From assembly GCF_019139675.1 (NCBI RefSeq), contig NZ_CP077077.1, positions 1,426,001-1,490,000 of the forward strand: a DNA stretch of 64,000 nucleotides, in the 5' to 3' direction. The notes beneath the pieces are model-generated. The model was not told where the DNA came from. It saw only the letters and a program-made list of their open reading frames with translations, and ran no database searches. The stretch is from Pseudomonas maumuensis (GTDB taxonomy: Bacteria; Pseudomonadota; Gammaproteobacteria; Pseudomonadales; Pseudomonadaceae). The translations under genes and the position numbers were made by a program. Positions 1 through 64,000 of this stretch are shown piece by piece. The stretch's first letter is position 1, and each line of letters opens with the position of its first letter.

Positions 1-123
1 GTGGGGCGTGCGCACCTGGCTGACCCGCACTGGCCGTATGCCGCTGCCAAGGCCCTGGGCGTGGACAAGGCATCGTGGACCTTGCCAGCACCTTATGCGC
101 ACTGGCTCGAGCGTTATCGCTGA
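1..123 (+). CDS. xenA: NADH:flavin oxidoreductase, old yellow enzyme family (XenA-type xenobiotic reductase), C-terminal end only
   Basis: The window opens inside this gene. The 40 visible residues begin VGRAHLADPHW and end in PYAHWLERYR. The VGR(A/P) stretch is the end of the TIM barrel of old-yellow-enzyme proteins, where the Arg contacts the FMN phosphate. The Trp-rich tail is characteristic of the YqjM/XenA subgroup, in which the C-terminus of one subunit reaches the active site of its partner. Known members reduce activated alkenes, nitro esters and similar compounds with NAD(P)H. The gene converges on the hydroxyproline operon with a 31-bp gap. The XenA assignment rests on the tail only. 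Confidence 0.7.
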   Translation: MGRAHLADPHWPYAAAKALGVDKASWTLPAPYAHWLERYR

Positions 124-154
124 GTGAGGCAGGGGCCGCCACGCGGCCCCCGTT

Positions 155-1399
155 TCAAAAGCGGCTCAATCGATAGGCGCTGATTTGCGGGCAGTCTTCG
201 CCATTTACCAACCGCCCCATCCATTCCGCCGTCACCGCCGCCTGGGTCAGCCCCAAATGCTGGTGCCCGAACGCCAGCAACACCTTGCCATCGGCCACCC
301 GATCGATCACCGGCAGTGAATCCGGCAACGAAGGCCGGAACCCCATCCACGGCGTTGCCCCCTCGGCATCCAGTTCGCGCCGGAACAAACCCTTGCTCAA
401 CCTGTGCAGTTGCCACGCCCGCTGCATGCTCGGCGGCGCCTCGAGCCCGGCGAACTCCACCGTGCCGGCCAGGCGCAGGCCGTCGGCCATGGGCGTCATG
501 ATGAACTTGCGCTCCAGCGAGGTGACGGCAAACGGCAGGCGCTGCTGCTCCGCCGGCAGCATCAGGTGGTAGCCGCGCTCGGTATCCAGGGGCACCCGCC
601 GGCCGGTCAGGGTGGCGGTGAGCTTGGCCGAGTGGGCACCGGTGCTGATCAACACCTGGCTGGCCTCGACGGGGCCCTGGTCGCTGGCAAGGCTGACGCC
701 CTGACCATGCACCCGGCCGCCACTGACCTCGGCGCGCAGAAAGCGTACGCCGCTGACCCTTGCGGCGCTGAACAGTTCGCAGACCACTTGATAAGGGTCG
801 AGGAAGTGACCGGTACGCGGGAAGAACAAACCACCCAGGATCGACGGGCTCAACTGCGGCGCAGCTTCGCTCACCGTCTCTGCCGACCACAGGTCCACGG
901 GGACGCCCTGTGCCTGCATGCGGGCGCGCAGCGCCGCGAGGGCCTGGCGCGATTCATGGCGTTCGAACACCAGCAGCGACCCGTCTTCCTTGAGCAAGGG
1001 GCTGCGGTCGATGGATGCGAGCAGCCGTTGCCAGGCGCCAAGGCTGTTTTCATTCAACGCCCGAATGCCCGCCACGCTGCGCTGGAACGGCGCCGGGCGC
1101 AGGTTCAGCAGCAGCCGGGCGAACCAGGGCAGGGCGCGCGGCAGGTACTTCCAGTCCAGGCGCAGCGGGCCCATCGGGTCCAGCAGCATGGCTGGCAGGC
1201 GCTTGAGGATCGACAGGTCGGCGATGGGAAACACCTGCTCGGTGGCCAGGTGCCCGGCGTTGCCATACGAAGCGCCGTGGCCCGGTGCCTGGCGATCGAT
1301 CAGCAGCACCCGTCGGCCCTGGCGTGCCAGCTGCAGGGCGCAGGCGACGCCGACAATGCCGGCGCCGACCACGGCGATGTCCGTGTCAGTGGCGGTCAT
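155..1399 (-). CDS. FAD-dependent D-hydroxyproline dehydrogenase (D-amino-acid dehydrogenase family)
   Basis: A 414-residue DAO/DadA-fold oxidoreductase. The N-terminal Rossmann motif VVGAGIVGVACALQLA (about residues 10-25) is followed by an acidic strand end, LLIDR. The C-terminal part carries the conserved FAD-binding GFRPSLPDSLPVI and GHQHLGLTQ segments (about 350-390). It is the last gene of the hydroxyproline operon, 3 bp after the semialdehyde dehydrogenase. By context it oxidises cis-4-hydroxy-D-proline to 1-pyrroline-4-hydroxy-2-carboxylate, passing electrons to the respiratory chain or oxygen. P. putida uses one flavoprotein here, whereas P. aeruginosa uses a multi-subunit enzyme. 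The family is certain; the substrate comes from the neighbours. Confidence 0.85.
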   Translation of the reverse strand: MTATDTDIAVVGAGIVGVACALQLARQGRRVLLIDRQAPGHGASYGNAGHLATEQVFPIADLSILKRLPAMLLDPMGPLRLDWKYLPRALPWFARLLLNLRPAPFQRSVAGIRALNENSLGAWQRLLASIDRSPLLKEDGSLLVFERHESRQALAALRARMQAQGVPVDLWSAETVSEAAPQLSPSILGGLFFPRTGHFLDPYQVVCELFSAARVSGVRFLRAEVSGGRVHGQGVSLASDQGPVEASQVLISTGAHSAKLTATLTGRRVPLDTERGYHLMLPAEQQRLPFAVTSLERKFIMTPMADGLRLAGTVEFAGLEAPPSMQRAWQLHRLSKGLFRRELDAEGATPWMGFRPSLPDSLPVIDRVADGKVLLAFGHQHLGLTQAAVTAEWMGRLVNGEDCPQISAYRLSRF

Positions 1400-1402
1400 G
1401 GT

Positions 1403-2980
1403 TCAGGCTTCCCGCTGGCCATCGAGCCGCCGCCGCAGGTGCAGCGGATTGGCCTGCTGCAATGCACCGGGCAGCAGGGCGTCGGGGAAGTCCTGGTAGC
1501 ACACCGGGCGCAGGAAGCGCAGGATCGCCGCAGTGCCCACCGAGGTACTGCGGGCGTCCGAGGTGGCCGGGAACGGGCCGCCATGGACCATGGCGTCGCT
1601 GACCTCGACCCCGGTCGGCCAGCCATTGACCAGGATCCGCCCGGCCTTGCGTTCGAGGGTCGGCAGCAGGCGGCGGGCGCTGTGCAGATCGGCCTCGTCC
1701 AGGTGCAGGGTGGCGGTCAGTTGGCCTTCCAGATGCTCGGCCACCTGACGGATTTGTTCATCGTTGTCGCATGCCACCACCAGTGAGGTAGCGCCGAACA
1801 CTTCGGCTTGCAGCGTAGGGTCGGCAAGAAACGCCTGCGCGGTGGTGACGAACAACTGAGCCTGGCACTGGTTCGACCCCTGTGCCGGCAGACCGCTCGC
1901 CGCGCACCGGGCGTTTTGGTTTTCGCTCAGTGCTGCTACGCCGCTGACGTAGGCACTGGCGATACCTGGGGTGAGCATGGTCTGCGCCGTGGCTTGTCGA
2001 ACATGGGCGCTGGCGGCAACCAGGAAGTCTTCGAGGGCCAGGCTCTGCCGGGCGATCACCAGACCCGGATTGGTGCAGAACTGGCCGGCGCCCTGGGTCA
2101 GCGACGTGACGAAGCCTTGCGCCAGGGTTTCACTGCGCGAATGCAGGGCGGCATCGAACAGGAACACCGGATTGATCGAGCTCATCTCGGCATAGACCGG
2201 GATCGGCTCTGGGCGAGTCTGTGCGGCCTGGCATAGAGCGAGGCCGCCGGTGCGCGAACCGGTGAAGCCGACCGCCTTGATACGTGGATCAGTGACCAGG
2301 CCGATGCCCACTTCACGGCCCGCGCCGTACAACAGGGAAAACACGCCTTCGGGCAGTTCGCACTGCGCGACCGCCCGGGCCACCGCCTGGCCGACCAGCT
2401 CGCTGGTGCCGGGGTGGGCGCCGTGGGCCTTGACCACCACCGGGCAGCCCGCGGCCAGTGCCGAGGCGGTGTCGCCGCCGGCCACCGAGAAGGCCAGCGG
2501 GAAGTTGCTGGCGCCAAACACCGCCACCGGGCCCAGGGCCACCTGGCGTTGGCGCAGGTCCGGGCGGGCCAGCGGCTGGCGCTCGGGCAGGGCATTGTCC
2601 ACGCGCACATCCAGCCACTCACCGGCGCGTACCACCCGGGCGAAGGTGCGCAGCTGGGCGCAGGTGCGGCCACGCTCACCCAGCAGGCGGGCCTTGGGCA
2701 GGCCGGTTTCGGCGTGGGCGCGGTCGATCAGCGCATCGCCCAGTGCTTCGATCTGATCGGCGATGGTTTCGAGAAAACCGGCGCGTTGTTCGAGGGGCGT
2801 TGCGCGGTAGGTATCGAATGCCGCCCACGCCAGGGCGCAGGCCTGAGCCACCTGTTCGCCGCTGGCGCCGGCGTAGGGTGGGTCGAGCTTAGTGTTGGTG
2901 GCCGGGTCGATGGCGTGGATCGCATCGCGGTTGCCGGGCACGGCACGCTGGCCGATCAGCAGGTTGCCTGTCAGGGTCAT
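1403..2980 (-). CDS. 2-oxoglutarate semialdehyde dehydrogenase (NADP-type aldehyde dehydrogenase)
   Basis: A 525-residue aldehyde dehydrogenase. The start is the ATG at 2980 ([11 protein letters not shown]), preceded by GGACG; the longer open frame upstream runs through a REP repeat and is not coding. Visible motifs are [20 protein letters not shown] (substrate/cofactor channel), GFTGSRTGG, the general-base segment [10 protein letters not shown] and the nucleophile segment [11 protein letters not shown] with the catalytic Cys. These are hallmarks of the alpha-ketoglutaric semialdehyde dehydrogenase subfamily. It would oxidise the product of the DapA-family deaminase to 2-oxoglutarate, which ends the hydroxyproline pathway in the TCA cycle. 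It is separated from the upstream gene by 145 bp holding a REP pair. Confidence 0.88.
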
Positions 2981-3024
2981 GGGGCGTCCTTTGGGATTGA
3001 ATTCGGGAGAAAGCGGGCCGCTGT

Positions 3025-3106
3025 GCGGCCCATCGCCGGCAAGCCGGCTCCCACAGGTACTGCGCAAGGCTTGAAACTTGTGGGCGCTGGCTTGCTGGCG
3101 ATGGGG
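3025..3106. repeat. REP pair between two genes of the hydroxyproline operon
   Basis: A forward copy of the REP core (CATCGCCGGCAAGCCGGCTC at about 3031) faces a degenerate inverted copy (GTGGGCGCTGGCTTGCTGGC, about 3080-3099). The pair fills most of the gap between the deaminase and the semialdehyde dehydrogenase, inside an otherwise tight operon. It could form a stem in the mRNA and uncouple expression of the two halves. Confidence 0.8.
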
Positions 3107-3125
3107 GGTGAAGCAGCTCCTGGAA

Positions 3126-4073
3126 TCAGGCCTGGTTCTGTTCGGCCGACCAGCTGGCGTACCAGCTGCGGAACAGCGCGTACTGCTGCTCGGCATAGTT
3201 GCGCTGGGCGTCGCTGAGGGCATCGGTTTCGTTGAAGTGCAGGCGGTACTCGGTGTCGCCGTTGAGCACCATCAGGTGCTTGTAGTACAGCACCAGGTCG
3301 CAGCCTTCATCGAACGACGACAGTACCGCCAGCGCTGCTTCCAGCTCACGTGCCTGACGCCGGGCCTTGGCATCGCCCTTGGCGGCGCGCTTGCTCAGGC
3401 TGACCAGTTGCAAGACTTCGCGGGGCAGGGCGTTGCCGATGCCGGTGATGGCGCCGGTGGCGTTGCAGTTGACGAAGCCATGCACCACTTGCGTGTCGAC
3501 GCCGACCATCAGGGTCACGGCGTCGTCCTGGGAGGTGATGTGCTCGGCGGCGTAGCGCAGGTCGGCGCCGCCGCCGAACTCCTTGAAGCCGATCAGGTTC
3601 GGGTACTCGCGGCGTAGTTCGAAGAACAGGTCGGCGCGGGTGGCGAAGCCGTAGTAGGGGCTGTTGTAGATCACCGCCGGCAGCTTCGGCGCGGCGGCGA
3701 GGATCGCCGAGAAGTGGTGCTTCTGGGCGATCAGCGAGGCGCCACGGGACAGCACGCGGGGGATGACCATCAGGCCGGCGGCACCGACCTTGGCGGCGTG
3801 GGCGGCATGGGATACGGCTTCGCGGGTGTTCACCGCGCCGGTGCCGACGATGGTCGGGATGCCGGCGGCCACCAGGCGCGCCACGCCTTCCTGGCGTTCG
3901 GCCTCGGTCAGCAGCGGCCAGTCGCCCATCGAGCCGCAGTACACCACCGCGCTCATGCCGGCCTCGATCAGTTCGCGGCCCTTGCGCACCAGGGCGTCGA
4001 AGTCCGGCTTGCGCTCGGCGGTGCAGGGAGTCATCAGGGCGGGCATGGTGCCGGTGAAGATGTTGTCGGTCAT
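3126..4073 (-). CDS. lhpC: 1-pyrroline-4-hydroxy-2-carboxylate deaminase (DapA/DHDPS family)
   Basis: A 315-residue TIM-barrel protein of the dihydrodipicolinate synthase family. The start is the ATG at 4073, eight bases after AGGAG; a GTG nine bases further out overlaps that ribosome site and is rejected. Family residues are visible: CGSMGD (about 46-51, the GTTGE-equivalent loop), Tyr136 in VIYNSPYYG and the Schiff-base Lys164 in GFKEFGG. In the hydroxyproline pathway this branch of the family deaminates and dehydrates the cyclic imine to 2-oxoglutarate semialdehyde. It sits between the epimerase and the dehydrogenase, which fixes its role. Confidence 0.9.
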
Positions 4074-4114
4074 TGTTGTCACTCCTGGCGGTATTCAGTG
4101 GGAAATCAACGGGG

Positions 4115-5041
4115 TCAGATGCCCCAGGCGAACGGATCCTGTTCGTCGATCAGCAGGATGCTGTCGGCGGTCATGTGGGCGCGGCCGGTGATGAACGGGC
4201 GAATGCGCTCGCCGTCGCGTTCGTAGCGGCCCTGGAAGCGGCTGCCGGTGATGCTGGCCTGGACCCAGGTCTGGCCTTCGGCGAGCTTGCCGTCGGCGGC
4301 CAGGCACGCCAGCTTGGCGCTGGTGCCGGTGCCGCAGGGCGAGCGGTCGTAGGCCTTGCCGGGGCACATGACGAAGTTGCGGCTGTCGGCGTTGGCGTCG
4401 TCGGCGAACAGCTCGACATGGTCGATCGGGGCGCCGTCCTCGCCGCTGATGCCTTGTGCTTCGAGGGCCTTGAGCAGGGCCCAGGTGTAGTCGGTGAGGG
4501 CTTCGCGGTTGTCCAGCTCGATACGCTGGCCGTGGTCGGAGACCAGGAAGAACCAGTTGCCGCCCCAAGCTATGTCGCCGCACACCTGGCCATGCCCTGG
4601 CACTTGCACCGCCACCTGACGGCGGTAGCGGTAGGACGGCACGTTGCCGACAGTGACTGAGCCGTCGTCATGCAAGGTGGCGCTGACCTGGCCGACCGGT
4701 GTGTCGATCCTGTGCATGCCCGGTCCGATCAGGCCAAGGTGGCGCAGCGAGGCGACCAGGCCGATGGTGCCGTGACCGCACATGTTCAGGTAGCCGGCGT
4801 TGTTGAAGAAGATCACCCCGCAGGTCGCATCCGCAGACACCGGGGGGCAGTACAGCGCGCCCACCAGGACATCGCTACCGCGCGGCTCCAGCAGGCAGGC
4901 GCGGCGCCAGTGGTCGTGCAGTTCGCGCAGTTCGTCGCGCTGCTCGGCCATGCTGCGGCCATGTAGCTGTGGGAAACCTTTCATCACCAGGCGGGTCGGT
5001 TCGCCGCCGGTGTGGGAGTCGATCACATGAACGTGTTTCAT
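4115..5041 (-). CDS. lhpA: 4-hydroxyproline 2-epimerase (proline racemase family)
   Basis: A 308-residue, cofactor-free epimerase. It interconverts trans-4-hydroxy-L-proline and cis-4-hydroxy-D-proline, the first step of the pathway. The two catalytic cysteines are in MCGHGTIG (Cys88, with His90) and [10 protein letters not shown] (Cys about 235); the presence of both Cys separates true epimerases from the Thr-containing dehydratases of the same fold. The start is the ATG at 5041 ([15 protein letters not shown]), with GGA upstream; another ATG four codons earlier lacks a ribosome site. It follows the permease after a 23-bp gap. Confidence 0.93.
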
Positions 5042-5064
5042 CGGCGTGTCCATTGGGTAGTGGG

Positions 5065-6681
5065 TCAAGAGGCGACGGCGGCGGGGTGTTGGGCGGCATG
5101 GGCCTCGCTGGCGGCTTCGCTTTCGTCGTCGCCATCGAGGCGCACCAGCCGCGCCGGCACACCGGTGGCGGCGCCCCAGTAGTAGATGCCCAGGGCACTG
5201 GCAGCCACGACCACGGTATCCAGCGGGTGGCCGATCACGCCCAGGCCACCGAAGCTGCCCAGCCAGGAGAGGAAAATGGTCACGGCGTAGAAGCCGATCA
5301 GCCAGGCCGACGAGCGCACCTGCTGGCCCAGCGACAGGTGTTCGGTAGGCACGAAGCGCCGGCACAGCAGGTACAGCACGAACATCACGATCTGCAGCGC
5401 CAGCAGCCAGGACACGGTGTTCCAGCCCGACCAGTAGACGATCAGCGCGGCGATGATGAACGACAGCGGGCCGAGCACGGCCATGCCCTTGACCTGGAAC
5501 GGCCGGGCCATGTCCGGGGCGCTGCGGCGCAGGGCGGCCACGGACACCGGGGCCACGGCGTAGCTCAGCACCAGGGCGGCGGAGACCACGTTGATCAGCG
5601 CTTCCCACGACGGGAACGGCAGGGTCCAGAACACCGCCAGGGCGAAGGTCAGCCACAACGCCGGGCGCGGGATGCCGGACTGCTCGTCGATGCGGGTGAA
5701 GTACTTGAAGAAGGTGCCGGTCTGCGCCCAGCCGTAGATCACTCGCGGGGTGGCGTTCATGTAGATGTTGCCGCAGCCGCTGGGCGAGATCACCGCGTCG
5801 GCCACCACCAGGTAGGCCAGCCAGCCGACCCCCAGGGCCAGGGCGATGTCACGGTAGGGCAGGGCCAGTTCCTTGGTCACCCCGGCCCAGCCGTTGGCAA
5901 TCATCTCGGTCGGCACGCTGCCGAGGAACGCCAGTTGCAGCAGGGCATAGATCGCGGTGGACAGCAGCACCGAGAGAATCAGCGCGATGGGGATGGTGCG
6001 CTGCGGGTTCTTCACCTCGCTGGCCACCGAGATGATCGGGGTCAGGCCCAGGTAGGCGAAGATGATGCCGCCGGCCGACACCGCCATCTCCACGCCGGAT
6101 AGGCCGAACGGGGCGAAGCCCTGGACTTCGAAGTTCTCCGGTTTGAAGAAGGTGAACAGCACGCCGATCACCAGCAGCGGCACGATGAACTTGAACACGC
6201 TGACCAGGTTGTTGGCCTTGGCGAAGGTCTTCACGCTGCGGTAGTTGAGCACGAAGAACAGCCCCAGCAGGGCGAACTGCACCAGCCAGCCGAGCACCGT
6301 CGGGTCGCTGGAGCCGCTCTTGGTCAGCGCCGGGAACCAGGCCGCGGCGTACTGGCGCGAGGCGACCACCTCGATGGCGATCAGGCTGGAGAAGGCGATC
6401 AGGGTGATGAAACCCATCAGGTAGCCGAGCAGCGGGCCGTGGGAGTACACCGGGTAGCGCACCACGCCGCCGGCCCGTGGCAGGGCGGCGCCGAGCTCGC
6501 AGTAGACGATGCCCAGTAGCAGCACGGCGAAACCGCCGAGGAACCAGGAGAGGATGCCGGCCGGCCCGGCGATGGCCGAGACGTGGCTGGCGGCGAACAG
6601 CCAGCCCGAGCCGAAGATGGCACCGAGGCCGATGAAGGTGAGGTCCAGCAGTGACAGCTGTTTCTTGAATTTGCCTGACAT
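5065..6681 (-). CDS. Hydroxyproline permease (APC superfamily amino acid transporter)
   Basis: A 538-residue polytopic membrane protein, about 12 hydrophobic segments, opening [20 protein letters not shown]. The [12 protein letters not shown] motif in TM1 is the substrate-binding unwound helix typical of APC transporters. It is the first gene of the operon and would import hydroxyproline with protons. The start is the ATG at 6681 with AAGG seven bases upstream. The substrate is inferred from the operon, not from the sequence. Confidence 0.85.
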
Positions 6682-6690
6682 GGGTGCGCC

Positions 6691-6758
6691 TTCTTGTAGG
6701 TTTTGGATAGGCAGGTCTGATGTCACGATGCAGCGGCATGCGCCGCGTTCTTGTAGGT
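6691..6758. promoter_or_regulatory. Direct repeat TTCTTGTAGGT, candidate AraC-type (LhpR) half-sites
   Basis: The 11-mer TTCTTGTAGGT occurs at 6691-6701 and again at 6748-6758, in the same orientation, between the permease start and the divergent AraC-type regulator. Read on the minus strand the flanks also match (CCTACAAGAAGGCG against CCTACAAGAACGCG). The inner copy lies over the permease ribosome site. Paired direct repeats are what AraC-family activators bind, but no binding data exist here. Confidence 0.4.
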
Positions 6759-6925
6759 CATGGGGCGGCTTGCGTGGGGCATAGAGTGGACCGATCGGGG
6801 GCTCGGTTCTTGATGGTTTTCTGCAAGGTGGGTGACGAAATCGGCATAGTCGGGAGCAAATGCTGGCGCCCGATGGGGACTGCTGACTAGGCTTGCAGGG
6901 CGCCAGAACCACTAGAGATGACCGC

Positions 6926-7705
6926 ATGTCCGAGCAACCGTTGACTGCGCTGTACCAGCACCTCGACCAGCACCGCCCCGAATCCCTCGAAGCCTTGCTC
7001 ACCGGCGTGGTCTGGCTGCTACCGATGCTCGACGTCATCGCCAATGCGGCGATCTTCATCAAGGACGACCAGGCCCGCTATGTGCTGGCCAACCGCACGC
7101 TGGTCCAGCGCTGCGGTTTGAAGCACCTGCAACCGCTGCTGGGCAAGACCAGCGCCGAGGTATTCCCGGCGCGCCTGGGCCCCGGCTACACCGAGCAGGA
7201 TCGCCGGGTGCTGGAGCAGGGCCAGGTGCTGGAGGACCAGCTTGAACTGCACCTGTACGGCAGCCGCGAGCCGGGCTGGTGCCTGACCCACAAACGTCCG
7301 CTGTACGATGCGGCGGGGGCGATCATCGGCCTGGTGGGCATTTCGGTTGACCTTCAGTCAGCCGCCGACACCCACCCCGCCTACCAGCGCCTGGCCGCCG
7401 TGGACGCGTTTATCCGCGCGCATTTCCACCAGCCGATCAGCATGGGCGAGCTGACCCGCATAGCCGGCATCTCGGTGGCGCAGCTGGAGCGCTACTGCAA
7501 GCGGGTGTTTCACCTCACACCCCGGCAGATGATCCACAAGGCCCGTCTGGAACATGCGCACCACCTGCTGCACAGCGACCTGCCGATCATCGAGGTGGCG
7601 CTGCGCTGCGGCTACACCGACCACAGCGCCTTCAGCCGGCAGTTCAGGCAACTGACCGGGTTTACCCCGCGCCAGTACCGCCAGGCCACGGCTCAGGAAG
7701 CTTGA
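6926..7705 (+). CDS. lhpR: AraC-family regulator of hydroxyproline catabolism
   Basis: A 259-residue protein. The N-terminal half resembles a PAS-like sensor (ANAAIFIKDDQARYVLANRT, VGISVDLQS). The C-terminal 100 residues are an AraC double helix-turn-helix: a first HTH around SMGELTRIAGISVAQLERYC and a second ending in GYTDHSAFSRQFRQLTGFTP. The start is the ATG at 6926 (MSEQPLTAL); a TTG 33 bases earlier is less likely. It is divergent from the permease and is probably the activator that responds to hydroxyproline. Its last 13 bases overlap the convergent LysR gene. Confidence 0.87.
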   Translation: MSEQPLTALYQHLDQHRPESLEALLTGVVWLLPMLDVIANAAIFIKDDQARYVLANRTLVQRCGLKHLQPLLGKTSAEVFPARLGPGYTEQDRRVLEQGQVLEDQLELHLYGSREPGWCLTHKRPLYDAAGAIIGLVGISVDLQSAADTHPAYQRLAAVDAFIRAHFHQPISMGELTRIAGISVAQLERYCKRVFHLTPRQMIHKARLEHAHHLLHSDLPIIEVALRCGYTDHSAFSRQFRQLTGFTPRQYRQATAQEA

Positions 7706-8580
7706 AACAGGGCGCGGGCCTCGTCGAAACACTGTTCGGCGATGGCCGAGCGTGGCTCGCTGCGGCGCAACAGCAGGCCGACCGGGCTGTGGATGCTCGC
7801 CTCCTGCACCGGGATGATGCGCATGTGCTGGCTGAGGTCTTCCAGGCCGCAGTCCAGTGGCATGATCGCGCAGCACACGCCGGTGTTGATCGCCTGGATC
7901 AGCTGGAAGGTCGAGTCGCTCTCGAGCACGGCGTTGGGCGTGAGGCCGCGGCTGCGGAAGCTCAGGTCGAGTGATTGGCGGTAGTGCATGCCTTTGCTCA
8001 GCAGGCCCAGTGGCAGCTCGCCCAGCTCTTCCCAGTGCAGGCTGTCGACCTCGAACTGGAAGTGCCGGGTGTCGTGCAGCAGGCCCATGGTGGTGATGCT
8101 CAGCTCGATCACTTCGAAGAAGCTGGTGTTGACCTGGTCGAGGTAGCAGATGCCCAGGTCGAGCTGGTTGCGGCTCAGGCCGTCGATCACCTGCTCTGAG
8201 CTCAGCGACGAAAGCTGGAAATGCAGCTCGGGGTACTTCGCGCGCAACGGCATCAGCAGTTGCATGGGGTTGAAGCTGGCCAGCGGCACGGTGCCCAGGC
8301 GCAGGCTGCCGACCACCTGGCCCCGGCAGCTGGCGGCCTCGGCCTGCAGGCCGTCGTGGGCGGCGAGCAGGGTGCGGGCCCAGGCCAGGATGCGTTCGCC
8401 GGCTTCGGTGAAGCCTTCGAAGCGCTGGCCGCGCTTGACCAGCACCAGGTCGAGTTCGTCTTCGAGGTTGCGCAGGCGCATGGACAGGGTCGGCTGGGTG
8501 ATGTGGCACAGCGCCGCCGCCTGGCCGAAGTGGCGGGTCTGGTCGAGGGCGATGAGGAACTTGAGCTGTTTGATGTCCAT
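7693..8580 (-). CDS. LysR-family transcriptional regulator, probable controller of the molybdenum island
   Basis: A 295-residue LysR-type regulator. The HTH is at the N-terminus (MDIKQLKFLIALDQTRHFGQ, then LCHITQPTLSMRLRNLEDEL), followed by a periplasmic-binding-protein-like effector domain. The ATG at 8580 is used; the open frame extends 13 codons further without a better start. It is divergent from moaB, and the gap holds a classical GAT-N11-ATC LysR box that recurs upstream of the YdeP-type gene at 11653. This is why I assign it to the island rather than to the hydroxyproline genes. The effector is unknown. Confidence 0.85.
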   Translation of the reverse strand: MDIKQLKFLIALDQTRHFGQAAALCHITQPTLSMRLRNLEDELDLVLVKRGQRFEGFTEAGERILAWARTLLAAHDGLQAEAASCRGQVVGSLRLGTVPLASFNPMQLLMPLRAKYPELHFQLSSLSSEQVIDGLSRNQLDLGICYLDQVNTSFFEVIELSITTMGLLHDTRHFQFEVDSLHWEELGELPLGLLSKGMHYRQSLDLSFRSRGLTPNAVLESDSTFQLIQAINTGVCCAIMPLDCGLEDLSQHMRIIPVQEASIHSPVGLLLRRSEPRSAIAEQCFDEARALFQAS

Positions 8581-8674
8581 GGTGCGGCCTGGGTTGCGGG
8601 GTGGGTAGACCTTAACCAAGAGTGAAGCACCTGGCTAATCATTGCTGACAAATTCGCTGGCCCGTGGCGGGCAG

Positions 8675-8720
8675 GCGATAGAAACCGTCGATCACCCGGT
8701 ACGCGCTATCGATTGGACGC
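8675..8720 (+). promoter_or_regulatory. LysR-type operator and promoter upstream of moaB
   Basis: GAT (8677-8679), eleven bases, then ATC (8691-8693) gives the T-N11-A LysR box. CGATTGGACGC follows at 8710-8720 and contains a -35-like TTGGAC, with a -10-like TCTAAC 16 bases after it. The same arrangement, with identical spacing, stands before the molybdoenzyme gene. Confidence 0.65.
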
Positions 8721-8772
8721 TACCGGGGCTTCTCTCTAACGTGGCCGCCAAGCCAATCCTGGAGCAAAGGCC

Positions 8773-9312
8773 ATGAGCGTGAAACCGGACGCGGTGTTCG
8801 TACCGCTGAACATCGCGGTGCTGACCGTCAGCGACACCCGCACCTTCGAGACCGACACTTCCGGCGAGCTGCTGGCCAGCCGCGCGGTCGGCGTGGGCCA
8901 CCGCCTGGTGGCGCGCGAGCTGCTCAAGGACGATCTGTACAAGATCCGCGCCCAGGTCGCCACCTGGATCGCAGACGAACAGGTGCAGGTGGTGCTGATC
9001 ACCGGTGGCACCGGTTTCACTGGTCGCGACAGTACGCCGGAAGCGGTGGACTGCCTGCTGGACAAGCGCATCGACGGCTTCGGTGAATTGTTCCGCGCCT
9101 TGTCGATTCTCGATATCGGTACCTCGACCGTGCAGAGCCGGGCCCTGGCCGGCATGGCCAACGGCACCCTGGTGTGCTGCCTGCCGGGCTCGACCGGCGC
9201 CTGCCGCACGGCATGGGAGGGGATCCTGGCCGAGCAGCTGGATGCGCGGCACCGGCCGTGCAACTTCGTCCCGCACCTGAAGCCGATCGGGGCCTGCGAA
9301 AGCCGCGGTTGA
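8773..9312 (+). CDS. moaB: Molybdenum cofactor biosynthesis protein B (MoaB)
   Basis: A 179-residue MoaB/MogA-fold protein. The signature VVLITGGTGFTGRDSTPEAV (about residues 75-95) and the SRALAGMANGTLVCCLPGSTGA segment (about 122-143) are the molybdopterin-binding loops. MoaB/Mog proteins adenylate molybdopterin before molybdate insertion. The ATG follows GGAG and lies 53 bp after the LysR-type promoter element. Having moaB next to moaA and a molybdoenzyme suggests a local supply of cofactor. Confidence 0.92.
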   Translation: MSVKPDAVFVPLNIAVLTVSDTRTFETDTSGELLASRAVGVGHRLVARELLKDDLYKIRAQVATWIADEQVQVVLITGGTGFTGRDSTPEAVDCLLDKRIDGFGELFRALSILDIGTSTVQSRALAGMANGTLVCCLPGSTGACRTAWEGILAEQLDARHRPCNFVPHLKPIGACESRG

Positions 9313-9374
9313 TCCGACTCTATCGCGGAGCAAGTTCGTTCCCACGCATTACCTCAACACAGTTGTAGCCGGTA

Positions 9375-9450
9375 CGGCCCTATCGCCGGCAAGCCGGCTC
9401 CCACAGGGGGGGCACTCTGCCTTGTGGGAGCCGGCTTGCCGGCGATAGGG
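9375..9450. repeat. REP pair, convergent genes moaB / bestrophin
   Basis: Two near-perfect inverted copies, TATCGCCGGCAAGCCGGCTC and its complement GAGCCGGCTTGCCGGCGATA, are separated by about 14 bp. They lie between two convergent genes, where such a stem commonly serves as an mRNA 3' end. A weaker relic (TATCGCGGAGCAAGTTCGTT) lies at about 9321-9340. Confidence 0.85.
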
Positions 9451-9472
9451 CTGCGCAGCAGCCCCGGCAATG

Positions 9473-10372
9473 TCAGCTCAACACATGATCCACCGGCACC
9501 AACGCCGGTGGCAGTGGCTCATGCCCCAGGGCCGACAGCACATCGCGCTCTATGGTGCGCACCAGCGCGTCGGTCGGCAGGTCGTTCTCATCCCGTCCGA
9601 AGGGGTCTTCCAGCTCGTTGCCGATCGCATCCAGGCCGAAGAAGGTGTAGCTGACGATGGTGGTGAACAGCGGCGCCAGCCAGCCCAGCGGTTCGGCCAG
9701 GGCGAACGGCAGCAGCAGGCAGAAGATGTAGATGGTGCGGTGCAGCAGCAGGGTGTAGGGGAACGGCAGTGGCGTACCCTTGATCCGCTCGCAGGTGGCC
9801 TGCACGTCCGACAGGCCGGCCAGGCGCTGCTCCAGCAAGGTGTAGCGGAACTCGCTGATCGCGCCACGCTCCGCCAGCCGTGAACAATGTTCACCCACCT
9901 CACGCAGGATGCCGTCGCAGACATTGTGCGCCACGATCTGCGCCTTCTCGCCCAGCCAGGGGCGGGCGGCGCCGAGCTCGTCTTCGTTGCGCAGCCGGGC
10001 ATTGAGGGCATGGGCGAAGGCACAGAGGCTGCGCAGCAGTTCCTTGCGCAGCGCCTCATCCTTGATCACCACGCTTTCGCGCACGAACGAGCGCACCTCG
10101 ATGATCATCCGCCCCCAGGCCTTGCGGCCTTCCCACCAGCGGTCGTAGCAGGCGTTGTTGCGAAAGCTCATGAAGATCGACAGCGACAGCCCCAACAGGG
10201 TGAAGGGCGTGGCGCTGACCGGGTAGAACAGCGCCGGGTAGTGCCGCTCGACCAGCACGATCAGCGCCGCGAGCAAGGTCACCGCCAGGCAGCGCAGGGC
10301 GATGCGCTGGACGATCGAGCCTTTGAGGGTGAACAGCACGCGCAGCAGGTCGGGGCGTGAGTGGACGATCAA
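9473..10372 (-). CDS. Bestrophin-like (UPF0187/YneE family) membrane channel protein
   Basis: A 299-residue membrane protein. The start is a TTG at 10372 giving MIV, the conserved N-terminus of this family, with GGA six bases upstream. Features: two early hydrophobic segments (about 25-60), the family signature SFRNNACYDRWWEGRKAWG (about 69-87), an alpha-helical middle and a hydrophobic pair near 200-240 ending in SYTFFGLDAIGNELEDPFG. Bacterial bestrophins are pentameric anion or cation channels. It lies 21 bp after moaA and is probably co-transcribed, but no role in molybdenum metabolism is established. Confidence 0.85.
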   Translation of the reverse strand: MIVHSRPDLLRVLFTLKGSIVQRIALRCLAVTLLAALIVLVERHYPALFYPVSATPFTLLGLSLSIFMSFRNNACYDRWWEGRKAWGRMIIEVRSFVRESVVIKDEALRKELLRSLCAFAHALNARLRNEDELGAARPWLGEKAQIVAHNVCDGILREVGEHCSRLAERGAISEFRYTLLEQRLAGLSDVQATCERIKGTPLPFPYTLLLHRTIYIFCLLLPFALAEPLGWLAPLFTTIVSYTFFGLDAIGNELEDPFGRDENDLPTDALVRTIERDVLSALGHEPLPPALVPVDHVLS

Positions 10373-10393
10373 GGCGGTTCCAGAGGCGGCCGA

Positions 10394-11413
10394 TCAGCCG
10401 CCGGTCATGTTCATGAAGCGCAGGATCTGCACCTCGCCGCCCACTTCGAAGTGGTGACGGTAGGGTTTGAGCTGCATGGCGTCGCGGATGGCTTTTTCCA
10501 GGCGGGCGCTGTCGCCGGGGCGCTGGCGCATGACCTGCTTGAGGTCCACCGAGTGTTCGTTGCCCAGGCACAGCAACAGGCGGCCCTCGACGGTCAGGCG
10601 CACGCGGTTGCAGGTGGCGCAGAAGTTGTGGCTGTGGGGCGAGATGAAACCGACCCGGGTGTTGGGCGCCTCGGCCAGGCGCCAGTAGCGCGCCGGGCCC
10701 TGGGACGACTCGGCCGACTCGACCAGGGTGAAGTGCTCGGCCAGGCGCGCGCGTACGTCGTCGCTGGAGCAGAACGATTCGCCGCGCTCGTGCTCGCTGA
10801 TCACGCCCAGGGGCATTTCTTCGATGAACGAGATATCCAGTTCGCGGTCGATGGCGAAACGCACCAGGTCGACGATCTCGTGGTCGTTGCGGCCCTTGAG
10901 CACCACCGCGTTGAGCTTGGTGCGGCGAAAGCCCGCGGCGCGCGCGGCGTCGATCCCGGCGATCACCTGCGCTAGGTCGCCGGTGCGGGTCAGGGCGCGG
11001 AAGTGCTCGGGGTCAAGGCTGTCGAGGCTGATGTTCAGGCGCGACACGCCGGCATCGAACAGCGGCTGGGCCAGGCGGCCAAGCTGCGAGCCATTGCTGG
11101 TCAAGCACAGTTCGCGCAGGCCGGGCAGGGCGGCGATGCGCCCGCAGAGCTCGACGATGCCTTGGCGTACCAGCGGCTCGCCGCCGGTCAGGCGGATCTT
11201 GCGGGTGCCCAGGGCGACGAAACGCTCGGCGACCTGGTACAGCTCTTCGAGGCTGAGAATCTGCTGGCGCGGCAGGAACTGCATGTCTTCAGCCATGCAA
11301 TAGACGCAGCGAAAGTCGCAGCGGTCGGTAACCGACATCCGCAGGTAATCGACTTTGCGGTTGAAACCGTCGATCAGGGCCTGGGGGTTCTTTTCCACGT
11401 TCGCGCTCGACAT
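10394..11413 (-). CDS. moaA: GTP 3',8-cyclase MoaA, radical SAM enzyme of molybdenum cofactor synthesis
   Basis: A 339-residue radical SAM protein. The N-terminal cluster is CDFRCVYC (Cys32, Cys36, Cys39) and the C-terminal second [4Fe-4S] cluster is built from CATC and LLLCLGNE. The protein ends in the functional double glycine (NMTGG). It converts GTP to the cyclic intermediate on the way to precursor Z. The ATG at 11413 is preferred to a start 36 codons upstream, because MoaA proteins begin shortly before the DxFxRKVDYLR segment. It is divergent from the YdeP-type oxidoreductase. Confidence 0.94.
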
Positions 11414-11557
11414 TGAAGTGGCTGGGGGCGGCGAAAGGCCGCGGATAAGGTCCAAGCTATAACCTGCGCCCATTGGCGTCAAATTGCTTTGCCCGACCAT
11501 TCGATCAGTCTCCTCTATCACGGCTGCAGGCCGCGCCGGCCAAGGGCCGGGCCCGGT

Positions 11558-11601
11558 GATCGAAACGCTTTATCACGCCGTCATTTATTTCGATTGGACG
11601 C
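11558..11601 (+). promoter_or_regulatory. LysR-type operator and promoter upstream of the YdeP-type oxidoreductase
   Basis: GAT (11558-11560), eleven bases, ATC (11572-11574), then CGATTGGACGC at 11591-11601. The 33-bp offset between GAT and CGATTGG equals that before moaB (8677 to 8710), and the distance to the start codon is also nearly equal (52 against 53 bp). It lies in the divergent moaA/ydeP-like gap, so it could act on both. Confidence 0.65.
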
Positions 11602-11652
11602 AGCAGGGGGCGCTTCTTAGGCTGGAAAAAACACCGTGCGGAGAAGCGCAGC

Positions 11653-13980
11653 ATGAGCCAGGACGAACACATCAGGGACTACAAGGGGCCGGCCGCCGGC
11701 TGGGGCGCGCTCAAGAGCGTGACCAAGAGCTGGCTGGGCAGCGAGAACGCCTTCAAGAACCTGCGGGCCATGCTCAAGACCAACCAGAACGGTGGTTTCG
11801 ACTGCCCGGGTTGCGCCTGGGGCGAATCGCCGGAAAGCGACATGGTCAAGTTCTGCGAGAACGGCGCCAAGGCGGTCAACTGGGAAGCTACCGGGCGCTC
11901 GGTGGATCCGGCGTTCTTCGCCCGCTATAGCGTCAGCGCCTTGCTCGAACAGACCGACTACTGGCTCGAGTACCAGGGCCGCATCACCCACCCGATGCGC
12001 TACGACGCGGCCACCGATCATTACGTCGAGATCAGCTGGGACGAGGCATTTGCCCTGGTCGCCCGGCACCTGAACGACCTCGCTTCGCCCGATCAGGCCG
12101 AGTTCTACACCTCGGGCCGGGCCAGCAACGAGGCGGCGTTCCTCTACCAGTTGTTCGTGCGTGCCTACGGCACCAACAATTTCCCCGACTGCTCGAACAT
12201 GTGCCACGAGGCCAGCGGCGTGGGCATGGCCGAAACCCTCGGCGTGGGCAAGGGCACCGTGGTGTTCCATGACCTGGAGCTGGCCGATGCGATCTTCGTG
12301 ATTGGCCAGAACCCCGGCACCAACCACCCGCGCATGCTCGAACCGCTGCGCGAGGCGGTCAAGCGTGGTGCCCAGGTGGTCTGCTTCAACCCGCTCAAAG
12401 AGCGCGGGCTCGAGCGCTTCCAGCATCCGCAGCACCCGTTCGAGATGCTCAGCAACGGCTCCGAGCCGACCAACACTGCGTACTTCCGTCCGGCGCTGGG
12501 TGGCGACATGGCGGCCATGCGCGGGATTGCCAAGTTCCTCCTGCAGTGGGAGCGCGAGGCGCAGTTGAACGACGAGCCGCCGGTGTTCGATCACGCCTTC
12601 ATTGCCGAGCACACCAGTGGCGTCGAGGCCTACCTGGCCGTGGTGGACGCCACACCCTGGGAGCATATCGTCGAGCAGTCGGGCCTGAACAAGGCCGAGA
12701 TCGAGCTGGCCGCGCGCATGTACCGCAAGGCCGAGCGGGTGATCATGTGCTGGGCCATGGGCGTCACCCAGCACCGCCATTCGGTGCCTACCGTGCAGGA
12801 AATCGTCAACCTGCAGCTGCTGCGCGGCAACGTCGGCAAACCCGGCGCTGGCCTGTCGCCGGTGCGCGGCCACAGCAACGTGCAGGGCGACCGCACCATG
12901 GGCATCGACGAGAAGCCCAAGACGGCGCTGCTCGACGCCATCGAGAAACGCTTCCAGTTCAAGGTGCCCCGCGAGCACGGCCATAACGCCGTGCTGGCGA
13001 TCCAGGCAATGGAAGAAGGGCGGGCCAAGGTGTTCGTCGCCCTGGGCGGCAACTTCGCCCAGGCGACTCCGGACACCCCGCGTACCCATGCGGCGCTACG
13101 CAACTGTGAGCTGACCGTGCAGATCTCCACCAAGCTCAACCGCTCGCACCTGGTCACCGGGCGCGATGCATTGATCCTGCCTTGCCTGGGCCGCACCGAG
13201 ATCGATATCCAGGCCGAAGGGCCGCAGGGCGTCACCGTGGAGGACACCTTCAGCATGGTGCATATCTCCCATGGCCAGCTGAAACCGCGTTCTGCACTGC
13301 TGCGTTCGGAGCCGGCCATCGTCGCCGGCATGGCCAAGGCCACCCTGGGCAATCGACCCATCGACTGGGACTACGCGATTGCCGACTATGGCCGCATCCG
13401 CAGCATGATCGCCGATGTGATTCCCGGCTTCGCCGACTTCAACGCCCGCCTGCAGCATCCGGGCGGGTTCCATCTGGGCAACCACGCCGCGGACCGCAAC
13501 TTCCGCACGGCCACCGGCAAGGCGCGTTTCACCCCGAGCCAGTTGCCGGAGCAACTGGTCAACGCGGCTGTGCTGGCCCGCGGTGACAAGCCGGACCTGA
13601 TCCTGCAGACCTTGCGCTCCCACGATCAGTACAACACCACGCTGTATGGGCTCGATGACCGTTACCGTGGCGTGTTCGGGCTGCGCGAGGTGGTGTTCGT
13701 CAACGAGGCCGATATCCGCCGCCTGGGCTTCGAGCCGGGCGAGCAGGTGGATATCGTGTCGTTGTGGGAGGACGGCCTCGAGCGGCGAGTGTCGGGCTTC
13801 CGCCTGGTGGCCTATGACGTGCCTGAAGGGCAGGCGGCGGCCTATTACCCGGAGACCAATCCATTGGTGCCGCTGGAAAGCTACGGTGAGGGAACCTACA
13901 CACCAACATCGAAGTTCGTGGCGATCAGGCTGGAGAAGGCCAAGGCGGGGAACCGGATCGAGGCCACCCTGGCTGACTGA
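11653..13980 (+). CDS. FdhF/YdeP-family molybdopterin oxidoreductase
   Basis: A 775-residue molybdopterin-dependent oxidoreductase. The N-terminus has FDCPGCAWGE (about 55-64) in place of the four-Cys iron-sulfur motif of classical formate dehydrogenases, typical of the YdeP branch. Further motifs are YTSGRASNEAAFLYQLF, NMCHEASG, FVIGQNPGTNHPRM and, near the C-terminus, the molydopterin dinucleotide-binding domain (LQTLRSHDQYNTTLYGLDDR; TNPLVPLESYG). No Tat signal is seen, so it is probably cytoplasmic. No partner subunit is adjacent. The natural substrate of this branch is unknown, and the label formate dehydrogenase should be read as homology only. Confidence 0.88.
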   Translation: MSQDEHIRDYKGPAAGWGALKSVTKSWLGSENAFKNLRAMLKTNQNGGFDCPGCAWGESPESDMVKFCENGAKAVNWEATGRSVDPAFFARYSVSALLEQTDYWLEYQGRITHPMRYDAATDHYVEISWDEAFALVARHLNDLASPDQAEFYTSGRASNEAAFLYQLFVRAYGTNNFPDCSNMCHEASGVGMAETLGVGKGTVVFHDLELADAIFVIGQNPGTNHPRMLEPLREAVKRGAQVVCFNPLKERGLERFQHPQHPFEMLSNGSEPTNTAYFRPALGGDMAAMRGIAKFLLQWEREAQLNDEPPVFDHAFIAEHTSGVEAYLAVVDATPWEHIVEQSGLNKAEIELAARMYRKAERVIMCWAMGVTQHRHSVPTVQEIVNLQLLRGNVGKPGAGLSPVRGHSNVQGDRTMGIDEKPKTALLDAIEKRFQFKVPREHGHNAVLAIQAMEEGRAKVFVALGGNFAQATPDTPRTHAALRNCELTVQISTKLNRSHLVTGRDALILPCLGRTEIDIQAEGPQGVTVEDTFSMVHISHGQLKPRSALLRSEPAIVAGMAKATLGNRPIDWDYAIADYGRIRSMIADVIPGFADFNARLQHPGGFHLGNHAADRNFRTATGKARFTPSQLPEQLVNAAVLARGDKPDLILQTLRSHDQYNTTLYGLDDRYRGVFGLREVVFVNEADIRRLGFEPGEQVDIVSLWEDGLERRVSGFRLVAYDVPEGQAAAYYPETNPLVPLESYGEGTYTPTSKFVAIRLEKAKAGNRIEATLAD

Positions 13981-13983
13981 CAG

Positions 13984-14085
13984 GGCCGGCCTTATCGCTG
14001 GCAAGCCAGCTCCCACAGGGATGGCGTTTGGCTTGAGGTCGACGCCGTCGGGGTGGGAGCCGGCTTGCCGGCGATGAGGCCGGTC
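13984..14085. repeat. REP pair, convergent genes
   Basis: A slightly degenerate forward copy (TATCGCTGGCAAGCCAGCTC) faces a perfect reverse copy (GAGCCGGCTTGCCGGCGATG). It separates the molybdoenzyme from the convergent Lrp-type regulator. Confidence 0.8.
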
Positions 14086-14100
14086 CTGCCAGAGATCATT

Positions 14101-14559
14101 TCAGCGCCCCACCGGATACGCCGTGGTGTACTTCATCTGCTCCATGGCAAAACTCGAAGTGATGTTCGACAACCCGTCGGTGCTGGTGATCAGCTTCTTG
14201 TAGAAGCGGTCGTAGGCGGCGATGTCGCCCACCACTACCCGCAGCATGTAGTCCCAGTCGCCGGACATGCGATACACCTCCATCACTTCCTCGAACGCCG
14301 TCACCGTGGCGGCGAACTGCGCCAGCCAGGCGCTGTCGTGGCGCTGGGTCTTGAGCTGGACGAACACCGTCAGGCCCAGGCCCAGGCGCTCGGGGTCGAG
14401 CAGGGCGACACGGCCGCGAATATAGCCTTCCTCTTCCAGGCGCTTGACCCGCTTCCAGCATGGCGTGGTGGACAGGTTGACCGCTTCGGCGAGGTCCTTG
14501 AGGGACAGCGAGGCATCGCGCTGGAGCAGGGTGAGGATGTGCTGGTCGAAACTGTCCAT
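14101..14559 (-). CDS. Lrp/AsnC-family transcriptional regulator
   Basis: A 152-residue Lrp-type regulator. The N-terminal winged HTH reads DQHILTLLQRDASLSLKDLA, then NLSTTPCWKRVKRLEEEGYI. The C-terminal RAM domain (VFVQLKTQRHD; GDWDYMLRVVVGD) binds effectors and mediates oligomerisation. The ATG at 14559 gives the usual family length; the open frame upstream runs over the divergent promoter. It is divergent from the transsulfuration enzyme, as mdeR is from mdeA in P. putida, so it probably controls that gene in response to an amino acid. Confidence 0.9.
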   Translation of the reverse strand: MDSFDQHILTLLQRDASLSLKDLAEAVNLSTTPCWKRVKRLEEEGYIRGRVALLDPERLGLGLTVFVQLKTQRHDSAWLAQFAATVTAFEEVMEVYRMSGDWDYMLRVVVGDIAAYDRFYKKLITSTDGLSNITSSFAMEQMKYTTAYPVGR

Positions 14560-14578
14560 GACGTCGTGTCGCCGATTG

Positions 14579-14594
14579 CGGGAAAAGTTTCCCG
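14579..14594. promoter_or_regulatory. Inverted repeat CGGGAAAAGTTTCCCG, candidate Lrp-type operator
   Basis: Arms of seven bases (CGGGAAA and TTTCCCG) around a two-base centre, 20 bp upstream of the Lrp-type start codon and in the divergent gap. The position suits autoregulation. Binding is untested. Confidence 0.45.
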
Positions 14595-14723
14595 AGATTA
14601 GCCGCTCAAGGCGAACGTTGAAACTGCTCTTGGCCATGTGCTGACAGAAATGTTCCGCTGGCGCTCGGGGGCGGTGGATATGAGATAGTGGCGCTTTTCC
14701 ATCCTCAGGCAATGGACCCGACC

Positions 14724-15887
14724 ATGTCCGACAAACCGCGCAATTTCGCCACTCGTACCATCCACGCCGGTGAGCAATCCAGCGTCGCCGACAACGCCAT
14801 CTTCCCAGCCATCGTCACCTCCAGCTCGTTCATCAAGCGCGGCCTGGACGATAACCCCGAATACGCCTACAGCCGGGTCAGCAACCCGACCCGGCATGCC
14901 TACGAGACCTGCGTGGCCGCACTGGAGGAGGGCGTCGGCGCGGTCGCCTGCGCCTCGGGCGTCAGCGCCACCGCCACGGTTCTCGAGCTGCTGTCCAAGG
15001 ATGCCCATGTGGTGGTGATGAACGGCGTCTACGGCGGTACCTTCCGCCTGCTGGAAGATTACCGTGGACGCACCTCGGGCCTGACCACCACCTATGTCGA
15101 CCTCAACGACGTCGAGGCGGTGGCCGCGGCGATCCGCCCCGAGACCCAGCTGATCTGGATCGAGTCGCCGACCAACCCGCTGCTGCACCTGGTGGACATC
15201 AAGGCGGTCTGCGAGCTGGCCCGTGAGCGGGGGGTGATGACCTGCATCGACAACACCTTCTGCTCGCCTTGGAACCAGCAGCCGATCACTTTGGGCGTGG
15301 ACCTGGTGATGCATTCGGCGAGCAAGTACATCGGCGGCCATTCCGACCTGACCGGCGGCGTGGTGGTGGCGGCCAACCACGAGTTGCTGGGGCGCCTGCG
15401 CAAGATCAGCATGGCGGTCGGCGCGATCCAGGGACCGTTCGACTGCTACCTGGCATTGCGCGGGCTGAAGACCCTCGATGTGCGCATGGAGCGCCAGAGC
15501 GCCAACGCCCTGCGTGTGGCGCAGTTCCTCGAACAGCATCCGCAGGTCGAGCAGGTCTACTACCCTGGCCTGGAAAGCCACCCGCAGCATGACCTGTGCA
15601 AGCGTCAGATGCGCACGGGCGGCGCGGTGGTGGCGCTGCGTATCAAGGGCGATCGGGCCGCGGTCAACCGCCTGGTCGAGGCGCTGTCGATCTTCGTCCT
15701 GGCCGACTCGCTGGGCGGTGTGGAGAGCATGATCAACCACTCCTGGAGCATGTCGCACAACTCCCTGAGCCCGGAGCAGAAGGGCGTGATGGGGATCAGT
15801 GAGAACCTGCTGCGGCTGTCGATCGGGATCGAGGATTACCGGGATCTGATCGAGGACCTGGATGCGGCGCTGAAGGCGTCCGCGTAA
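14724..15887 (+). CDS. Transsulfuration-family PLP enzyme (cystathionine gamma-synthase / beta-lyase type)
   Basis: A 387-residue Cys/Met-metabolism PLP enzyme. Visible are the cofactor phosphate loop CASGVSATATVLELL, YAYSRVSNPTR (substrate/PLP contact), the Asp-containing IDNTFCSPW and the Schiff-base lysine in MHSASKYIGGHSDLTGGVVV. The C-terminal domain has SLGGVESMINHSWSMSH and SIGIEDYRDLIEDLD. It could make or cleave cystathionine, or act on methionine or homocysteine; the sequence alone does not decide. The start is ATG 14724 (MSDKPRNF); an in-frame ATG at 14712 is possible. It does not match P. putida MdeA, which I can recall, closely enough to use that name. Confidence 0.85.
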   Translation: MSDKPRNFATRTIHAGEQSSVADNAIFPAIVTSSSFIKRGLDDNPEYAYSRVSNPTRHAYETCVAALEEGVGAVACASGVSATATVLELLSKDAHVVVMNGVYGGTFRLLEDYRGRTSGLTTTYVDLNDVEAVAAAIRPETQLIWIESPTNPLLHLVDIKAVCELARERGVMTCIDNTFCSPWNQQPITLGVDLVMHSASKYIGGHSDLTGGVVVAANHELLGRLRKISMAVGAIQGPFDCYLALRGLKTLDVRMERQSANALRVAQFLEQHPQVEQVYYPGLESHPQHDLCKRQMRTGGAVVALRIKGDRAAVNRLVEALSIFVLADSLGGVESMINHSWSMSHNSLSPEQKGVMGISENLLRLSIGIEDYRDLIEDLDAALKASA

Positions 15888-15913
15888 CGGACGCCGACGT
15901 TATCGCGGGGGAA

Positions 15914-16150
15914 TCAGGATTTGGGTGGGTGGACGATGCGTTCGATCTTGTCCTTGATCAGCACCCGCTCCTTGCGCAGGCGGTTTACGGTGTCGTCGCC
16001 GGTGGCATTGCCTTCGGCGGCCACCACTTCCTTGTCCTTGGCGTTGTATTCCTTGTGCAGCTTGTGCAGGTCGTGATCCTTGTCGATCAGGGCCTGGAAC
16101 TGTTCGGCGGTCACGTGCAGGTCTGCGAGCAAATCATGCGGAACTGGCAT
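15914..16150 (-). CDS. YdcH family small protein (DUF465)
   Basis: A 78-residue, highly charged, mostly helical protein with the DUF465 layout: a helix with DKDHDLHKLHKEYNAKDKEV and a second with NRLRKERVLIKDKIERI. The ATG at 16150 follows GAGAGGTG. Function is not known; members are small coiled-coil-like cytoplasmic proteins widespread in Proteobacteria. It converges on the transsulfuration gene. Confidence 0.85.
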   Translation of the reverse strand: MPVPHDLLADLHVTAEQFQALIDKDHDLHKLHKEYNAKDKEVVAAEGNATGDDTVNRLRKERVLIKDKIERIVHPPKS

Positions 16151-16266
16151 TTCTTCACCTCTCTCAGGGTTGGTAAACGAGCCTGAACCAAGAGGATAGT
16201 CGCCTTTGCCGTATTGCGGGACTGGGTTAGGCTGTCGCATCCCCCTGCGTGAACGGAACCTGCGCC

Positions 16267-16632
16267 ATGCCTCACCTGAACCTGGAATACAGCGACAACC
16301 TGCGCGATCTCAATGTCGATGTGCTGCTGCTGCGCCTGAACCACGCTCTGGTCGGCAGTGGCCAGTTCGCCGAAGAACTGGACATCAAGAGCCGCGCCCA
16401 GGCCTTTGCCCAATACCGGGTCGGTACTGCCCCGGCCGAACGGGCCTTCGCCCACGTGCGCCTGGCGATCCTCAGTGGGCGTACGCAGCAGGTGAAACAG
16501 CAGTTGTCGAACAGCCTGCTCGAGGTGCTGCGCGAGGCGATCCCGGCCCAGCCCGGCCTGGATATCCAACTGTGCGTGGAAGTCCTGGATATCGACCGCG
16601 AGCCGTACGCCAAACTTCGCCTGCCTGGCTGA
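16267..16632 (+). CDS. 5-carboxymethyl-2-hydroxymuconate Delta-isomerase family protein
   Basis: A 121-residue protein of the tautomerase superfamily (CHMI branch). It begins MPHLNLEYSDNL, so Pro1 after Met removal could be the catalytic base, as in the family. SRAQAFAQYRVG and FAHVRLAILSGRT are further CHMI landmarks. In homoprotocatechuate degradation CHMI isomerises an unsaturated triacid, but no other genes of that pathway are here, so the physiological substrate is uncertain. The start is ATG 16267 rather than 18 bases upstream because Pro must follow Met. A terminator follows. Confidence 0.8.
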   Translation: MPHLNLEYSDNLRDLNVDVLLLRLNHALVGSGQFAEELDIKSRAQAFAQYRVGTAPAERAFAHVRLAILSGRTQQVKQQLSNSLLEVLREAIPAQPGLDIQLCVEVLDIDREPYAKLRLPG

Positions 16633-16664
16633 ATGGCAGCTGAATGAAAGTTGTTTAATTCATG

Positions 16665-16699
16665 AAAGACGCCCACCGACCAACTGTTGGCGTCTTTTT
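16665..16699 (+). terminator. Rho-independent terminator after the CHMI-family gene
   Basis: GACGCC (16668-16673) pairs with GGCGTC (16689-16694), followed by TTTTT. The preceding AAA makes it partly bidirectional. Confidence 0.8.
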
Positions 16700-16796
16700 C
16701 ACAAAAAATTGATGCTAGGCTTTCTAGAGTTCGGCCAACTTTCCAACCTGCCCGTCCGGGCGCGTTGGCCGCTGATGAACTCTTGTTGCGAACGCC

Positions 16797-18434
16797 ATGC
16801 TGAAACTCAAATCCCTGCGCACCGAATGGGTCACGTTGCTGGCCAGCCTGTACCTGTTGATCGGCTTCAATACCTTGCTTTGGGAGCACCTGGAGTCCAT
16901 CGTGCCACCGGGCATGGTGGGGCTGTGGCTGAGTCTGGTGTTTGCCGTGCTAATGCTGTTCGCCTTCAATCTCATACTTACGTTACTGGCGTTTCGTTAT
17001 GTGTTGAAACCGGTATTGATTGTATTGTTCATCAGTGGCGCAAGTGTCGCTTACTTCATGAATCAATATGGTGTTCTTGTTGATGCTGGCATGTTTCGCA
17101 ATGTCGCCGAAACCAATGTCGCAGAAGTACGTGACCTGCTCTCGCTAAAGTTTGCCGCTTATATCCTGCTGCTGGGTGTGCTGCCGTCGCTGCTGGTGTG
17201 GAAGGCCAGGATCGCCTATCGCCCCTGGCACCGCGAGCTGCTGGGCAAGCTGGTGGTCAGTGGCGCTTGCGTCGCGGCCCTGGGCTCGGTGGCGCTGGTC
17301 AACTACCAGGGCTTGGCGTCGTTGTTTCGCAACCACCATGAACTGCGCCTGATGCTTACGCCGAGCAATATCGTCGGCGCCTCCATCGGCTATGTCAGCG
17401 AGCAAGTGGGTGCGGCCACCCGGCCTTTCCAGCGTTATGGCGAAGATGCCCGTCGCGATGCGGTCTGGCAGCGGCACCAGCGCAAGTCGCTGACCGTGCT
17501 GGTGGTCGGCGAGAGTGCCCGGGCGGAAAACTTCGGCCTGCTCGGCTATGCCCGCGACACTACCGCGCAATTGAGCAAGGAGCAGGGCCTGTTGAGCTTT
17601 ACCGACGTCCACTCTTGCGGCACCGAGACCGCCGTGTCGGTGCCCTGCATGTTTTCCGGCATGCCGCGCAAGGACTACGACGCCCGCGTGGCGAAGAACC
17701 GCGAAGGCCTGCTCGACATCCTCCAGCGCGCGGGGTTGGCGGTGCAGTGGCGCGACAACCAGTCCGGCTGCAAGGGCACCTGCGACCGGGTGCAGTTCAT
17801 CGACGTAAGCAACATGAAGGACCCGAGCCTATGCACCGGTGGCGAATGCCACGACGAGATCCTGCTGCAGGGGCTGGGGGAACTGCTCGACAACCTCGAC
17901 CAGGACACCGTGCTGGTGCTGCACCAGATGGGCAGCCATGGCCCGGAATACTTCAAGCGCTACCCGGCCGGCAGCGAACCTTTCACTCCGGTGTGCCGCA
18001 GCAACGCCCTGAACCAGTGCAGCCAACAGGAGATCGTCAACGGCTACGACAACACCCTGGCCTACACCGACAAGGTGCTGGCGACCTTGATCGATACCCT
18101 GCGCAGCAAGCAGGACAAGGTCGACACCGCGATGATCTATCTTTCAGATCATGGCGAGTCTCTGGGCGAGTACAACCTGTTCCTGCACGGCACGCCCTAC
18201 ATGATCGCCCCGGAGCAGCAGAAGCACGTGCCGCTGTTGGTCTGGTTCTCCGACAGCTACCGCGAGGATTTCGGTGTGGATACCGAATGCCTCGGCAAGA
18301 TGCGCAATGCGCCGTTGTCCCAGGACAATCTGTTCCACTCGATGCTCGGCCTGCTGCAGGTGCGCACCGAGGTCTACCAGCGCTCGCTGGACCTGTTCGC
18401 CGGTTGCCGACCCTGGCTGGCGGCCGATCGCTGA
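16797..18434 (+). CDS. eptA: Phosphoethanolamine--lipid A transferase (EptA family)
   Basis: A 545-residue inner-membrane enzyme. Five hydrophobic segments occupy about residues 10-185, and a periplasmic sulfatase-like domain follows. The catalytic nucleophile is the second Thr of GTETAVSVPCMFSGMP (Thr278). The zinc ligands come from VVGESARAENFGLLGYAR, HQMGSHGPEYF and LSDHGESLGEYNLFLHG. Six or more cysteines (CGTE, PCMF, SGCKGTC, LCTGGEC, VCRS, NQCSQ) match the disulfide pattern of EptA. It adds phosphoethanolamine to lipid A, which raises resistance to cationic peptides and polymyxins. No two-component system adjoins it. The membrane-domain stretch near 16960-17130 is AT-richer than the rest. 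Confidence 0.92.
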   Translation: MLKLKSLRTEWVTLLASLYLLIGFNTLLWEHLESIVPPGMVGLWLSLVFAVLMLFAFNLILTLLAFRYVLKPVLIVLFISGASVAYFMNQYGVLVDAGMFRNVAETNVAEVRDLLSLKFAAYILLLGVLPSLLVWKARIAYRPWHRELLGKLVVSGACVAALGSVALVNYQGLASLFRNHHELRLMLTPSNIVGASIGYVSEQVGAATRPFQRYGEDARRDAVWQRHQRKSLTVLVVGESARAENFGLLGYARDTTAQLSKEQGLLSFTDVHSCGTETAVSVPCMFSGMPRKDYDARVAKNREGLLDILQRAGLAVQWRDNQSGCKGTCDRVQFIDVSNMKDPSLCTGGECHDEILLQGLGELLDNLDQDTVLVLHQMGSHGPEYFKRYPAGSEPFTPVCRSNALNQCSQQEIVNGYDNTLAYTDKVLATLIDTLRSKQDKVDTAMIYLSDHGESLGEYNLFLHGTPYMIAPEQQKHVPLLVWFSDSYREDFGVDTECLGKMRNAPLSQDNLFHSMLGLLQVRTEVYQRSLDLFAGCRPWLAADR

Positions 18435-18501
18435 GCGTACCGACGATCAGCACCAAGGATGGCGTGGCTTGCGAGGTTTCACCCATTGCGCCCGCGCCGT
18501 A

Positions 18502-18507
18502 TATACT
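18502..18507 (+). promoter_or_regulatory. Probable -10 element of the rnd-ycgL operon
   Basis: TATACT, extended as TATATACTGCGCG, lies 27 bp before the GTG start of rnd. No convincing -35 was found at the right distance, so only the -10 is claimed. Confidence 0.5.
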
Positions 18508-18534
18508 GCGCGCCAATGTTAGTGGGAGAGCCTC

Positions 18535-19668
18535 GTGGCCATCGAAATTCACTGGATCCGTGACGACCAGACCCTGGCCCAGCACTGCCTAAGCTGGCGT
18601 GAACTGCCTTTTGTGGCCCTCGACACCGAATTCATGCGGGTCGACACCTTCTACCCGAAGGCCGGATTGATCCAGATCGGTGACGGCAAGCGTGCCTTCC
18701 TCATCGACCCCTTGCTGATTCGCGACTGGCAGCCGCTGGCCGAGCTGCTCGAAGACAATGGCGTGGTCAAGGTGCTGCACGCCTGCAGCGAAGACCTGGA
18801 GGTCCTGCTGCGCCTGACCGGCAAGCTGCCACAGCCACTGTTCGACACCCAGCTCGCCGCCGGCTACCTGAACATCGGCTTCTCGATGGGCTATTCGCGT
18901 CTGGTGCAGGACGTGCTGGGGCTCGAGCTGCCCAAGGGCGAGACCCGCTCCGACTGGCTGCAGCGCCCGCTCTCGGAGACCCAGGTCAGCTACGCCGCCG
19001 AAGACGCCGTGCATCTGGCCGAACTGTTCAGCGCCCTGCGCCCGCGGCTGTCGGACGACAAGTACGCCTGGGTGCTCGAGGACGGTGCCGAGCTGGTTGC
19101 CGCGCTGCGCCGCGAAGTCGAGCCCGAGACCCTCTACCGCGACGTCAAGCTGGCCTGGAAGCTGGGCCGCCAGCAGTTGGCCGTACTGCGCGAGCTGTGC
19201 GCCTGGCGCGAGCGTGAGGCCCGCAGCCGCGATGTACCGCGCAATCGCATCCTCAAGGAACACTCGTTGTGGCCCATGGCCAAGAGCCAGCCCGACAGCC
19301 CGTCGGCGCTGGCGAAAATCGACGAAATGCACCCGCGCACCATCCGCCAGGACGGCGAGGCGCTGATCCAGCTGATCAAGCGTGCCGCCAGCCTGCCGCA
19401 GGAGCAATGGCCCGCGCCGCTGCCCGAGCCGCTGCCGATCGAAGCCGCCGGCATTCTCAAGCGCCTGCGCGCCATCGGCCAGGCCGAAGGTGAGCGCCTG
19501 GGCATCGCCCCGGAACTGATGCTGCGCAAGAAAGCCCTCGAAGCCCTGCTCAAGAGCGGCTACCCCGATGGTCCCTACCAACTGCCCGACTCGCTGCGCG
19601 GCTGGCGTCGCGAGCGTATGGGCCAGGCCCTGCTGGACGACCTGGCCGGTGCCGGAGATTCTCGATGA
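18535..19668 (+). CDS. rnd: Ribonuclease D
   Basis: A 377-residue 3'-5' exoribonuclease that trims tRNA and other stable RNA precursors. The DEDDy motifs are complete: [20 protein letters not shown] (Exo I), [13 protein letters not shown] (Exo II) and [12 protein letters not shown] (Exo III with Tyr). HRDC domains fill the C-terminal half. The start is GTG with GGGAGA six bases upstream. It overlaps the next gene by four bases (ATGA), so the two are translationally coupled. Confidence 0.94.
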
Positions 19669-19958
19669 AACGTATCTGCTCGATCTACAAGAGCCCCCGC
19701 AAGAACGAGATGTACCTGTATGTGCTCAAGGCCGAGGGCCTGGAGCGTGTGCCCGAGGGGCTGTTGCCTTTCTTCGGCACGCCCGTGCATGCCTTCGACC
19801 TGGTGCTCAGCCCCGAGCGCAAGCTGGCCCGCGAGGACATCGCCAAGGTGCTGGAGAACTTGGACAACCAGGGCTACCACCTGCAGATGCCGCCGCCGGA
19901 CGACGACTACATCGAGCACCTGCCCGAAGAACTGCTGCGCCGCAACGACCCGGCCTGA
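19665..19958 (+). CDS. YcgL domain-containing protein
   Basis: A 97-residue protein with the YcgL (UPF0745) pattern: [20 protein letters not shown] at the N-terminus and [18 protein letters not shown] near the C-terminus. YcgL folds as a small alpha/beta domain of unknown function and is often found after rnd in gammaproteobacteria, as here. The start overlaps the rnd stop (ATGA). Confidence 0.92.
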
Positions 19959-19984
19959 TCCGGGCGCGGTCTCTTCTTTAGTCT

Positions 19985-20005
19985 GCGGCCCGCCTGGCGG
20001 GCCGC
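19985..20005 (+). terminator. Hairpin after rnd-ycgL
   Basis: A ten-base perfect palindrome, GCGGCCCGCC and GGCGGGCCGC around one base, followed by TTCCGTTGTTTG. It probably ends the rnd-ycgL transcript; the U-tract is weak. Confidence 0.55.
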
Positions 20006-20034
20006 TTCCGTTGTTTGCCAAGGTTGTGTGTCAC

Positions 20035-20967
20035 ATGCGCGTTCTGATCGCTGAACAGGATCATGCCAACTATGCCCGCCTGCTGGGCGAGGCGGCGCCG
20101 GACCTGGAGGTCCTGACCAGTGGCGATTCCGCCGAACTGGCCCGCCAGGCCCCCGACTGCCCGGTATGGCTGGGCCAGCCCGACCTGCTGGCCAGCCTGT
20201 TGCGCCAGGGCCACAAACCCCAGTGGATGCAATCGACCTGGGCCGGCATCACGCCATTGCTGGCCGACGGCCTGCCGCGCGACTACCGCCTGACCCGGGC
20301 GGTGGGGATCTTTGGCCAGGTGATGGCCGAGTACATGCTCACCTACATGCTTGGCCATGAGCGCGATGTGCTGTCGCGCCTGGTCAGCCAGGTCGAGCGG
20401 CGCTGGGACGATCGGCCAGGGCGGACCCTGGAAGGACGGCGGGTGTTGATCGTCGGCACCGGCGATATCGGCCAGCAAGTCGCCGAGTTCCTCATGCCCT
20501 TTGGCGTCACCTTGTACGGGGTAGCCAGCAGTGCCCGTGAGCAGGCGCCGTTCGTCGAGGTGGCCGGGCTCGACCAGTTGCCTCGCCTGGTCGGCGAGGC
20601 CGACTACGTGCTCAACCTGTTGCCCGACACACCGGCTACCCATGACTTGTACGATGCGGCACTGTTCAAGTGCTTCCGTTCCAGTGCCTTGTTCATCAAT
20701 GCCGGGCGTGGCGTGGCGGTAGTCGATGCCGACCTGGTCGAGGCGCTCAAGCAAGGGCACCTGGCCGGCGCGGTGATCGATGTCTGCCGCCAGGAGCCGT
20801 TGCCCCAGCGCCACCCGTTCTGGACTGCCTGGGGGTTGCTGCTGACCGGGCACAGCTCGGCGCCGACCTCGCCGGCGGCGATGGTGCGGTTGTTCGTCGG
20901 GAATGCGCAGGCGTATGCGGCGGGGCAGGGGTTGCGGGGCGAGGTGGATTTCGCGCGGGGTTATTGA
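20035..20967 (+). CDS. D-2-hydroxyacid dehydrogenase family protein (GhrA-like)
   Basis: A 310-residue NAD(P)-dependent 2-hydroxyacid dehydrogenase. The Rossmann motif is VLIVGTGDIGQQVAEFL (about residues 139-155). The catalytic triad region is visible: Arg in INAGRGVAVVDADLV, Glu/Asp in DVCRQEPLPQRHPFW and His in LLLTGHSSAPTSP. Relatives reduce glyoxylate and hydroxypyruvate; the substrate here is not determined. The start is ATG 20035 (MRVLIAEQDH), AAGG 11 bases upstream. The much longer open frame upstream overlaps ycgL in another frame and is not coding. Confidence 0.85.
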   Translation: MRVLIAEQDHANYARLLGEAAPDLEVLTSGDSAELARQAPDCPVWLGQPDLLASLLRQGHKPQWMQSTWAGITPLLADGLPRDYRLTRAVGIFGQVMAEYMLTYMLGHERDVLSRLVSQVERRWDDRPGRTLEGRRVLIVGTGDIGQQVAEFLMPFGVTLYGVASSAREQAPFVEVAGLDQLPRLVGEADYVLNLLPDTPATHDLYDAALFKCFRSSALFINAGRGVAVVDADLVEALKQGHLAGAVIDVCRQEPLPQRHPFWTAWGLLLTGHSSAPTSPAAMVRLFVGNAQAYAAGQGLRGEVDFARGY

Positions 20968-20984
20968 TCGTAGTCCGGCCGTTG

Positions 20985-21063
20985 CGGCCCTATCGCCGGC
21001 AAGCCGGCTCCCACAGGAGACCGCGCAACCTTGTGGGAGCCGGCTTGCCGGCGATGGGCCGGT
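20985..21063. repeat. REP pair, convergent genes
   Basis: Perfect forward (TATCGCCGGCAAGCCGGCTC) and reverse (GAGCCGGCTTGCCGGCGATG) copies, spaced by about 18 bp. They separate the hydroxyacid dehydrogenase from the convergent nitroreductase. Confidence 0.85.
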
Positions 21064-21079
21064 GCTATCGAGGGAAGGC

Positions 21080-21673
21080 TTACAGGCTGAAGTCGCCTTC
21101 GGCCGCCAGCTCGCTCAACGGCCGGCGCGGGCTCGGCACTTCGCGGGCCTGCAGACCTTCGGCCAGGGTCGCCTTGTCGCCCAGCTTGCCGATTGCCACC
21201 ATCGCGTGCAGTGCGTAGCCCTCGGGGATCTTCAGCTCGCGCCGGGCCAGGTCCTGGTCGAAGCCGGCCATGCCGTGGGTGTGCCAGCCGCTGATGCTGG
21301 CCTGCAACGCCAAATGGCCCCAGGCCGAACCCGTGTCGAAGGTGTGCCACAGGGCCGGCTTCTCTTCATCGGAGCCGGGAGCGGCGAAGGTGGTCTTGGA
21401 GATGATCAGCACCAGCGCCGAGGCATGCTGCGCCCAGCTGCGGTTGAACTCGTTGAGGATGTCCAGGTAGCGCGCCCAGCTCGGCGTGTCGCGACGGGCA
21501 TAAAGGAAACGCCACGGCTGCGAGTTGTAGGCCGACGGCGCCCAGCGCGCGGCCTCGAGGAAGCTCAGCAAGGTTTCCTGGCTGATCGGCTCGTTGGTGA
21601 AGGCGCGGGGCGACCAGCGATTGATGAACTGCTCGTTGATGGCGTAGTCGGCGATGCGTGGGGTGGCGCTCAT
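21080..21673 (-). CDS. Nitroreductase family protein
   Basis: A 197-residue FMN-dependent nitroreductase-fold protein. The N-terminal RWSPRAFTNEPI supplies the Arg-Ser FMN phosphate contacts, and EAARWAPSAYNSQPWRFLY is the family signature. HLALQASISGWHTHGMAGFD fits the C-terminal FMN loop. Such enzymes reduce nitroaromatics, quinones or enones with NAD(P)H. The physiological substrate is unknown. The ATG follows GGAGCAACC. Confidence 0.88.
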   Translation of the reverse strand: MSATPRIADYAINEQFINRWSPRAFTNEPISQETLLSFLEAARWAPSAYNSQPWRFLYARRDTPSWARYLDILNEFNRSWAQHASALVLIISKTTFAAPGSDEEKPALWHTFDTGSAWGHLALQASISGWHTHGMAGFDQDLARRELKIPEGYALHAMVAIGKLGDKATLAEGLQAREVPSPRRPLSELAAEGDFSL

Positions 21674-21818
21674 GGTTGCTCCTGCAAGGGCTGGGACAAA
21701 GACCGCACGCTACTGCGTCCGGCGAGCACTGACAAGCGGTCTGGCGTTGCCGCCGGACTGCCTCTAGACTGGCGCCGCCGCGCGCCGCGGATTGATGTTG
21801 ACTGCAGGAACACGTGTG

Positions 21819-22268
21819 ATGATCGCCGATACCGCGCCCTTCTGGCGGCGCAAGACCCTCGACCAGCTCGATGCGCAAGAGTGGGAGTCGCTGTGCGACG
21901 GCTGCGGCCTGTGCTGCCTGCAGAAACTCGAGGACGAAGAGGACAACAGCGTCTACTACACGAGCATCGCCTGCAAGCTGCTCGACCTGCAGACCTGCCA
22001 GTGCAGCGACTATCCCAATCGCTTCCGCTTCGTGCCCGATTGCATCCAGCTGACCCCGGGCAAGGCCGACCAGTTCAAGTGGCTGCCGCCCACCTGTGGT
22101 TATCGCCTGGTCAGCGAAGGCCAGGATTTGCCGTCGTGGCATCACCTGGTCTGCGGCGATCGCGGGCAAGTGCATGAGCAACGCATTTCCCGGTCCGGGC
22201 GGATGCTCAGCGAGAACGACGTGGACGAAGACGACTGGGAAGACCACCTGATTTTTCGCGCGGGTTGA
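21819..22268 (+). CDS. YcgN family cysteine cluster protein (UPF0260)
   Basis: A 149-residue protein starting [17 protein letters not shown], the conserved N-terminus of UPF0260. Eight cysteines in the order [30 protein letters not shown] look like a metal (Fe-S or zinc) binding site. Function unknown. The ATG at 21819 gives the family length; an earlier in-frame ATG at 21792 is less likely. The next gene starts 26 bp downstream, so the two may be co-transcribed. Confidence 0.88.
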
Positions 22269-22294
22269 GCCGCGCGGCTACAAGGAGTTTCGCT

Positions 22295-23503
22295 ATGCGT
22301 CGCCCGCTGTTGATGGTGCTTGGTCTGCTGCTCAGCACCCAGGCGCTGGCCAGGAAAGTCGATCTGGACTATCAGGTTCGCCTGTTGCCGCAGAGCGGCC
22401 AGGCCGAGGTGCGCCTGACCTTGGCCGACGGCAGCGTGGTGCGCAGCCTGGACTTCGACCTGGGCAAAGCCGGCGTCTATAGCGACTTCCTTGCTGATGG
22501 CCAGTGGCAGCTGCAGAACGGGCGCGGTGTCTGGCACCCGGCGTCAGGCAAGACCAGCCTCAGCTACCGCGTGCTGCTCGACCAGCAACCGAAGGGCGGT
22601 GCCCATGAAACCCGCATGACCGCGCACTGGGCGCTGTTCCGTGGCGATCAGCTGGTGCCGCCGGCGCGCCTCGACCAGCAGGACGGCACCGAGCTGGTGT
22701 CGCGCCTGGCTTTCGACCTGCCGGCCGGCTGGAAGAGTGTCGAGACCGCCTGGCCACGCATCGGTCGGCAGAAATTCCGCATCGATGATGTATCGCGCCT
22801 GTTCGACCGCCCCACCGGCTGGATGCTCGCCGGCAACCTGGGCAGCCGCCGGGCGCGTCTTGGCGATACCGAGGTGACCGTCGCCGCGCCGCAAGGGCAG
22901 GGCATGCGCCGCATGGACACCTTGACCCTGCTGACCTTCGTCTGGCCGCAGTTGCAGTCGGTGTTTCCACGCAACCCGCCCAAGTTGCTGCTGGTCGGTG
23001 CCCGCGATGAGATGTGGCGTGGCGTGCTCGGCGGCAACAATTCGTTGTACCTGCACAGCACGCGCCCGCTGGTCAGCGAGAACGGCACCAGCCCGGTGCT
23101 GCGTGAGCTAGTGCAGTTGTTCGCCCGCATCAACGACCGCGATGGCAGCGACTGGCTGGGCGAAAGCCTGGCCGATTACTACGCCGCCGAGCTGTTGCGT
23201 CGTGCTGGCGGTATGAGCGACGACCGCTACGAGGCGTTGCAGGCGCGCCTGCACAAGCTGGGCGACAAGGTTAATCACCTCAAGGGTGCCAAGGCTAGCC
23301 CGGCCCAAGTGGCTCGCGGCGTGTTGCTATTGCAGGCGCTGGACCGCGAGATCCGGCTGCACAACCATGACAAGCGTTCGCTGGACGATGTCGCCCGGGC
23401 GCTGATGCGCCTGTCGAGCGTCAGCACCGAGGAGTTCGTGCAGATCAGCGAGAACGTCCTGGGGCGGCAGTCCGAAGCATTGCAAAGCAAGGTATTGCGC
23501 TAG
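22295..23503 (+). CDS. Secreted protein resembling an M61/M1-type peptidase domain without its zinc motif
   Basis: A 402-residue protein with a signal peptide (MRRPLLMVLGLLLSTQALA, cleavage after ALA). The ATG follows AAGGAG. I do not know the name of the family. Its architecture recalls gluzincin aminopeptidases: a beta-rich N-terminal part (about 20-200) and a helical part. There, WLGESLADYYAAELLRR (about 287-303) matches the segment carrying the third zinc-ligand Glu. Where HExxH is expected, about 16 residues earlier, the sequence is RELVQ (270-274), so both His ligands are missing. I infer a periplasmic, non-catalytic peptidase relative. Confidence applies to the gene, less to the fold. 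Confidence 0.7.
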   Translation: MRRPLLMVLGLLLSTQALARKVDLDYQVRLLPQSGQAEVRLTLADGSVVRSLDFDLGKAGVYSDFLADGQWQLQNGRGVWHPASGKTSLSYRVLLDQQPKGGAHETRMTAHWALFRGDQLVPPARLDQQDGTELVSRLAFDLPAGWKSVETAWPRIGRQKFRIDDVSRLFDRPTGWMLAGNLGSRRARLGDTEVTVAAPQGQGMRRMDTLTLLTFVWPQLQSVFPRNPPKLLLVGARDEMWRGVLGGNNSLYLHSTRPLVSENGTSPVLRELVQLFARINDRDGSDWLGESLADYYAAELLRRAGGMSDDRYEALQARLHKLGDKVNHLKGAKASPAQVARGVLLLQALDREIRLHNHDKRSLDDVARALMRLSSVSTEEFVQISENVLGRQSEALQSKVLR

Positions 23504-23510
23504 GCGCAGG

Positions 23511-23593
23511 ATCTATCGCGGGGCAAGCCCGTTGCCACGACCCCGGACATCATTTTGAACGCGGGCTCGTGGGAGCGAGTTTGCCCCGCGACG
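23511..23593. repeat. REP-like pair of the second class (CGGGGCAAGCCCG type)
   Basis: TATCGCGGGGCAAGCCCG at about 23514 faces GGGAGCGAGTTTGCCCCGCG at about 23571. This class differs from the GCCGGCAAGCCGGC class seen elsewhere in the window. It fills the gap between convergent genes. Confidence 0.7.
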
Positions 23594-23596
23594 CTT

Positions 23597-23920
23597 TCAA
23601 CCGCCGGTCACCGTCGCGGTCCGGGTCGCCGCCTCGGCGCTGGCCTTCAGCGCCTTGAGCTCGGCAGCCCCTCGTTCTATGTCGCGATGCAGGCGCAGGT
23701 ATTCGGCGCGATGCCGCAGCCACCACGCCTTGGTCGAGCAATGCCCGCTCACGCCACGGGCCAGCGCCAGGCCGCCGACGGCAACCTGCAACATCCCCAG
23801 CAGGCCACCGTGGCGCAGCCCCTTGCTGATCATCAACGCGCCCCCAGCCAGGGAACTGATGCGCTCCAGGCCGTGGACATTGTGTTCCGGTGCGTCGGTT
23901 GTCCAATGGGTATCGTGCAT
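23597..23920 (-). CDS. Small YgaP-like (DUF2892) membrane protein
   Basis: A 107-residue protein. The central part ERISSLAGGALMISKGLRHG and a second hydrophobic run GGLLGMLQVAVGGLALARGV are the two short membrane hairpin segments of DUF2892 (YgaP transmembrane) proteins. A Trp- and Arg-rich stretch (CSTKAWWLRHRAEYLRLHRD) and an Ala-rich helix follow. The ATG has GGAGA nine bases upstream. Function unknown. Confidence 0.72.
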   Translation of the reverse strand: MHDTHWTTDAPEHNVHGLERISSLAGGALMISKGLRHGGLLGMLQVAVGGLALARGVSGHCSTKAWWLRHRAEYLRLHRDIERGAAELKALKASAEAATRTATVTGG

Positions 23921-24120
23921 TGCCGGGTCTCCTCAGGTTGGTGATATCCAGCAGACTTTGCTCAGCGTGCAAGCGTTCAGTGTAATTTGCCGCGTGGTTG
24001 CCCCGGACAACTTCGAGACTGTTCTGAGCAGGGGTGTTTATGGCGATTGGTTGCAGGTGTCGTTGGCGAGCGTGTTGGTTTTAATGAAACTTTTGCTCAG
24101 CGTATTTAATCAGCTGTGAC

Positions 24121-24435
24121 ATGAAAGATCCGCCGTGGCTGAACGACTATGGAGAATCTCTAAATCTCGCTTTTGCCGTTGCCGTTGCCGTTGCCGTTGT
24201 TTTTTGCTTTTGCTTCTAAGTGCGCGATAGTTCAGGCGACACAAATTGCGACTTCAGGAGGCCGAACGGAGGTCTCCTGAAGTCGCGAAGTTACGGGCGG
24301 CGCCTGGACTGACGCAGCTGTCGCTAGCTGGGTAGGGCGCTAGACTCCTGATCGGCATCGGCATCGGCATCGGCATCGGCATCGGCATCGGCATCGGCAA
24401 CGGCAACGGCAACGGCAACGGCCCACGGTGGCGTG
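24121..24435. repeat. Gene-free element with inverted hexanucleotide arrays
   Basis: The gap between 23921 and 24596 has no convincing gene. Within it, GCCGTT is repeated four times at 24175-24198. AACGGC, its exact complement, is repeated four times at 24399-24422, giving a perfect 24-bp inverted repeat about 200 bp apart. Eight copies of ATCGGC (24351-24398) run straight into the right arm. A near-inverted 9-mer (CCGCCGTGG at 24130, CCACGGTGG at 24423) brackets the arrays, and a 13-bp hairpin lies between them. Short frames on both strands (for example 24121-24219, coding a VA-repeat peptide of 32 residues; complement, an AD-repeat peptide) follow from the hexamer and I do not call them genes. 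Confidence 0.8.
24248..24286. other. Perfect 13-bp hairpin inside the hexamer element
   Basis: GCGACTTCAGGAG (24248-24260) and CTCCTGAAGTCGC (24274-24286) are exact complements around a 13-base loop. There is no T-tract on either side, so it is not a standard terminator. Confidence 0.75.
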
Positions 24436-24539
24436 TACTTCGCCGCGTAGACGCCTGGCTTGCACAGGAGCCGGATGTGATCAAATACCCCCGCAATCCC
24501 TAAGCCCCACCTCATGTGAACCGTTCATCAAAAAATCTG

Positions 24540-24592
24540 TAGACACATTGTCTAACGGCGCTCTATATTCATTATACAAACTGTAGACACAA
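24540..24592. promoter_or_regulatory. Palindrome TAGACACATTGTCTA plus half-site, candidate autoregulatory operator
   Basis: TAGACA and TGTCTA are arranged symmetrically around CAT at 24540-24554. A second half-site, CTGTAGACACA, lies at 24581-24591 and repeats the sequence at 24537-24547. An AT-rich -10-like TTATAC lies between them (about 24572). All are directly upstream of the GntR-family start codon, as expected for autoregulation. Confidence 0.5.
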
Positions 24593-24596
24593 GCAT

Positions 24597-25340
24597 ATGA
24601 CAACCAAAAAGGCCGCCATGAAAGCCAACGCTGATGTCCAACCGTCCGCCGACGAGGCGCCCATCGATCGCAAGGGCGTCCTTGCCGAGGCCTTGCGCCG
24701 GCGCATCCTCAGCATGGAGCTGGCGCCGGGAGCGGTGGTCGACGAGCTGGCGCTGTGCGACGAATTCGGCCTGTCGCGGCCTCCGGTTCGCGAGCTGCTG
24801 CGGCAGATGGCTGCCGAGGGTTATGTGGAGCTGGAGGCCAACCGGGCCCCGCGGGTGGCGGCGATGAACCACGACTCGCTGCACAGCTTCTTCCTGGCCG
24901 CGCCGCTGATCTACATCGCCACCACGCAACTGGCAGCCACCCATGCCACGGCGGCGGAGATCGAAGGGCTCAAGGCCATCCAGGCACTGTTCCGCCAGGC
25001 CATCGAGAGCAAGGACGTGGAAAACCGCGTGCTCTACAACGATGCTTTCCACCTGGAAATCGGCAAGATCGCCCACAACGACTACCTACTGCCCAGCCTG
25101 CGCCGCCTGCTGATCGACCACACCCGCTTGGGCAAGATCTTCTACCGTCACCCGACCACCGACGACATGCAGCGCGACCTCGAGCTGGCCTGCATGCAAC
25201 ACGATCAGATGATCGAGGCGATCGAACGCCGCGATCCACAAACCGCGGGGCAGCTGGTGCGCGAGCACTTCGAGCTATCCCGTCGGCGCATGGCCGAATA
25301 TGCGGCGCCCCAGGGAATGGAAGTGGCACTGGCCTTGTGA
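24597..25340 (+). CDS. GntR/FadR-family regulator of the adjacent catabolic cluster
   Basis: A 247-residue regulator. The winged HTH reads LRRRILSMELAPGAVVDELA, then CDEFGLSRPPVRELLRQMAAEGYVEL. The C-terminal all-helical FCD domain carries NDAFHLEIGKIAHN and a His-rich segment (HDQMIEAIERRD; REHFELSRRR) that usually binds a metal and an organic acid effector. The start is ATG 24597; an ATG 7 codons later is possible. It is the first gene of the cluster and probably represses it until the substrate appears. Confidence 0.88.
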   Translation: MTTKKAAMKANADVQPSADEAPIDRKGVLAEALRRRILSMELAPGAVVDELALCDEFGLSRPPVRELLRQMAAEGYVELEANRAPRVAAMNHDSLHSFFLAAPLIYIATTQLAATHATAAEIEGLKAIQALFRQAIESKDVENRVLYNDAFHLEIGKIAHNDYLLPSLRRLLIDHTRLGKIFYRHPTTDDMQRDLELACMQHDQMIEAIERRDPQTAGQLVREHFELSRRRMAEYAAPQGMEVALAL

Positions 25341-25433
25341 CGTGACACTCATCGCCCGCCACTGTCCCGGCAGGAGGCCGCAAAGGGCGGGCGTGATGAG
25401 GAACAGACCTAACAACAATATCTGGTTCCTGAA

Positions 25434-26753
25434 ATGACAAAGATCACCTCGTTGCCCGCCGACGACAGTACCTGCGGCTGGTACCACCTGAGCAAGGGGC
25501 GTCGCACCCGGGCGCCGCACGCCGGCCATACCACGGCGCGCTGGGTCATCGTCGGCGCCGGGTTCACCGGCCTTGCCGCCGCGCGGCAGCTGGCGCTGAA
25601 CTTTCCCGAGCAGCAGATCGTGCTGCTGGAAGCCCAGGAGGTCGGCTTCGGCTCGTCCGGGCGCAACGCCGGGTTCGCCATCGACCTGCCCCATGACATC
25701 GGTGCCGACGACTACATCGGCGACATCGGCGTGGCGAGCAAGACGCTCAAGCTCAACCTCAGTGGCCAGGCGTTCCTCAAGGAGCTGGTGGAGCGCTTCC
25801 AGATCGACTGCCAGATGAAGCACTGCGGCAAGTACCAGGCCGCCGTCGAGCCACGCGGCATCGCCGTGCTCGATGCCTACCGCCGGGGCCTGGACAAGCT
25901 TGGCCAGCCCTACCAGATGATCGAGGCAGGCGAGCTGCCCGAACACATCGGCACCACGTTCTACCGCAAGGCCCTGTTCACCCCGGGCACTTCGCTGGTG
26001 CAGCCTTCGGCGCTGGTGAAGGGGCTGGCCGACAGCCTGCCGGCCAATGTCACCCTGTACGAGCACACGCCGATTACCGAGGTCGAGTACGGCGCCAAGA
26101 CCGTGCTGCGGCACGCCAACGGCTCGATCACCACCGACAAGCTGATCCTCACCACCAATGCCTTCGGCATGAGCTTCGGATTCCTCAAGGGCCGCATGCT
26201 GCCGGTGTTCACCTATGCCAGCCTGACCCGTCCGATGACGCCCGAGGAACAGCTGCGCCTGGGCGGCAAGCCATACTGGGGGGTGATCCCGGCCGATCCG
26301 TTCGGCACCACCGTGCGACGCACGCCGGACAATCGCCTGCTGATCCGCAACAGCTTCAGCTTCAACCCCGATGGCCGGGCCAACCGCAAGTACCTGGAGC
26401 GATTCGCCGTGCGCCATCGCGATGCCTTCGAGCGGCGCTTCCCGATGGTATCCGGCCTGCCGTTCGAGCATACCTGGGGTGGCGCGCTGGCGATGTCGCG
26501 CAACCACACGGGCTTTTTCGGCGAACTGTCGCCCAATGTCTATGGCGCCCTGTGCTGCAACGGCCTGGGCGTGACCCGCGGCACGGCCACCGGCAAGTTG
26601 CTGGCCGACTGGCTGGCGGGCGAACGCAATGAACTGATCGATTTCGTGCTGAATGCGCCGGGCCCCTGCGCCAATCCACCGGCCGCGCTGGTGTCGTTGG
26701 GCCTTAACCTTAATCTCAAGTGGGGGCAATACCGCGCCGGGCAAGAAAGTTGA
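25434..26753 (+). CDS. FAD-dependent oxidoreductase (DAO family, PuuB/OrdL-like)
   Basis: A 439-residue flavoprotein. The Rossmann motif WVIVGAGFTGLAAARQLAL (about 37-55) is followed by IVLLEAQEVGFGSSGRNAGF, the FAD-contact pattern of the DAO subfamily that includes gamma-glutamylputrescine oxidase. The C-terminal half ends in the flavin segment ALCCNGLGVTRGTATGKLLADW. Such enzymes oxidise the C-N bond of amines or amino acids to an imine. No signal peptide. The substrate is unknown. It is placed 93 bp after its probable regulator. Confidence 0.82.
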   Translation: MTKITSLPADDSTCGWYHLSKGRRTRAPHAGHTTARWVIVGAGFTGLAAARQLALNFPEQQIVLLEAQEVGFGSSGRNAGFAIDLPHDIGADDYIGDIGVASKTLKLNLSGQAFLKELVERFQIDCQMKHCGKYQAAVEPRGIAVLDAYRRGLDKLGQPYQMIEAGELPEHIGTTFYRKALFTPGTSLVQPSALVKGLADSLPANVTLYEHTPITEVEYGAKTVLRHANGSITTDKLILTTNAFGMSFGFLKGRMLPVFTYASLTRPMTPEEQLRLGGKPYWGVIPADPFGTTVRRTPDNRLLIRNSFSFNPDGRANRKYLERFAVRHRDAFERRFPMVSGLPFEHTWGGALAMSRNHTGFFGELSPNVYGALCCNGLGVTRGTATGKLLADWLAGERNELIDFVLNAPGPCANPPAALVSLGLNLNLKWGQYRAGQES

Positions 26754-26837
26754 TGTGATTTAAAGCGTTATTAACAACTTGATATTCGCTGGGCGTTGAT
26801 TGCCCGGCCTGCGGTTTCTATTGCGTGCTGTTTGGGT

Positions 26838-26879
26838 TCGAAGTGCAACTTCGACCGTTCGGAGCTGAAATTGAATTTC
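26838..26879. promoter_or_regulatory. Two neighbouring dyads upstream of the MFS gene
   Basis: TCGAAGT and ACTTCGA lie around GCA at 26838-26854, and GAAAT and ATTTC lie around TGA at about 26867-26879. They lie in the 186-bp gap before the transporter and could be operators or mRNA hairpins. Neither matches the palindrome upstream of the GntR gene. Confidence 0.4.
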
Positions 26880-26939
26880 GGTTTCGCGGGTTCGCTCGCC
26901 CTGAAAACGGCCTGCGTTTGATGATGGCAGGAGACAATA

Positions 26940-28268
26940 ATGACAAATACCAATGTATCAATCGAAGACGTACCGCTTAATCGCTTTCATCAATTGCTCA
27001 CCGTGCGCTCCGGCGGTGGCTCGTTCGTCGATGGCTATGTGCTGAGCATCATTGGCGTGGCCCTGGTGCAGATGTCCGCGGGCCTTTCGTTGAGCAGTTT
27101 CTGGCAGGGCATGATCGCCGCTTCGGCGTTGATCGGGATTTTCTTCGGCGGTTTTCTCGGCGGCTGGCTGACCGACCGTTTCGGGCGCAAACGAGTGTTC
27201 TTCGTCGGCCCCACCTTGTTCATCCTCGCCTCGCTCAGCCAGTTCTGGGTGGAGTCGGCGCTGGTGCTGTTCCTGCTGCGTTTCACGCTCGGTATCGCCG
27301 TGGGCATCGAGTACCCCGTGGCCACTTCGCTGCTGGTGGAGTTCCTGCCACGGAAGAACCGCGGCCCGCGCCTGGCCACCCTGACTATTCTCTGGTTCGC
27401 CGGTGCGGCCTTCGCCTATATCCTCGGCGACTTCCTCCTGCGTCAGGGCGGCGACGATGCCTGGCGCCTGGTGCTGGCCAGCCCGGCGCTGATCGGCGCG
27501 CTGCTGTTCCTGATCCGTCTGGGGACGCCGGAGTCGCCGCGCTGGCTGCTGAGCAAGGGCCGCGCAAGTGAAGCCGAGGCGGTGATCAAGAGCGTCTACG
27601 GCGACACCTTCTCCCTGCGCAACCTGCCCGAGGAACCGGAGCAGAAGAAGCTGTCGTTCCTCAGCCTGCTGCATTCGGGCTATGGCAAACGCATGATGTT
27701 CGTCGCGGTGTTCTGGTCCTGCTCGGTGATCCCGGTCTTTGCCGTGTACGCCTTCGCGCCGAAGGTGCTTGGCGCGCTCAACCTCAAGGGCGACTGGGCC
27801 TCGTTCGGCTCGGTGGCGATCACCTTGCTGTTCGTGGTCGGCTGCATCGTCGCCACGCGGCTGATCAACAGCATGGGCCGGCGCAGCATGCTGATCCACA
27901 GCTTCTTCTGGTCGGGGCTGGCGCTGCTGGGGCTGGGTGTGTTCCACGCCGCTTCCGAACTGCTGATCCTCGGCCTGTTCGGCGCCTACGCGCTGTTCAT
28001 CGGTGGCGCCCAGGTGCTGCAACTGGTCTACCCCAACGAACTGTTCCCCACCGAGATCCGCGCCAACGCCGTGGGCGTCGGCACCTCGCTGTCGCGGGTT
28101 GGCGCTGCGATCGGCACCTGGCTGGTGCCGCTGGTGCTCGATGGCTATGGCATCGCCTTCACCATGTATGCGGCAGCCGCAGTCACTTTGCTCGGCTTGC
28201 TGGTGGCCTGGGCGCTGGCCCCGGAGACCCGAGCGCTCAACCTGCAGCAGGCAGCCGCCCTCAATTGA
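26940..28268 (+). CDS. MFS transporter (sugar-porter-like) of the uncharacterised catabolic cluster
   Basis: A 442-residue protein with 12 predicted membrane segments. The loop 2-3 motif GGWLTDRFGRKRVFF and the TM4 region LGIAVGIEYPVATSLLVEF are MFS signatures. PESPRWLL and the C-terminal half motif (NSMGRRSML; YPNELFPTEIRANAVGVG) point to the sugar/aromatic-acid symporter branch. The ATG follows AGGAG. It probably imports the substrate degraded by the flanking enzymes. Confidence 0.85.
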   Translation: MTNTNVSIEDVPLNRFHQLLTVRSGGGSFVDGYVLSIIGVALVQMSAGLSLSSFWQGMIAASALIGIFFGGFLGGWLTDRFGRKRVFFVGPTLFILASLSQFWVESALVLFLLRFTLGIAVGIEYPVATSLLVEFLPRKNRGPRLATLTILWFAGAAFAYILGDFLLRQGGDDAWRLVLASPALIGALLFLIRLGTPESPRWLLSKGRASEAEAVIKSVYGDTFSLRNLPEEPEQKKLSFLSLLHSGYGKRMMFVAVFWSCSVIPVFAVYAFAPKVLGALNLKGDWASFGSVAITLLFVVGCIVATRLINSMGRRSMLIHSFFWSGLALLGLGVFHAASELLILGLFGAYALFIGGAQVLQLVYPNELFPTEIRANAVGVGTSLSRVGAAIGTWLVPLVLDGYGIAFTMYAAAAVTLLGLLVAWALAPETRALNLQQAAALN

Positions 28269-28334
28269 TCCCTTGCACCGCGCCGGGCTTGCCCGACGCG
28301 GCCTGAAACCTTGTGTCCAATGGAGTACCTGATC

Positions 28335-29237
28335 GTGAAATTCGAAGGCATCTACACCCCGGCAATCACCCCCCTGGCCACTGACGGCTCGATCGACAAG
28401 GCGGCCTTCGCCGAGGTTCTCGAATACCTGGTCGAGGCGAAGATCCACGGTGTGATCATCGGCGGCTCCACCGGCGAGTACTACGCCCATACCACCCAGG
28501 AGCGCATCGAGCTGGCGGCCCAGGCCAAGGATGTACTCAACGGGCGCCTGCCGCTGATCGTCGGCACCGGCGGCATCCGCACCGAGGACGCCGTGGCCTT
28601 CGCCAGGCACGCCAAGGAGATCAAGGCCGATGCGCTGCTGGTCGGCACGCCGCCCTATGCGCTGCCGACCCAGCAGGAAATCGCCCTGCATGTAAAAGCG
28701 GTGGACGCCGCCGCCGGCCTGCCGATCATGCTCTACAACTACCCCGGCCGCATGGGCGTGAGCATGGGCGATGAGTTCTTCGATGCGGTGGCCGATGTGC
28801 AGAACATCGTCGCCATCAAGGAAAGCTCCGGCGACATGGCCCAATTGCACCGCCTGGCCATTCGACGCCCGCACATCCAGCTGTCCTGCGGTTGGGACGA
28901 CCAGGCCCTGGAGTTCTTTGCCTGGGGCGCGAAAAGTTGGGTCTGCGCCGGCTCCAACTTCATCCCCCGCGAGCATGTGGCGCTCTATGAGGCGTGCGTG
29001 CTGGAGAAAGACTTCGACAAGGCGCGGCGCATCATGGCGGCGATGATGCCGCTGATGGACTTCCTTGAAGGGGGCAAGTTCGTCCAGTCGATCAAGTATG
29101 GCTGTGCCCTCGACGGTTTGCGCAGCGGTGGCGTACGCAAGCCTTTGCAGGACCTCGACGGGGCCGAAAAGCAGGCACTCGAGCGGGTGGTCGGCGAACT
29201 CAAGCGCAATGTCGCGCAGATCACAGGAGGTGCCTGA
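28335..29237 (+). CDS. DapA/DHDPS-family lyase or deaminase of unknown substrate
   Basis: A 300-residue TIM-barrel protein. The start chosen is GTG 28335 (KFEGIYTPAITPL), nine bases after GGAG; ATG 28320 is an alternative. The loop GGSTGE (about 43-48), Tyr134 in MLYNYPGRMG, Arg139 (the carboxylate-binding position of DHDPS) and Schiff-base Lys162 in IVAIKESSGD are all present, so it should be active on a 2-oxo or imino acid. It is clearly different from the LhpC-type deaminase in the same window. Possible reactions are aldol cleavage, dehydration or deamination to an aldehyde product. The next gene begins 3 bp after its stop. Confidence 0.82.
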   Translation: MKFEGIYTPAITPLATDGSIDKAAFAEVLEYLVEAKIHGVIIGGSTGEYYAHTTQERIELAAQAKDVLNGRLPLIVGTGGIRTEDAVAFARHAKEIKADALLVGTPPYALPTQQEIALHVKAVDAAAGLPIMLYNYPGRMGVSMGDEFFDAVADVQNIVAIKESSGDMAQLHRLAIRRPHIQLSCGWDDQALEFFAWGAKSWVCAGSNFIPREHVALYEACVLEKDFDKARRIMAAMMPLMDFLEGGKFVQSIKYGCALDGLRSGGVRKPLQDLDGAEKQALERVVGELKRNVAQITGGA

Positions 29238-29239
29238 AC

Positions 29240-30730
29240 ATGGCTGAATTGCTCAGCAAGGCCGAATACGCGGCCATCGCCGCGAAACTGCAACCGCGTA
29301 CCCAGGCGTTCATCGACGGCGAGTTCCGCGATGCCGTCGCGGGTAATACCTTCGTCACCAGCAACCCGGCCACCGGCCAGTTGCTGGCCGAAGTGGCCGC
29401 CTGCGACGTGCAGGATGTGGACCTCGCGGTGGCGGCTGCCAAGCGTGTGTTCGAGGCCGGTACCTGGTCGAAGCGCCAGCCGGGCGAGCGCAAGCAGGTG
29501 CTGCTGAAGTTTGCCCAGTTGCTCGAGGACAATGCCCACGAACTGGCGGTACTGGAAAGCCTGGACAGCGGCAAGCCGGTAAGCGAGTGCCAGAACGTCG
29601 ATGTGCCGGAAACCATCCACACGATCCGCTGGCACGCCGAGCTGATCGACAAGCTCTATGACAACACCGCGCCCACCGGCAACGCTGCGGTGACCCTGGT
29701 GGTCCGCGAGGCCATCGGCGTGGTCGGCCTGGTGCTGCCGTGGAACTTCCCGCTGCTGATGCTGGCCTGGAAGATCGCTCCGTCGCTGGCCGCCGGGTGT
29801 TCGATCGTGGTCAAGCCGGCCAAGGAAACCACCCTCAGCGCGCTGCGCGTGGCCGAACTGGCGCACCAGGCCGGCATTCCGGCTGGCGTGTTCAACCTGG
29901 TGCCGGGCGGTGGCCGTGAGGTGGGCGAGGCCATCGGCCGCCACATGGATATCCCGATGGTCAGCTTCACCGGTTCCACCGACACCGGCCGGCTGTTCCT
30001 CAAGTATGCCGCCGAGTCCAACCTCAAGCGCATCGTGCTGGAGTTGGGGGGCAAGAACCCGGCGGTGGTGATGAACGACTGCGAAGACCTGGACGAGGTT
30101 GCGCAGTTCGTCACTGCCGGGGCGTTCTGGAACATGGGCGAGAACTGCTCGGCGTCGTCGCGGCTGATCGTGCATGAGGATGTGAAGGACGAGTTGCTCG
30201 GCCTCATGGCCAAGCATCTGAAGGACTGGCAGCTGGGTGATCCGCTCGACCCGGAAAACCGCCTGGGCGCGATGGTCAGCAAAGCCCACTTCGACAAGGT
30301 GCGTTCATACCTGGAGTACGCCGCCGAGCATTCGCTCAAGGTGGTGCAGGGAGGCGAGACGCAAGAAGGTGTGTACGTGCAACCGACCATCGTCGACGGC
30401 GTGGCACGGGACAGCCGCCTGTTCGTCGAGGAGATCTTCGGGCCGGTGCTCAGCGTGACCAGTTTCACGACCATCGACGAAGCCATCGAGCTGGCCAACG
30501 ATACGGTCTACGGCCTGGCCGCGTCGGCCTATACCGGCAGCCTGCGCAATGCCTTGCGCCTGTCGCGGGAGATCCGCGCCGGGGTGGTGACGGTGAACTG
30601 CTTCGGCGAGGGCGATGCTTCAACGCCATTCGGAGGCTACAAGGAGTCCGGGTTTGGTGGGCGCGACAAATCGCAGTGGGCGCATGACCAGTACACCGAG
30701 CTGAAGACCATCTGGATCAACGCTACGTAA
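29240..30730 (+). CDS. Aldehyde dehydrogenase (PuuC-like, NAD(P)-dependent)
   Basis: A 496-residue aldehyde dehydrogenase. Present are VLPWNFPLLMLAWKIAPSLA (cofactor entry), FTGSTDTGRLF, the general-base ELGGKNPAVV and the nucleophile in NMGENCSASSRL. The closest family I recognise is the gamma-glutamyl-gamma-aminobutyraldehyde / omega-amino aldehyde type. AGGAGGTGCCTGAAC precedes the ATG. As the last gene of the cluster it would oxidise the aldehyde made upstream to a carboxylate. Confidence 0.87.
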   Translation: MAELLSKAEYAAIAAKLQPRTQAFIDGEFRDAVAGNTFVTSNPATGQLLAEVAACDVQDVDLAVAAAKRVFEAGTWSKRQPGERKQVLLKFAQLLEDNAHELAVLESLDSGKPVSECQNVDVPETIHTIRWHAELIDKLYDNTAPTGNAAVTLVVREAIGVVGLVLPWNFPLLMLAWKIAPSLAAGCSIVVKPAKETTLSALRVAELAHQAGIPAGVFNLVPGGGREVGEAIGRHMDIPMVSFTGSTDTGRLFLKYAAESNLKRIVLELGGKNPAVVMNDCEDLDEVAQFVTAGAFWNMGENCSASSRLIVHEDVKDELLGLMAKHLKDWQLGDPLDPENRLGAMVSKAHFDKVRSYLEYAAEHSLKVVQGGETQEGVYVQPTIVDGVARDSRLFVEEIFGPVLSVTSFTTIDEAIELANDTVYGLAASAYTGSLRNALRLSREIRAGVVTVNCFGEGDASTPFGGYKESGFGGRDKSQWAHDQYTELKTIWINAT

Positions 30731-30744
30731 GCGACAGCAGGATT

Positions 30745-30836
30745 GGCCTTATCGCCGGCAAGCCGGCTCCCACAGGTACTACGCATGACATCTGGCCAAC
30801 TCGGACAGTGTGGGAGCCGGCTTGCCGGCGATGCGC
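30745..30836. repeat. REP pair, convergent genes
   Basis: Forward TATCGCCGGCAAGCCGGCTC and reverse GAGCCGGCTTGCCGGCGATG copies, about 38 bp apart, between the aldehyde dehydrogenase and the convergent methyltransferase. Confidence 0.85.
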
Positions 30837-30899
30837 CGCGTCAGCGGCGCCTATGGGCATGATATTTCGAAATGCATGCCCCAGGCGTTCATTCCGGCG

Positions 30900-31370
30900 T
30901 TACTTGAACTTGGGCCCCGACCGCGTATTCAACCCCTTGGCCATGCGGTCATACAGCACCACATTCACCGTCGCCGCCAGGTTCATGCAGCCCTGGGTCG
31001 GGATGTAGATGGTCTCTTCGCACCAACCGCGCACGTCTTCGCTCAGCGAGCCATCCTCTGGCCCGAAGATGTAGATCGCCCGGTCCGGGTGGGTGTATTC
31101 GGGCAGGGGGCGCGCGCCGTCCACCAGTTCCACCGCCACTGGCGTGCAACCCAGGGGGATGATGTGCTGCAGGTCGTCGATGCCGATCAGCGGGATGTCG
31201 TAATGGACGCGCTTGGTATCGGTGACGAAATCCCGGGCGCGCTCATAGCGCTTGCCGGTGTAGAACACCGAATTGACCCCATAGCAGCCCGCCGCGCGCA
31301 TCACCGAACCGACGTTCTCGGCGGATTTGGGGTTGAACAGGCCGATGCAGCTGTACCGTTTGTTCGCCAC
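30900..31370 (-). CDS. SpoU/TrmH-family RNA methyltransferase
   Basis: A 156-residue, single-domain SPOUT methyltransferase. Motif 1 is NPKSAENVGSVMRAAGC with the catalytic Arg. Motif 2 is IFGPEDGSLS and motif 3 is IPTQGCMNLAATVNVVLYD, which form the knotted SAM site. The size is like TrmL (tRNA 2'-O-methyltransferase at the wobble base), but CMNLA instead of the usual SLNV sets it apart, so the target is uncertain. Confidence 0.85.
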   Translation of the reverse strand: MANKRYSCIGLFNPKSAENVGSVMRAAGCYGVNSVFYTGKRYERARDFVTDTKRVHYDIPLIGIDDLQHIIPLGCTPVAVELVDGARPLPEYTHPDRAIYIFGPEDGSLSEDVRGWCEETIYIPTQGCMNLAATVNVVLYDRMAKGLNTRSGPKFK

Positions 31371-31443
31371 GTGTCGGGGCCCTTCGCAAAAAAAGAGCGC
31401 GATTATACGGGCTTGCCGACACGGAGGGGGCGGGAATCGACGG

Positions 31444-31809
31444 TCAGTCCTTCTTCATCAGCGCGGCCAGGCCGGCGAACGGGTTGTGGGTGGCCACGGC
31501 GACTTTCGGCGTGCTCAGCGAACCTTCGCTGAAATACTGCTGGTCGGTGTAGCGGGCGTGCTCGTTGTCGTGGCAGTACAGGCACAGCAGTTCCCAGTTG
31601 GAGCCGTCCTGGGGGTTGTTGTCGTGGTTGTGGTCGCGGTGATGCACAGTCAGCTCCGACAGGCGTTTGCCGGAGAACTCGCGGGTGCAGCGGCCGCAGA
31701 CATGGGGGTACATTTTCAGCGCCTTGTCGCGATAGCCCATTTCCTTGTCGCGCTTGGCGTCGGCGAGGATACGGTCGAGGCGGGCGGTGGCGTCGGAGGT
31801 GGAACTCAT
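31444..31809 (-). CDS. YajD family HNH nuclease
   Basis: A 121-residue protein with an HNH core: CGRCTREF, then ELTVHHRDHNHDNNPQDGSNWELLC in which HHRDHNH and N supply the active site, and CLYCHDNEH. The two CxxC pairs bind a structural zinc. It matches the E. coli YajD layout. Its role is unknown. AGGTAACACC precedes the ATG. Confidence 0.9.
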   Translation of the reverse strand: MSSTSDATARLDRILADAKRDKEMGYRDKALKMYPHVCGRCTREFSGKRLSELTVHHRDHNHDNNPQDGSNWELLCLYCHDNEHARYTDQQYFSEGSLSTPKVAVATHNPFAGLAALMKKD

Positions 31810-31941
31810 GGTGTTACCTTTTTTCTAATCAGGGCAATGACGGTTATGTCCTTGAGTCTAGCGCGCCAGTCGGGCGGGCGGACAGGCAAAAATGCGCCAT
31901 TGGGCATAGCCTGTAGGAAGGTTTCTGACAGGAGGCTGCAG

Positions 31942-32217
31942 ATGTTGCATGCGATCCTCGCCGCATTGTTGCTTGGCACAGTGCCGTTGGCCGACGCTGC
32001 GGGTCAGCAGCGGCCGCTCACGACCGTCCCGGGGGCACCGGGGACGCCGACGCCGACGCCCTACCCGCAGATCACCCCGAGCACGCCGCCCAAGGCCGGC
32101 GCCAACCGGCCCGGCGCGCCGCTGCTGCCGCCCATGCCGGTGCCGGGGCCGCCGAAGGACCAACCGTTGCCGGGGTTGAACCAGGATCCGCCAAAGCCGC
32201 CGCCTAGACGTGACTGA
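31942..32217 (+). CDS. Small secreted proline-rich protein
   Basis: A 91-residue protein with AGGAGG ten bases before the ATG. The signal peptide is MLHAILAALLLGTVPLADA. The mature part is about 40 percent proline with TPTPTPYP and PMPVPGPPKDQPLPG type segments and ends in PPPRRD; it should be disordered or extended. I do not recognise a family. It has GC and codon use like its neighbours. Confidence 0.65.
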   Translation: MLHAILAALLLGTVPLADAAGQQRPLTTVPGAPGTPTPTPYPQITPSTPPKAGANRPGAPLLPPMPVPGPPKDQPLPGLNQDPPKPPPRRD

Positions 32218-32280
32218 CATCTGCTGTACCGGGCGTCGTGAAAGCGTCACGGCCAGAGCGCGAATGTTCCGGGTGTCGGT

Positions 32281-34323
32281 TTACGCCACGCCCAGCTCAT
32301 TGAGCACGAACGCATACTCCAACGCCACGTCGCGCAGCCCCTGGTAGCGGCCGCTCATGCCGCCGTGGCCGGCGCCCATCTCGGTCTTGAGCAGCAGCAG
32401 GTTGGCGTCGGTCTTGCGCGTGCGCAGGCGCGCCACCCACTTGGCCGCCTCCCAGTACTGCACTCGGCTGTCGTTGTAGCCGGCGATCACCAGCATGGCC
32501 GGGTAGGCCTGGGCCCTGACGTTCTCGTACGGCGCGTAGGCCTTGATCCGCGCATACACCTCGGGGTCTTGTGGGTTGCCCCATTCGTCGTACTCGGTGA
32601 CGGTCAGCGGCAGTTCGGGGTCGAGCATGGTGTTGAGCACATCGACGAACGGCACTTCGGCGATGGCGCAGCGGAACAGCTCGGGGCGCAGGTTGAGCAC
32701 CGCGCCCATCAGCAGGCCGCCGGCACTGCCGCCACTGATGGCCAGGCGTTCGCTGCTGGTCACGCCTTCGGCGACCAGGTGTTCGGCGCAGGCGATGAAG
32801 TCGTCGAAGCTGTTGTGCTTGTGTTCCTGCTTGCCGGCCCGGTACCAGGCTTCACCCAGCTCGCCGCCACCGCGCACATGGGCGATGGCGAAGGCCACGC
32901 CACGCTCCAGCAGGCTCAGGCGGGCATGGGAGAACCACGGGTCGAGGCTTTCGCCGTAGGCACCATAGCCGTAGAGGTAGAGCGGCACCGTCTTGCCGTC
33001 GTCGGCGCGACGGCGCACCAGGCTGATCGGTACCCGGGTGCCGTCCTTGGCCACCGCCCACAGGCGCTGGCTGATGTAGTCGTCGGCGTCGAAGGCGCCA
33101 AGCACCGGGGTCTGCTTGAGTACCTGCTGGGCGCCTGTGGCCAGCTCCAGCTGGCGCACCTGGGCCGGACGGTTGAGGGCTTCGTAGCGCAGGCGGATGC
33201 GCGTGCTGGCGAATTCCAGGCTGTCCTGCACGTAGAGGCTGTAGGCGGCGTCCGGCAGTTCGACGCGGTAGGCCGGCAGGCCTTGCGGGCGCACTTCGAT
33301 GATTGGCAGGCCGCCTTCGCGCAGGCTCAGGGACAGCGCCGAGGCATTGAGGCTGACGCCTTCGAGCATGATGTCGTCGCGGTGCGGCACCAGCACCTGC
33401 CATTGCGCGCGGGCCGGCACGCTGTCTGCCGGCGCATGGAACAGGGCGAAGTTGATACCGTCCTGGTTGCTGCGGATGAACCAGCGCCATTGACCGTCGA
33501 GCTGGCCATGGTCGGGGAAGTACTCATGGCCTTCGACCCGTGGCGCCAGGCAGGTGAAGTCGGCATGCGGCGTGGCCGCATCGAGCACCCAGGCTTCGCT
33601 GGTGGTCTTGCTGTTGAGCAGCAGCACCAGTTGGCGTTCGGAGCTGGCGCGGTAGCAGTGCAGGAAGAAACGTCCGTCGGGTTCTTCGAATACGCTGGTG
33701 GCCGCGGCCTCGCCCAGGGTGTGGCGGCGCAGGCGCCAGGGGCGGTGGGTGTCGTCCAGCTCGGCGAAGAACAGCGTCTGGCTGTCGTTGGCCCAGGTCA
33801 TGCTGCCGTCGCAGTCGTCGAAGGGCAGGGCGCTCAGCGCGCCGCTGGCCAGGTCCTTGACGTACAGGGTGTAGACCTCGTCGCCGCTGGTATCCAGGCT
33901 GTAGGCCAGCAGGCGATGGTCGGGGCTGATGCTGAAGGCGCCGAGGGAGAGGAAACCGCCGTTCGCCAGCGCATTGGGGTCGAGCAGCAGTTCCTCGCGG
34001 CTTTCATCGACCGTATTGCTGTCGTCGGCCGGGCGCGGGCAGCGGTAGTGGCGCGGGTACTCGTCGCCGGCGGTGGTGCGGGTGTAGTAGAGGTACGGAC
34101 CCCAGGGCGAGGGCAGCGACAGGTCGGTCTCGAGGATGCGGCTCTTGATCTCTTCGAACAGTTGCTCGCGCAGCGGCGCCTGGCCGGCCAGGCAGGCTTC
34201 CTGGTAGGCGTTTTCCTCGGCCAGGTAGGCCAGCACCTCGGGCGTGTCGCGGTCCTGCAGCCAGGCGTAGGGGTCGTTGCCGTCGGCTTGATGGGCGATA
34301 GGGGCGGGAAGGGTCAGGGGCAT
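32281..34323 (-). CDS. ptrB: Oligopeptidase B (prolyl oligopeptidase family, S9)
   Basis: A 680-residue, cytoplasmic serine peptidase, the size of E. coli PtrB. An N-terminal seven-bladed propeller (about 60-410) is followed by the alpha/beta hydrolase domain. The nucleophile is in SGGSAGGLLMGAV. HVRGGGELGEAWY is the oxyanion region, the Asp lies in MLVIAGYNDSRVQYWE and the His in EMGAGHGGMSGRYQG. It cleaves short peptides after Arg or Lys. The start is ATG 34323 (MPLTLPAPIAHQ); an upstream extension of 31 codons has no family match. Confidence 0.92.
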   Translation of the reverse strand: MPLTLPAPIAHQADGNDPYAWLQDRDTPEVLAYLAEENAYQEACLAGQAPLREQLFEEIKSRILETDLSLPSPWGPYLYYTRTTAGDEYPRHYRCPRPADDSNTVDESREELLLDPNALANGGFLSLGAFSISPDHRLLAYSLDTSGDEVYTLYVKDLASGALSALPFDDCDGSMTWANDSQTLFFAELDDTHRPWRLRRHTLGEAAATSVFEEPDGRFFLHCYRASSERQLVLLLNSKTTSEAWVLDAATPHADFTCLAPRVEGHEYFPDHGQLDGQWRWFIRSNQDGINFALFHAPADSVPARAQWQVLVPHRDDIMLEGVSLNASALSLSLREGGLPIIEVRPQGLPAYRVELPDAAYSLYVQDSLEFASTRIRLRYEALNRPAQVRQLELATGAQQVLKQTPVLGAFDADDYISQRLWAVAKDGTRVPISLVRRRADDGKTVPLYLYGYGAYGESLDPWFSHARLSLLERGVAFAIAHVRGGGELGEAWYRAGKQEHKHNSFDDFIACAEHLVAEGVTSSERLAISGGSAGGLLMGAVLNLRPELFRCAIAEVPFVDVLNTMLDPELPLTVTEYDEWGNPQDPEVYARIKAYAPYENVRAQAYPAMLVIAGYNDSRVQYWEAAKWVARLRTRKTDANLLLLKTEMGAGHGGMSGRYQGLRDVALEYAFVLNELGVA

Positions 34324-34448
34324 GGGTGATCTCATCGATGATGGGCCCCTCGCGAGGGGCCACTGCGGGTCGCATGCGGTGCGGGGGCAGCCTGCGCCGG
34401 TAAAAGTGTTTATCATAGGCGTCTCTTTGCCTGGCTTGCACCAACACC

Positions 34449-34958
34449 ATGACCGAACACGACTATACGCTGGCCTGGGGCCTGTACGCCGTTGCCGCCC
34501 TGGGCTGCCTGCTGGTGGGCTTCAAGCTGACCAGCTGGATGTGGCGCTGGCTGCGCGAGCCGCTGCGGGTGATCATCGCCGTGCTGCTGTTCGCCCCGAC
34601 CATCGTCGACCCGGTCAAGGAAAGCTTCGCCCCGGCCATCGCCATCACCGCGCTGGACCTCGCCTTCAAGGTCGGCAACAACGCCTGGCGCGCAGCCTCG
34701 GACCTTGCCATGTACGGGATGATCGCCTTTGCCCTGTACTTCGTCTTCGTGCTGATCCGCTGGCCGCTGGAAAAGCGTGCCCGCGAACGCCGCGCCCAGC
34801 GCGAGGCCGCCGCCCAGCGCCAGGCCAAGGAAGAGGAGGAGGTCGTGGCCGATGCGTCCCTGGCCGCCAATCGTCACGACCGCTACCGCGACGATCCGCC
34901 ACCGGCCCCCGTGCGCCGCTCCGGCCCCGGGCAGGGCCGCGTCGAACCCCGTCTGTAA
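34449..34958 (+). CDS. Hypothetical inner-membrane protein with charged tail
   Basis: A 169-residue protein with three or four hydrophobic helices (about residues 9-28, 38-52, 58-75 and 85-105), then a charged, basic and Gln/Glu-rich cytoplasmic tail ([18 protein letters not shown]). The tail ends in a Pro/Arg-rich disordered segment. I do not recognise it. It is followed after 16 bp by the glutamine amidotransferase and DUF2937 genes, probably one transcript. Confidence 0.75.
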
Positions 34959-34974
34959 GCCAGGAGCCGCGAAC

Positions 34975-35748
34975 ATGTGCGAACTGCTGGGCATGAGCGC
35001 CAACGTCCCCACCGATATCGTCTTCAGCTTCACCGGCCTGATGCAGCGCGGCGGGCGCACCGGCCCGCACCGCGATGGCTGGGGCATCGGCTTCTATGAA
35101 GGGCGCGGCCTGCGTTTGTTCCAAGACCCGGCGGCGAGCAGCGAGTCGGAAGTGGCCAACCTGGTGCAGCGCTACCCGATCAAGAGCGAAGTGGTCATCG
35201 GCCATATCCGCCAGGCCAACGTCGGCAAGGTCTGCCTGTCCAACACCCACCCGTTCGTGCGCGAGCTGTGGGGCCGCAACTGGTGCTTCGCGCACAACGG
35301 CCAGCTGGGTGACTTCGCCGGCCAGCGCACGTTCTACCGACCTATCGGCGATACCGACAGCGAGGCCGCCTTCTGCGACCTGCTCAATCGAATTCGCGAG
35401 GCCTTCCCCGAGCCGGTGGAAGCCGAGCAGCTGCTGCCGGTGCTGGTCGAGGCTTGCGCCGAGTACCGCGGCAAGGGCGTGTTCAACTGCCTGCTCAGCG
35501 ACGGCGACTGGCTGTTCTGCTTCTGCTCGACCAAACTGGTGCACATCACCCGTCGCGCGCCGTTCGGCGCGGCGCGGCTGAAGGATGTCGACCTGATCGT
35601 CGACTTCCACACGCAAACCACCCCCAACGACGTGGTCACGGTGATCGCCACCGAGGCCCTGACCGAGAACGAGACCTGGAACCGCTACGAGCCGGGTCAG
35701 TGGGGGCTGTGGCGCCACGGCGAGTGCGTCGCCCACGGCCAGAGCTAA
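34975..35748 (+). CDS. Class II glutamine amidotransferase (YafJ-like)
   Basis: A 257-residue Ntn-type amidotransferase domain on its own. After Met removal Cys2 ([12 protein letters not shown]) is the N-terminal nucleophile. [35 protein letters not shown] and [11 protein letters not shown] build the glutaminase pocket, and [12 protein letters not shown] is also conserved. No synthetase domain is present, so the acceptor of the ammonia is unknown. AGGAG precedes the ATG. Confidence 0.9.
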
Positions 35749-35757
35749 GGACGCTCC

Positions 35758-36279
35758 ATGTTCAGAAGTTACCTGCGTTTGCTGTTGTTCACCTTCGGCC
35801 TGCTGGCCGGTCTCCAGGTGCCGGGGCTGGTCAAGGACTACAGCCAGCGCGTCGAGGCGCACCTGCTCGAGTCGCGCCAGGCCCTGGACGGCTTCCGCCA
35901 GACCGCGCAGCGCTTTTTCAACGGCGACCTGCAGGCGCTGGTGCGGCATTACCGCGGCAGCGACGATCCGGTGTTCAACAGCGATGCCAACAGCATCGAA
36001 AGCCTGCTGATCCGCAACCAGGCGCTGGAGCATGAATGGCAGGCCCTGCAAGGCTCGTGGGTGAGCCGTACCTGGCATGTGCTGGTGCAGCCGGAGCCGA
36101 CGCTGCGCGAAGAGACGCTCAAGGGCTACAGCTACCAGATCCTGCTGGTGCCCGAGGCTATCGGCTGGGGGATCGGCAGCGGGTTTGTGCTGGCGTTCGT
36201 GGTCGAGAGCCTGTTGCTGGTGATTGGCTGGGTGATCCTCGGTGGGCGGCGCAAGGTGGTGAAGGAAAGCTGGCGCTAG
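35758..36279 (+). CDS. DUF2937 family membrane protein
   Basis: A 173-residue protein. An N-terminal hydrophobic segment (YLRLLLFTFGLLAGLQVPGL) begins the DUF2937 pattern. A helical, probably periplasmic or cytoplasmic middle follows, with two more hydrophobic segments near the C-terminus (LVPEAIGWGIGSGFVLAFVV; LLLVIGWVILGG). It starts 9 bp after the amidotransferase stop. Function unknown. Confidence 0.82.
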   Translation: MFRSYLRLLLFTFGLLAGLQVPGLVKDYSQRVEAHLLESRQALDGFRQTAQRFFNGDLQALVRHYRGSDDPVFNSDANSIESLLIRNQALEHEWQALQGSWVSRTWHVLVQPEPTLREETLKGYSYQILLVPEAIGWGIGSGFVLAFVVESLLLVIGWVILGGRRKVVKESWR

Positions 36280-36305
36280 TTTTTCCGGCCCTGCGGCAGA
36301 GTTGC

Positions 36306-37217
36306 TCAGACCAACACAATCCGCTGCCCGCCCACATCCCGCGCATAGCGCTCCAGCACCTGTCGGCACACGCCTACCACCTCGTCCACCAGCGCCACGC
36401 CGGTCTGCCAGGCCACCACCAGCTCCAGGCTTGGCGGTGGCTGCAAGCCTTCCAGCAACACCAACTCGCCCCTGTTCAGTTCGCCATCGACCAGCGCCGG
36501 TGGCAGCGCGCCGATGCCGAAACCATCGCGCAGCAGGCGGGTGATCGCCGCCACCGAGTTCACGCAGTTCAGGCGTGGCGCGTCGGCCCCGGCGGCCTGC
36601 AGCAGGCCGAGCACCTCCTGGTGCGGTCGTGAATTCTTCGAGAAGGTGACGATGCGCTCGCGGGCCAGCTCCGTCAGCGAGGCGTAGGTGCGGTGGTGCG
36701 GGGAGCCTGCCGCGACGATCCAGCCCATCGGGTAGCGCGCCAGGTCCTGGCTGCGGATCGACTGTTCACGCAGCAGGTCGGTCTGCAGGATCACCTCGAG
36801 AAAACCCTTCTGCAACTGCTCGCGCAGGTTCAGCGCGGTATCGGCCACCAGCTCGATCTCCACCTGCGGATAGCGCTCGCCCAGCTCCGCCACCAGCGCG
36901 CTCATCCAGGTGTGGATGACCGTATCCATGACCCCCAGGCGAATGCGCCCGGTCTTGGTCCGGTCGCTGTCCAGCGACTGCTTCATGGCTTTGGCGGTGT
37001 CGAGCATGCGTTCGGCATATTCCAGCACTTTGGCGCCCTCGGGTGTCAGGCTGACCCCGCGCGAATCGCGCAACAGCAGTTTCACGCCCAGGTCGGCCTC
37101 CAGCGCGGCGATGCGGCTGGACACCGAGGCCTGGGTGGTGAACAGCTTCTCGGCGGTGAGGCGGAAGCTCTTGAGCCGGGCGACCCAGACGAAGGTTTCG
37201 AGGAAACGGAGGTTCAT
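36306..37217 (-). CDS. LysR-family regulator of the 5-oxoproline locus
   Basis: A 303-residue LysR protein. The N-terminal HTH reads MNLRFLETFVWVARLKSFRL, then LFTTQASVSSRIAALEADLG. An effector domain follows (GRIRLGVMDTVIHTW). The ATG at 37217 has GGAGG-like sequence (AACGGAGG on the complement side is absent, CCTCG lies upstream), so the ribosome site is weak. It is divergent from the MFS-pxpABC genes and probably activates them in response to 5-oxoproline or a relative. Confidence 0.85.
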   Translation of the reverse strand: MNLRFLETFVWVARLKSFRLTAEKLFTTQASVSSRIAALEADLGVKLLLRDSRGVSLTPEGAKVLEYAERMLDTAKAMKQSLDSDRTKTGRIRLGVMDTVIHTWMSALVAELGERYPQVEIELVADTALNLREQLQKGFLEVILQTDLLREQSIRSQDLARYPMGWIVAAGSPHHRTYASLTELARERIVTFSKNSRPHQEVLGLLQAAGADAPRLNCVNSVAAITRLLRDGFGIGALPPALVDGELNRGELVLLEGLQPPPSLELVVAWQTGVALVDEVVGVCRQVLERYARDVGGQRIVLV

Positions 37218-37346
37218 GATCAGTTTTTCTTGTTCCAGACCGGCGGATTTTCTCGTTGGACGTGCCGGGCGCGGCCTCTGAACATGGTGCCCAGGCCGCG
37301 ACGTCCGACGTCGCCCATAGAACAATACCAACAAGCCGAGGCAACC

Positions 37347-38633
37347 ATGAACCCGACCGGCGTGCAGCAGCAGGCCCCCGCCCGAACCTCGAGCGGCCCT
37401 TTCGCCTGGTACCGCGACATCGATTCCCAGCAACGACGCACCTTCTGGAGCTGCAAGATCGGCTACGGCCTGGACGGCATGGACACCCAGATGCTGAGCT
37501 TCGTCATCCCCACACTGATCATGCTGTGGGGCATCAGCACCGCCGAAGCCGGGCTGATCCATACCAGCACGCTGATCGCCTCGGCCCTGGGCGGCTGGAT
37601 CGCCGGTATCCTCTCCGACCGCATCGGGCGGGTGCGCACTTTGCAACTGACGGTGCTGTGGTTCGCATTTTTCACCTTCCTCTGCGGTTTCGCCCAGAGC
37701 TATGAGCAGCTGTTGATCGCCCGTACCCTGATGGGCTTCGGCTTCGGCGGCGAATGGACCGCCGGCGCGGTACTGATCGGCGAGGTGATCCGTGCCCAGG
37801 ACCGCGGCAAGGCGGTGGGCATGGTGCAGTCGGGCTGGGCCATCGGCTGGGGGCTGACGGCGATCCTCTATGCCTTGCTGTTCTCCTGGCTACCGGCCGA
37901 GCAGGCCTGGCGCGCGCTGTTTCTGCTCGGGTTGCTGCCAGCGATCTTCGTGATCTTCGTGCGGCGCCTGGTCAAGGACCCGGAGGTCTACCGCGAGGCC
38001 AAGGCCGCCGAGACGGTTGCCGCACCCTCGCATTTCTACGAGATCTTCGCCCCCGGCATGCTCTGGACCACGATCCGCGCCTCGCTGCTGACTACTGGTG
38101 CCCTGGGCGGCTACTACGCCATCACCTCGTGGCTGCCTACCTTCCTCAAGAACGAGCGCGGCCTGAGCGTGCTCGGTACCGGCGGCTACCTGGCGATGGT
38201 CATCGTCGGCTCCTACATCGGCTATGTGGTCAGTGCCTACCTCTGCGACCTGCTGGGGCGGCGGAAGAACTTCATCCTGTTCGCCGTGGGCTCGTTCGTC
38301 ATCGTCCTGCTCTACACGCAGATGCCGGTCAGCGACAACGTGATGCTGTGGCTGGGCTTCCCGCTGGGCTTCTTCGCCTCGGGCATCTTCAGCGGCATGG
38401 GTTCGTTCCTCACCGAGCTGTTCCCCACCCGTATCCGTGGCTCGGGGCAGGGCTTCTGCTACAACATCGGCAAGGTCATCGCGGCCATGTTCCCGCTGCT
38501 GATCGGCCTGCTCGGCGAGAAAGTGCCGTTGGGCCTGGGGATTGGCGCCTTCGCCGCGGTGTCCTACGGTGTGGTGATCCTGGCCGCGCTGAGCCTGCCG
38601 GAAACCCGCGGCAAAGCGCTCCAGGCGCGCTAA
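37347..38633 (+). CDS. MFS transporter, probable 5-oxoproline importer
   Basis: A 428-residue MFS protein with 12 predicted membrane segments. The start is ATG 37347 ([11 protein letters not shown]). [19 protein letters not shown] in TM1 is typical of the aromatic-acid/organic-acid symporter branch. [15 protein letters not shown] and [17 protein letters not shown] match loop 2-3 and TM4. It is 37 bp before pxpA, so 5-oxoproline is the likely cargo. This is inferred from position. Confidence 0.83.
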
Positions 38634-38670
38634 GGTAGGCACCATGAACATTGATACGGAGGTCCGCCAG

Positions 38671-39423
38671 GTGAAACGCCTGCTACTCAATTGCGACATG
38701 GGCGAGAGCTTCGGCAACTGGCGCATGGGCCAGGATGCCAAGGTCATGCCGTTCATCGACTGCGCCAACATCGCCTGCGGCTACCACGCCGGCGACCCCG
38801 GCACCATGCGCCGCACCGTGGCCCTGGCCCTGGAGCACCGGGTGGCCATCGGCGCGCACCCGGCCTACCCGGACCTGGCAGGCTTCGGCCGCCGCTCCAT
38901 GGCCTGCAGCAGCGACGAGATCCGCGACCTGCTGCACTACCAGATCGGCGCCCTGGACGGCATCTGCAAAGTGCTCGGTGGCCGGGTGGCCTACGTCAAG
39001 CCCCATGGCGCGCTGTACAACGACATGATGGCCAACCCGGCCATCCTGCGCACCGTGCTCGAGGCCGTGGCGGCATTCGACAGCGGCCTGCCGTTGATGC
39101 TCATGGCCACCGCCGACGACAGCGCCGCCCAGGCCCTGGGCGACGAGATCGGCGTGCCGTTGTGGTTTGAAGCCTTCGCCGACCGTGGCTACACCGCCAG
39201 CGGGCACCTGATGTCGCGGCGCTTGCCGAACGCGGTACACCATGATCCGGCGCTGGTGGTCGAGCAGGCCTTGCGCCTGGCCAAGGGCGAGGCCCTGGTG
39301 GCCGACGATGGCAGCGAGGTGCGGTTGAACGCCAGCACCTTGTGCGTGCATGGCGACAACGATGGCTCCGTGGCCGCGGTACGCCAGATTCGCCAGGCAC
39401 TCGACGCGCTGGAGCAGGCATGA
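38671..39423 (+). CDS. pxpA: 5-oxoprolinase subunit A (LamB/YcsF family)
   Basis: A 250-residue protein. The start chosen is GTG 38671 ([16 protein letters not shown]), eight bases after GGAGG; an ATG at 38644 is in frame but has no good ribosome site. Conserved landmarks are [36 protein letters not shown] and [11 protein letters not shown], with the Asp and His residues of the active site. With PxpB and PxpC it hydrolyses 5-oxo-L-proline to glutamate using ATP. The stop overlaps the start of pxpB. Confidence 0.93.
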
Positions 39424-40115
39424 CCCCACGTATCGAAGTGGTGGCCGTCGACAGCCTGATGGTGCGGCTGTTCGATGCCATCGATGAAGGCAACATGCCG
39501 TGGATTCTCGCCGCCAGCCAGCGCTTGCGGGAAGCTTTCGGCCAACAGTTGATCGACCTGGTGCCGTCCTACACCACGCTGATGATGCAGTTCGACCTGG
39601 CGCCGGGCGAAGCGCGCCGGCGCATCCTGCACGCACTGGAGGGCCTGCGGCCGGATGCCGGACAGGCCGGGCGCCGGCACGAGATCCCAGTGTGGTACCA
39701 CGTCAGCGTCGGCCCCGAGTTGCCGGTGCTGGCTGCGCGAAGCGGGCTGAGCGAGGCCGAGGTGATCGACGTGCATAGTGGCCGTGATTACCCGGTGTTC
39801 GCGCTGGGGTTCGCACCGGGCTTCGGCTTCATGGGCCTGGTCGACGAGCGCCTGGCCACACCGCGCCTGAGTACCCCGCGCAAGCGTGTGGCAGCGGGCA
39901 GCGTCGGCATTGCCGAACGCCAGACCGCCGCGTATCCGGCGGTGTCGCCGGGCGGCTGGAACCTGATCGGACGGACGCCGGTGCGCCTGTTCGACCGCGA
40001 GCGCGAGGGCTATAGCCTGTTGCAGCCAGGCGACCGGGTCCGTTTCGTGGCGGTCGGGCACGCCGAGTTCATCAACCTGGGCGGCGACGACAGCCCGCTG
40101 GAGGCCCAGGTATGA
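39420..40115 (+). CDS. pxpB: 5-oxoprolinase subunit B (PxpB, KipI-like)
   Basis: A 231-residue protein of the allophanate-hydrolase-subunit-1 (KipI) family. Landmarks are [12 protein letters not shown], the core [20 protein letters not shown] and [20 protein letters not shown], then [16 protein letters not shown]. The start overlaps pxpA by four bases (ATGA) and its end overlaps pxpC in the same way, giving a tightly coupled subunit set. Confidence 0.93.
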
Positions 40116-41050
40116 GCCAGTTGAGGATCGAGGCCAGCACCGCGCTGTGCCAATTGCAGGATGGTGGGCGCTTCGGCGTGCGGCATCTGGGGGTGACCCA
40201 GGGCGGCGCGCTGGATTGGGTGGCGATGCGCTGGGCCAACTGGTTGCTGGGCAATACCCTGGACAGCGCAGTGGTGGAAATCGCCCTCGGAGGCTTCAGT
40301 GTGGTTGCCGAGGAAGATTGCATGCTGGCGTTGGCCGGGGCCGACCTGGATGCGCAGGTCGACGGGCAGGCTGTGGCGCCCTGGACCAGCTTCAACCTCG
40401 GCAAAGGCCAGCAGCTGACGCTGCGTCAGCCTCGCCAAGGGGTACGTGCTTATCTGGCGGTGCCGGGCGGGTTCGTGGGCGAGTCGGTGCTGGGGAGTTG
40501 TGCCACGGTGGTTCGGGAAGAGCTGGGCGGGGTTGATGGCCAGGGCCGGGCGTTGCTGAAAGGGGAGGTACTGCATGCTGCCGGAGCCATCGCGGGGCAA
40601 GTCGGGGCGCCGAACCGCCGCTCTCACGTGCCTGAAGCATTGCGGCCGGTGTATGCGGACAAGCCTGTGCTGGACCTGGTGATGGGGGCGCAGATAGGCG
40701 ATTTCAGCGGCACCAGCCTGTTCGAGGCGTTCAACCGTGACTGGACGCTGGACAGCCGTGCCGACCGCATGGGCATTCGCCTGCTCGGGCCGCAACTGGT
40801 TTACCAGGGCGCGCCGATGATCTCCGAGGGAATCCCGCTCGGCGCCGTGCAGGTGCCGCCGGACGGGCAGCCGATCGTACTGCTTAACGACCGGCAGACC
40901 ATCGGTGGGTATCCACGGCTGGGGGCGTTGACGCCGCTGGCTCTGGCGCAACTGGCGCAGTGCATGCCGGGGACTGCGATACGGTTTCGGGCGGTGGTAC
41001 AGGAGCAGGCGTGGATCGAGGTGAAAGCTTATAGCGAGCGCTGGCAGTAG
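40112..41050 (+). CDS. pxpC: 5-oxoprolinase subunit C (PxpC, KipA-like)
   Basis: A 312-residue protein of the allophanate-hydrolase-subunit-2 (KipA) family. Landmarks are LQDGGRFGVRHLGVTQGGALD, NTLDSAVVEIALGG, RAYLAVPGGF and the C-terminal SRADRMGIRLLGP with PDGQPIVLLNDRQTIGGYPR. It completes the PxpABC enzyme. A stretch at 40588-40615 happens to resemble a REP core but stays in frame. Confidence 0.92.
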   Translation: MSQLRIEASTALCQLQDGGRFGVRHLGVTQGGALDWVAMRWANWLLGNTLDSAVVEIALGGFSVVAEEDCMLALAGADLDAQVDGQAVAPWTSFNLGKGQQLTLRQPRQGVRAYLAVPGGFVGESVLGSCATVVREELGGVDGQGRALLKGEVLHAAGAIAGQVGAPNRRSHVPEALRPVYADKPVLDLVMGAQIGDFSGTSLFEAFNRDWTLDSRADRMGIRLLGPQLVYQGAPMISEGIPLGAVQVPPDGQPIVLLNDRQTIGGYPRLGALTPLALAQLAQCMPGTAIRFRAVVQEQAWIEVKAYSERWQ

Positions 41051-41173
41051 TCGTTGAGTATAAAACTGCGCGGTTTACTTGCAGCCATCTGGTAGTTTTG
41101 TCAGTTGCAGCACTCGGTGCCTCTTGTCAGTATTTACCCGTACTACTCATTTGTGGTCGGAGCGGGGGCGCCA

Positions 41174-42070
41174 ATGACTGCCCAATGCCAGATTGAACTG
41201 TTAGCTGTCGACAGGGCCGATTCGATAATGGCTGGCCAGCCCGCTGCCATGCAGCCTGCATACAGTGCCTATGGCTACTGCGCAAATGCGGGGAAGGCAG
41301 TTGCTCTTGCCTTTAATGGAGAGTACTGGGACGCCGGTGTCGATGGTTATCTGTTGGGTAAAGGTTACCGTTTGTACAGTCCTTCCTTGTTGCGGTTTTT
41401 GTCTGCAGATGCGATGAGCCCATTCGGCAAAGGGGGCATCAATGCTTACACCTATTGCAATGGTGATCCGATAAATAACGTCGACCCGTCCGGTCGATTG
41501 GGTTTACCGCCAAAATTGGCTCATGCAGTCAATTCAAAAATGCAAAGAAAAGTTTTTGATGCGGGGGCGTTAACTCCGTTCAGAAACCTGGGTATGGCTG
41601 AAGATGTGGATCCCTACGGACTGAAGCGAGAATTTAAGCGAGGTAATGTCGGGGCGGTCGTAGAACAGGTGGGCATTGGCAATTTTGATTCTTTGATCGG
41701 TGCTTATTCTTATCAGGCGCGAAATGTTCTGGTTGCCGTGACGAAAAATGCATTTAATTTGGTGGTGAGTGGCAATGCCGCTGTTGAGTCTGGAGGGCAA
41801 TTCAGTTTCACGTGGCAAGGACCGCATGGTATTGCAGCTGTGGATGCAAAGGTTTTGAGTTGGCTGGCGGCTGGCCAAAAATATGAGCCTGGCCAGGCTC
41901 CAAAACTTCCAGAATTGGCAGGAAATGCAGTTAACGCTAAGAACGCCGGTAAAAAAGTCCAGAATATTTTGGCGCGGAGAATTGAGTCCCTTAGGCAGGG
42001 TGAAATTATCGCCGCCGATGACTGGTATGCTAGTAACTTCAACCAGACTTTAAATCCGACAAGCTCTTGA
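41174..42070 (+). CDS. Orphan Rhs core-domain protein with variable C-terminal domain
   Basis: A 298-residue protein, AT-richer than its neighbours. Residues about 44-107 are the RHS repeat-associated core: LAFNGEYWDAGVDGYLLGKG, RLYSPSLLRFLSADAMSPFG and NAYTYCNGDPINNVDPSG. In complete Rhs proteins this motif closes the shell and is followed by a toxin. Here the long repeat region is missing and only about 45 residues precede it. The C-terminal 190 residues (108-298) show no family I know. No small gene follows that could be an immunity protein. ATG 41174 was chosen; a TTG 69 bases upstream is also in frame. Pseudomonas genomes carry many such short Rhs-tip proteins. Confidence 0.75.
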   Translation: MTAQCQIELLAVDRADSIMAGQPAAMQPAYSAYGYCANAGKAVALAFNGEYWDAGVDGYLLGKGYRLYSPSLLRFLSADAMSPFGKGGINAYTYCNGDPINNVDPSGRLGLPPKLAHAVNSKMQRKVFDAGALTPFRNLGMAEDVDPYGLKREFKRGNVGAVVEQVGIGNFDSLIGAYSYQARNVLVAVTKNAFNLVVSGNAAVESGGQFSFTWQGPHGIAAVDAKVLSWLAAGQKYEPGQAPKLPELAGNAVNAKNAGKKVQNILARRIESLRQGEIIAADDWYASNFNQTLNPTSS

Positions 42071-42131
42071 GTTTCAGATGAGTGAGGGGCTGCAGTGCCT
42101 TCATCGATAAGCGCAGCCCCCCTCTTGGAGT

Positions 42132-43310
42132 TTACTTTGACAGGTACCGCATCCCGTCTTCCAACCCCTGCAACGTCAACGGATACATCTTGTCCTCGAT
42201 CAGGTCCCGCACCAGATGGGTCGAGGCGGTGTAGTCCCAGGCCTGCTTGGGATACGGGTTGATCCAGATGATCTTCCTGAACTTCTCCATGAAGCGCTGC
42301 ATCCACACGTACCCGGCCTCTTCGTTCCAGTGCTCGACGCTGCCGCCCGGCTGGGTGATCTCGTAGGGTGCCATGGCTGCGTCGCCGACGAAGATCACTT
42401 TGTAATCGTCGCCGTACTTGTGCAGCAGGTCGAAGGTGGAGAAGCGCTCCGAGGTGCGGCGCAGGTTGTTCTTCCACACCGACTCGTAGACGAAGTTGTG
42501 GAAGTAGTAGTACTCCAGGTGCTTGAACTCGGTCTTGCAGGCCGAGAACAGTTCCTCGCACACCTTGATGTGGGCATCCATCGAGCCGCCGATGTCGAAC
42601 AGCAACAGCAGCTTTACCGTGTTGCGTCGTTCGGGGCGCATCTGGATGTTCAGCAGGCCGGCGTCACGGGCGGTGTGGTCGATGGTTCCGTCGATGTCCA
42701 GCTCTTCGGCGGCGCCTTCGCGGGCGAACTTGCGCAGCCGGCGCAGGGCCAGCTTGATGTTGCGTGTGCCCAGCTCGACCTGGTCGTCGAGGTTCTTGTA
42801 TTCGCGTTGGTCCCAGACCTTCACCGCCTTGCCCTGGCGCTTGCCGGCCTCGCCGACGCGGATGCCCTCGGGGTTGAAGCCGCCCGAGCCGAACGGGCTG
42901 GTGCCACCGGTGCCGATCCATTTGTTGCCGCCGGCGTGGCGTTCCTTCTGTTCCTCGAGGCGCTTCTTGAACTCCTCGATCAGCTTGTCCAGCCCGCCCA
43001 GGGACTGGATCTGCGCCCGTTCCTCGTCGGTGAGCGAGCGCTCGAACTCCTTGCGCAGCCACTCGTCGGGGATCAACGCCTCGATATGCCGGTCGAGGTT
43101 TTCCAGGCCCTTGAAGTAGGCGGCGAAGGCGCGGTCGAACTTGTCGAAGTGCCGTTCGTCCTTCACCAGGATAGCGCGGGCCAGGTAGTAGAAGGCGTCC
43201 ATGTCGGCAAACACCACACCTTTTTGCAAGGCATGGTGCAAGTCGAGCAGTTCGCGCACCGAGACCGGCACCTTGGCCGCGCGCATTTCATTGAACAGGT
43301 TGAGCAGCAT
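42132..43310 (-). CDS. VWA domain-containing protein (CoxE-like), partner of MoxR ATPase
   Basis: A 392-residue protein. The N-terminal half (MLLNLFNEMRAAKVPVSVRE) is a CoxE-type helical region. The C-terminal half is a von Willebrand factor A domain whose MIDAS is LLLFDIGGSMDAHIKVCEEL; the first Ser of the usual DxSxS is Gly, as is normal in this family. It lies 13 bp after the AAA ATPase and the two most likely work together, as MoxR/VWA pairs do in protein or cofactor maturation. The target is unknown. Confidence 0.87.
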   Translation of the reverse strand: MLLNLFNEMRAAKVPVSVRELLDLHHALQKGVVFADMDAFYYLARAILVKDERHFDKFDRAFAAYFKGLENLDRHIEALIPDEWLRKEFERSLTDEERAQIQSLGGLDKLIEEFKKRLEEQKERHAGGNKWIGTGGTSPFGSGGFNPEGIRVGEAGKRQGKAVKVWDQREYKNLDDQVELGTRNIKLALRRLRKFAREGAAEELDIDGTIDHTARDAGLLNIQMRPERRNTVKLLLLFDIGGSMDAHIKVCEELFSACKTEFKHLEYYYFHNFVYESVWKNNLRRTSERFSTFDLLHKYGDDYKVIFVGDAAMAPYEITQPGGSVEHWNEEAGYVWMQRFMEKFRKIIWINPYPKQAWDYTASTHLVRDLIEDKMYPLTLQGLEDGMRYLSK

Positions 43311-43323
43311 GGCCCGGCTCCCG

Positions 43324-44169
43324 TCAGCGGTTGCCGCGCCGGCTCATGAAGGCCAGGCGCTCGAGCAGCGTCACGTCCTGTTCGTTCTTCACCAGGGCCC
43401 CAGCCAGCGGTGGGATGGCCTTGGTCGGGTCGCGCTCGCGCAGCACCGCCTCGCCGATGTTGTCGGCCATCAGCAGCTTGAGCCAGTCGACCAGCTCGGA
43501 GGTGGAGGGCTTTTTCTTCAGGCCTGGCACCTTGCGCACGTCGAAGAACACGTCCAGCGCTTCGCTGACCAGCGACTGGCTGATATTCGGGTAATGCACG
43601 TCGACGATGCGTTGCAGGGTGTCGCGGTCGGGGAAGGCGATGTAGTGGAAGAAGCAGCGGCGCAGGAAGGCGTCAGGCAGCTCCTTTTCGTTGTTGGAGG
43701 TGATGATGATGATCGGGCGCTGCTTGGCCTTGATGGTCTCGTCGATTTCGTAGACGTAGAACTCCATCTTGTCGAGTTCCTGCAACAGGTCGTTGGGGAA
43801 TTCGATGTCGGCCTTGTCGATCTCGTCGATCAGCAGGATTACCCGCTCGTCGGCCTCGAAGGCCTCCCACAGCTTGCCTTTCTTCAGGTAGTTGCGTACG
43901 TCGTGGACTTTGTCCACGCCCAATTGCGAGTCGCGCAGGCGGCTGACCGCGTCGTATTCATACAGGCCCTGGTGAGCCTTGGTGGTCGATTTGATGTGCC
44001 AGGTGATCAGGCGCGCGCCGAAAGAGGCGGCCAGTTGCTCGGCGAGCATGGTCTTGCCGGTGCCCGGCTCGCCCTTGACCAGCAGCGGACGCTCCAGGGT
44101 GATGGCCGCGTTGACCGCCAGCTTAAGGTCGTCTGTGGCGACGTAGTCGCGGGTGCCTTCGAACTTCAT
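43324..44169 (-). CDS. MoxR-family AAA ATPase
   Basis: A 281-residue AAA+ ATPase. Walker A is GEPGTGKTMLAEQLA, Walker B VILLIDEIDKAD, sensor 1 IIIITSNNEKELPDAFLRRC with the Arg finger. The ATG at 44169 (MKFEGTRDYVATDDLKLAVN) follows GAGG; a start 14 codons earlier lacks support. First gene of the pair, it probably supplies mechanical force for chaperone-like action with the VWA protein. Confidence 0.92.
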   Translation of the reverse strand: MKFEGTRDYVATDDLKLAVNAAITLERPLLVKGEPGTGKTMLAEQLAASFGARLITWHIKSTTKAHQGLYEYDAVSRLRDSQLGVDKVHDVRNYLKKGKLWEAFEADERVILLIDEIDKADIEFPNDLLQELDKMEFYVYEIDETIKAKQRPIIIITSNNEKELPDAFLRRCFFHYIAFPDRDTLQRIVDVHYPNISQSLVSEALDVFFDVRKVPGLKKKPSTSELVDWLKLLMADNIGEAVLRERDPTKAIPPLAGALVKNEQDVTLLERLAFMSRRGNR

Positions 44170-44221
44170 TAACCGATCCTCTGGGTGGCTGGCTGGCGTC
44201 ATTGCGGGCAAAGCCGCCCCC

Positions 44222-44252
44222 TAGGAGCCGGCTTGCCGGCGATAGGGCCGGC
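44222..44252. repeat. Single REP copy upstream of the MoxR gene
   Basis: One reverse copy, GAGCCGGCTTGCCGGCGATA, with flanking GGGCCGGCC. No partner was found within 100 bp. Confidence 0.8.
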
Positions 44253-44357
44253 CCAGGCAATACATGTTTACTGATGTGTCAGCGACTATAACGCCACGCC
44301 CGACGCGTGAAAACGCAGACCGGGTATTCAGTCCCTGAATGGTCCGTCACCCAAGGC

Positions 44358-45431
44358 TCAGTCGGATTTGGGCGCGGGCTGCTCGTAGCGTGCATTGAAC
44401 GCCTGGATGAAGCCGTTGCGCAGGATCTGCAGGAACGCCTCGAAGGCGCTGATGTCCTGTTGATGCACGCTGCCGCTGAGTTCCACGCGGGTGGCGAACT
44501 GGTTTTTCGGCTGGTTCTTGAGCACGGTCTCCGTAGCACCCACGACGGCTTCCCATATCGAGCGCAAAAAGCCTTTGTCCTTGTCTTCCACGTCCTGCTG
44601 CCAATTAAATACATCGACATCGCGCAACAGCGGCTTGATGTAGCCCTTGAGCCGGCCGTTCTCGGCCTCGGCCTCGATCACCACGTCGCCATGTCCGGCA
44701 TTGAAGTCGAACTTGCCGTAGGCACTGGCGAAGTCGTTCAGCCGGCGCAGTTCGATGCCGGTGGCGCGCAGGCGGAACTGGAAGTCGTCGAAGTCGCTGA
44801 AGGGGTCGAAGGTGGCGCGGCTTTCCACCTTTGCATCGCCCAGCAGCAGCGCTGTCCCGTCGAAGCGGGCATCGCGCCGGCCCTTTTCGTCGCGCACGTT
44901 GGTCAGGTTGCGGATGCTTGCGTCCAGTTGGGTGGCCTTGAGGTCCACCGGCGGGCTGGAATTGAAGTTGCGGAAGGTGAGGGTGCCTTGTTCGATGCGC
45001 ACGTCGTTCAGGGTGATCGGCAGCAGTTTTTCCAGTTGCTGGCGCCAGTCGGTGCCTTGGCCGGTCTGAGAGTTCTGTTTGTTGCCGCCGTCGACGAAAT
45101 TGAGTTCGGGGCGTACGAAGGTCACTTCGGCGACCACGGCGCGGTCGTACCACAGCGAGTGCCAGCTCACCGACAGGTCGATCAGCGGCGCTTCGAGCAG
45201 CGGCACCGGCACCTTGCCGCTGACCTTGACGATCTTCAGGCCATTGATCTGGTAGGCGCCACGCCACCACGCCAAGTCGACGTCGCGGACCTCGCCGCGG
45301 TAGTCGCCCATGTCGGCCAGCTTGTCGTTGAGGTAGTCACGCACCAGGTAAGGCAAGGCCAGGTGCAGGGCCACCAGCAGTGCGACCAGGCTGGCGAAGC
45401 CGACCAGTGGCCAGCGGTAGCGCGCTTTCAT
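44358..45431 (-). CDS. DUF748 domain-containing (AsmA-like) protein
   Basis: A 357-residue protein with one N-terminal membrane anchor ([20 protein letters not shown], about 7-26). A beta-strand-rich domain follows with [20 protein letters not shown], which fits DUF748/AsmA-like folds. AsmA relatives act in phospholipid transport between membranes, but this shorter member has no assigned role. The start is ATG 45431 ([10 protein letters not shown]). It converges on nothing and is divergent from cysK. Confidence 0.78.
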
Positions 45432-45565
45432 CGGGTTTCTCCACGGCAGCATGTGCGGTTGACCGCAGGGCGTTTCGTCGAGTTCGAACGGGCTTTACGC
45501 TCACCGATTGCAGGCTTACCCTCAGGGTTTTCCCTGCACTTTTTTCCTGTTCAAGGACCGCCGCC

Positions 45566-46540
<975 letters not shown>

Positions 46541-46546
46541 GCGACA

Positions 46547-46631
46547 CGCTGCAAGCTGCAAGTCGAAGGCATGGCCGTATTGACGCGGATCAGCTTGAGC
46601 TTGCCGCTTGCAGCTTCTGGCTTGCAGCTGC
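46547..46631. repeat. Inverted repeat with AAGCTGCAAG / CTTGCAGCTT cores
   Basis: GCTGCAAGCTGCAAG at about 46550 and GCTTGCAGCTTCTGGCTTGC at about 46604 are inverted relative to each other. This resembles a third class of dispersed Pseudomonas palindrome. It follows cysK and could form the 3' end of its mRNA. Confidence 0.55.
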
Positions 46632-46696
46632 TCCTGATGGGTTTATGATGTCCGGCTATCTGGGGATGGCCTGATTTCCCCTCCAAGGAGTGTTGC

Positions 46697-47632
46697 ATGA
46701 CCTTTTCCTTCGTCGCCAAGGCCGGTGTCCTGCTGGTGTTCTTCGGCAGTGTGCTGTTCGTGCACCTGCGCGGCAAGGCACGCCTGCCGGTGCTGCGCCA
46801 GTTCGTCAACCATTCGGCGCTGTTCGCCCCCTACAACAGCCTGATGTACCTGTTCTCCGGCGTGCCTTCCAAGCCGTACCTGGACCGCCAGCGCTTCCCC
46901 GAGCTGGATGTGCTCAAGGACAACTGGGAGGTGATCCGCGAAGAGGCCATGCGCCTGTTCGACGAGGGTTACATCCGCGCGGCGGAAAAAGACAACGACG
47001 CCGGCTTCGGTTCGTTCTTCAAGAAGGGCTGGAAGCGCTTCTATTTGAAGTGGTACGACAAACCGCTGCCGTCCGCCGAAGCGCTGTGCCCGAAGACCGT
47101 CGAGCTGGTCAGCAGCATCCCCAACGTCAAGGGCGCGATGTTCGCCCTGTTGCCCGGCGGCAGCCACCTGAACCCGCACCGCGACCCGTTTGCCGGCTCC
47201 CTGCGCTATCACCTGGGGCTGTCCACGCCGAATTCCGACAACTGCCGCATCTACGTTGATGGCCAGCCCTACGCCTGGCGCGACGGCGAGGACGTGATGT
47301 TCGACGAGACCTTCGTGCACTGGGTCAAGAACGAGACCGAGGTCACCCGCGTGATCCTGTTCTGCGACGTCGAGCGCCCGCTCAACAGCCCGCTGATGAC
47401 CCGCATCAACCGCAAGGTCAGTGCCTTCCTCGGCCGCGCCACCGCGCCGCAGAACACCGATGACGAGCGTGTCGGCGGGATCAACCAGGCCTATGCCTGG
47501 AGCAAGCGCTTCAGCAATGTCATCAGCACCCGGGTCAAGCAGTTCAAGCGTGCCAACCCCAAGGCCTACCGCGTGCTGCGGCCGGTGCTGGCGGTTGTCG
47601 TCGCCTACGCCCTGTACCACTGGTTGTTCTGA
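46697..47632 (+). CDS. lpxO: Lipid A hydroxylase (LpxO, aspartyl/asparaginyl beta-hydroxylase family)
   Basis: A 311-residue Fe(II)/2-oxoglutarate dioxygenase. An N-terminal membrane anchor (VAKAGVLLVFFGSVLFVHL) is followed by the hydroxylase domain: GAMFALLPGGSHLNPHRDPF, LRYHLGLSTP and DVMFDETFVHWVKNET, which hold the two His ligands and the Asp of the facial triad. A second hydrophobic segment ends the protein (LRPVLAVVVAYALYHWLF). LpxO hydroxylates the secondary acyl chain of lipid A. AAGGAG precedes the ATG. Confidence 0.9.
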   Translation: MTFSFVAKAGVLLVFFGSVLFVHLRGKARLPVLRQFVNHSALFAPYNSLMYLFSGVPSKPYLDRQRFPELDVLKDNWEVIREEAMRLFDEGYIRAAEKDNDAGFGSFFKKGWKRFYLKWYDKPLPSAEALCPKTVELVSSIPNVKGAMFALLPGGSHLNPHRDPFAGSLRYHLGLSTPNSDNCRIYVDGQPYAWRDGEDVMFDETFVHWVKNETEVTRVILFCDVERPLNSPLMTRINRKVSAFLGRATAPQNTDDERVGGINQAYAWSKRFSNVISTRVKQFKRANPKAYRVLRPVLAVVVAYALYHWLF

Positions 47633-47674
47633 TCCGGTTGAGCAGGCCTGCTTTCGCACCTTGTGCAAGCAGGC

Positions 47675-47703
47675 TTGCCCCGCGATGATTCCCCCGCTAT
47701 ATT
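47675..47703 (+). promoter_or_regulatory. Probable sigma-70 promoter of the leader ORF and EamA transporter
   Basis: TTGCCC (47675-47680) and TATATT (47698-47703) are 17 bp apart. Transcription would start near 47710, leaving about 25 bases before the leader ORF and about 300 before the transporter. Confidence 0.6.
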
Positions 47704-47734
47704 CCGAAACACTCTCTTCCCCGAAGACCTGTTC

Positions 47735-47899
47735 ATGCCAGCCATTCCTTCCACCACCGCTTACGTTCTCGCGCCTGTCGCGGGCGTGGTCGTGCGTGGC
47801 AGCCAGCAGCCGGCCATGATCAGTCACTATCCACCACCTGTCAGTGGCGTGGTAGGCGGCGTAGCTCCGCCTCCTTGCGCAGTCGTGGTGCTGGGCTGA
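47735..47899 (+). CDS. Candidate leader peptide (Val/Pro/Gly-rich, 54 residues)
   Basis: An open frame of 54 codons, MPAIPSTTAYVLAPVAGVVV to ...CAVVVLG, lies about 30 bp after the promoter and 114 bp before the transporter start. About 12 residues are Val, and Pro and Gly are also frequent. A hairpin-forming stretch GGCGGCGTAGCTCCGCC overlaps its 3' end, with CGGCCGCTGGCCG just past the stop. The 380-bp gap has no other gene. No intrinsic terminator with a U-tract was found, so attenuation, if real, would be translational or Rho-linked. Confidence 0.4.
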   Translation: MPAIPSTTAYVLAPVAGVVVRGSQQPAMISHYPPPVSGVVGGVAPPPCAVVVLG

Positions 47900-48013
47900 C
47901 CGGCCGCTGGCCGCTCCCCACCGCACTCGCAACCTACTGAACACGGTCGGCTATCCCCGCAAGTCGCGATAGGCCCTCCGTACGGCTCATTTGCCCGTAT
48001 ACAGGTGGCATAC

Positions 48014-48895
48014 ATGTCTGTCCTCAACAAAGCATCCGTGGCCTCGGCGGCCACGACCAGCCTGTTCGTCCTGCTGTGGAGCAGCGGGGCGATTGTCTCC
48101 AAGCTCGGCCTGGCCCAGGCCAGCCCCTTCGCCTTCCTGCTGCTGCGTTCGGCCCTGGCGCTTTTCGGTCTGCTGTTGATCGGTCCGTTGCTCGGATTAC
48201 GTTGGCCACGTACCCGGGGCGGCATTGTTCGCGCCCTGGGGACCGGCTGCGTATTGCTCGGCGCCTACCAGATCTTCTACCTGCTGGCGCTGAACACCCA
48301 TGTCACGCCCGGCGTCATGGCCACGGTCATGGGCGTACAACCGATCCTGACTGTGGCGCTGATGGAGCGTCAGCGTTCCTGGAGCCGTCTGTTCGGCCTG
48401 GGGCTTGGCTTGGGTGGCCTGGTAATGGTGGTCTACCAGGGCATCAACCTGGGTGGGGTATCCCTCACCGGGATGCTGTTCGCCCTGCTGGCGCTGGCCA
48501 GCATGACCTTGGGCTCGATCCTGCAGAAACGCATTACCGACAACCCCATGGGCACCTTGCCCTTGCAATACTTAGCGGGCTTCGCAATGTGCGCGGTGTT
48601 CGCGCCGTTCCAGCCGCTGCATGTCCAATGGAATGTCAGTTTCCTTGGCGCGCTGCTGTGGATGGGGTTGGTGGTCTCGCTACTGGCCACGCTGTTGCTG
48701 TACCGGCTGATCGCAAGGGGCAACCTGGTCAATGTCACCAGCCTGTTCTACCTGGTGCCGGCGGTCACGGCGGTGATGGATTTCATCATCTTCGGCAACC
48801 GCCTGGCGCCCCTCAGCCTGCTGGGGATGGCGCTGATCGTGATCGGCTTGCTGTTCGTGTTCCGTAAACCTGCGTTGCGCACGGCCGAGGCCTGA
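48014..48895 (+). CDS. EamA/DMT-family transporter (first copy)
   Basis: A 293-residue protein of ten hydrophobic helices arranged as two EamA repeats (about 14-140 and 150-285). TSLFVLLWSSGAIVSKLGLA opens TM1, and LLLRSALALFGLLLIGP, YQIFYLLALNTHVTPGVMAT and LFYLVPAVTAVMDFIIFGNR are family landmarks. These proteins usually export amino acids or metabolites. ATG 48014 was chosen over a GTG nine bases upstream. It is preceded by a possible leader peptide. Confidence 0.87.
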   Translation: MSVLNKASVASAATTSLFVLLWSSGAIVSKLGLAQASPFAFLLLRSALALFGLLLIGPLLGLRWPRTRGGIVRALGTGCVLLGAYQIFYLLALNTHVTPGVMATVMGVQPILTVALMERQRSWSRLFGLGLGLGGLVMVVYQGINLGGVSLTGMLFALLALASMTLGSILQKRITDNPMGTLPLQYLAGFAMCAVFAPFQPLHVQWNVSFLGALLWMGLVVSLLATLLLYRLIARGNLVNVTSLFYLVPAVTAVMDFIIFGNRLAPLSLLGMALIVIGLLFVFRKPALRTAEA

Positions 48896-48907
48896 GTCAG
48901 CGAGCAG

Positions 48908-48937
48908 TGGGAGCGGGGCAAGCCCGCTCCCCTTTTT
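48908..48937. terminator. Strong hairpin terminator between convergent EamA genes
   Basis: GGGAGCGGG (48909-48917) pairs with CCCGCTCCC (48923-48931), loop GCAAG, then CTTTTT. The T-run touches the stop codon of the convergent gene. The stem is itself a REP class-2 copy. Confidence 0.8.
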
Positions 48938-49812
48938 CAGTGCCGTGCCGGGCGCAGCACCAACCACAGCGCCGCACCGATCAGCAGACCGCCATACAGG
49001 TGCGCCATCGACAGCGGCTCATCCAGCAGCCATGCGCCCCACAGCACGCCGAACACCGGGATCAGGAAGGTCACGGTGCTGGCCTTTACCGGCCCGATTT
49101 CGTTCAGCAGGCGGAAGTACAGGATGTAGGCGAACGCCGTACACAACAGCCCCAGGCCCAGCAGCGACAGCCACACCTGCCAGCCGCCCCAGCTGGCGGG
49201 CGGCTGGCTCATGGCGCTCCAGACGAACAGCGGGCTGAGCAGCAAGGTGGCGCCGAGCATGCTGCCCAGCGCCGACAGACGGCTGTCCAGCGTGCCGACC
49301 CAGCGCCTTGCCAGGAAGCCGGCGAAGCCGTAGCAGGTGGTGGCGGCCAGGCAGGCCAGTGCGCCTTGCACCAGGGCCATATCCAATGCCACCGGGCCAG
49401 CACCGCTGAGAATGCCGACACCGAACAGCCCGAGGAAGATCCCGCAGAGCTTGGGCAGGGTCATGGCTTCGCGGAAGAACAAGGCGCCGATCAGCACGCC
49501 CATCAGCGGCGTGGTGGCGTTGAAGATCGCCGAATAGCCCGCCGGCAGCACCTGCGCTGCCACGGAATAGAATGTGGCCGGAATGCCCGAGTTGATCATG
49601 CCCAGCACCAGGCAGGCGCCCAGCTTGCCCTCGAAGTCCCAACGCACACGGGCGGCGGCGAGGATGGCGATCAGACCCAGGCATGCGATCGACACGCGGA
49701 AGAAGGCGGTCGGCACGGTGCCCAGCTCGGGGGCAATGATGCGCATGAACAGGAAGCTGGCGCCCCAGACAGCGGCAAGGGTCAGCAGGCGGGCGAGGGC
49801 AATGGGGCTCAC
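48937..49812 (-). CDS. EamA/DMT-family transporter (second copy)
   Basis: A 291-residue, ten-helix EamA transporter. The start is GTG 49812 (SPIALARLLTLAAVWG), six bases after GGAG. The first repeat opens LARLLTLAAVWGASFLFMRI and contains ATFYSVAAQVLPAGYSAIFN. The second contains STVTFLIPVFGVLWGAWLLD. Cargo unknown. It converges on the first EamA gene and is divergent from aceK. Confidence 0.87.
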   Translation of the reverse strand: MSPIALARLLTLAAVWGASFLFMRIIAPELGTVPTAFFRVSIACLGLIAILAAARVRWDFEGKLGACLVLGMINSGIPATFYSVAAQVLPAGYSAIFNATTPLMGVLIGALFFREAMTLPKLCGIFLGLFGVGILSGAGPVALDMALVQGALACLAATTCYGFAGFLARRWVGTLDSRLSALGSMLGATLLLSPLFVWSAMSQPPASWGGWQVWLSLLGLGLLCTAFAYILYFRLLNEIGPVKASTVTFLIPVFGVLWGAWLLDEPLSMAHLYGGLLIGAALWLVLRPARH

Positions 49813-49910
49813 GGTGGTCTCCGGCGGTAGGGCAGGGCGCGAGTGTACGTCAGGGCGCGTGGGGGATTCTTGTGCTTTCTTGCTGTGTGAATCCGGGACT
49901 GCCTCACGGG

Positions 49911-49942
49911 CTTCATCGCCGGCAAGCCGGCTCCCACAGGGC
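49911..49942. repeat. Single REP copy upstream of aceK
   Basis: One forward copy, CATCGCCGGCAAGCCGGCTC, between the divergent EamA and aceK genes. No partner was found in this gap. Confidence 0.8.
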
Positions 49943-49990
49943 TCGTATCCGACTAAGCTGTCTCGGTGACCATTGCATAGAGGCACGCGC

Positions 49991-51706
49991 ATGACCCCAG
50001 CCTGGCCCGCCGTCGATATCGCCCGGATGATCCTCGATGGCTTCGACGACTACCGCGAGCACTTTCGCCGTATCACTCTCGGCGCCCGCGAACGCTTCGA
50101 ACAGGCACGCTGGCAGGACATCCAGCATGCCGCCGCAGCGCGTATCAACCTGTATGAAGAGAAGGTCGCCGAGGTCAATGGCTGGCTGCGCCAGCGCTTC
50201 GAAAGCACGGTGCTGCTGGACGTCGAGCAGTGGCCGCTGGTCAAGAACGCCTACATCCGCCTGATCGACCCGCGGCTGGACGACGAGTTGTCCGAGACCT
50301 GGTACAACTCGTTGTTCTGCAGCCTGTTCAGCCATGACCTGATCAGCGACGGCTGCATGTTCATCCACACCACCCGGCCGTCGATGCGCGGCCATGAGCG
50401 GGCGGCGCAGACGCGTACCTATACGCTGCAGGACGGTCTCAAAGGCTTGTTACGAGCGATCTTCGCCGATTATGCGTTCGACGTGCCATATGGCGACCGG
50501 GAAGGCGATATCGCGCGCCTGGAGGACCAATTGCGCGAATGCCTGCCCGACTGGGTCTGCAAGGATCCGGCTCTCGCCGTGGAGCTGTTCACCCCGGTGC
50601 TCTACCGCAACAAGGGCGCCTACCTGGTCGGTCGGCTGTACACCCCCGACGAGCAGTGGCCACTGGTGATCCCGCTGCTGCACCGCGAGGGGCATGGCAT
50701 CGAGGCCGATGCGCTGATTACCGACGAGGCGGAGGTGTCGATCATCTTCTCCTTCACCCGTTCGTATTTCATGGTCGATGTGCCGGTGCCGGCGGAGTTC
50801 GTCAACTTCCTCAAGCGCATCCTGCCGGGCAAGCACATCGCCGAGCTGTACACCTCGATCGGGTTCTACAAGCATGGCAAGTCGGAGTTCTACCGGGCGC
50901 TGATCAACCACCTGGCCAACAGCGACGACCGCTTTGTCATGGCCCCGGGCGTGCGCGGCATGGTCATGAGCGTATTTACCCTGCCGGGCTTCAACACCGT
51001 GTTCAAGATCATCAAGGACCGCTTCTCGCCGTCCAAGACCGTCGACCGGGCCACGGTGATCGAGAAATACCGCCTGGTAAAAAGCGTCGACCGCGTCGGG
51101 CGCATGGCCGATACCCAGGAGTTCGCCGATTTTCGCTTTCCCCAGGGCAAGTTCGATCCCGACTGCCTGGCGGAACTGCTTGAGGTGGCGCCCTCCACCG
51201 TGGCGCTTGAGGGCGACACGGTGCTGATTCGCCACTGCTGGACCGAACGGCGCATGACCCCGCTCAACCTGTACCTCGAACAGGCCAGCGAAGCCCAGGT
51301 GCTGGAGGCGCTGGAAGACTATGGGCTGGCGATCAAGCAATTGGCGGCGGCGAACATCTTCCCCGGCGACATGCTGCTGAAGAACTTCGGCGTCACCCGC
51401 CATGGCCGGGTGGTGTTCTACGACTACGACGAGATCAGCTACCTCACCGAGGTCAACTTCCGCCATATCCCGCCGCCGCGTTATCCGGAGGACGAGATGT
51501 CCGGCGAGCCGTGGTACTCGATCGGGCCGCATGACGTGTTCCCCGAAGAGTTTCCGCCATTCCTGTTCGCCGATATCGGCCAGCGCCGCTTGTTCAGCCG
51601 CTTGCATGGCGAACTGTACGACGCCGATTACTGGAAAGGCCTGCAGGAGGCAATCCGGGCGGGGAAGGTGATCGATGTGTTCCCTTATCGGCGCAAGGCG
51701 CGTTAG
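49991..51706 (+). CDS. aceK: Isocitrate dehydrogenase kinase/phosphatase
   Basis: A 571-residue bifunctional enzyme that switches isocitrate dehydrogenase off by phosphorylation, sending carbon into the glyoxylate shunt. The start is ATG 49991, preceded by AGAGG. Recognised segments are [20 protein letters not shown] at the N-terminus, [68 protein letters not shown] and the tail [18 protein letters not shown]. They cover the regulatory domain and the kinase domain in order. No aceB/aceA genes adjoin it here. Confidence 0.96.
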
Positions 51707-51717
51707 GCCTTAGCTTT

Positions 51718-52578
51718 TCACCCCTTGAGGCACTTGAGCTCGCTGAAGTCCGCGCGCACTTTGCTCAGCCGCTGCTGCAGGAATTGCCGCTGGGCCGGGC
51801 TGCTCTGTTTCAGCAGATCCACCAGCAGGCTGCGTGCCTGGCGCTCGGTATTCTGGAATGCCTGGCGGTACTCCGGTGTCCACAGGCTTTCCTTGCGCTG
51901 TAGCAACTGCGCCAGCCTGGGCTCGAAGCTTGGGCTGGCGCGCTGGTCCATCGCCAGCACCAGTTGCTGCTGCCAGTGGGCGCGGTTGGCGATCCACTGG
52001 CGATTCTGGTCACCCAGGGCCTGGGACCAGCTCATCACCCGCAGCCGTTGTTCGGCATCGAGCTCGCCCAGCCAGGGCTCGAGGCGCTTGCGCATGCGTG
52101 CGGCACGGTTCTCGACCTGCTTGGCCAGTGGCGTGTCGACGTATTCCTTCTGGCGTTTGTCGATGTCCTTGCGAAAAGCCTCGCGCATTTCCGCTACCTG
52201 GCTGTCATTCATGCCCTTGAGCAGTTCCGCGGCAGAGGGGGTTATCGCTTCGGTGACCCGGCCGATGGCCTGGCGCGCCTCGACCGTGCGTTGGCGCAGG
52301 TTTTCATCGGTGACCGCGTCGTTGGCGACCATCACTTGCACCCGGTCGAGCCAGTCGAGGTAGCCGGGCAGTTGGGTCTTGCAGTGCCAGGCCAGGTGCG
52401 CCTTGAGCCGTTCGTCGAGCAACTGCTTCTGCTCGCGGTTCATGTCCAGGTAGTCGCCCAGCGACCACGGCACCAGGCGATCGAGGTTGCGGTAGGCCAG
52501 GTCGATGCGGCTGCAGGCCGTCAGTGCCAGGGCGAAGCCGATGAGCATGAGCAGGGCTTTGGGCAGGCGAAGTGGCAT
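51718..52578 (-). CDS. DUF6279-type lipoprotein
   Basis: A 286-residue protein with a lipoprotein signal (MPLRLPKALLMLIGFALALTAC, Cys22). The mature part starts SRIDLAYRNLDRLVPWSLGD and is almost all charged helix with many Gln and Arg, consistent with a long coiled coil in the periplasm. ATG 52578 was chosen because it gives a proper signal peptide. Function unknown. It converges on aceK with an 11-bp gap. Confidence 0.8.
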   Translation of the reverse strand: MPLRLPKALLMLIGFALALTACSRIDLAYRNLDRLVPWSLGDYLDMNREQKQLLDERLKAHLAWHCKTQLPGYLDWLDRVQVMVANDAVTDENLRQRTVEARQAIGRVTEAITPSAAELLKGMNDSQVAEMREAFRKDIDKRQKEYVDTPLAKQVENRAARMRKRLEPWLGELDAEQRLRVMSWSQALGDQNRQWIANRAHWQQQLVLAMDQRASPSFEPRLAQLLQRKESLWTPEYRQAFQNTERQARSLLVDLLKQSSPAQRQFLQQRLSKVRADFSELKCLKG

Positions 52579-52673
52579 GAGCGAATCCTTGCTGGGCTGG
52601 CCAGGCGGTAGACGCATGGTTGGCCCGACGGTTCCGGCGAATGTGCGCTCGGGCGGCCGGGCGGGTCAGGTGT

Positions 52674-52679
52674 TAGAAT
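52674..52679 (+). promoter_or_regulatory. Probable -10 of the CvfB-like gene
   Basis: TAGAAT lies 29 bp before the ATG at 52708, in TGTTAGAATAGCCG, an extended -10 form. A -35 was not identified with confidence. Confidence 0.45.
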
Positions 52680-52707
52680 AGCCGCCTTGTCTTGAGGATC
52701 TTCGGAA

Positions 52708-53544
52708 ATGGCTCTGCTTGGGCGTTACAACAGTTTGCAAATCGTGAAACACGTGGAGTTCGGCCTGTACCTTGACGGCGGTGCCGATGGCGAAATCCTC
52801 CTGCCGCGGCGCTACTTCCCCAAGGATGCCGAGCTGGAGCTGGACGACTGGCTCAACGTGTTCATCTACCTGGACAGCGAAGACCAGCTGATCGCCACCA
52901 CCGAAAAGCCGAAAATGCAGGTGGGCGAGTTTGCCAGCCTCAAGGTCAAGGACATCAACGGCGCGGGCATTTTCCTCGACTGGGGCCTGTCCAAGGACCT
53001 GCTGATGCCCTACTCGGAAGAGTCGCGGCAACTGAAGATCGGCGACTACTGCGTGGTCCATGCCTACCTGGACAAGCGCACCCGGCGCATCACCGCCACC
53101 GCCAAGCTGGACCGTTACCTGGACCGCACCCCGGTGGACTACAGCGTCGGCCAGCCGGTCGAGCTGCTGGTGGCCGGCGAGACGCCGATGGGCTTCAAGG
53201 CGATCATCAACAACCGCCACTGGGGCCTGATCCACAAGAACGAGGTGTTCAAGTTCCTGCGTTCGGGCATGCACGAGAAGGGTTTCATCAAGGAAGTGCG
53301 CGCCGACGGCAAGATCGCCCTGAGCCTGCAGCCGGTGGGCCAGGCCTTGGCCGACAGCCTGCACGAACAGATCATGCAGCGCCTGGAGGCCAACGGTGGT
53401 GTGCTGCCGGTGTGCGACAAGAGCGACCCTGCGCTGATCAGCCAGATGTTCAACGTCAGCAAGGGCAACTTCAAGAAAGCCATCGGCGCGTTGTTCAAGC
53501 AGGGCCGCATCGTCATCCATGACGATCGCATCGAGCGGGCCTGA
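52708..53544 (+). CDS. CvfB-like S1 domain RNA-binding protein
   Basis: A 278-residue protein of tandem S1-like domains and a C-terminal winged helix. The first S1 unit has GLYLDGGADGEILLPRRYFP; the second GAGIFLDWGLSKDLLMPYSE; the third GFKAIINNRHWGLIHKNEVF. The winged helix reads FNVSKGNFKKAIGALFKQGR. Staphylococcal CvfB affects virulence gene expression through RNA; the role in Pseudomonas is not known. The ATG is preceded by GGATCTTCGGAA. Confidence 0.87.
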   Translation: MALLGRYNSLQIVKHVEFGLYLDGGADGEILLPRRYFPKDAELELDDWLNVFIYLDSEDQLIATTEKPKMQVGEFASLKVKDINGAGIFLDWGLSKDLLMPYSEESRQLKIGDYCVVHAYLDKRTRRITATAKLDRYLDRTPVDYSVGQPVELLVAGETPMGFKAIINNRHWGLIHKNEVFKFLRSGMHEKGFIKEVRADGKIALSLQPVGQALADSLHEQIMQRLEANGGVLPVCDKSDPALISQMFNVSKGNFKKAIGALFKQGRIVIHDDRIERA

Positions 53545-53925
53545 TCAGCCCTGCACGAAGGTGCTGAAATCCAGCTGCTCGCCACCCGGGCGGGTGTCGC
53601 GCAGCAGTGAGTCGCGGTCGGCGCTCAGGGCCAGGCTGATGGTCGAACGGCGTTTGCCGGGGTTGCGCACTTCCATCTGCTCCTGATGAGCCTTGAGGAA
53701 ATTGGTGGGCACCTTGAGGTGCTGCAGCTCATCACCCTCCGGTGTGTGCAGCAGCAGGTTGACCCAGTCGGGCTGACCCTTGCGCAGCAGTGCGACCGGC
53801 ACTTCGAACCACCACAGGTTGCGCTTGGTGTCGAGAATGGCGAACAGGGTGTTGGCACTGGTGAGTACCGGTTTGGCCAGCGCCTCGTTACGGCGAGCGA
53901 TGGCGGTGGGTTTGTCGAGTTTCAT
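53545..53925 (-). CDS. Conserved hypothetical protein, 126 residues
   Basis: A 126-residue basic, soluble protein; no signal or membrane segment. It has alternating strand-like segments such as NLWWFEVPVALLRKGQPDWV and a conserved-looking DELQHLKVPTNFLKAHQEQM, and ends in a disordered tail. I do not recognise the family. Coding is supported by GGTTCC-free upstream sequence (AGGAACCTGC before ATG) and codon bias. It converges on the CvfB gene with adjacent stop codons. Confidence 0.7.
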   Translation of the reverse strand: MKLDKPTAIARRNEALAKPVLTSANTLFAILDTKRNLWWFEVPVALLRKGQPDWVNLLLHTPEGDELQHLKVPTNFLKAHQEQMEVRNPGKRRSTISLALSADRDSLLRDTRPGGEQLDFSTFVQG

Positions 53926-53975
53926 GCAGGTTCCTGCGGGTTGACGCGAGTAAGGCCTGCCATTGTGGGGTGGGG

Positions 53976-54000
53976 CTTATCGCGGGGCAAGCCCGCGTCC
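53976..54000. repeat. Single class-2 REP-like copy
   Basis: TATCGCGGGGCAAGCCCGCG, the core also seen at 23514, upstream of the hypothetical gene. No partner was found nearby. Confidence 0.6.
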
Positions 54001-54155
54001 TGAAATCACCCAAGCCGAACCGTGCAAGCGTAGGGTGCTGAGCCATTCAACCGTTTGGCTGACAGGGTGCAAATGAATTGAAACTCTGGCCAATGGCCTT
54101 GGGTCGATCAGGTGTCGACACGATTTCCCGTGTCTTTCCCCCGAGGAGACATCCC

Positions 54156-54335
54156 ATGAGCGGCACCAAGGACAAAGCGAAGGGCCTGGCCAATGAGGCC
54201 GTGGGCAATATCAAGCAGGGCGTCGGCAAGGTGACCGACAATGACAAGCTGCGCGCCGAGGGCAAGGCCCAGGAGTTGAAAGGCGAGGCGCAGCAGGCCG
54301 TGGGCAAGGTCAAGGATGCCGTGAAGAAACCTTGA
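54156..54335 (+). CDS. CsbD family stress protein
   Basis: A 59-residue, lysine- and alanine-rich CsbD protein ([20 protein letters not shown] with the internal repeat [20 protein letters not shown]). The family is small, hydrophilic, largely disordered and often stress-induced through a general stress regulon; the role is not known. GAGGAGACATCCC precedes the ATG. Confidence 0.92.
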
Positions 54336-54356
54336 TCGCGAGAGCCTTGTCGCTGG

Positions 54357-54389
54357 CCAGCCCGCTCCCGTCGAATGGGAGCGGGCTGG
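54357..54389. terminator. Hairpin between convergent csbD and mlaA
   Basis: A 13-bp perfect stem, CCAGCCCGCTCCC and GGGAGCGGGCTGG, with a seven-base loop. No T-tract follows, so termination is likely but not certain; it can act on either strand. Confidence 0.6.
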
Positions 54390-54419
54390 CACGGCGAAAG
54401 GTGCGCGCAACGCGCTCAT

Positions 54420-55235
54420 TCACTCGGCGATTTGCAACTTGCGCGCTTGGGTGTACACGTACCGCAGCTTCTCGTACTCGAACGGCGAATTGGTCTGCCC
54501 ATAGCGGAAGTTGGTGGTGTAGCGCTTGTCCACTGCCCGCAACACGGTCAGCTCCGGATGGTCACTGGCGGTGTCGGGCACGTTCAGGTAGTTGATCTCT
54601 TTCTCCCCTACGTAATCCACCACCAACCCAGTCGTGTCGCGCAGGTTCGACGGCCCGAGGATCGGCAGCATCAGGTAGGGGCCGTCCGGCACTCCATAGA
54701 AGCCCAAGGTCTGGCCGAAGTCCTCACTCTGCCGGGGCAGGCCCATCTTGGTCGCCGGATCCCACAAGCCGCCGACACCGATGATGGTGTTGAACATAAG
54801 GCGCGCGGTGATCTGCGCCGAACGCTTGGGCTTGAGCTGCAGCACGCTGTTGAACAGGTTGGGCACATCACCCAGGTTATTGAAGAAGTTGCTGACCCCG
54901 GTGCGCACGAAGCTGGGGGTGACGTAACGGTAGCCGTCGACCACCGGCAGGAACACCCACTGGTCGAAGCGGTAGTTGAAGTGGTAGATGCGTCGGTTCA
55001 GCGACTCCAGCGGGTCATAGATATTCAATGCGGCCAGGGTCGAGCGTTCGAATTCGCGCTGGTCCAGGCCGGGGTTGAATTTCAGCTCGCGCAGCGGGTC
55101 GACGAAGCCGTCGGCCTCCACGGTGAGTGTTTCGGTCTTGTCGGCCTCGATCACGCTGGCACGCGGCGCGACTTCCTCGGCCAGGGCGCAGCCGCTGGCG
55201 AGCAGGGCGGTGACGAGCAGCAGTCTGTTAACCAC
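54420..55235 (-). CDS. mlaA: MlaA (VacJ) family outer-membrane lipoprotein
   Basis: A 271-residue lipoprotein. The start is GTG 55235 (VNRLLLVTALLASGC), nine bases after GGAG and inside the end of the upstream gene; the lipobox is LASGC. The mature protein has the MlaA core YDPLESLNRRIYHFNYRFDQ, PVVDGYRYVTPSFVRTGVSN and FFNNLGDVPNLFNSVLQLKP. In the Mla system MlaA removes phospholipids from the outer leaflet of the outer membrane and hands them to MlaC. The rest of the Mla system is not in this window. Confidence 0.92.
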   Translation of the reverse strand: MVNRLLLVTALLASGCALAEEVAPRASVIEADKTETLTVEADGFVDPLRELKFNPGLDQREFERSTLAALNIYDPLESLNRRIYHFNYRFDQWVFLPVVDGYRYVTPSFVRTGVSNFFNNLGDVPNLFNSVLQLKPKRSAQITARLMFNTIIGVGGLWDPATKMGLPRQSEDFGQTLGFYGVPDGPYLMLPILGPSNLRDTTGLVVDYVGEKEINYLNVPDTASDHPELTVLRAVDKRYTTNFRYGQTNSPFEYEKLRYVYTQARKLQIAE

Positions 55236-56526
55236 GGAAGAACTCCAGCATGGCGTCGCTGTTGACGCGGTAGTTGAGGTTGCCGCAATGGCCGCCATGG
55301 GGGTAGAGCGTAAGGCGTTCACCGAACACCCGGCGCAGGAAACCGATGTCGCCGGGGCCGAGGATCACGTCGTCGGCGTTGTGCATCACGGCGATCTTCG
55401 GGTTGTCGCGCAGATAATCTTCCAGCGCGTACAGGCTCACCTGGTCGACCAATTGCAGCAGGCTGTTGCCGTCGGTGCGCGCGCGCCACATGGGGATCAC
55501 CTGCTCAGTCAGGTAGCAGTCGAAGTCGCATTGCAGCGCCCGTTTGAAGAACGGCTCCAGGCTGCTGCCCTCGGTGATCGGGAACTTCGGCGGAATGATC
55601 AGCCCGCGACGGTTGATCAGGTCGGAGGTGAAGGCGATGTCGGCGGCTGAGAAGCGGAACGAGGTGCCGATGAGCATGGCCATCTGCTCGTTGGACAGGT
55701 GCTCCCGCGACTTCTGGAAGTCGTAGAGCAACGCATCGTTGAGGTCGATGTAGCCCTTGTCCTGGAAGTAGCGGGTGAGCTTTTCCAGCATCAGTTCATA
55801 GAAGGTGGTGCTGCGGTCGATGCCCTTGACCCGGGTCTGCACCAGCTTGTCCAGGTTGGTGATCGAGGTGTACAGGTTGACCGGCGGGTTGAGCAGCAGC
55901 ACGCGCTTGAACTTGAAGCTCTGGCGGGTTTCGTCGAGCTTGCTGACGAACGCCGCGTCCAGCGCGCCCAGGCTGTAGCCAGTGAGGTAGTACTCGCTGA
56001 CCGGCAGGCGCGCTTGCTGGGCGCGCACCGCCTGCATGACCCGGTACAGGTCCTTGGCGTCTTCGCTCGACACCCCGGGGGTGGCGAAGCGCGAGGCGGC
56101 GCTCATGAAGTCCCAGCTGGTCGGCGAGGACAGTTGCACGACGTGGTAGCCGGCCTGGTAGAACAGTTTCTTCAGGTACTCGTTGATGCTGCTGGAGTAG
56201 GGCGCGCCGGTGCCGGCGATCAGGAAGATCAGCGGCGCTTCGTGGTCCTGTTTGGCCAGGCGGTAGCGCAGCTTCTTCACCGACCAGAAGTTGTCGGGCA
56301 GGGTGAACTCGCGCTCCGGACGCAGGGTGAGGCTGTAGTCGGCCTGGTCGATGTCGTCGTCGCTGGGCAGCGTCGGGCGCTGCTCCGGCGGCGTGGTGGC
56401 GATGGTCGCCTCGAACGGGTTGGTCAGTGGATAGCCGTAGCTCGCCGCATCTATATCCCTCGCCGAGGCGACCGTAGCCATGAGCAGGCCACCAAGCAGG
56501 GCGGCGAGGCGCAAAGATCGAAGCAT
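55228..56526 (-). CDS. Secreted alpha/beta hydrolase-like protein upstream of MlaA
   Basis: A 432-residue protein with a signal peptide (MLRSLRLAALLGGLLMATVASA). The middle part has an alpha/beta hydrolase pattern: PLIFLIAGTGAPYSSSINEY (oxyanion region), the nucleophile elbow YYLTGYSLGALDAAF with Ser in GYSLG, a late Asp region NPKIAVMHNADDVILGPGDI and the His in LYPHGGHCGNL. These residues are complete, so an active periplasmic or envelope hydrolase is plausible. Its stop overlaps the mlaA start by eight bases, so the two are coupled and may act on the same lipids. No named family is claimed. Confidence 0.8.
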   Translation of the reverse strand: MLRSLRLAALLGGLLMATVASARDIDAASYGYPLTNPFEATIATTPPEQRPTLPSDDDIDQADYSLTLRPEREFTLPDNFWSVKKLRYRLAKQDHEAPLIFLIAGTGAPYSSSINEYLKKLFYQAGYHVVQLSSPTSWDFMSAASRFATPGVSSEDAKDLYRVMQAVRAQQARLPVSEYYLTGYSLGALDAAFVSKLDETRQSFKFKRVLLLNPPVNLYTSITNLDKLVQTRVKGIDRSTTFYELMLEKLTRYFQDKGYIDLNDALLYDFQKSREHLSNEQMAMLIGTSFRFSAADIAFTSDLINRRGLIIPPKFPITEGSSLEPFFKRALQCDFDCYLTEQVIPMWRARTDGNSLLQLVDQVSLYALEDYLRDNPKIAVMHNADDVILGPGDIGFLRRVFGERLTLYPHGGHCGNLNYRVNSDAMLEFFRG

Positions 56527-56739
56527 GTAGTCCCCCAAGGAAAGCGCAAGGTCGTGCAGGAAACTAGGACCACGGTAAGTCGGACAAAGTTGCCCGTCGC
56601 CCTGACGTATGTCGCACCAGATGTTGCCGCGCCGGGCAACATTTGTCTTGTGCAACATAGCTGCCGCGCCATGATTTTGCCTTGTCGCGTCCCCTGGGCG
56701 ATCATGCGGCGTTTCGATGACGACTAAGTGGAGATACCC

Positions 56740-57093
56740 ATGGCGCGTAACTGGCCGGTGGTTGCCCTGTTGCTGTTCCTGCCCTTGTGGCTGGCTGCCA
56801 GTTATGGCGTACGTTATGGGCTGATGGAGGATGCCCAATGGGTCGGGCTGTGCAGCGTGCCGGGGGATATCTGGCAATGCCAGGCGCGTTCGCTGCTGGG
56901 CTTGGGGATTCATTTCCAGGTTATCGCCTGGGGGGCGCTGGGGATGGCGTTGGCCTGCCAACTGATACCTGGTCGTGGCGGATGGTGGCTGGCCCTGCTG
57001 GCGCTGGTGCCAGGGATTCCGGCGCTGGTGCTGTACACCGCGAGCATTGCGGTGTTCGCTCTGGTGCTGGCCGGATTGCGGTTGGTCCGCTAA
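56740..57093 (+). CDS. Hypothetical small inner-membrane protein
   Basis: A 117-residue protein with three or four hydrophobic helices: WPVVALLLFLPLWLAASYGV, HFQVIAWGALGMALACQL and WWLALLALVPGIPALVLYTA onward. Two conserved-looking Cys (LCSVPGDIWQCQ) face a short loop. ATG 56740 has GGAG seven bases upstream; a GTG four codons earlier overlaps that site. I do not recognise the family. It is monocistronic. Confidence 0.75.
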   Translation: MARNWPVVALLLFLPLWLAASYGVRYGLMEDAQWVGLCSVPGDIWQCQARSLLGLGIHFQVIAWGALGMALACQLIPGRGGWWLALLALVPGIPALVLYTASIAVFALVLAGLRLVR

Positions 57094-57136
57094 ACGCGGG
57101 CCGGTTCGATCAATGCAAAGTCTCAAGGCAAAAAGA

Positions 57137-57157
57137 AGCCCCGCACAAGGCGGGGCT
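57137..57157 (-). terminator. Rho-independent terminator of the purMN operon
   Basis: Read on the minus strand, AGCCCCGC pairs with GCGGGGCT and is followed by TCTTTTTGCC. It lies 23 bp after the DUF3108 stop. Confidence 0.8.
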
Positions 57158-57179
57158 CGGGGTATCGCAGGCAGCGCTA

Positions 57180-57890
57180 TCAGTTGCCCTTGACCGTCTT
57201 GCCGTCCACCGTACCATCTTGCAGCACGATCACGTATTCCTTGCCGTCGGTCTCGACCTGGCGCAACTGCACCAGCAGGTAGTCCCAGTCTTTGGCGAAC
57301 CACAGCTCGGTGATGCGTTTGCTCTGGCTAGGGTCGCGCACACGCTCGACCTTGATCGCGTCGACCTGGCCGGTCTTGGTGGTGACTTTCTCTGAACCCA
57401 GTACGCGGAAGTCGTAGGTGTCGATCTCGTCACCGTCGACCACCTGGTAGGTCATGCTCTTCTTGCCGGCGGCTACGTCATGCTGCAGGGCCAGCTGATA
57501 GGACGACTTGTCCAGCACGCCACGGTTGAGCGGCAAATTGATCGCATCACCACGGTCGCTGCCGGTGACCTTCTTGCTCGCCCAGTCGAAGGTCAGGTCG
57601 ACCTTCTTCGCCTTGCCCAGGCCGCCGCGCTCGAAGTGGTATTTCTGCGGCAGCAGGGTTTCGTTGTCGAGCTTGAGCGTGCTTTGTTCGGTGAGGCTGG
57701 CGATCATCATGGAGGCCTTGAAGTTAAGGTCCCAGGTACCGTTGGCGTTCTTCACCAGGCTGCGCTCGGCAGTGCCGCTCATGGGCAGTTGCTTCCAGTC
57801 AGCCGTGTAGCTGGCCGCGAAAGGCTTCAGATCAGCTGCCTGGAGTGGCAGGGCGAGCACGGCGAGAGCCAAGAGCAGGGCGCGACGCAT
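57180..57890 (-). CDS. DUF3108 domain-containing periplasmic protein
   Basis: A 236-residue protein with a signal peptide (MRRALLLALAVLALPLQA). The body is beta-rich: PFAASYTADWKQLPMSGTAE and LWFAKDWDYLLVQLRQVETD. This is the DUF3108 fold, related to lipoprotein-like outer-membrane proteins of unknown role. It sits 8 bp after purN and is the third gene of the purMN operon, a linkage common in Pseudomonas. Confidence 0.85.
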   Translation of the reverse strand: MRRALLLALAVLALPLQAADLKPFAASYTADWKQLPMSGTAERSLVKNANGTWDLNFKASMMIASLTEQSTLKLDNETLLPQKYHFERGGLGKAKKVDLTFDWASKKVTGSDRGDAINLPLNRGVLDKSSYQLALQHDVAAGKKSMTYQVVDGDEIDTYDFRVLGSEKVTTKTGQVDAIKVERVRDPSQSKRITELWFAKDWDYLLVQLRQVETDGKEYVIVLQDGTVDGKTVKGN

Positions 57891-57898
57891 AAATTCTC

Positions 57899-58552
57899 CT
57901 AGGATCGAATCAAGTGACCGCTGGCCGCCAGCGGCTGGCCATCCAGTAATGCACCCTGTTCGCCCAGACGCAAGCGTCCTTCGGCGAACCAGCGCACCGC
58001 CAGCGGGTAGATCTGGTGTTCTTGCACATGCACGCGCTGGGCGAGCGTCTGCGCGGTGTCGTCCGTTGCAACCGGCACCACAGCCTGTACGACCAATGGC
58101 CCGCCATCGAGTTCCTCGGTGACGAAGTGCACGCTGCAGCCGTGCTCGGCATCACCGGCCTCCAGGGCGCGCTGGTGAGTGTGCAAGCCTTTGTACTTGG
58201 GCAACAGTGACGGATGGATGTTGAGCAGGCGGCCCTGATAGTGGCGCACGAAACCGCCACTGAGAATGCGCATGAAACCAGCCAGTACCACCAGGTCAGG
58301 CTCGAAGCCGTCGATCAGCGCCATCAGCGCCGCATCGAAGGCTTCGCGACCGTCGAAACCGGTGTGCGCGAGCACCGCGGTGTCGATACCGGCGGCCTTG
58401 GCACGTTCCAGGCCGTAGGCATCGGCGCGGTTCGAGATCACCGCGCGGATGCGTGCCGGGCTGTCGCTGGCGCTGTTGCTGTCGATCAGCGCTTGCAGGT
58501 TGCTGCCGGAGCCCGACAGCAGTACCACGACGTTGCAGGTCTTGCTCGGCAT
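57899..58552 (-). CDS. purN: Phosphoribosylglycinamide formyltransferase (PurN)
   Basis: A 217-residue folate-dependent enzyme of purine synthesis (GAR to FGAR). The N-terminal phosphate loop is LLSGSGSNLQALID. The catalytic Asn-His-Asp set is seen in LLNIHPSLLPKYKG, HGCSVHFVTEELDGG and the surrounding loop. ATG 58552 shares its first base with the last of the purM stop (TGATG), so they are coupled. Confidence 0.95.
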   Translation of the reverse strand: MPSKTCNVVVLLSGSGSNLQALIDSNSASDSPARIRAVISNRADAYGLERAKAAGIDTAVLAHTGFDGREAFDAALMALIDGFEPDLVVLAGFMRILSGGFVRHYQGRLLNIHPSLLPKYKGLHTHQRALEAGDAEHGCSVHFVTEELDGGPLVVQAVVPVATDDTAQTLAQRVHVQEHQIYPLAVRWFAEGRLRLGEQGALLDGQPLAASGHLIRS

Positions 58553-59610
58553 CAGTGTGCCTTGAGGTTCTGCAGTTCGACCTGGGCGGCGCCTTCGGTG
58601 GCTTCGGCGATCTGGCCGATGACCCACGGCTGCTCGCCGGCGGCACGCAGTACGCTCAGGGCGTTGTCGACCTGGTCCTGGGCGACGCAGATGACCATGC
58701 CCACGCCGCAGTTCAGCACGCGGTGCATCTCATGTTCGTCGACGTTGCCTTTTTCCTGCAGGAAGTCGAACACCGCCGGACGCTGCCAGCTGGCCACGTC
58801 GACCACGGCCTGGGCGCCTTTTGGCAGTACGCGCGGGATATTGTCCAGCAGGCCGCCGCCGGTGATGTGGGCCATGGCCTTGACCGCGCCGGTCTGCTTG
58901 ATCAGCTGCAGCAGGGGTTTTACGTAGATGCGGGTCGGCGCCATCAGCAGGTCGGCCAGCGGCTTGCCATCGAGCTGGGTGTTGTCGATGTCGGTGCCGG
59001 AGACTTCGAGGATCTTGCGGATCAGCGAGTAGCCGTTGGAGTGCGGTCCGGAGGACGGCAGGGCGAGCAGGGCATCGCCGGTGGCCACTTTCGAGCCGTC
59101 GATGATCTCGGCCTTTTCCACCACGCCGACGCAGAAGCCGGCCAGGTCATAGTCTTCGCCTTCGTACATGCCTGGCATCTCGGCGGTTTCACCACCGACC
59201 AGCGAGCAGCCGGCCAGTTCGCAACCGGCGCCGATGCCGGTGACCACGGTGGCGGCCACATCGACGTTGAGCTTGCCGGTGGCGTAGTAGTCGAGGAAGA
59301 ACAGCGGCTCGGCGCCGCACACCACCAGGTCGTTGACGCACATGGCGACCAGGTCCTGGCCGATGCTGTCGTGCTTGTTCAGGTTCAGCGCCAGGCGCAG
59401 CTTGGTGCCGACGCCGTCGGTGCCGGAGACCAGCACCGGCTGCTTGTAGCCGGCCGGGATCTCGCAGAGGGCGCCGAAGCCGCCCAGGCCACCCATGACT
59501 TCAGGGCGTGCGGTGCGCTTGGCGACGCCCTTGATGCGTTCGACCAGTGCTTCGCCGGCGTCGATGTCTACACCGGCGTCTTTGTAGCTCAGGGAGGGTT
59601 GCTTGCTCAT
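58552..59610 (-). CDS. purM: Phosphoribosylformylglycinamidine cyclo-ligase (AIR synthetase)
   Basis: A 352-residue enzyme. [20 protein letters not shown] is the N-terminal family signature. [20 protein letters not shown] is the ATP-binding loop, and [20 protein letters not shown] and [18 protein letters not shown] follow. It makes AIR from FGAM, the fifth step of purine synthesis. It is the first gene of the operon purM-purN-DUF3108. Confidence 0.96.
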
Positions 59611-59952
59611 TGATCCAGGCCTTTAGGAGGGAGGGATTCAGAAAAACGACCGGGACGGCCAAGGCCACTTTCAGAAACGGCGGCTGCCTGTACGTCACTG
59701 GTCTGCGAAGGCGCGCGATTTTATCAGGGTTGCCCCAAGGCGGCCATCCTCAGGCCGACGGGCAGGCGGGAAATCTGGGCAAAAAGTGGTGTTTCACCCT
59801 GTGCGACTGGTTGCCGCGCCGGTGCCTGTATAAGGTATAGGCATGGCGACGTGCGCAAAGGTGCGGCACGGCGGAGCATTTTCCGACGTGGCGCGGTCAC
59901 AGCCGACAGGCAAGGGCGCGTCGCCCCAAGGTCATCTGGACAGGAATCCTCA
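59611..59952. other. Gap between divergent purM and the DUF2066 gene
   Basis: 342 bp with no coding signal. It holds the purM promoter on the minus strand and an AT-rich segment with TATAAGGTATAGG (about 59829-59841), a possible -10 for the plus-strand genes. No PurR-like palindrome was seen. Confidence 0.6.
59718..59726 (-). promoter_or_regulatory. Extended -10 of the purMN operon
   Basis: Read on the minus strand, TGATAAAAT is an extended -10 (TGn next to TAAAAT). It lies 108 bp before the purM start. The -35 is unclear. Confidence 0.5.
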
Positions 59953-61008
59953 ATGCGTCTTCTCAATTTCCTCGCTGGCGCCTGCCTCGCAGTGGCCGGC
60001 ACCCTCGCGCAGGCCGAAACCGTCTCGGGCCTGTATCAGGTTCGCGAGCCCGTCGAAGGGCAGGGCAGCGAGGCCCGCGCCCAGGCGACCGGCAAGGCGC
60101 TCGATACCCTGGTGCTGCGCCTGACCGGCGACCCCAAGGCCGCGCAGAACCCGGCACTGGCCGCGCTGCGCAAGGACCCGCAACAGATCATCAATCAGGT
60201 CGGCACCGAGGCAGGGCCGCCGGAGTCGGTGCTGGTCGAGTTCGACCCCGGCAGCACCGAGCGCGCCTTGCGTCAGGCCGGCCTGGCGTTGTGGGGCAGC
60301 AATCGGCCGTCGATCCTCGGCTGGTGGCTGAACGACAGCGTCGAGGGCAGCAGCCTGGTGGGCGATGGCCAGGTCGCCGCCGAGCCATTGCGCAAGGCGG
60401 CGCAGCACCGTGGCCTGCCACTACGCTTGCCGTTGGCCGATCTGCAGGAACAACTGGTGGCCAATGCCAAGCTGCTCGAAGGCAACGACCCAACGCCGCT
60501 GCGCGAGGCTTCCGAGCGCTATGGTGCCGATGCCCTGCTGGCTGTCCACGCCCATGAGGCCGACGGTAAGTGGCAAGGCAAGTGGCAGCTGTGGTTGGGC
60601 GACCAGCGCGAGCAGGGCAACGCCGAGGGCGCCGATCAGGTGGCCCTGGCGGATGCCGTGCTGCTGGCGGTAAGCAACCGCCTGGCGCCGCGCTACGTCA
60701 CCCGTCCCGGCGCCAGCAGTGACTTGCAGGTGCAGGTCCAGGGCATGAACCTGCAGCGCTATGCCGAGCTGAGTCGGGTGCTCGAGCCTTATGGCGCGCG
60801 CCTGCAGATGGCCGATGGCGGCACTCTGACCTACGGCGTCACCGGCAATCGGGAGCAACTGCGCGCGCAGTTGAGCCTGGCCAAGCTCCAGGAACTGCCC
60901 GCCGAGCCTATGCCCGCCACGCCCGCGCCGAGCACGCAGACCCCGGCCGGCGCGATGCCGCCAGCCACCGCTGGCAAGCCGTTCGACGGCCTGCGTTTCC
61001 GCTGGTAA
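59953..61008 (+). CDS. DUF2066 domain-containing protein
   Basis: A 351-residue protein with a signal peptide (MRLLNFLAGACLAVAGTLAQA) and the DUF2066 pattern: LYQVREPVEGQGSEARAQAT, then ESVLVEFDPGSTERALRQAG and GWWLNDSVEGSSLVGDGQ. A Pro/Ala-rich segment precedes the C-terminus. ATG 59953 was chosen for its signal peptide. It lies 11 bp before the permease gene. Function unknown; the linkage to hda and perM is widespread. Confidence 0.85.
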   Translation: MRLLNFLAGACLAVAGTLAQAETVSGLYQVREPVEGQGSEARAQATGKALDTLVLRLTGDPKAAQNPALAALRKDPQQIINQVGTEAGPPESVLVEFDPGSTERALRQAGLALWGSNRPSILGWWLNDSVEGSSLVGDGQVAAEPLRKAAQHRGLPLRLPLADLQEQLVANAKLLEGNDPTPLREASERYGADALLAVHAHEADGKWQGKWQLWLGDQREQGNAEGADQVALADAVLLAVSNRLAPRYVTRPGASSDLQVQVQGMNLQRYAELSRVLEPYGARLQMADGGTLTYGVTGNREQLRAQLSLAKLQELPAEPMPATPAPSTQTPAGAMPPATAGKPFDGLRFRW

Positions 61009-61019
61009 GGAGTGCCTGA

Positions 61020-62093
61020 ATGACTGACATGCGTCGCTGGATCTGGCTGGGCGCGGCTTTTGTGATCGCCGTGCTGCTGTACTTTCTGCACAACATTCTC
61101 TCGCCGTTCCTGGTGGGTATCTTGCTGGCCTATCTGGCCGACCCCCTGGTCGATCGCCTGGAGCGCCTCGGGCTGTCGCGCACCTGGGGCGTGGTGGTGG
61201 TGTTCAGCCTGTTCACGCTGATCTTCCTGGCCCTGCTGCTGGTACTGGTGCCGATGCTGGCCAAGCAGTTGCTGCGCCTGTACGAGCTGGCGCCGCAGAT
61301 GCTCGACTGGCTGCAGCATGTAGCGTTGCCCTGGGTGCAGAGCCGCCTGGGCCTGGCCGACGGCTTCTGGAAGTTCGACAAGATCAAGGCCGCCATCGGC
61401 GAGCACATGGGCCAGACTACCGACCTCGTCGGCGTGCTGCTGTCCCAGGCCACCGCCTCGAGCCTGGCGCTGATCGGCTGGCTGGCCAACCTGGTGCTGA
61501 TCCCGGTGGTGGGCTTCTATCTGCTGCGTGACTGGGACCTGATGATGGCCAAGCTGCGCAGCCTGCTGCCGCGCCAGCGCGAACCGCAGGTGGTGGGGCT
61601 GGCCGGCGAGTGCCACGAGGTGCTGGGGGCGTTCGTGCGCGGGCAACTGTTGGTGATGCTGGCGCTGGGCGTCATCTATTCCACCGGGTTGATGCTGGTG
61701 GGGCTGGAGTTGGGCCTGCTGATCGGCATGTTGGCGGGGCTGGCGGCGATCGTGCCGTACATGGGGTTCATCATCGGGATCGGCGCGGCGCTGGTCGCCG
61801 GCCTGTTCCAGTTTGGCGGCGAGCTCTATCCGATGCTGGGTATCGTCGCGGTGTTCATGGTCGGGCAGGCGCTGGAGGGCATGGTGCTGACACCGCTGTT
61901 GGTGGGCGACCGCATCGGCCTGCATCCGGTGGCGGTGATCTTCGCGATCCTGGCAGGGGGCGAGCTGTTCGGCTTTACCGGCGTATTGCTGGCGTTGCCG
62001 GTGGCCGCGGTGATCATGGTGTTGTTGCGACATGTGCATGACTTGTACAAGGAGTCGGACATGTACGCGGGAGCGATCGATCCGGATCTCTGA
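61020..62093 (+). CDS. perM: AI-2E family (PerM-like) membrane transporter
   Basis: A 357-residue protein with eight hydrophobic segments. The N-terminal hairpin WIWLGAAFVIAVLLYFLHNI and PFLVGILLAYLADPLVDRLE, the long helical loop after TM3 and the C-terminal block FTGVLLALPVAAVIMVLLRH are family marks. Some members export autoinducer-2 or ions; the cargo is unknown here. AAGGAG precedes the ATG. Confidence 0.87.
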   Translation: MTDMRRWIWLGAAFVIAVLLYFLHNILSPFLVGILLAYLADPLVDRLERLGLSRTWGVVVVFSLFTLIFLALLLVLVPMLAKQLLRLYELAPQMLDWLQHVALPWVQSRLGLADGFWKFDKIKAAIGEHMGQTTDLVGVLLSQATASSLALIGWLANLVLIPVVGFYLLRDWDLMMAKLRSLLPRQREPQVVGLAGECHEVLGAFVRGQLLVMLALGVIYSTGLMLVGLELGLLIGMLAGLAAIVPYMGFIIGIGAALVAGLFQFGGELYPMLGIVAVFMVGQALEGMVLTPLLVGDRIGLHPVAVIFAILAGGELFGFTGVLLALPVAAVIMVLLRHVHDLYKESDMYAGAIDPDL

Positions 62094-62097
62094 GCGA

Positions 62098-62157
62098 TCG
62101 CCAGGCAAGCCCGCTCCCACGATTCCACGCCTTGCTTGGAACGGGCTTGCCCCCGGA
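62098..62157. repeat. REP-like class-2 pair downstream of the permease
   Basis: ATCGCCAGGCAAGCCCGCTC at about 62098 faces GGAACGGGCTTGCCCCCGGA at about 62138. Degenerate, but the two arms still pair. Confidence 0.5.
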
Positions 62158-62293
62158 TGCTTGAGAAATGGCGCAACTGCTTGATTTTACTTGTGCTATT
62201 TCCCTCGCCGATTGTGCCGTCCGCGTTGCGGGTATAGACTTTGCACACTGTTCATCAAAGGCCCCCTGTGGTCCCCCGCGACCGCCCGCGAGC

Positions 62294-62998
62294 ATGAAAC
62301 CGATCCAGTTGCCCCTGGGTGTGCGTCTGCGCGACGACGCCACCTTCATCAACTACTACCCCGGCGCCAATGCCGCGGCACTGGGCTATGTCGAGCGGCT
62401 CTGCGAAGCCGACGCCGGCTGGACCGAAAGCCTCATCTACCTGTGGGGCAAGCAGGGCGTGGGCCGTACCCATCTGTTGCAGGCCGCCACGCACCGCTTC
62501 CAGCAACTGGGCGAGCCCGCCGTGTACCTGCCCCTGGCGCAATTGCTCGATCGCGGCGTCGAGCTGCTCGATCATCTCGAGCAGTACGAACTGGTATGCA
62601 TCGATGACCTGCATGTGATCGCTGGCAAGGCCGATTGGGAAGAGGCCATGTTCCACTTGTTCAACCGTCTGCGCGACAGCGGCCGGCGCCTGTTGCTGGC
62701 GGCGTCCAGCTCGCCGCGAGAGCTGCCGATCAAGCTGGCCGACCTCAAGTCGCGCCTGACCCTGGCGTTGATCTTCCAGATGCGCGGGATGTCCGACGAG
62801 GACAAACTGCGCGCCCTGCAACTGCGGGCCTCGCGTCGCGGCCTGCACCTGACCGACGAAGTCGGCCACTTCATCCTCACCCGTGGCACGCGCAGCATGA
62901 GCGCGCTGTTCGACCTGCTCGAGCGCCTCGACCAGGCGTCGTTGCAAGCCCAGCGCAAGTTGACCATTCCGTTCCTCAAGGAAACCCTCGGCTGGTAG
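62294..62998 (+). CDS. hda: DnaA regulatory inactivator Hda
   Basis: A 234-residue AAA+ protein. The N-terminal QLPLGVRL is the beta-clamp-binding motif, and the Walker A loop WGKQGVGRTHLL has the Arg-Thr typical of Hda. Walker B is YELVCIDDLHVI, and the Box VII/sensor segments RGMSDEDKLRALQLRA complete it. With the clamp it stimulates ATP hydrolysis on DnaA after initiation. ATG 62294 begins MKPIQLPLGV; an earlier open frame is not supported. Confidence 0.95.
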   Translation: MKPIQLPLGVRLRDDATFINYYPGANAAALGYVERLCEADAGWTESLIYLWGKQGVGRTHLLQAATHRFQQLGEPAVYLPLAQLLDRGVELLDHLEQYELVCIDDLHVIAGKADWEEAMFHLFNRLRDSGRRLLLAASSSPRELPIKLADLKSRLTLALIFQMRGMSDEDKLRALQLRASRRGLHLTDEVGHFILTRGTRSMSALFDLLERLDQASLQAQRKLTIPFLKETLGW

Positions 62999-63123
62999 CG
63001 CCGAAAACACGGCGCCAGAGCGTCGAATCGGAAAAGTCACATGTTTTTCGATAAAATTTGCAAATGGGTCCGATAGAAGGCATAGTTTCCCCCTTCTAAA
63101 GGACTACAGACACGGTCGTGCCC

Positions 63124-63759
63124 ATGCTGAAGCGCTTCGCACCCCTCGTGCCACTTGCACTTGTCACCCTTCTTTACGGCTGTGCCTCCACCGGCCCGGT
63201 CAGCACCTCGCAGGATCAACGCATGGCCGCCGAGCAATCGGTCAAGGCCAAGGCTTCCACTTCTTCCGTATTCACCGAGGAAGAGCTGGCTAGCGAAGAT
63301 GACCTCGAGGCCTTCTCCAGCAACAGCAAACCGTACCAGTTGCCCGTGCTGGCCGACAGCATTCTCGAGCGCGGCATGGCACTGATCGGTACCCGCTACC
63401 GCTTTGGTGGCACTTCCGAGAAATCCGGTTTCGACTGCAGCGGTTTCATCGGCTATCTGTTCCGCGAAGAAGCTGGCATGAACCTGCCGCGTTCGACCCG
63501 CGAGATGATCAACGTCGACGCCCCCAAGGTCGCACGCAACAAACTTAAGCCGGGCGACCTGCTGTTCTTCAGCACCAATGGTCGTGGCCGGGTCAGCCAT
63601 GCTGGCATCTACCTGGGTGACAACCAGTTCATCCACTCCAGCAGCCGCCGCAGCGGTGGTGTGCGCATCGACAGTCTGGGCGACCGCTACTGGAGCAAGA
63701 CCTTCATCGAGGCCAAACGTGCGCTCGCCATGGCGCCGACCACGATCTCGCGCAATTGA
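63124..63759 (+). CDS. NlpC/P60 family lipoprotein endopeptidase
   Basis: A 211-residue lipoprotein. The lipobox is LLYGC (Cys20) and is followed by a Ser/Ala-rich linker. The NlpC/P60 domain has the catalytic Cys in KSGFDCSGFIGYLF, the His in GRVSHAGIYLGDNQFIHSSS and LKPGDLLFFSTNGRG between them. Such enzymes cut peptidoglycan stem peptides. ATG 63124 was chosen; a GTG two codons upstream is also in frame. A terminator follows and a second lipoprotein gene starts 145 bp downstream. Confidence 0.88.
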   Translation: MLKRFAPLVPLALVTLLYGCASTGPVSTSQDQRMAAEQSVKAKASTSSVFTEEELASEDDLEAFSSNSKPYQLPVLADSILERGMALIGTRYRFGGTSEKSGFDCSGFIGYLFREEAGMNLPRSTREMINVDAPKVARNKLKPGDLLFFSTNGRGRVSHAGIYLGDNQFIHSSSRRSGGVRIDSLGDRYWSKTFIEAKRALAMAPTTISRN

Positions 63760-63785
63760 ATTGATATCAAAATGCTGTACCCTGC

Positions 63786-63818
63786 CACGGCGGCGTAGCT
63801 GAAAAGCTCGCCGCCGTG
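63786..63818 (+). terminator. Hairpin after the NlpC/P60 gene
   Basis: CACGGCGGCG and CGCCGCCGTG, extended inward by AGCT on both sides around GAAA, with one bulged T. CGCATTTAC follows, a weak T-tract. Confidence 0.65.
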
Positions 63819-63904
63819 CGCATTTACAGAAAGCGTCTAATCTAAATTCTCAACTCTTTTTACCTTCGGCCATGGCCGGGGCTTCCCGACAGGACGTTTA
63901 CATC

Positions 63905-64000
63905 ATGGCGATGTTGGCGCGCTTCGCATTCCTCTCCCTCGTGGCCCTGCTTGCGGCGTGTTCCAGCCGGGCGCCTGCTCCGGCGCCGATGGCCAAAGCC
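63905..64000 (+). CDS. Lipoprotein, N-terminal part only (cut by window end)
   Basis: The first 32 residues are visible: MAMLARFAFLSLVALLAACS then SRAPAPAPMAKA. The lipobox is LLAAC (Cys19). In many Pseudomonas genomes a second NlpC/P60 gene follows the first here, so that is the likely identity, but the domain lies outside the window. Confidence 0.65.
   Translation, partial: MAMLARFAFLSLVALLAACSSRAPAPAPMAKA

What the first reader, a model, noticed from the sequence alone, without database searches (positions are those of the whole stretch)
8675..11601. Long ungapped LysR-type promoter shared by moaB and a YdeP-type molybdoenzyme
The sequences before moaB (8675-8720) and before the molybdoenzyme (11556-11601) align without gaps: GAT-N11-ATC, then CGATTGGACGC at the same 33-bp offset, 11 of 11 bases identical in the last block and about 20 of 35 before it. 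Distances to the start codons are 53 and 52 bp. This points to one LysR regulator, most simply the divergent gene at 7693-8580, coordinating cofactor synthesis and the apoenzyme. The moaA-bestrophin pair sharing the second gap may belong to the same regulon. I know of no description of it.
Basis: partly seen in the sequence, partly recalled or inferred. Interest (0 to 1): 0.8.

Follow-up and report, generated by a model that had tools for sequence, protein, structure and literature searches.

The report
LysR regulon for formate detoxification
A shared 42-base promoter element ties together the genes by which Pseudomonas and some relatives break down toxic formate (the enzyme, its metal cofactor, its helper protein and two kinds of anion channel), most likely under one unstudied regulator.

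Summary
In detail: the two sites match at 31 of 46 bases and are each other's best match in the window. The element is an inverted repeat GATMGA-N5-TCKATC, 17 bp, then GATTDGAC overlapping a -35 box; a TANNNT -10 box follows 18-19 bp later in 200 of 202 assigned sites. A third copy faces moaA (window 11519-11478, minus strand), so moaA-bestrophin has its own site. Elsewhere in this genome copies precede fdhD-ydeP1 and a formate/nitrite channel gene.

In 149 genus genomes the element occurs in 143; the six without it are exactly the six without this LysR. It precedes moaB in 57 of 57, ydeP in 56 of 56 and moaA in 57 of 57 named loci carrying the gene, and ydeP in 7 of 9 loci outside Pseudomonas.

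In P. putida the counterparts PP_4596, moaA, moaB-II, PP_0256 and fdhD are reported as formate-induced; that paper's main text does not mention LysR.

Best reading: a formate-responsive LysR activator runs a formate-oxidation regulon that includes molybdenum-cofactor supply. DNA binding and ligand are inferred. Induction is published; my searches found no description of site or regulator.

The parts
7693..8580 (-). LysR-type regulator, proposed activator of the regulon
   Evidence: Pfam HTH_1 and LysR_substrate; reaches none of the curated cut-offs among the 25 NCBIfam families shown; next listed match in this genome has 26% identity; co-occurs with the site
8677..8718 (+). Site 1, upstream of moaB (and in the divergent gap before the LysR gene): GATAGA-N5-TCGATC, N17, GATTGGAC
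   Evidence: 0 mismatches to the consensus
8737..8742 (+). -10 box TAACGT, 18 bp after TTGGAC (8713-8718)
   Evidence: TANNNT at 18-19 bp in 33 of 33 moaB sites; coordinates read
8773..9312 (+). moaB
   Evidence: TIGR02667, 272.7 bits over cut-off 222.4
9473..10372 (-). Bestrophin-family anion channel, directly downstream of moaA
   Evidence: PF25539, E 1.8e-108; PDB relatives 4wd7, 4wd8
10394..11413 (-). moaA (start taken as the ATG at 11413)
   Evidence: TIGR02666, 380.2 bits over cut-off 284.05, scanned from 11440
11454..11459 (-). -10 box TAGCTT of the moaA promoter
   Evidence: TANNNT at 18-19 bp in 39 of 40 moaA sites; coordinates read
11478..11519 (-). Site 3, upstream of moaA-bestrophin
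   Evidence: 2 mismatches to the draft pattern; 3 to the final one; site before moaA in 57 of 57 named loci with the gene
11558..11599 (+). Site 2, upstream of the ydeP-type formate dehydrogenase: GATCGA-N5-TTTATC, N17, GATTGGAC
   Evidence: 1 mismatch; 56 of 56 named loci with the gene
11618..11623 (+). -10 box TAGGCT, 18 bp after TTGGAC (11594-11599)
   Evidence: TANNNT at 18-19 bp in 35 of 35 ydeP sites; coordinates read
11653..13980 (+). FdhF/YdeP-family molybdoenzyme (formate dehydrogenase by correspondence to PP_4596)
   Evidence: TIGR01701, 945.8 bits over cut-off 582.15; PP_4596 deletion lowers formate tolerance (PMC10308882, passages)

Best explanation
The LysR protein at 7693-8580 binds the 42-bp element as a tetramer: one dimer on the inverted repeat GATMGA-N5-TCKATC around -64, the other on the GATTDGAC half-site that overlaps the -35 box. 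In response to formate it activates sigma-70 promoters of moaB, moaA-bestrophin and ydeP2 in the window and, in trans, fdhD-ydeP1 and a formate/nitrite channel elsewhere in the genome. The output is formate oxidation with matched supply of pterin precursor (MoaA), pterin adenylation (MoaB), sulfuration (FdhD) and anion traffic (channels). Shown here: sites, geometry, conservation, co-occurrence with the LysR and target families. Shown by others: formate induction of the P. putida counterparts of moaA, moaB, ydeP2, fdhD and ydeP1. Inferred: direct binding, activation rather than derepression, formate as the ligand, tetramer contacts and transcription starts.
For: Own genome: four hits at up to 2 mismatches with the final pattern, each before a regulon gene, plus moaA. 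Genus: 143 of 149 genomes have the site and the six without are the six lacking the LysR (Fisher p 7e-11). Family: 86 both, 2 LysR only, 7 site only, 53 neither. Pattern-driven loci: 28 of 29 and 27 of 28 counted sites precede regulon genes; in 40 regions that I picked, mostly outside the loci already known, 41 of 46 sites do. Named loci 57/57, 56/56, 57/57. Compared with the window's LysR, 17 A- and B-type proteins are 82-94% identical over the first 62 residues (DNA-binding part) and 50-76% over the rest. In 15 of 15 A loci read with a local LysR the order is LysR, site, fdhD. In 17 of 17 P. putida-type A loci read (L064, L084-L099) the site before fdhD is kept (up to 3 mismatches to the draft) but no LysR lies in the fetched stretch. 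In this genome the window's LysR is then the only close family member listed. Formate induction in P. putida: PMC10308882 (passages, and sections 14 and 15). PF01226 for the channel gene.
Against: I found no binding or mutant data for this LysR. Co-occurrence is confounded by joint loss of enzyme and regulator: of the six genus genomes without the LysR, five also lack a close YdeP; the sixth (G013) keeps a 70% YdeP with no site within 5 mismatches in its 5.3-kb locus, so the enzyme can be run without this system. G253, another LysR-less genus member, has a 47% YdeP. Two family genomes have the LysR and no site at 2 mismatches (G166, G174; G174 has a 3-mismatch site near it). Five of 46 sites in the picked regions had no assigned target (one, in L224, does lead to a ydeP-like frame). 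Another LysR, MexT, has a mild effect on PA5180 in P. aeruginosa (PMC12607905, one table passage; that PA5180 is the fdhD of the A locus is recalled). The published induction used 240 mM formate, so some changes may be stress.
Confidence: 0.85

Rival explanations
1. The same LysR runs this regulon, but its ligand is not formate: for example a C1-derived or pterin/molybdenum signal, bicarbonate, or acid/oxidant stress, and formate acts indirectly.
For: The closest named NCBIfam profile is the cyanate regulator CynR (126.9 bits, cut-off 277); the published formate response also includes ped, cio and pnt genes, i.e. a wider stress.
Against: Regulon content is formate-centred: FDHs, FdhD and a formate/nitrite channel, and in two of the genomes read fdoG-type formate dehydrogenase-N (profile run on one of the two). 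FdsR of Cupriavidus is a formate-activated regulator (PMC7057948, passages; its LysR membership recalled), so the chemistry is within the family's reach.
Confidence: 0.2
2. A different regulator, such as the PAS-AraC protein at 6923-7705, binds the element; the LysR is a bystander.
For: The AraC gene is a neighbour.
Against: The element has the LysR form (T-N11-A repeat plus a half-site at -35), lies beside the LysR in many loci read, precedes the LysR gene itself in several relatives and is absent from the genomes without the LysR in the genus sample. The distribution of the AraC gene was not tested.
Confidence: 0.05
3. The two window sites are only a recent duplication of a promoter region, without shared regulation.
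For: Sites are identical over 11 bases.
Against: The three window sites differ outside the consensus positions, and the same consensus positions persist across genera and before unrelated genes.
Confidence: 0.01

Closest known systems
FdsR of Cupriavidus necator (LysR-type, formate-inducible)
   Same: Regulator of a formate-inducible promoter, 4.5-fold with Km 130 uM (PMC7057948, table passage seen). LysR membership and the adjacent formate dehydrogenase genes are recalled.
   Different: Reported there with one promoter. Here: YdeP-type FDHs, cofactor genes, channels, several unlinked promoters. Sequence relation to FdsR not tested.
Formate response of Pseudomonas putida EM42 (PP_4596, PP_0256-fdhD, moaA, moaB-II)
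   Same: Same gene families by name and locus order; induced by formate; PP_0256-57 and PP_4596 deletions lower formate tolerance (PMC10308882).
   Different: LysR has 0 occurrences in its main text; supplements not seen. The P. putida sequence itself was not compared with the window.
E. coli YdeP
   Same: Same enzyme family, TIGR01701; 47-49% identity to the P. putida proteins (PMC10308882).
   Different: The window protein does not reach the YdeP equivalog cut-off (828.9 of 1473); E. coli ydeP is linked to acid resistance under EvgA (recalled).
CynR, OxyR and other named LysR regulators
   Same: Fold and domain order.
   Different: Scores 126.9 of 277 for CynR and 98.4 of 329 for OxyR.

Membership tests
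LysR-type transcriptional regulators | N-terminal HTH_1 plus C-terminal LysR substrate domain | tested here: met
   PF00126 54.2 bits, PF03466 111.3 bits
LysR-type transcriptional regulators | Gene transcribed divergently from a target, site in the shared gap | tested here: met
   LysR starts at 8580 on the minus strand, site 8677-8718, moaB from 8773
LysR-type transcriptional regulators | T-N11-A inverted repeat near -65 and activation half-site overlapping -35 | tested here: met
   By sequence and spacing only; occupancy and transcription start not tested
LysR-type transcriptional regulators | Autoregulation | tested here: inconclusive
   13 sites before a LysR gene in the 80 named loci and several in unnamed ones; in this window only the shared gap
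LysR-type transcriptional regulators | Small-molecule co-inducer (formate) | not testable with these tools
   Inferred from published induction of the counterpart targets
FdsR | Adjacent NAD-linked fds formate dehydrogenase operon (defining feature recalled) | tested here: not met
   Window neighbours are moaB, bestrophin, moaA and ydeP
FdsR | Sequence orthology to FdsR | not tested
   No FdsR sequence fetched
CynR | NCBIfam NF008416 curated cut-off | tested here: not met
   126.9 of 277 bits
FdhF/YdeP oxidoreductases | TIGR01701 cut-off | tested here: met
   945.8 over 582.15 bits
Formate/nitrite transporters (gene at G000:C1:3324651) | PF01226 cut-off | tested here: met
   271.3 bits over 34.6; FocA equivalog TIGR04060 not met, 157.6 of 290.1
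Bestrophin | PF25539 cut-off | tested here: met
   362.8 bits over 27

The most novel reading that the evidence does not exclude
The regulon is a horizontally spread formate-detoxification module with its own formate-sensing LysR, and the bacterial bestrophin in it is a formate (or formate/bicarbonate) channel, functionally equivalent to the FocA-type channel under the same promoter element in other places.
Probability: 0.35. Interest if true: 0.75.

Novelty: new member of a known kind. Interest (0 to 1): 0.62.

Why it matters
It would give the missing regulator and DNA site for a formate response of Pseudomonas putida, a chassis for formate- and methanol-based biotechnology, and show one transcription factor setting enzyme, cofactor synthesis, cofactor sulfuration and anion channels together. 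It also attaches a physiological context to a bacterial bestrophin, a family whose cellular role in bacteria I believe is unsettled (recalled): the same promoter element precedes formate/nitrite channel genes and bestrophin genes. The site is specific enough to propose regulon members in new genomes.

Tried and rejected
Mis-spaced pattern: one search used one base too many before the last block and missed the two known sites; replaced.

'Limited to Pseudomonadaceae': the class sample (9 of 369 genomes at E up to 1e-40, own genome included, the others at most 45% identity) suggested this, but the named scan found 70-76% relatives in Photobacterium, Zobellella, Vibrio, Pokkaliibacter and Marinobacter. 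I dropped the claim.

Chance repeat or duplicated promoter: rejected.

Unassigned sites: L146 (a 65-aa frame of unknown kind, a longer frame that looks GGDEF-like by eye), L147 minus site, L159 (333 bp before a cioA-type gene), and L103/L116, L191, L232 (2-mismatch hits, probably chance). Three 3-mismatch hits (G000:C1 near 461957, 4229574, 5716691) were not examined.

Literature: (terms: locus tags PA5179-81, PP_0256, PP_4596-4601; formate+LysR+FdsR; formate-responsive+LysR; FdhR; fdhD+LysR; bestrophin+formate, among others) showed no description of this regulator or site. Most hits I saw as listings only; passages were read in PMC10308882 (with two sections), PMC7057948, PMC12421819, PMC12314914, PMC6147739, PMC8533678, PMC5175280 and PMC12607905. 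The library holds open-licence papers only, so this is not proof of absence. PMC12421819 mentions a LysR, PP_4156, a different locus tag. PMC5175280 links a PA5181 insertion to phage C11 adsorption and mentions neither LysR nor formate.
Full report
Observation. In a scan of both strands of the window each is the other's best match, ahead of 27 and 25 of 46 for the runners-up. The gaps to the ATGs are 52 and 51 bp. The 11-mer alone, with up to 2 mismatches, is no more frequent than chance (24 against 29.5 expected).

Anatomy. Orthologues turned the pair into a consensus: GATMGA-N5-TCKATC (an inverted repeat with T-N11-A), 17 bases, then GATTDGAC. TTNGAC inside the last block serves as -35. A TANNNT box follows after 18 bp in 160 and 19 bp in 40 of the 202 assigned sites; 2 have none. 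In the window these boxes are 8737-8742, 11618-11623 and, for moaA on the minus strand, 11459-11454. This is the usual layout of a LysR-activated promoter: recognition repeat near -65, activation half-site over -35 (general knowledge of the family).

A third site and trans targets. A search of the whole genome with the draft consensus gave five places at up to 2 mismatches and no hit for the reversed control: the two sites, a site facing moaA at window 11519-11478 (-), a site before fdhD-ydeP1, and a site before a formate/nitrite transporter gene (PF01226 271.3 bits). At 3 mismatches there were four more: one overlaps the fdhD site on the other strand, three were not examined. The genome has two PF01226 genes; the site-bearing one is the higher-scoring.

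Genus and family tests. The final pattern (20 specified positions, up to 2 mismatches) hit 143 of 149 genus genomes (own included), 373 hits in all, against 1 control hit. The six hit-free genomes G013, G028, G060, G069, G082 and G138 are exactly those whose best LysR match is only about 1e-16 to 1e-18, while all others are 6e-62 or better. In 148 family genomes from 19 genera, taking E below 1e-60 as LysR present: 86 with both, LysR alone in G166 and G174, site alone in 7 (8 hits, all with 2 mismatches), neither in 53; 4 control hits. Two of the 88 LysRs are only 45-46% identical (G158, which has sites, and G174). G174 has a 3-mismatch site near its LysR; in G166 the fetched stretch stops at a contig end and shows none up to 6 mismatches.

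Which genes. Loci fetched automatically because of the pattern: 28 of 29 counted sites (30 loci) and 27 of 28 (29 loci) lie within 330 bp of a regulon gene by diagnostic protein motif, mostly fdhD (23 and 27). These loci are the best hit of each genome, which favours fdhD. I then picked 40 regions from the listed hits, mostly outside the loci already known: 19 of 22 and 22 of 24 sites precede bestrophin (15), moaA (10), formate/nitrite channel (5), ydeP (4), fdhD (4), fdoG-type formate dehydrogenase (2) or moaB (1). fdoG identity: TIGR01553 1008.7 bits over 814.2 for one of the two. In other loci the site also precedes the LysR gene itself, mobA (TIGR02665 196.7 over 151.85) and a moaC fragment-moaD pair. 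The listing was capped, so not all 373 hits were assigned.

Two lineages of the LysR. In 15 of 15 A-type loci that I read with a local LysR (L065-L071, L074-L077, L100-L103) the order is LysR, site, fdhD on one strand. The window has the B-type. Compared with it, 17 A- and B-type proteins are 82-94% identical in the first 62 residues and 50-76% in the rest. In 17 of 17 P. putida-type A loci read (L064, L084-L099) no LysR lies in the fetched stretch but the fdhD site persists at up to 3 mismatches to the draft. In this genome the next listed LysR relative is only 26% identical, so the window's LysR is the only close family member seen for all five promoters.

Named loci. One search kept the best 80 of 561 relatives, so these are close ones. 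The site (up to 4 mismatches, same strand, within 650 bp before the diagnostic motif) precedes moaB in 57 of 57, ydeP in 56 of 56 and moaA in 57 of 57 loci that carry the gene in range. Two of the 80 have no site: L253, whose contig is short, and L246, where no moaB, moaA or ydeP motif is found in the fetched stretch. Nine loci from Photobacterium, Zobellella, Vibrio, Pokkaliibacter and Marinobacter, 70-76% identical in the LysR, each have at least one site at up to 3 mismatches, 7 of 9 before ydeP. By motif, bestrophin genes lie in the same stretch in five, mobA in two, fdhD (a loose motif) in five, and a cytochrome-bd-type gene beside ydeP in L302, L304 and L313.

Function. PMC10308882 (passages, sections 14 and 15) reports that in P. 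putida PP_4596 and PP_0256-fdhD are induced by 240 mM formate, that moaA (PP_4597) and moaB-II (PP_4600) rise by log2 2.4 and 4.3, that cioAB changes strongly, and that deleting PP_0256-57 or PP_4596 lowers formate tolerance. It reports fdoGHI as not induced; none of this genome's four hits lies before an fdoG-type gene (whether the genome has one was not tested). I equate those genes with the window's by name, family and order; the KT2440 sequence was not fetched. FdsR of C. necator shows that a formate-responsive regulator of this general kind exists (PMC7057948, passages; its LysR membership recalled).

Mechanism. A formate-responsive LysR activator is the simplest account (0.85 for the regulon under this LysR; formate as direct ligand perhaps 0.75). 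The enzyme family uses a molybdopterin cofactor, and FDHs need FdhD sulfuration, so calling up MoaA, MoaB, FdhD and in some genomes MobA or MoaD with the apoenzyme fits. The channels would move formate or bicarbonate; that step is inference.

Exceptions. G013 keeps a 70% YdeP without LysR or site, and G253 a 47% one. Five sites in picked regions lack a clear target. LysR-less family genomes give 8 hits in 60 genomes at 2 mismatches, more than the reversed control (4 in 148), so single 2-mismatch hits should not be trusted alone. PA5180 responds mildly to another LysR, MexT, in P. aeruginosa (PMC12607905).

Novelty. Induction is published; the DNA element, the regulator and the bestrophin link did not appear in what I could search (calls listed under Tried and rejected). 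It is a new member of a known kind, a LysR regulon, of unusual breadth.

Noticed in passing
window 3126-7705: Upstream neighbours look like a hydroxyproline-type catabolic cluster (dapA-like synthase, proline-racemase-like enzyme, amino-acid permease, PAS-AraC regulator), read by eye from the ORF list; only the AraC was checked with profiles.
   Followed up: no
window 9350-9460 and 13990-14090: REP-like inverted repeats (CCGGCTTGCCGGCGAT type) downstream of moaB and of ydeP, read from the sequence.
   Followed up: no
L159 (G105:C191), site at 2347 minus; L302, L304, L313: A 2-mismatch site 333 bp before a cytochrome-bd-type (cioA) gene, and such a motif beside ydeP in Photobacterium/Vibrio loci; cioAB is among the formate-responsive genes of P. 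putida (PMC10308882). The terminal oxidase may belong to the regulon.
   Followed up: partly
L146, site at 241: Well-formed 2-mismatch site before a 65-aa reading frame of no recognised family; a similar site in G284:C32 (L228) precedes ydeP.
   Followed up: partly
L201 (G013:C11:1318037): A 70% YdeP homologue in a genome without the LysR and without the element: a natural test of how the enzyme is run without it.
   Followed up: partly
L238, L239 (G015, G279): Element ending in GATTAGTC before fdoG-type formate dehydrogenase-N in these two genomes; similar unexamined hits in G007 and G130.
   Followed up: partly
L276: Record titled Pantoea sp. Ap-967 carries an 88% LysR on a contig of the same length as G134:C77 of this genus, so its organism label is doubtful.
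   Followed up: no
PMC5175280, primer table; G270:C1:6114308: A primer listed there for another gene (PA1993) ends in letters that match the fdhD-type site of G270 almost to its end; possibly a mislabelled row or a further target.
   Followed up: no
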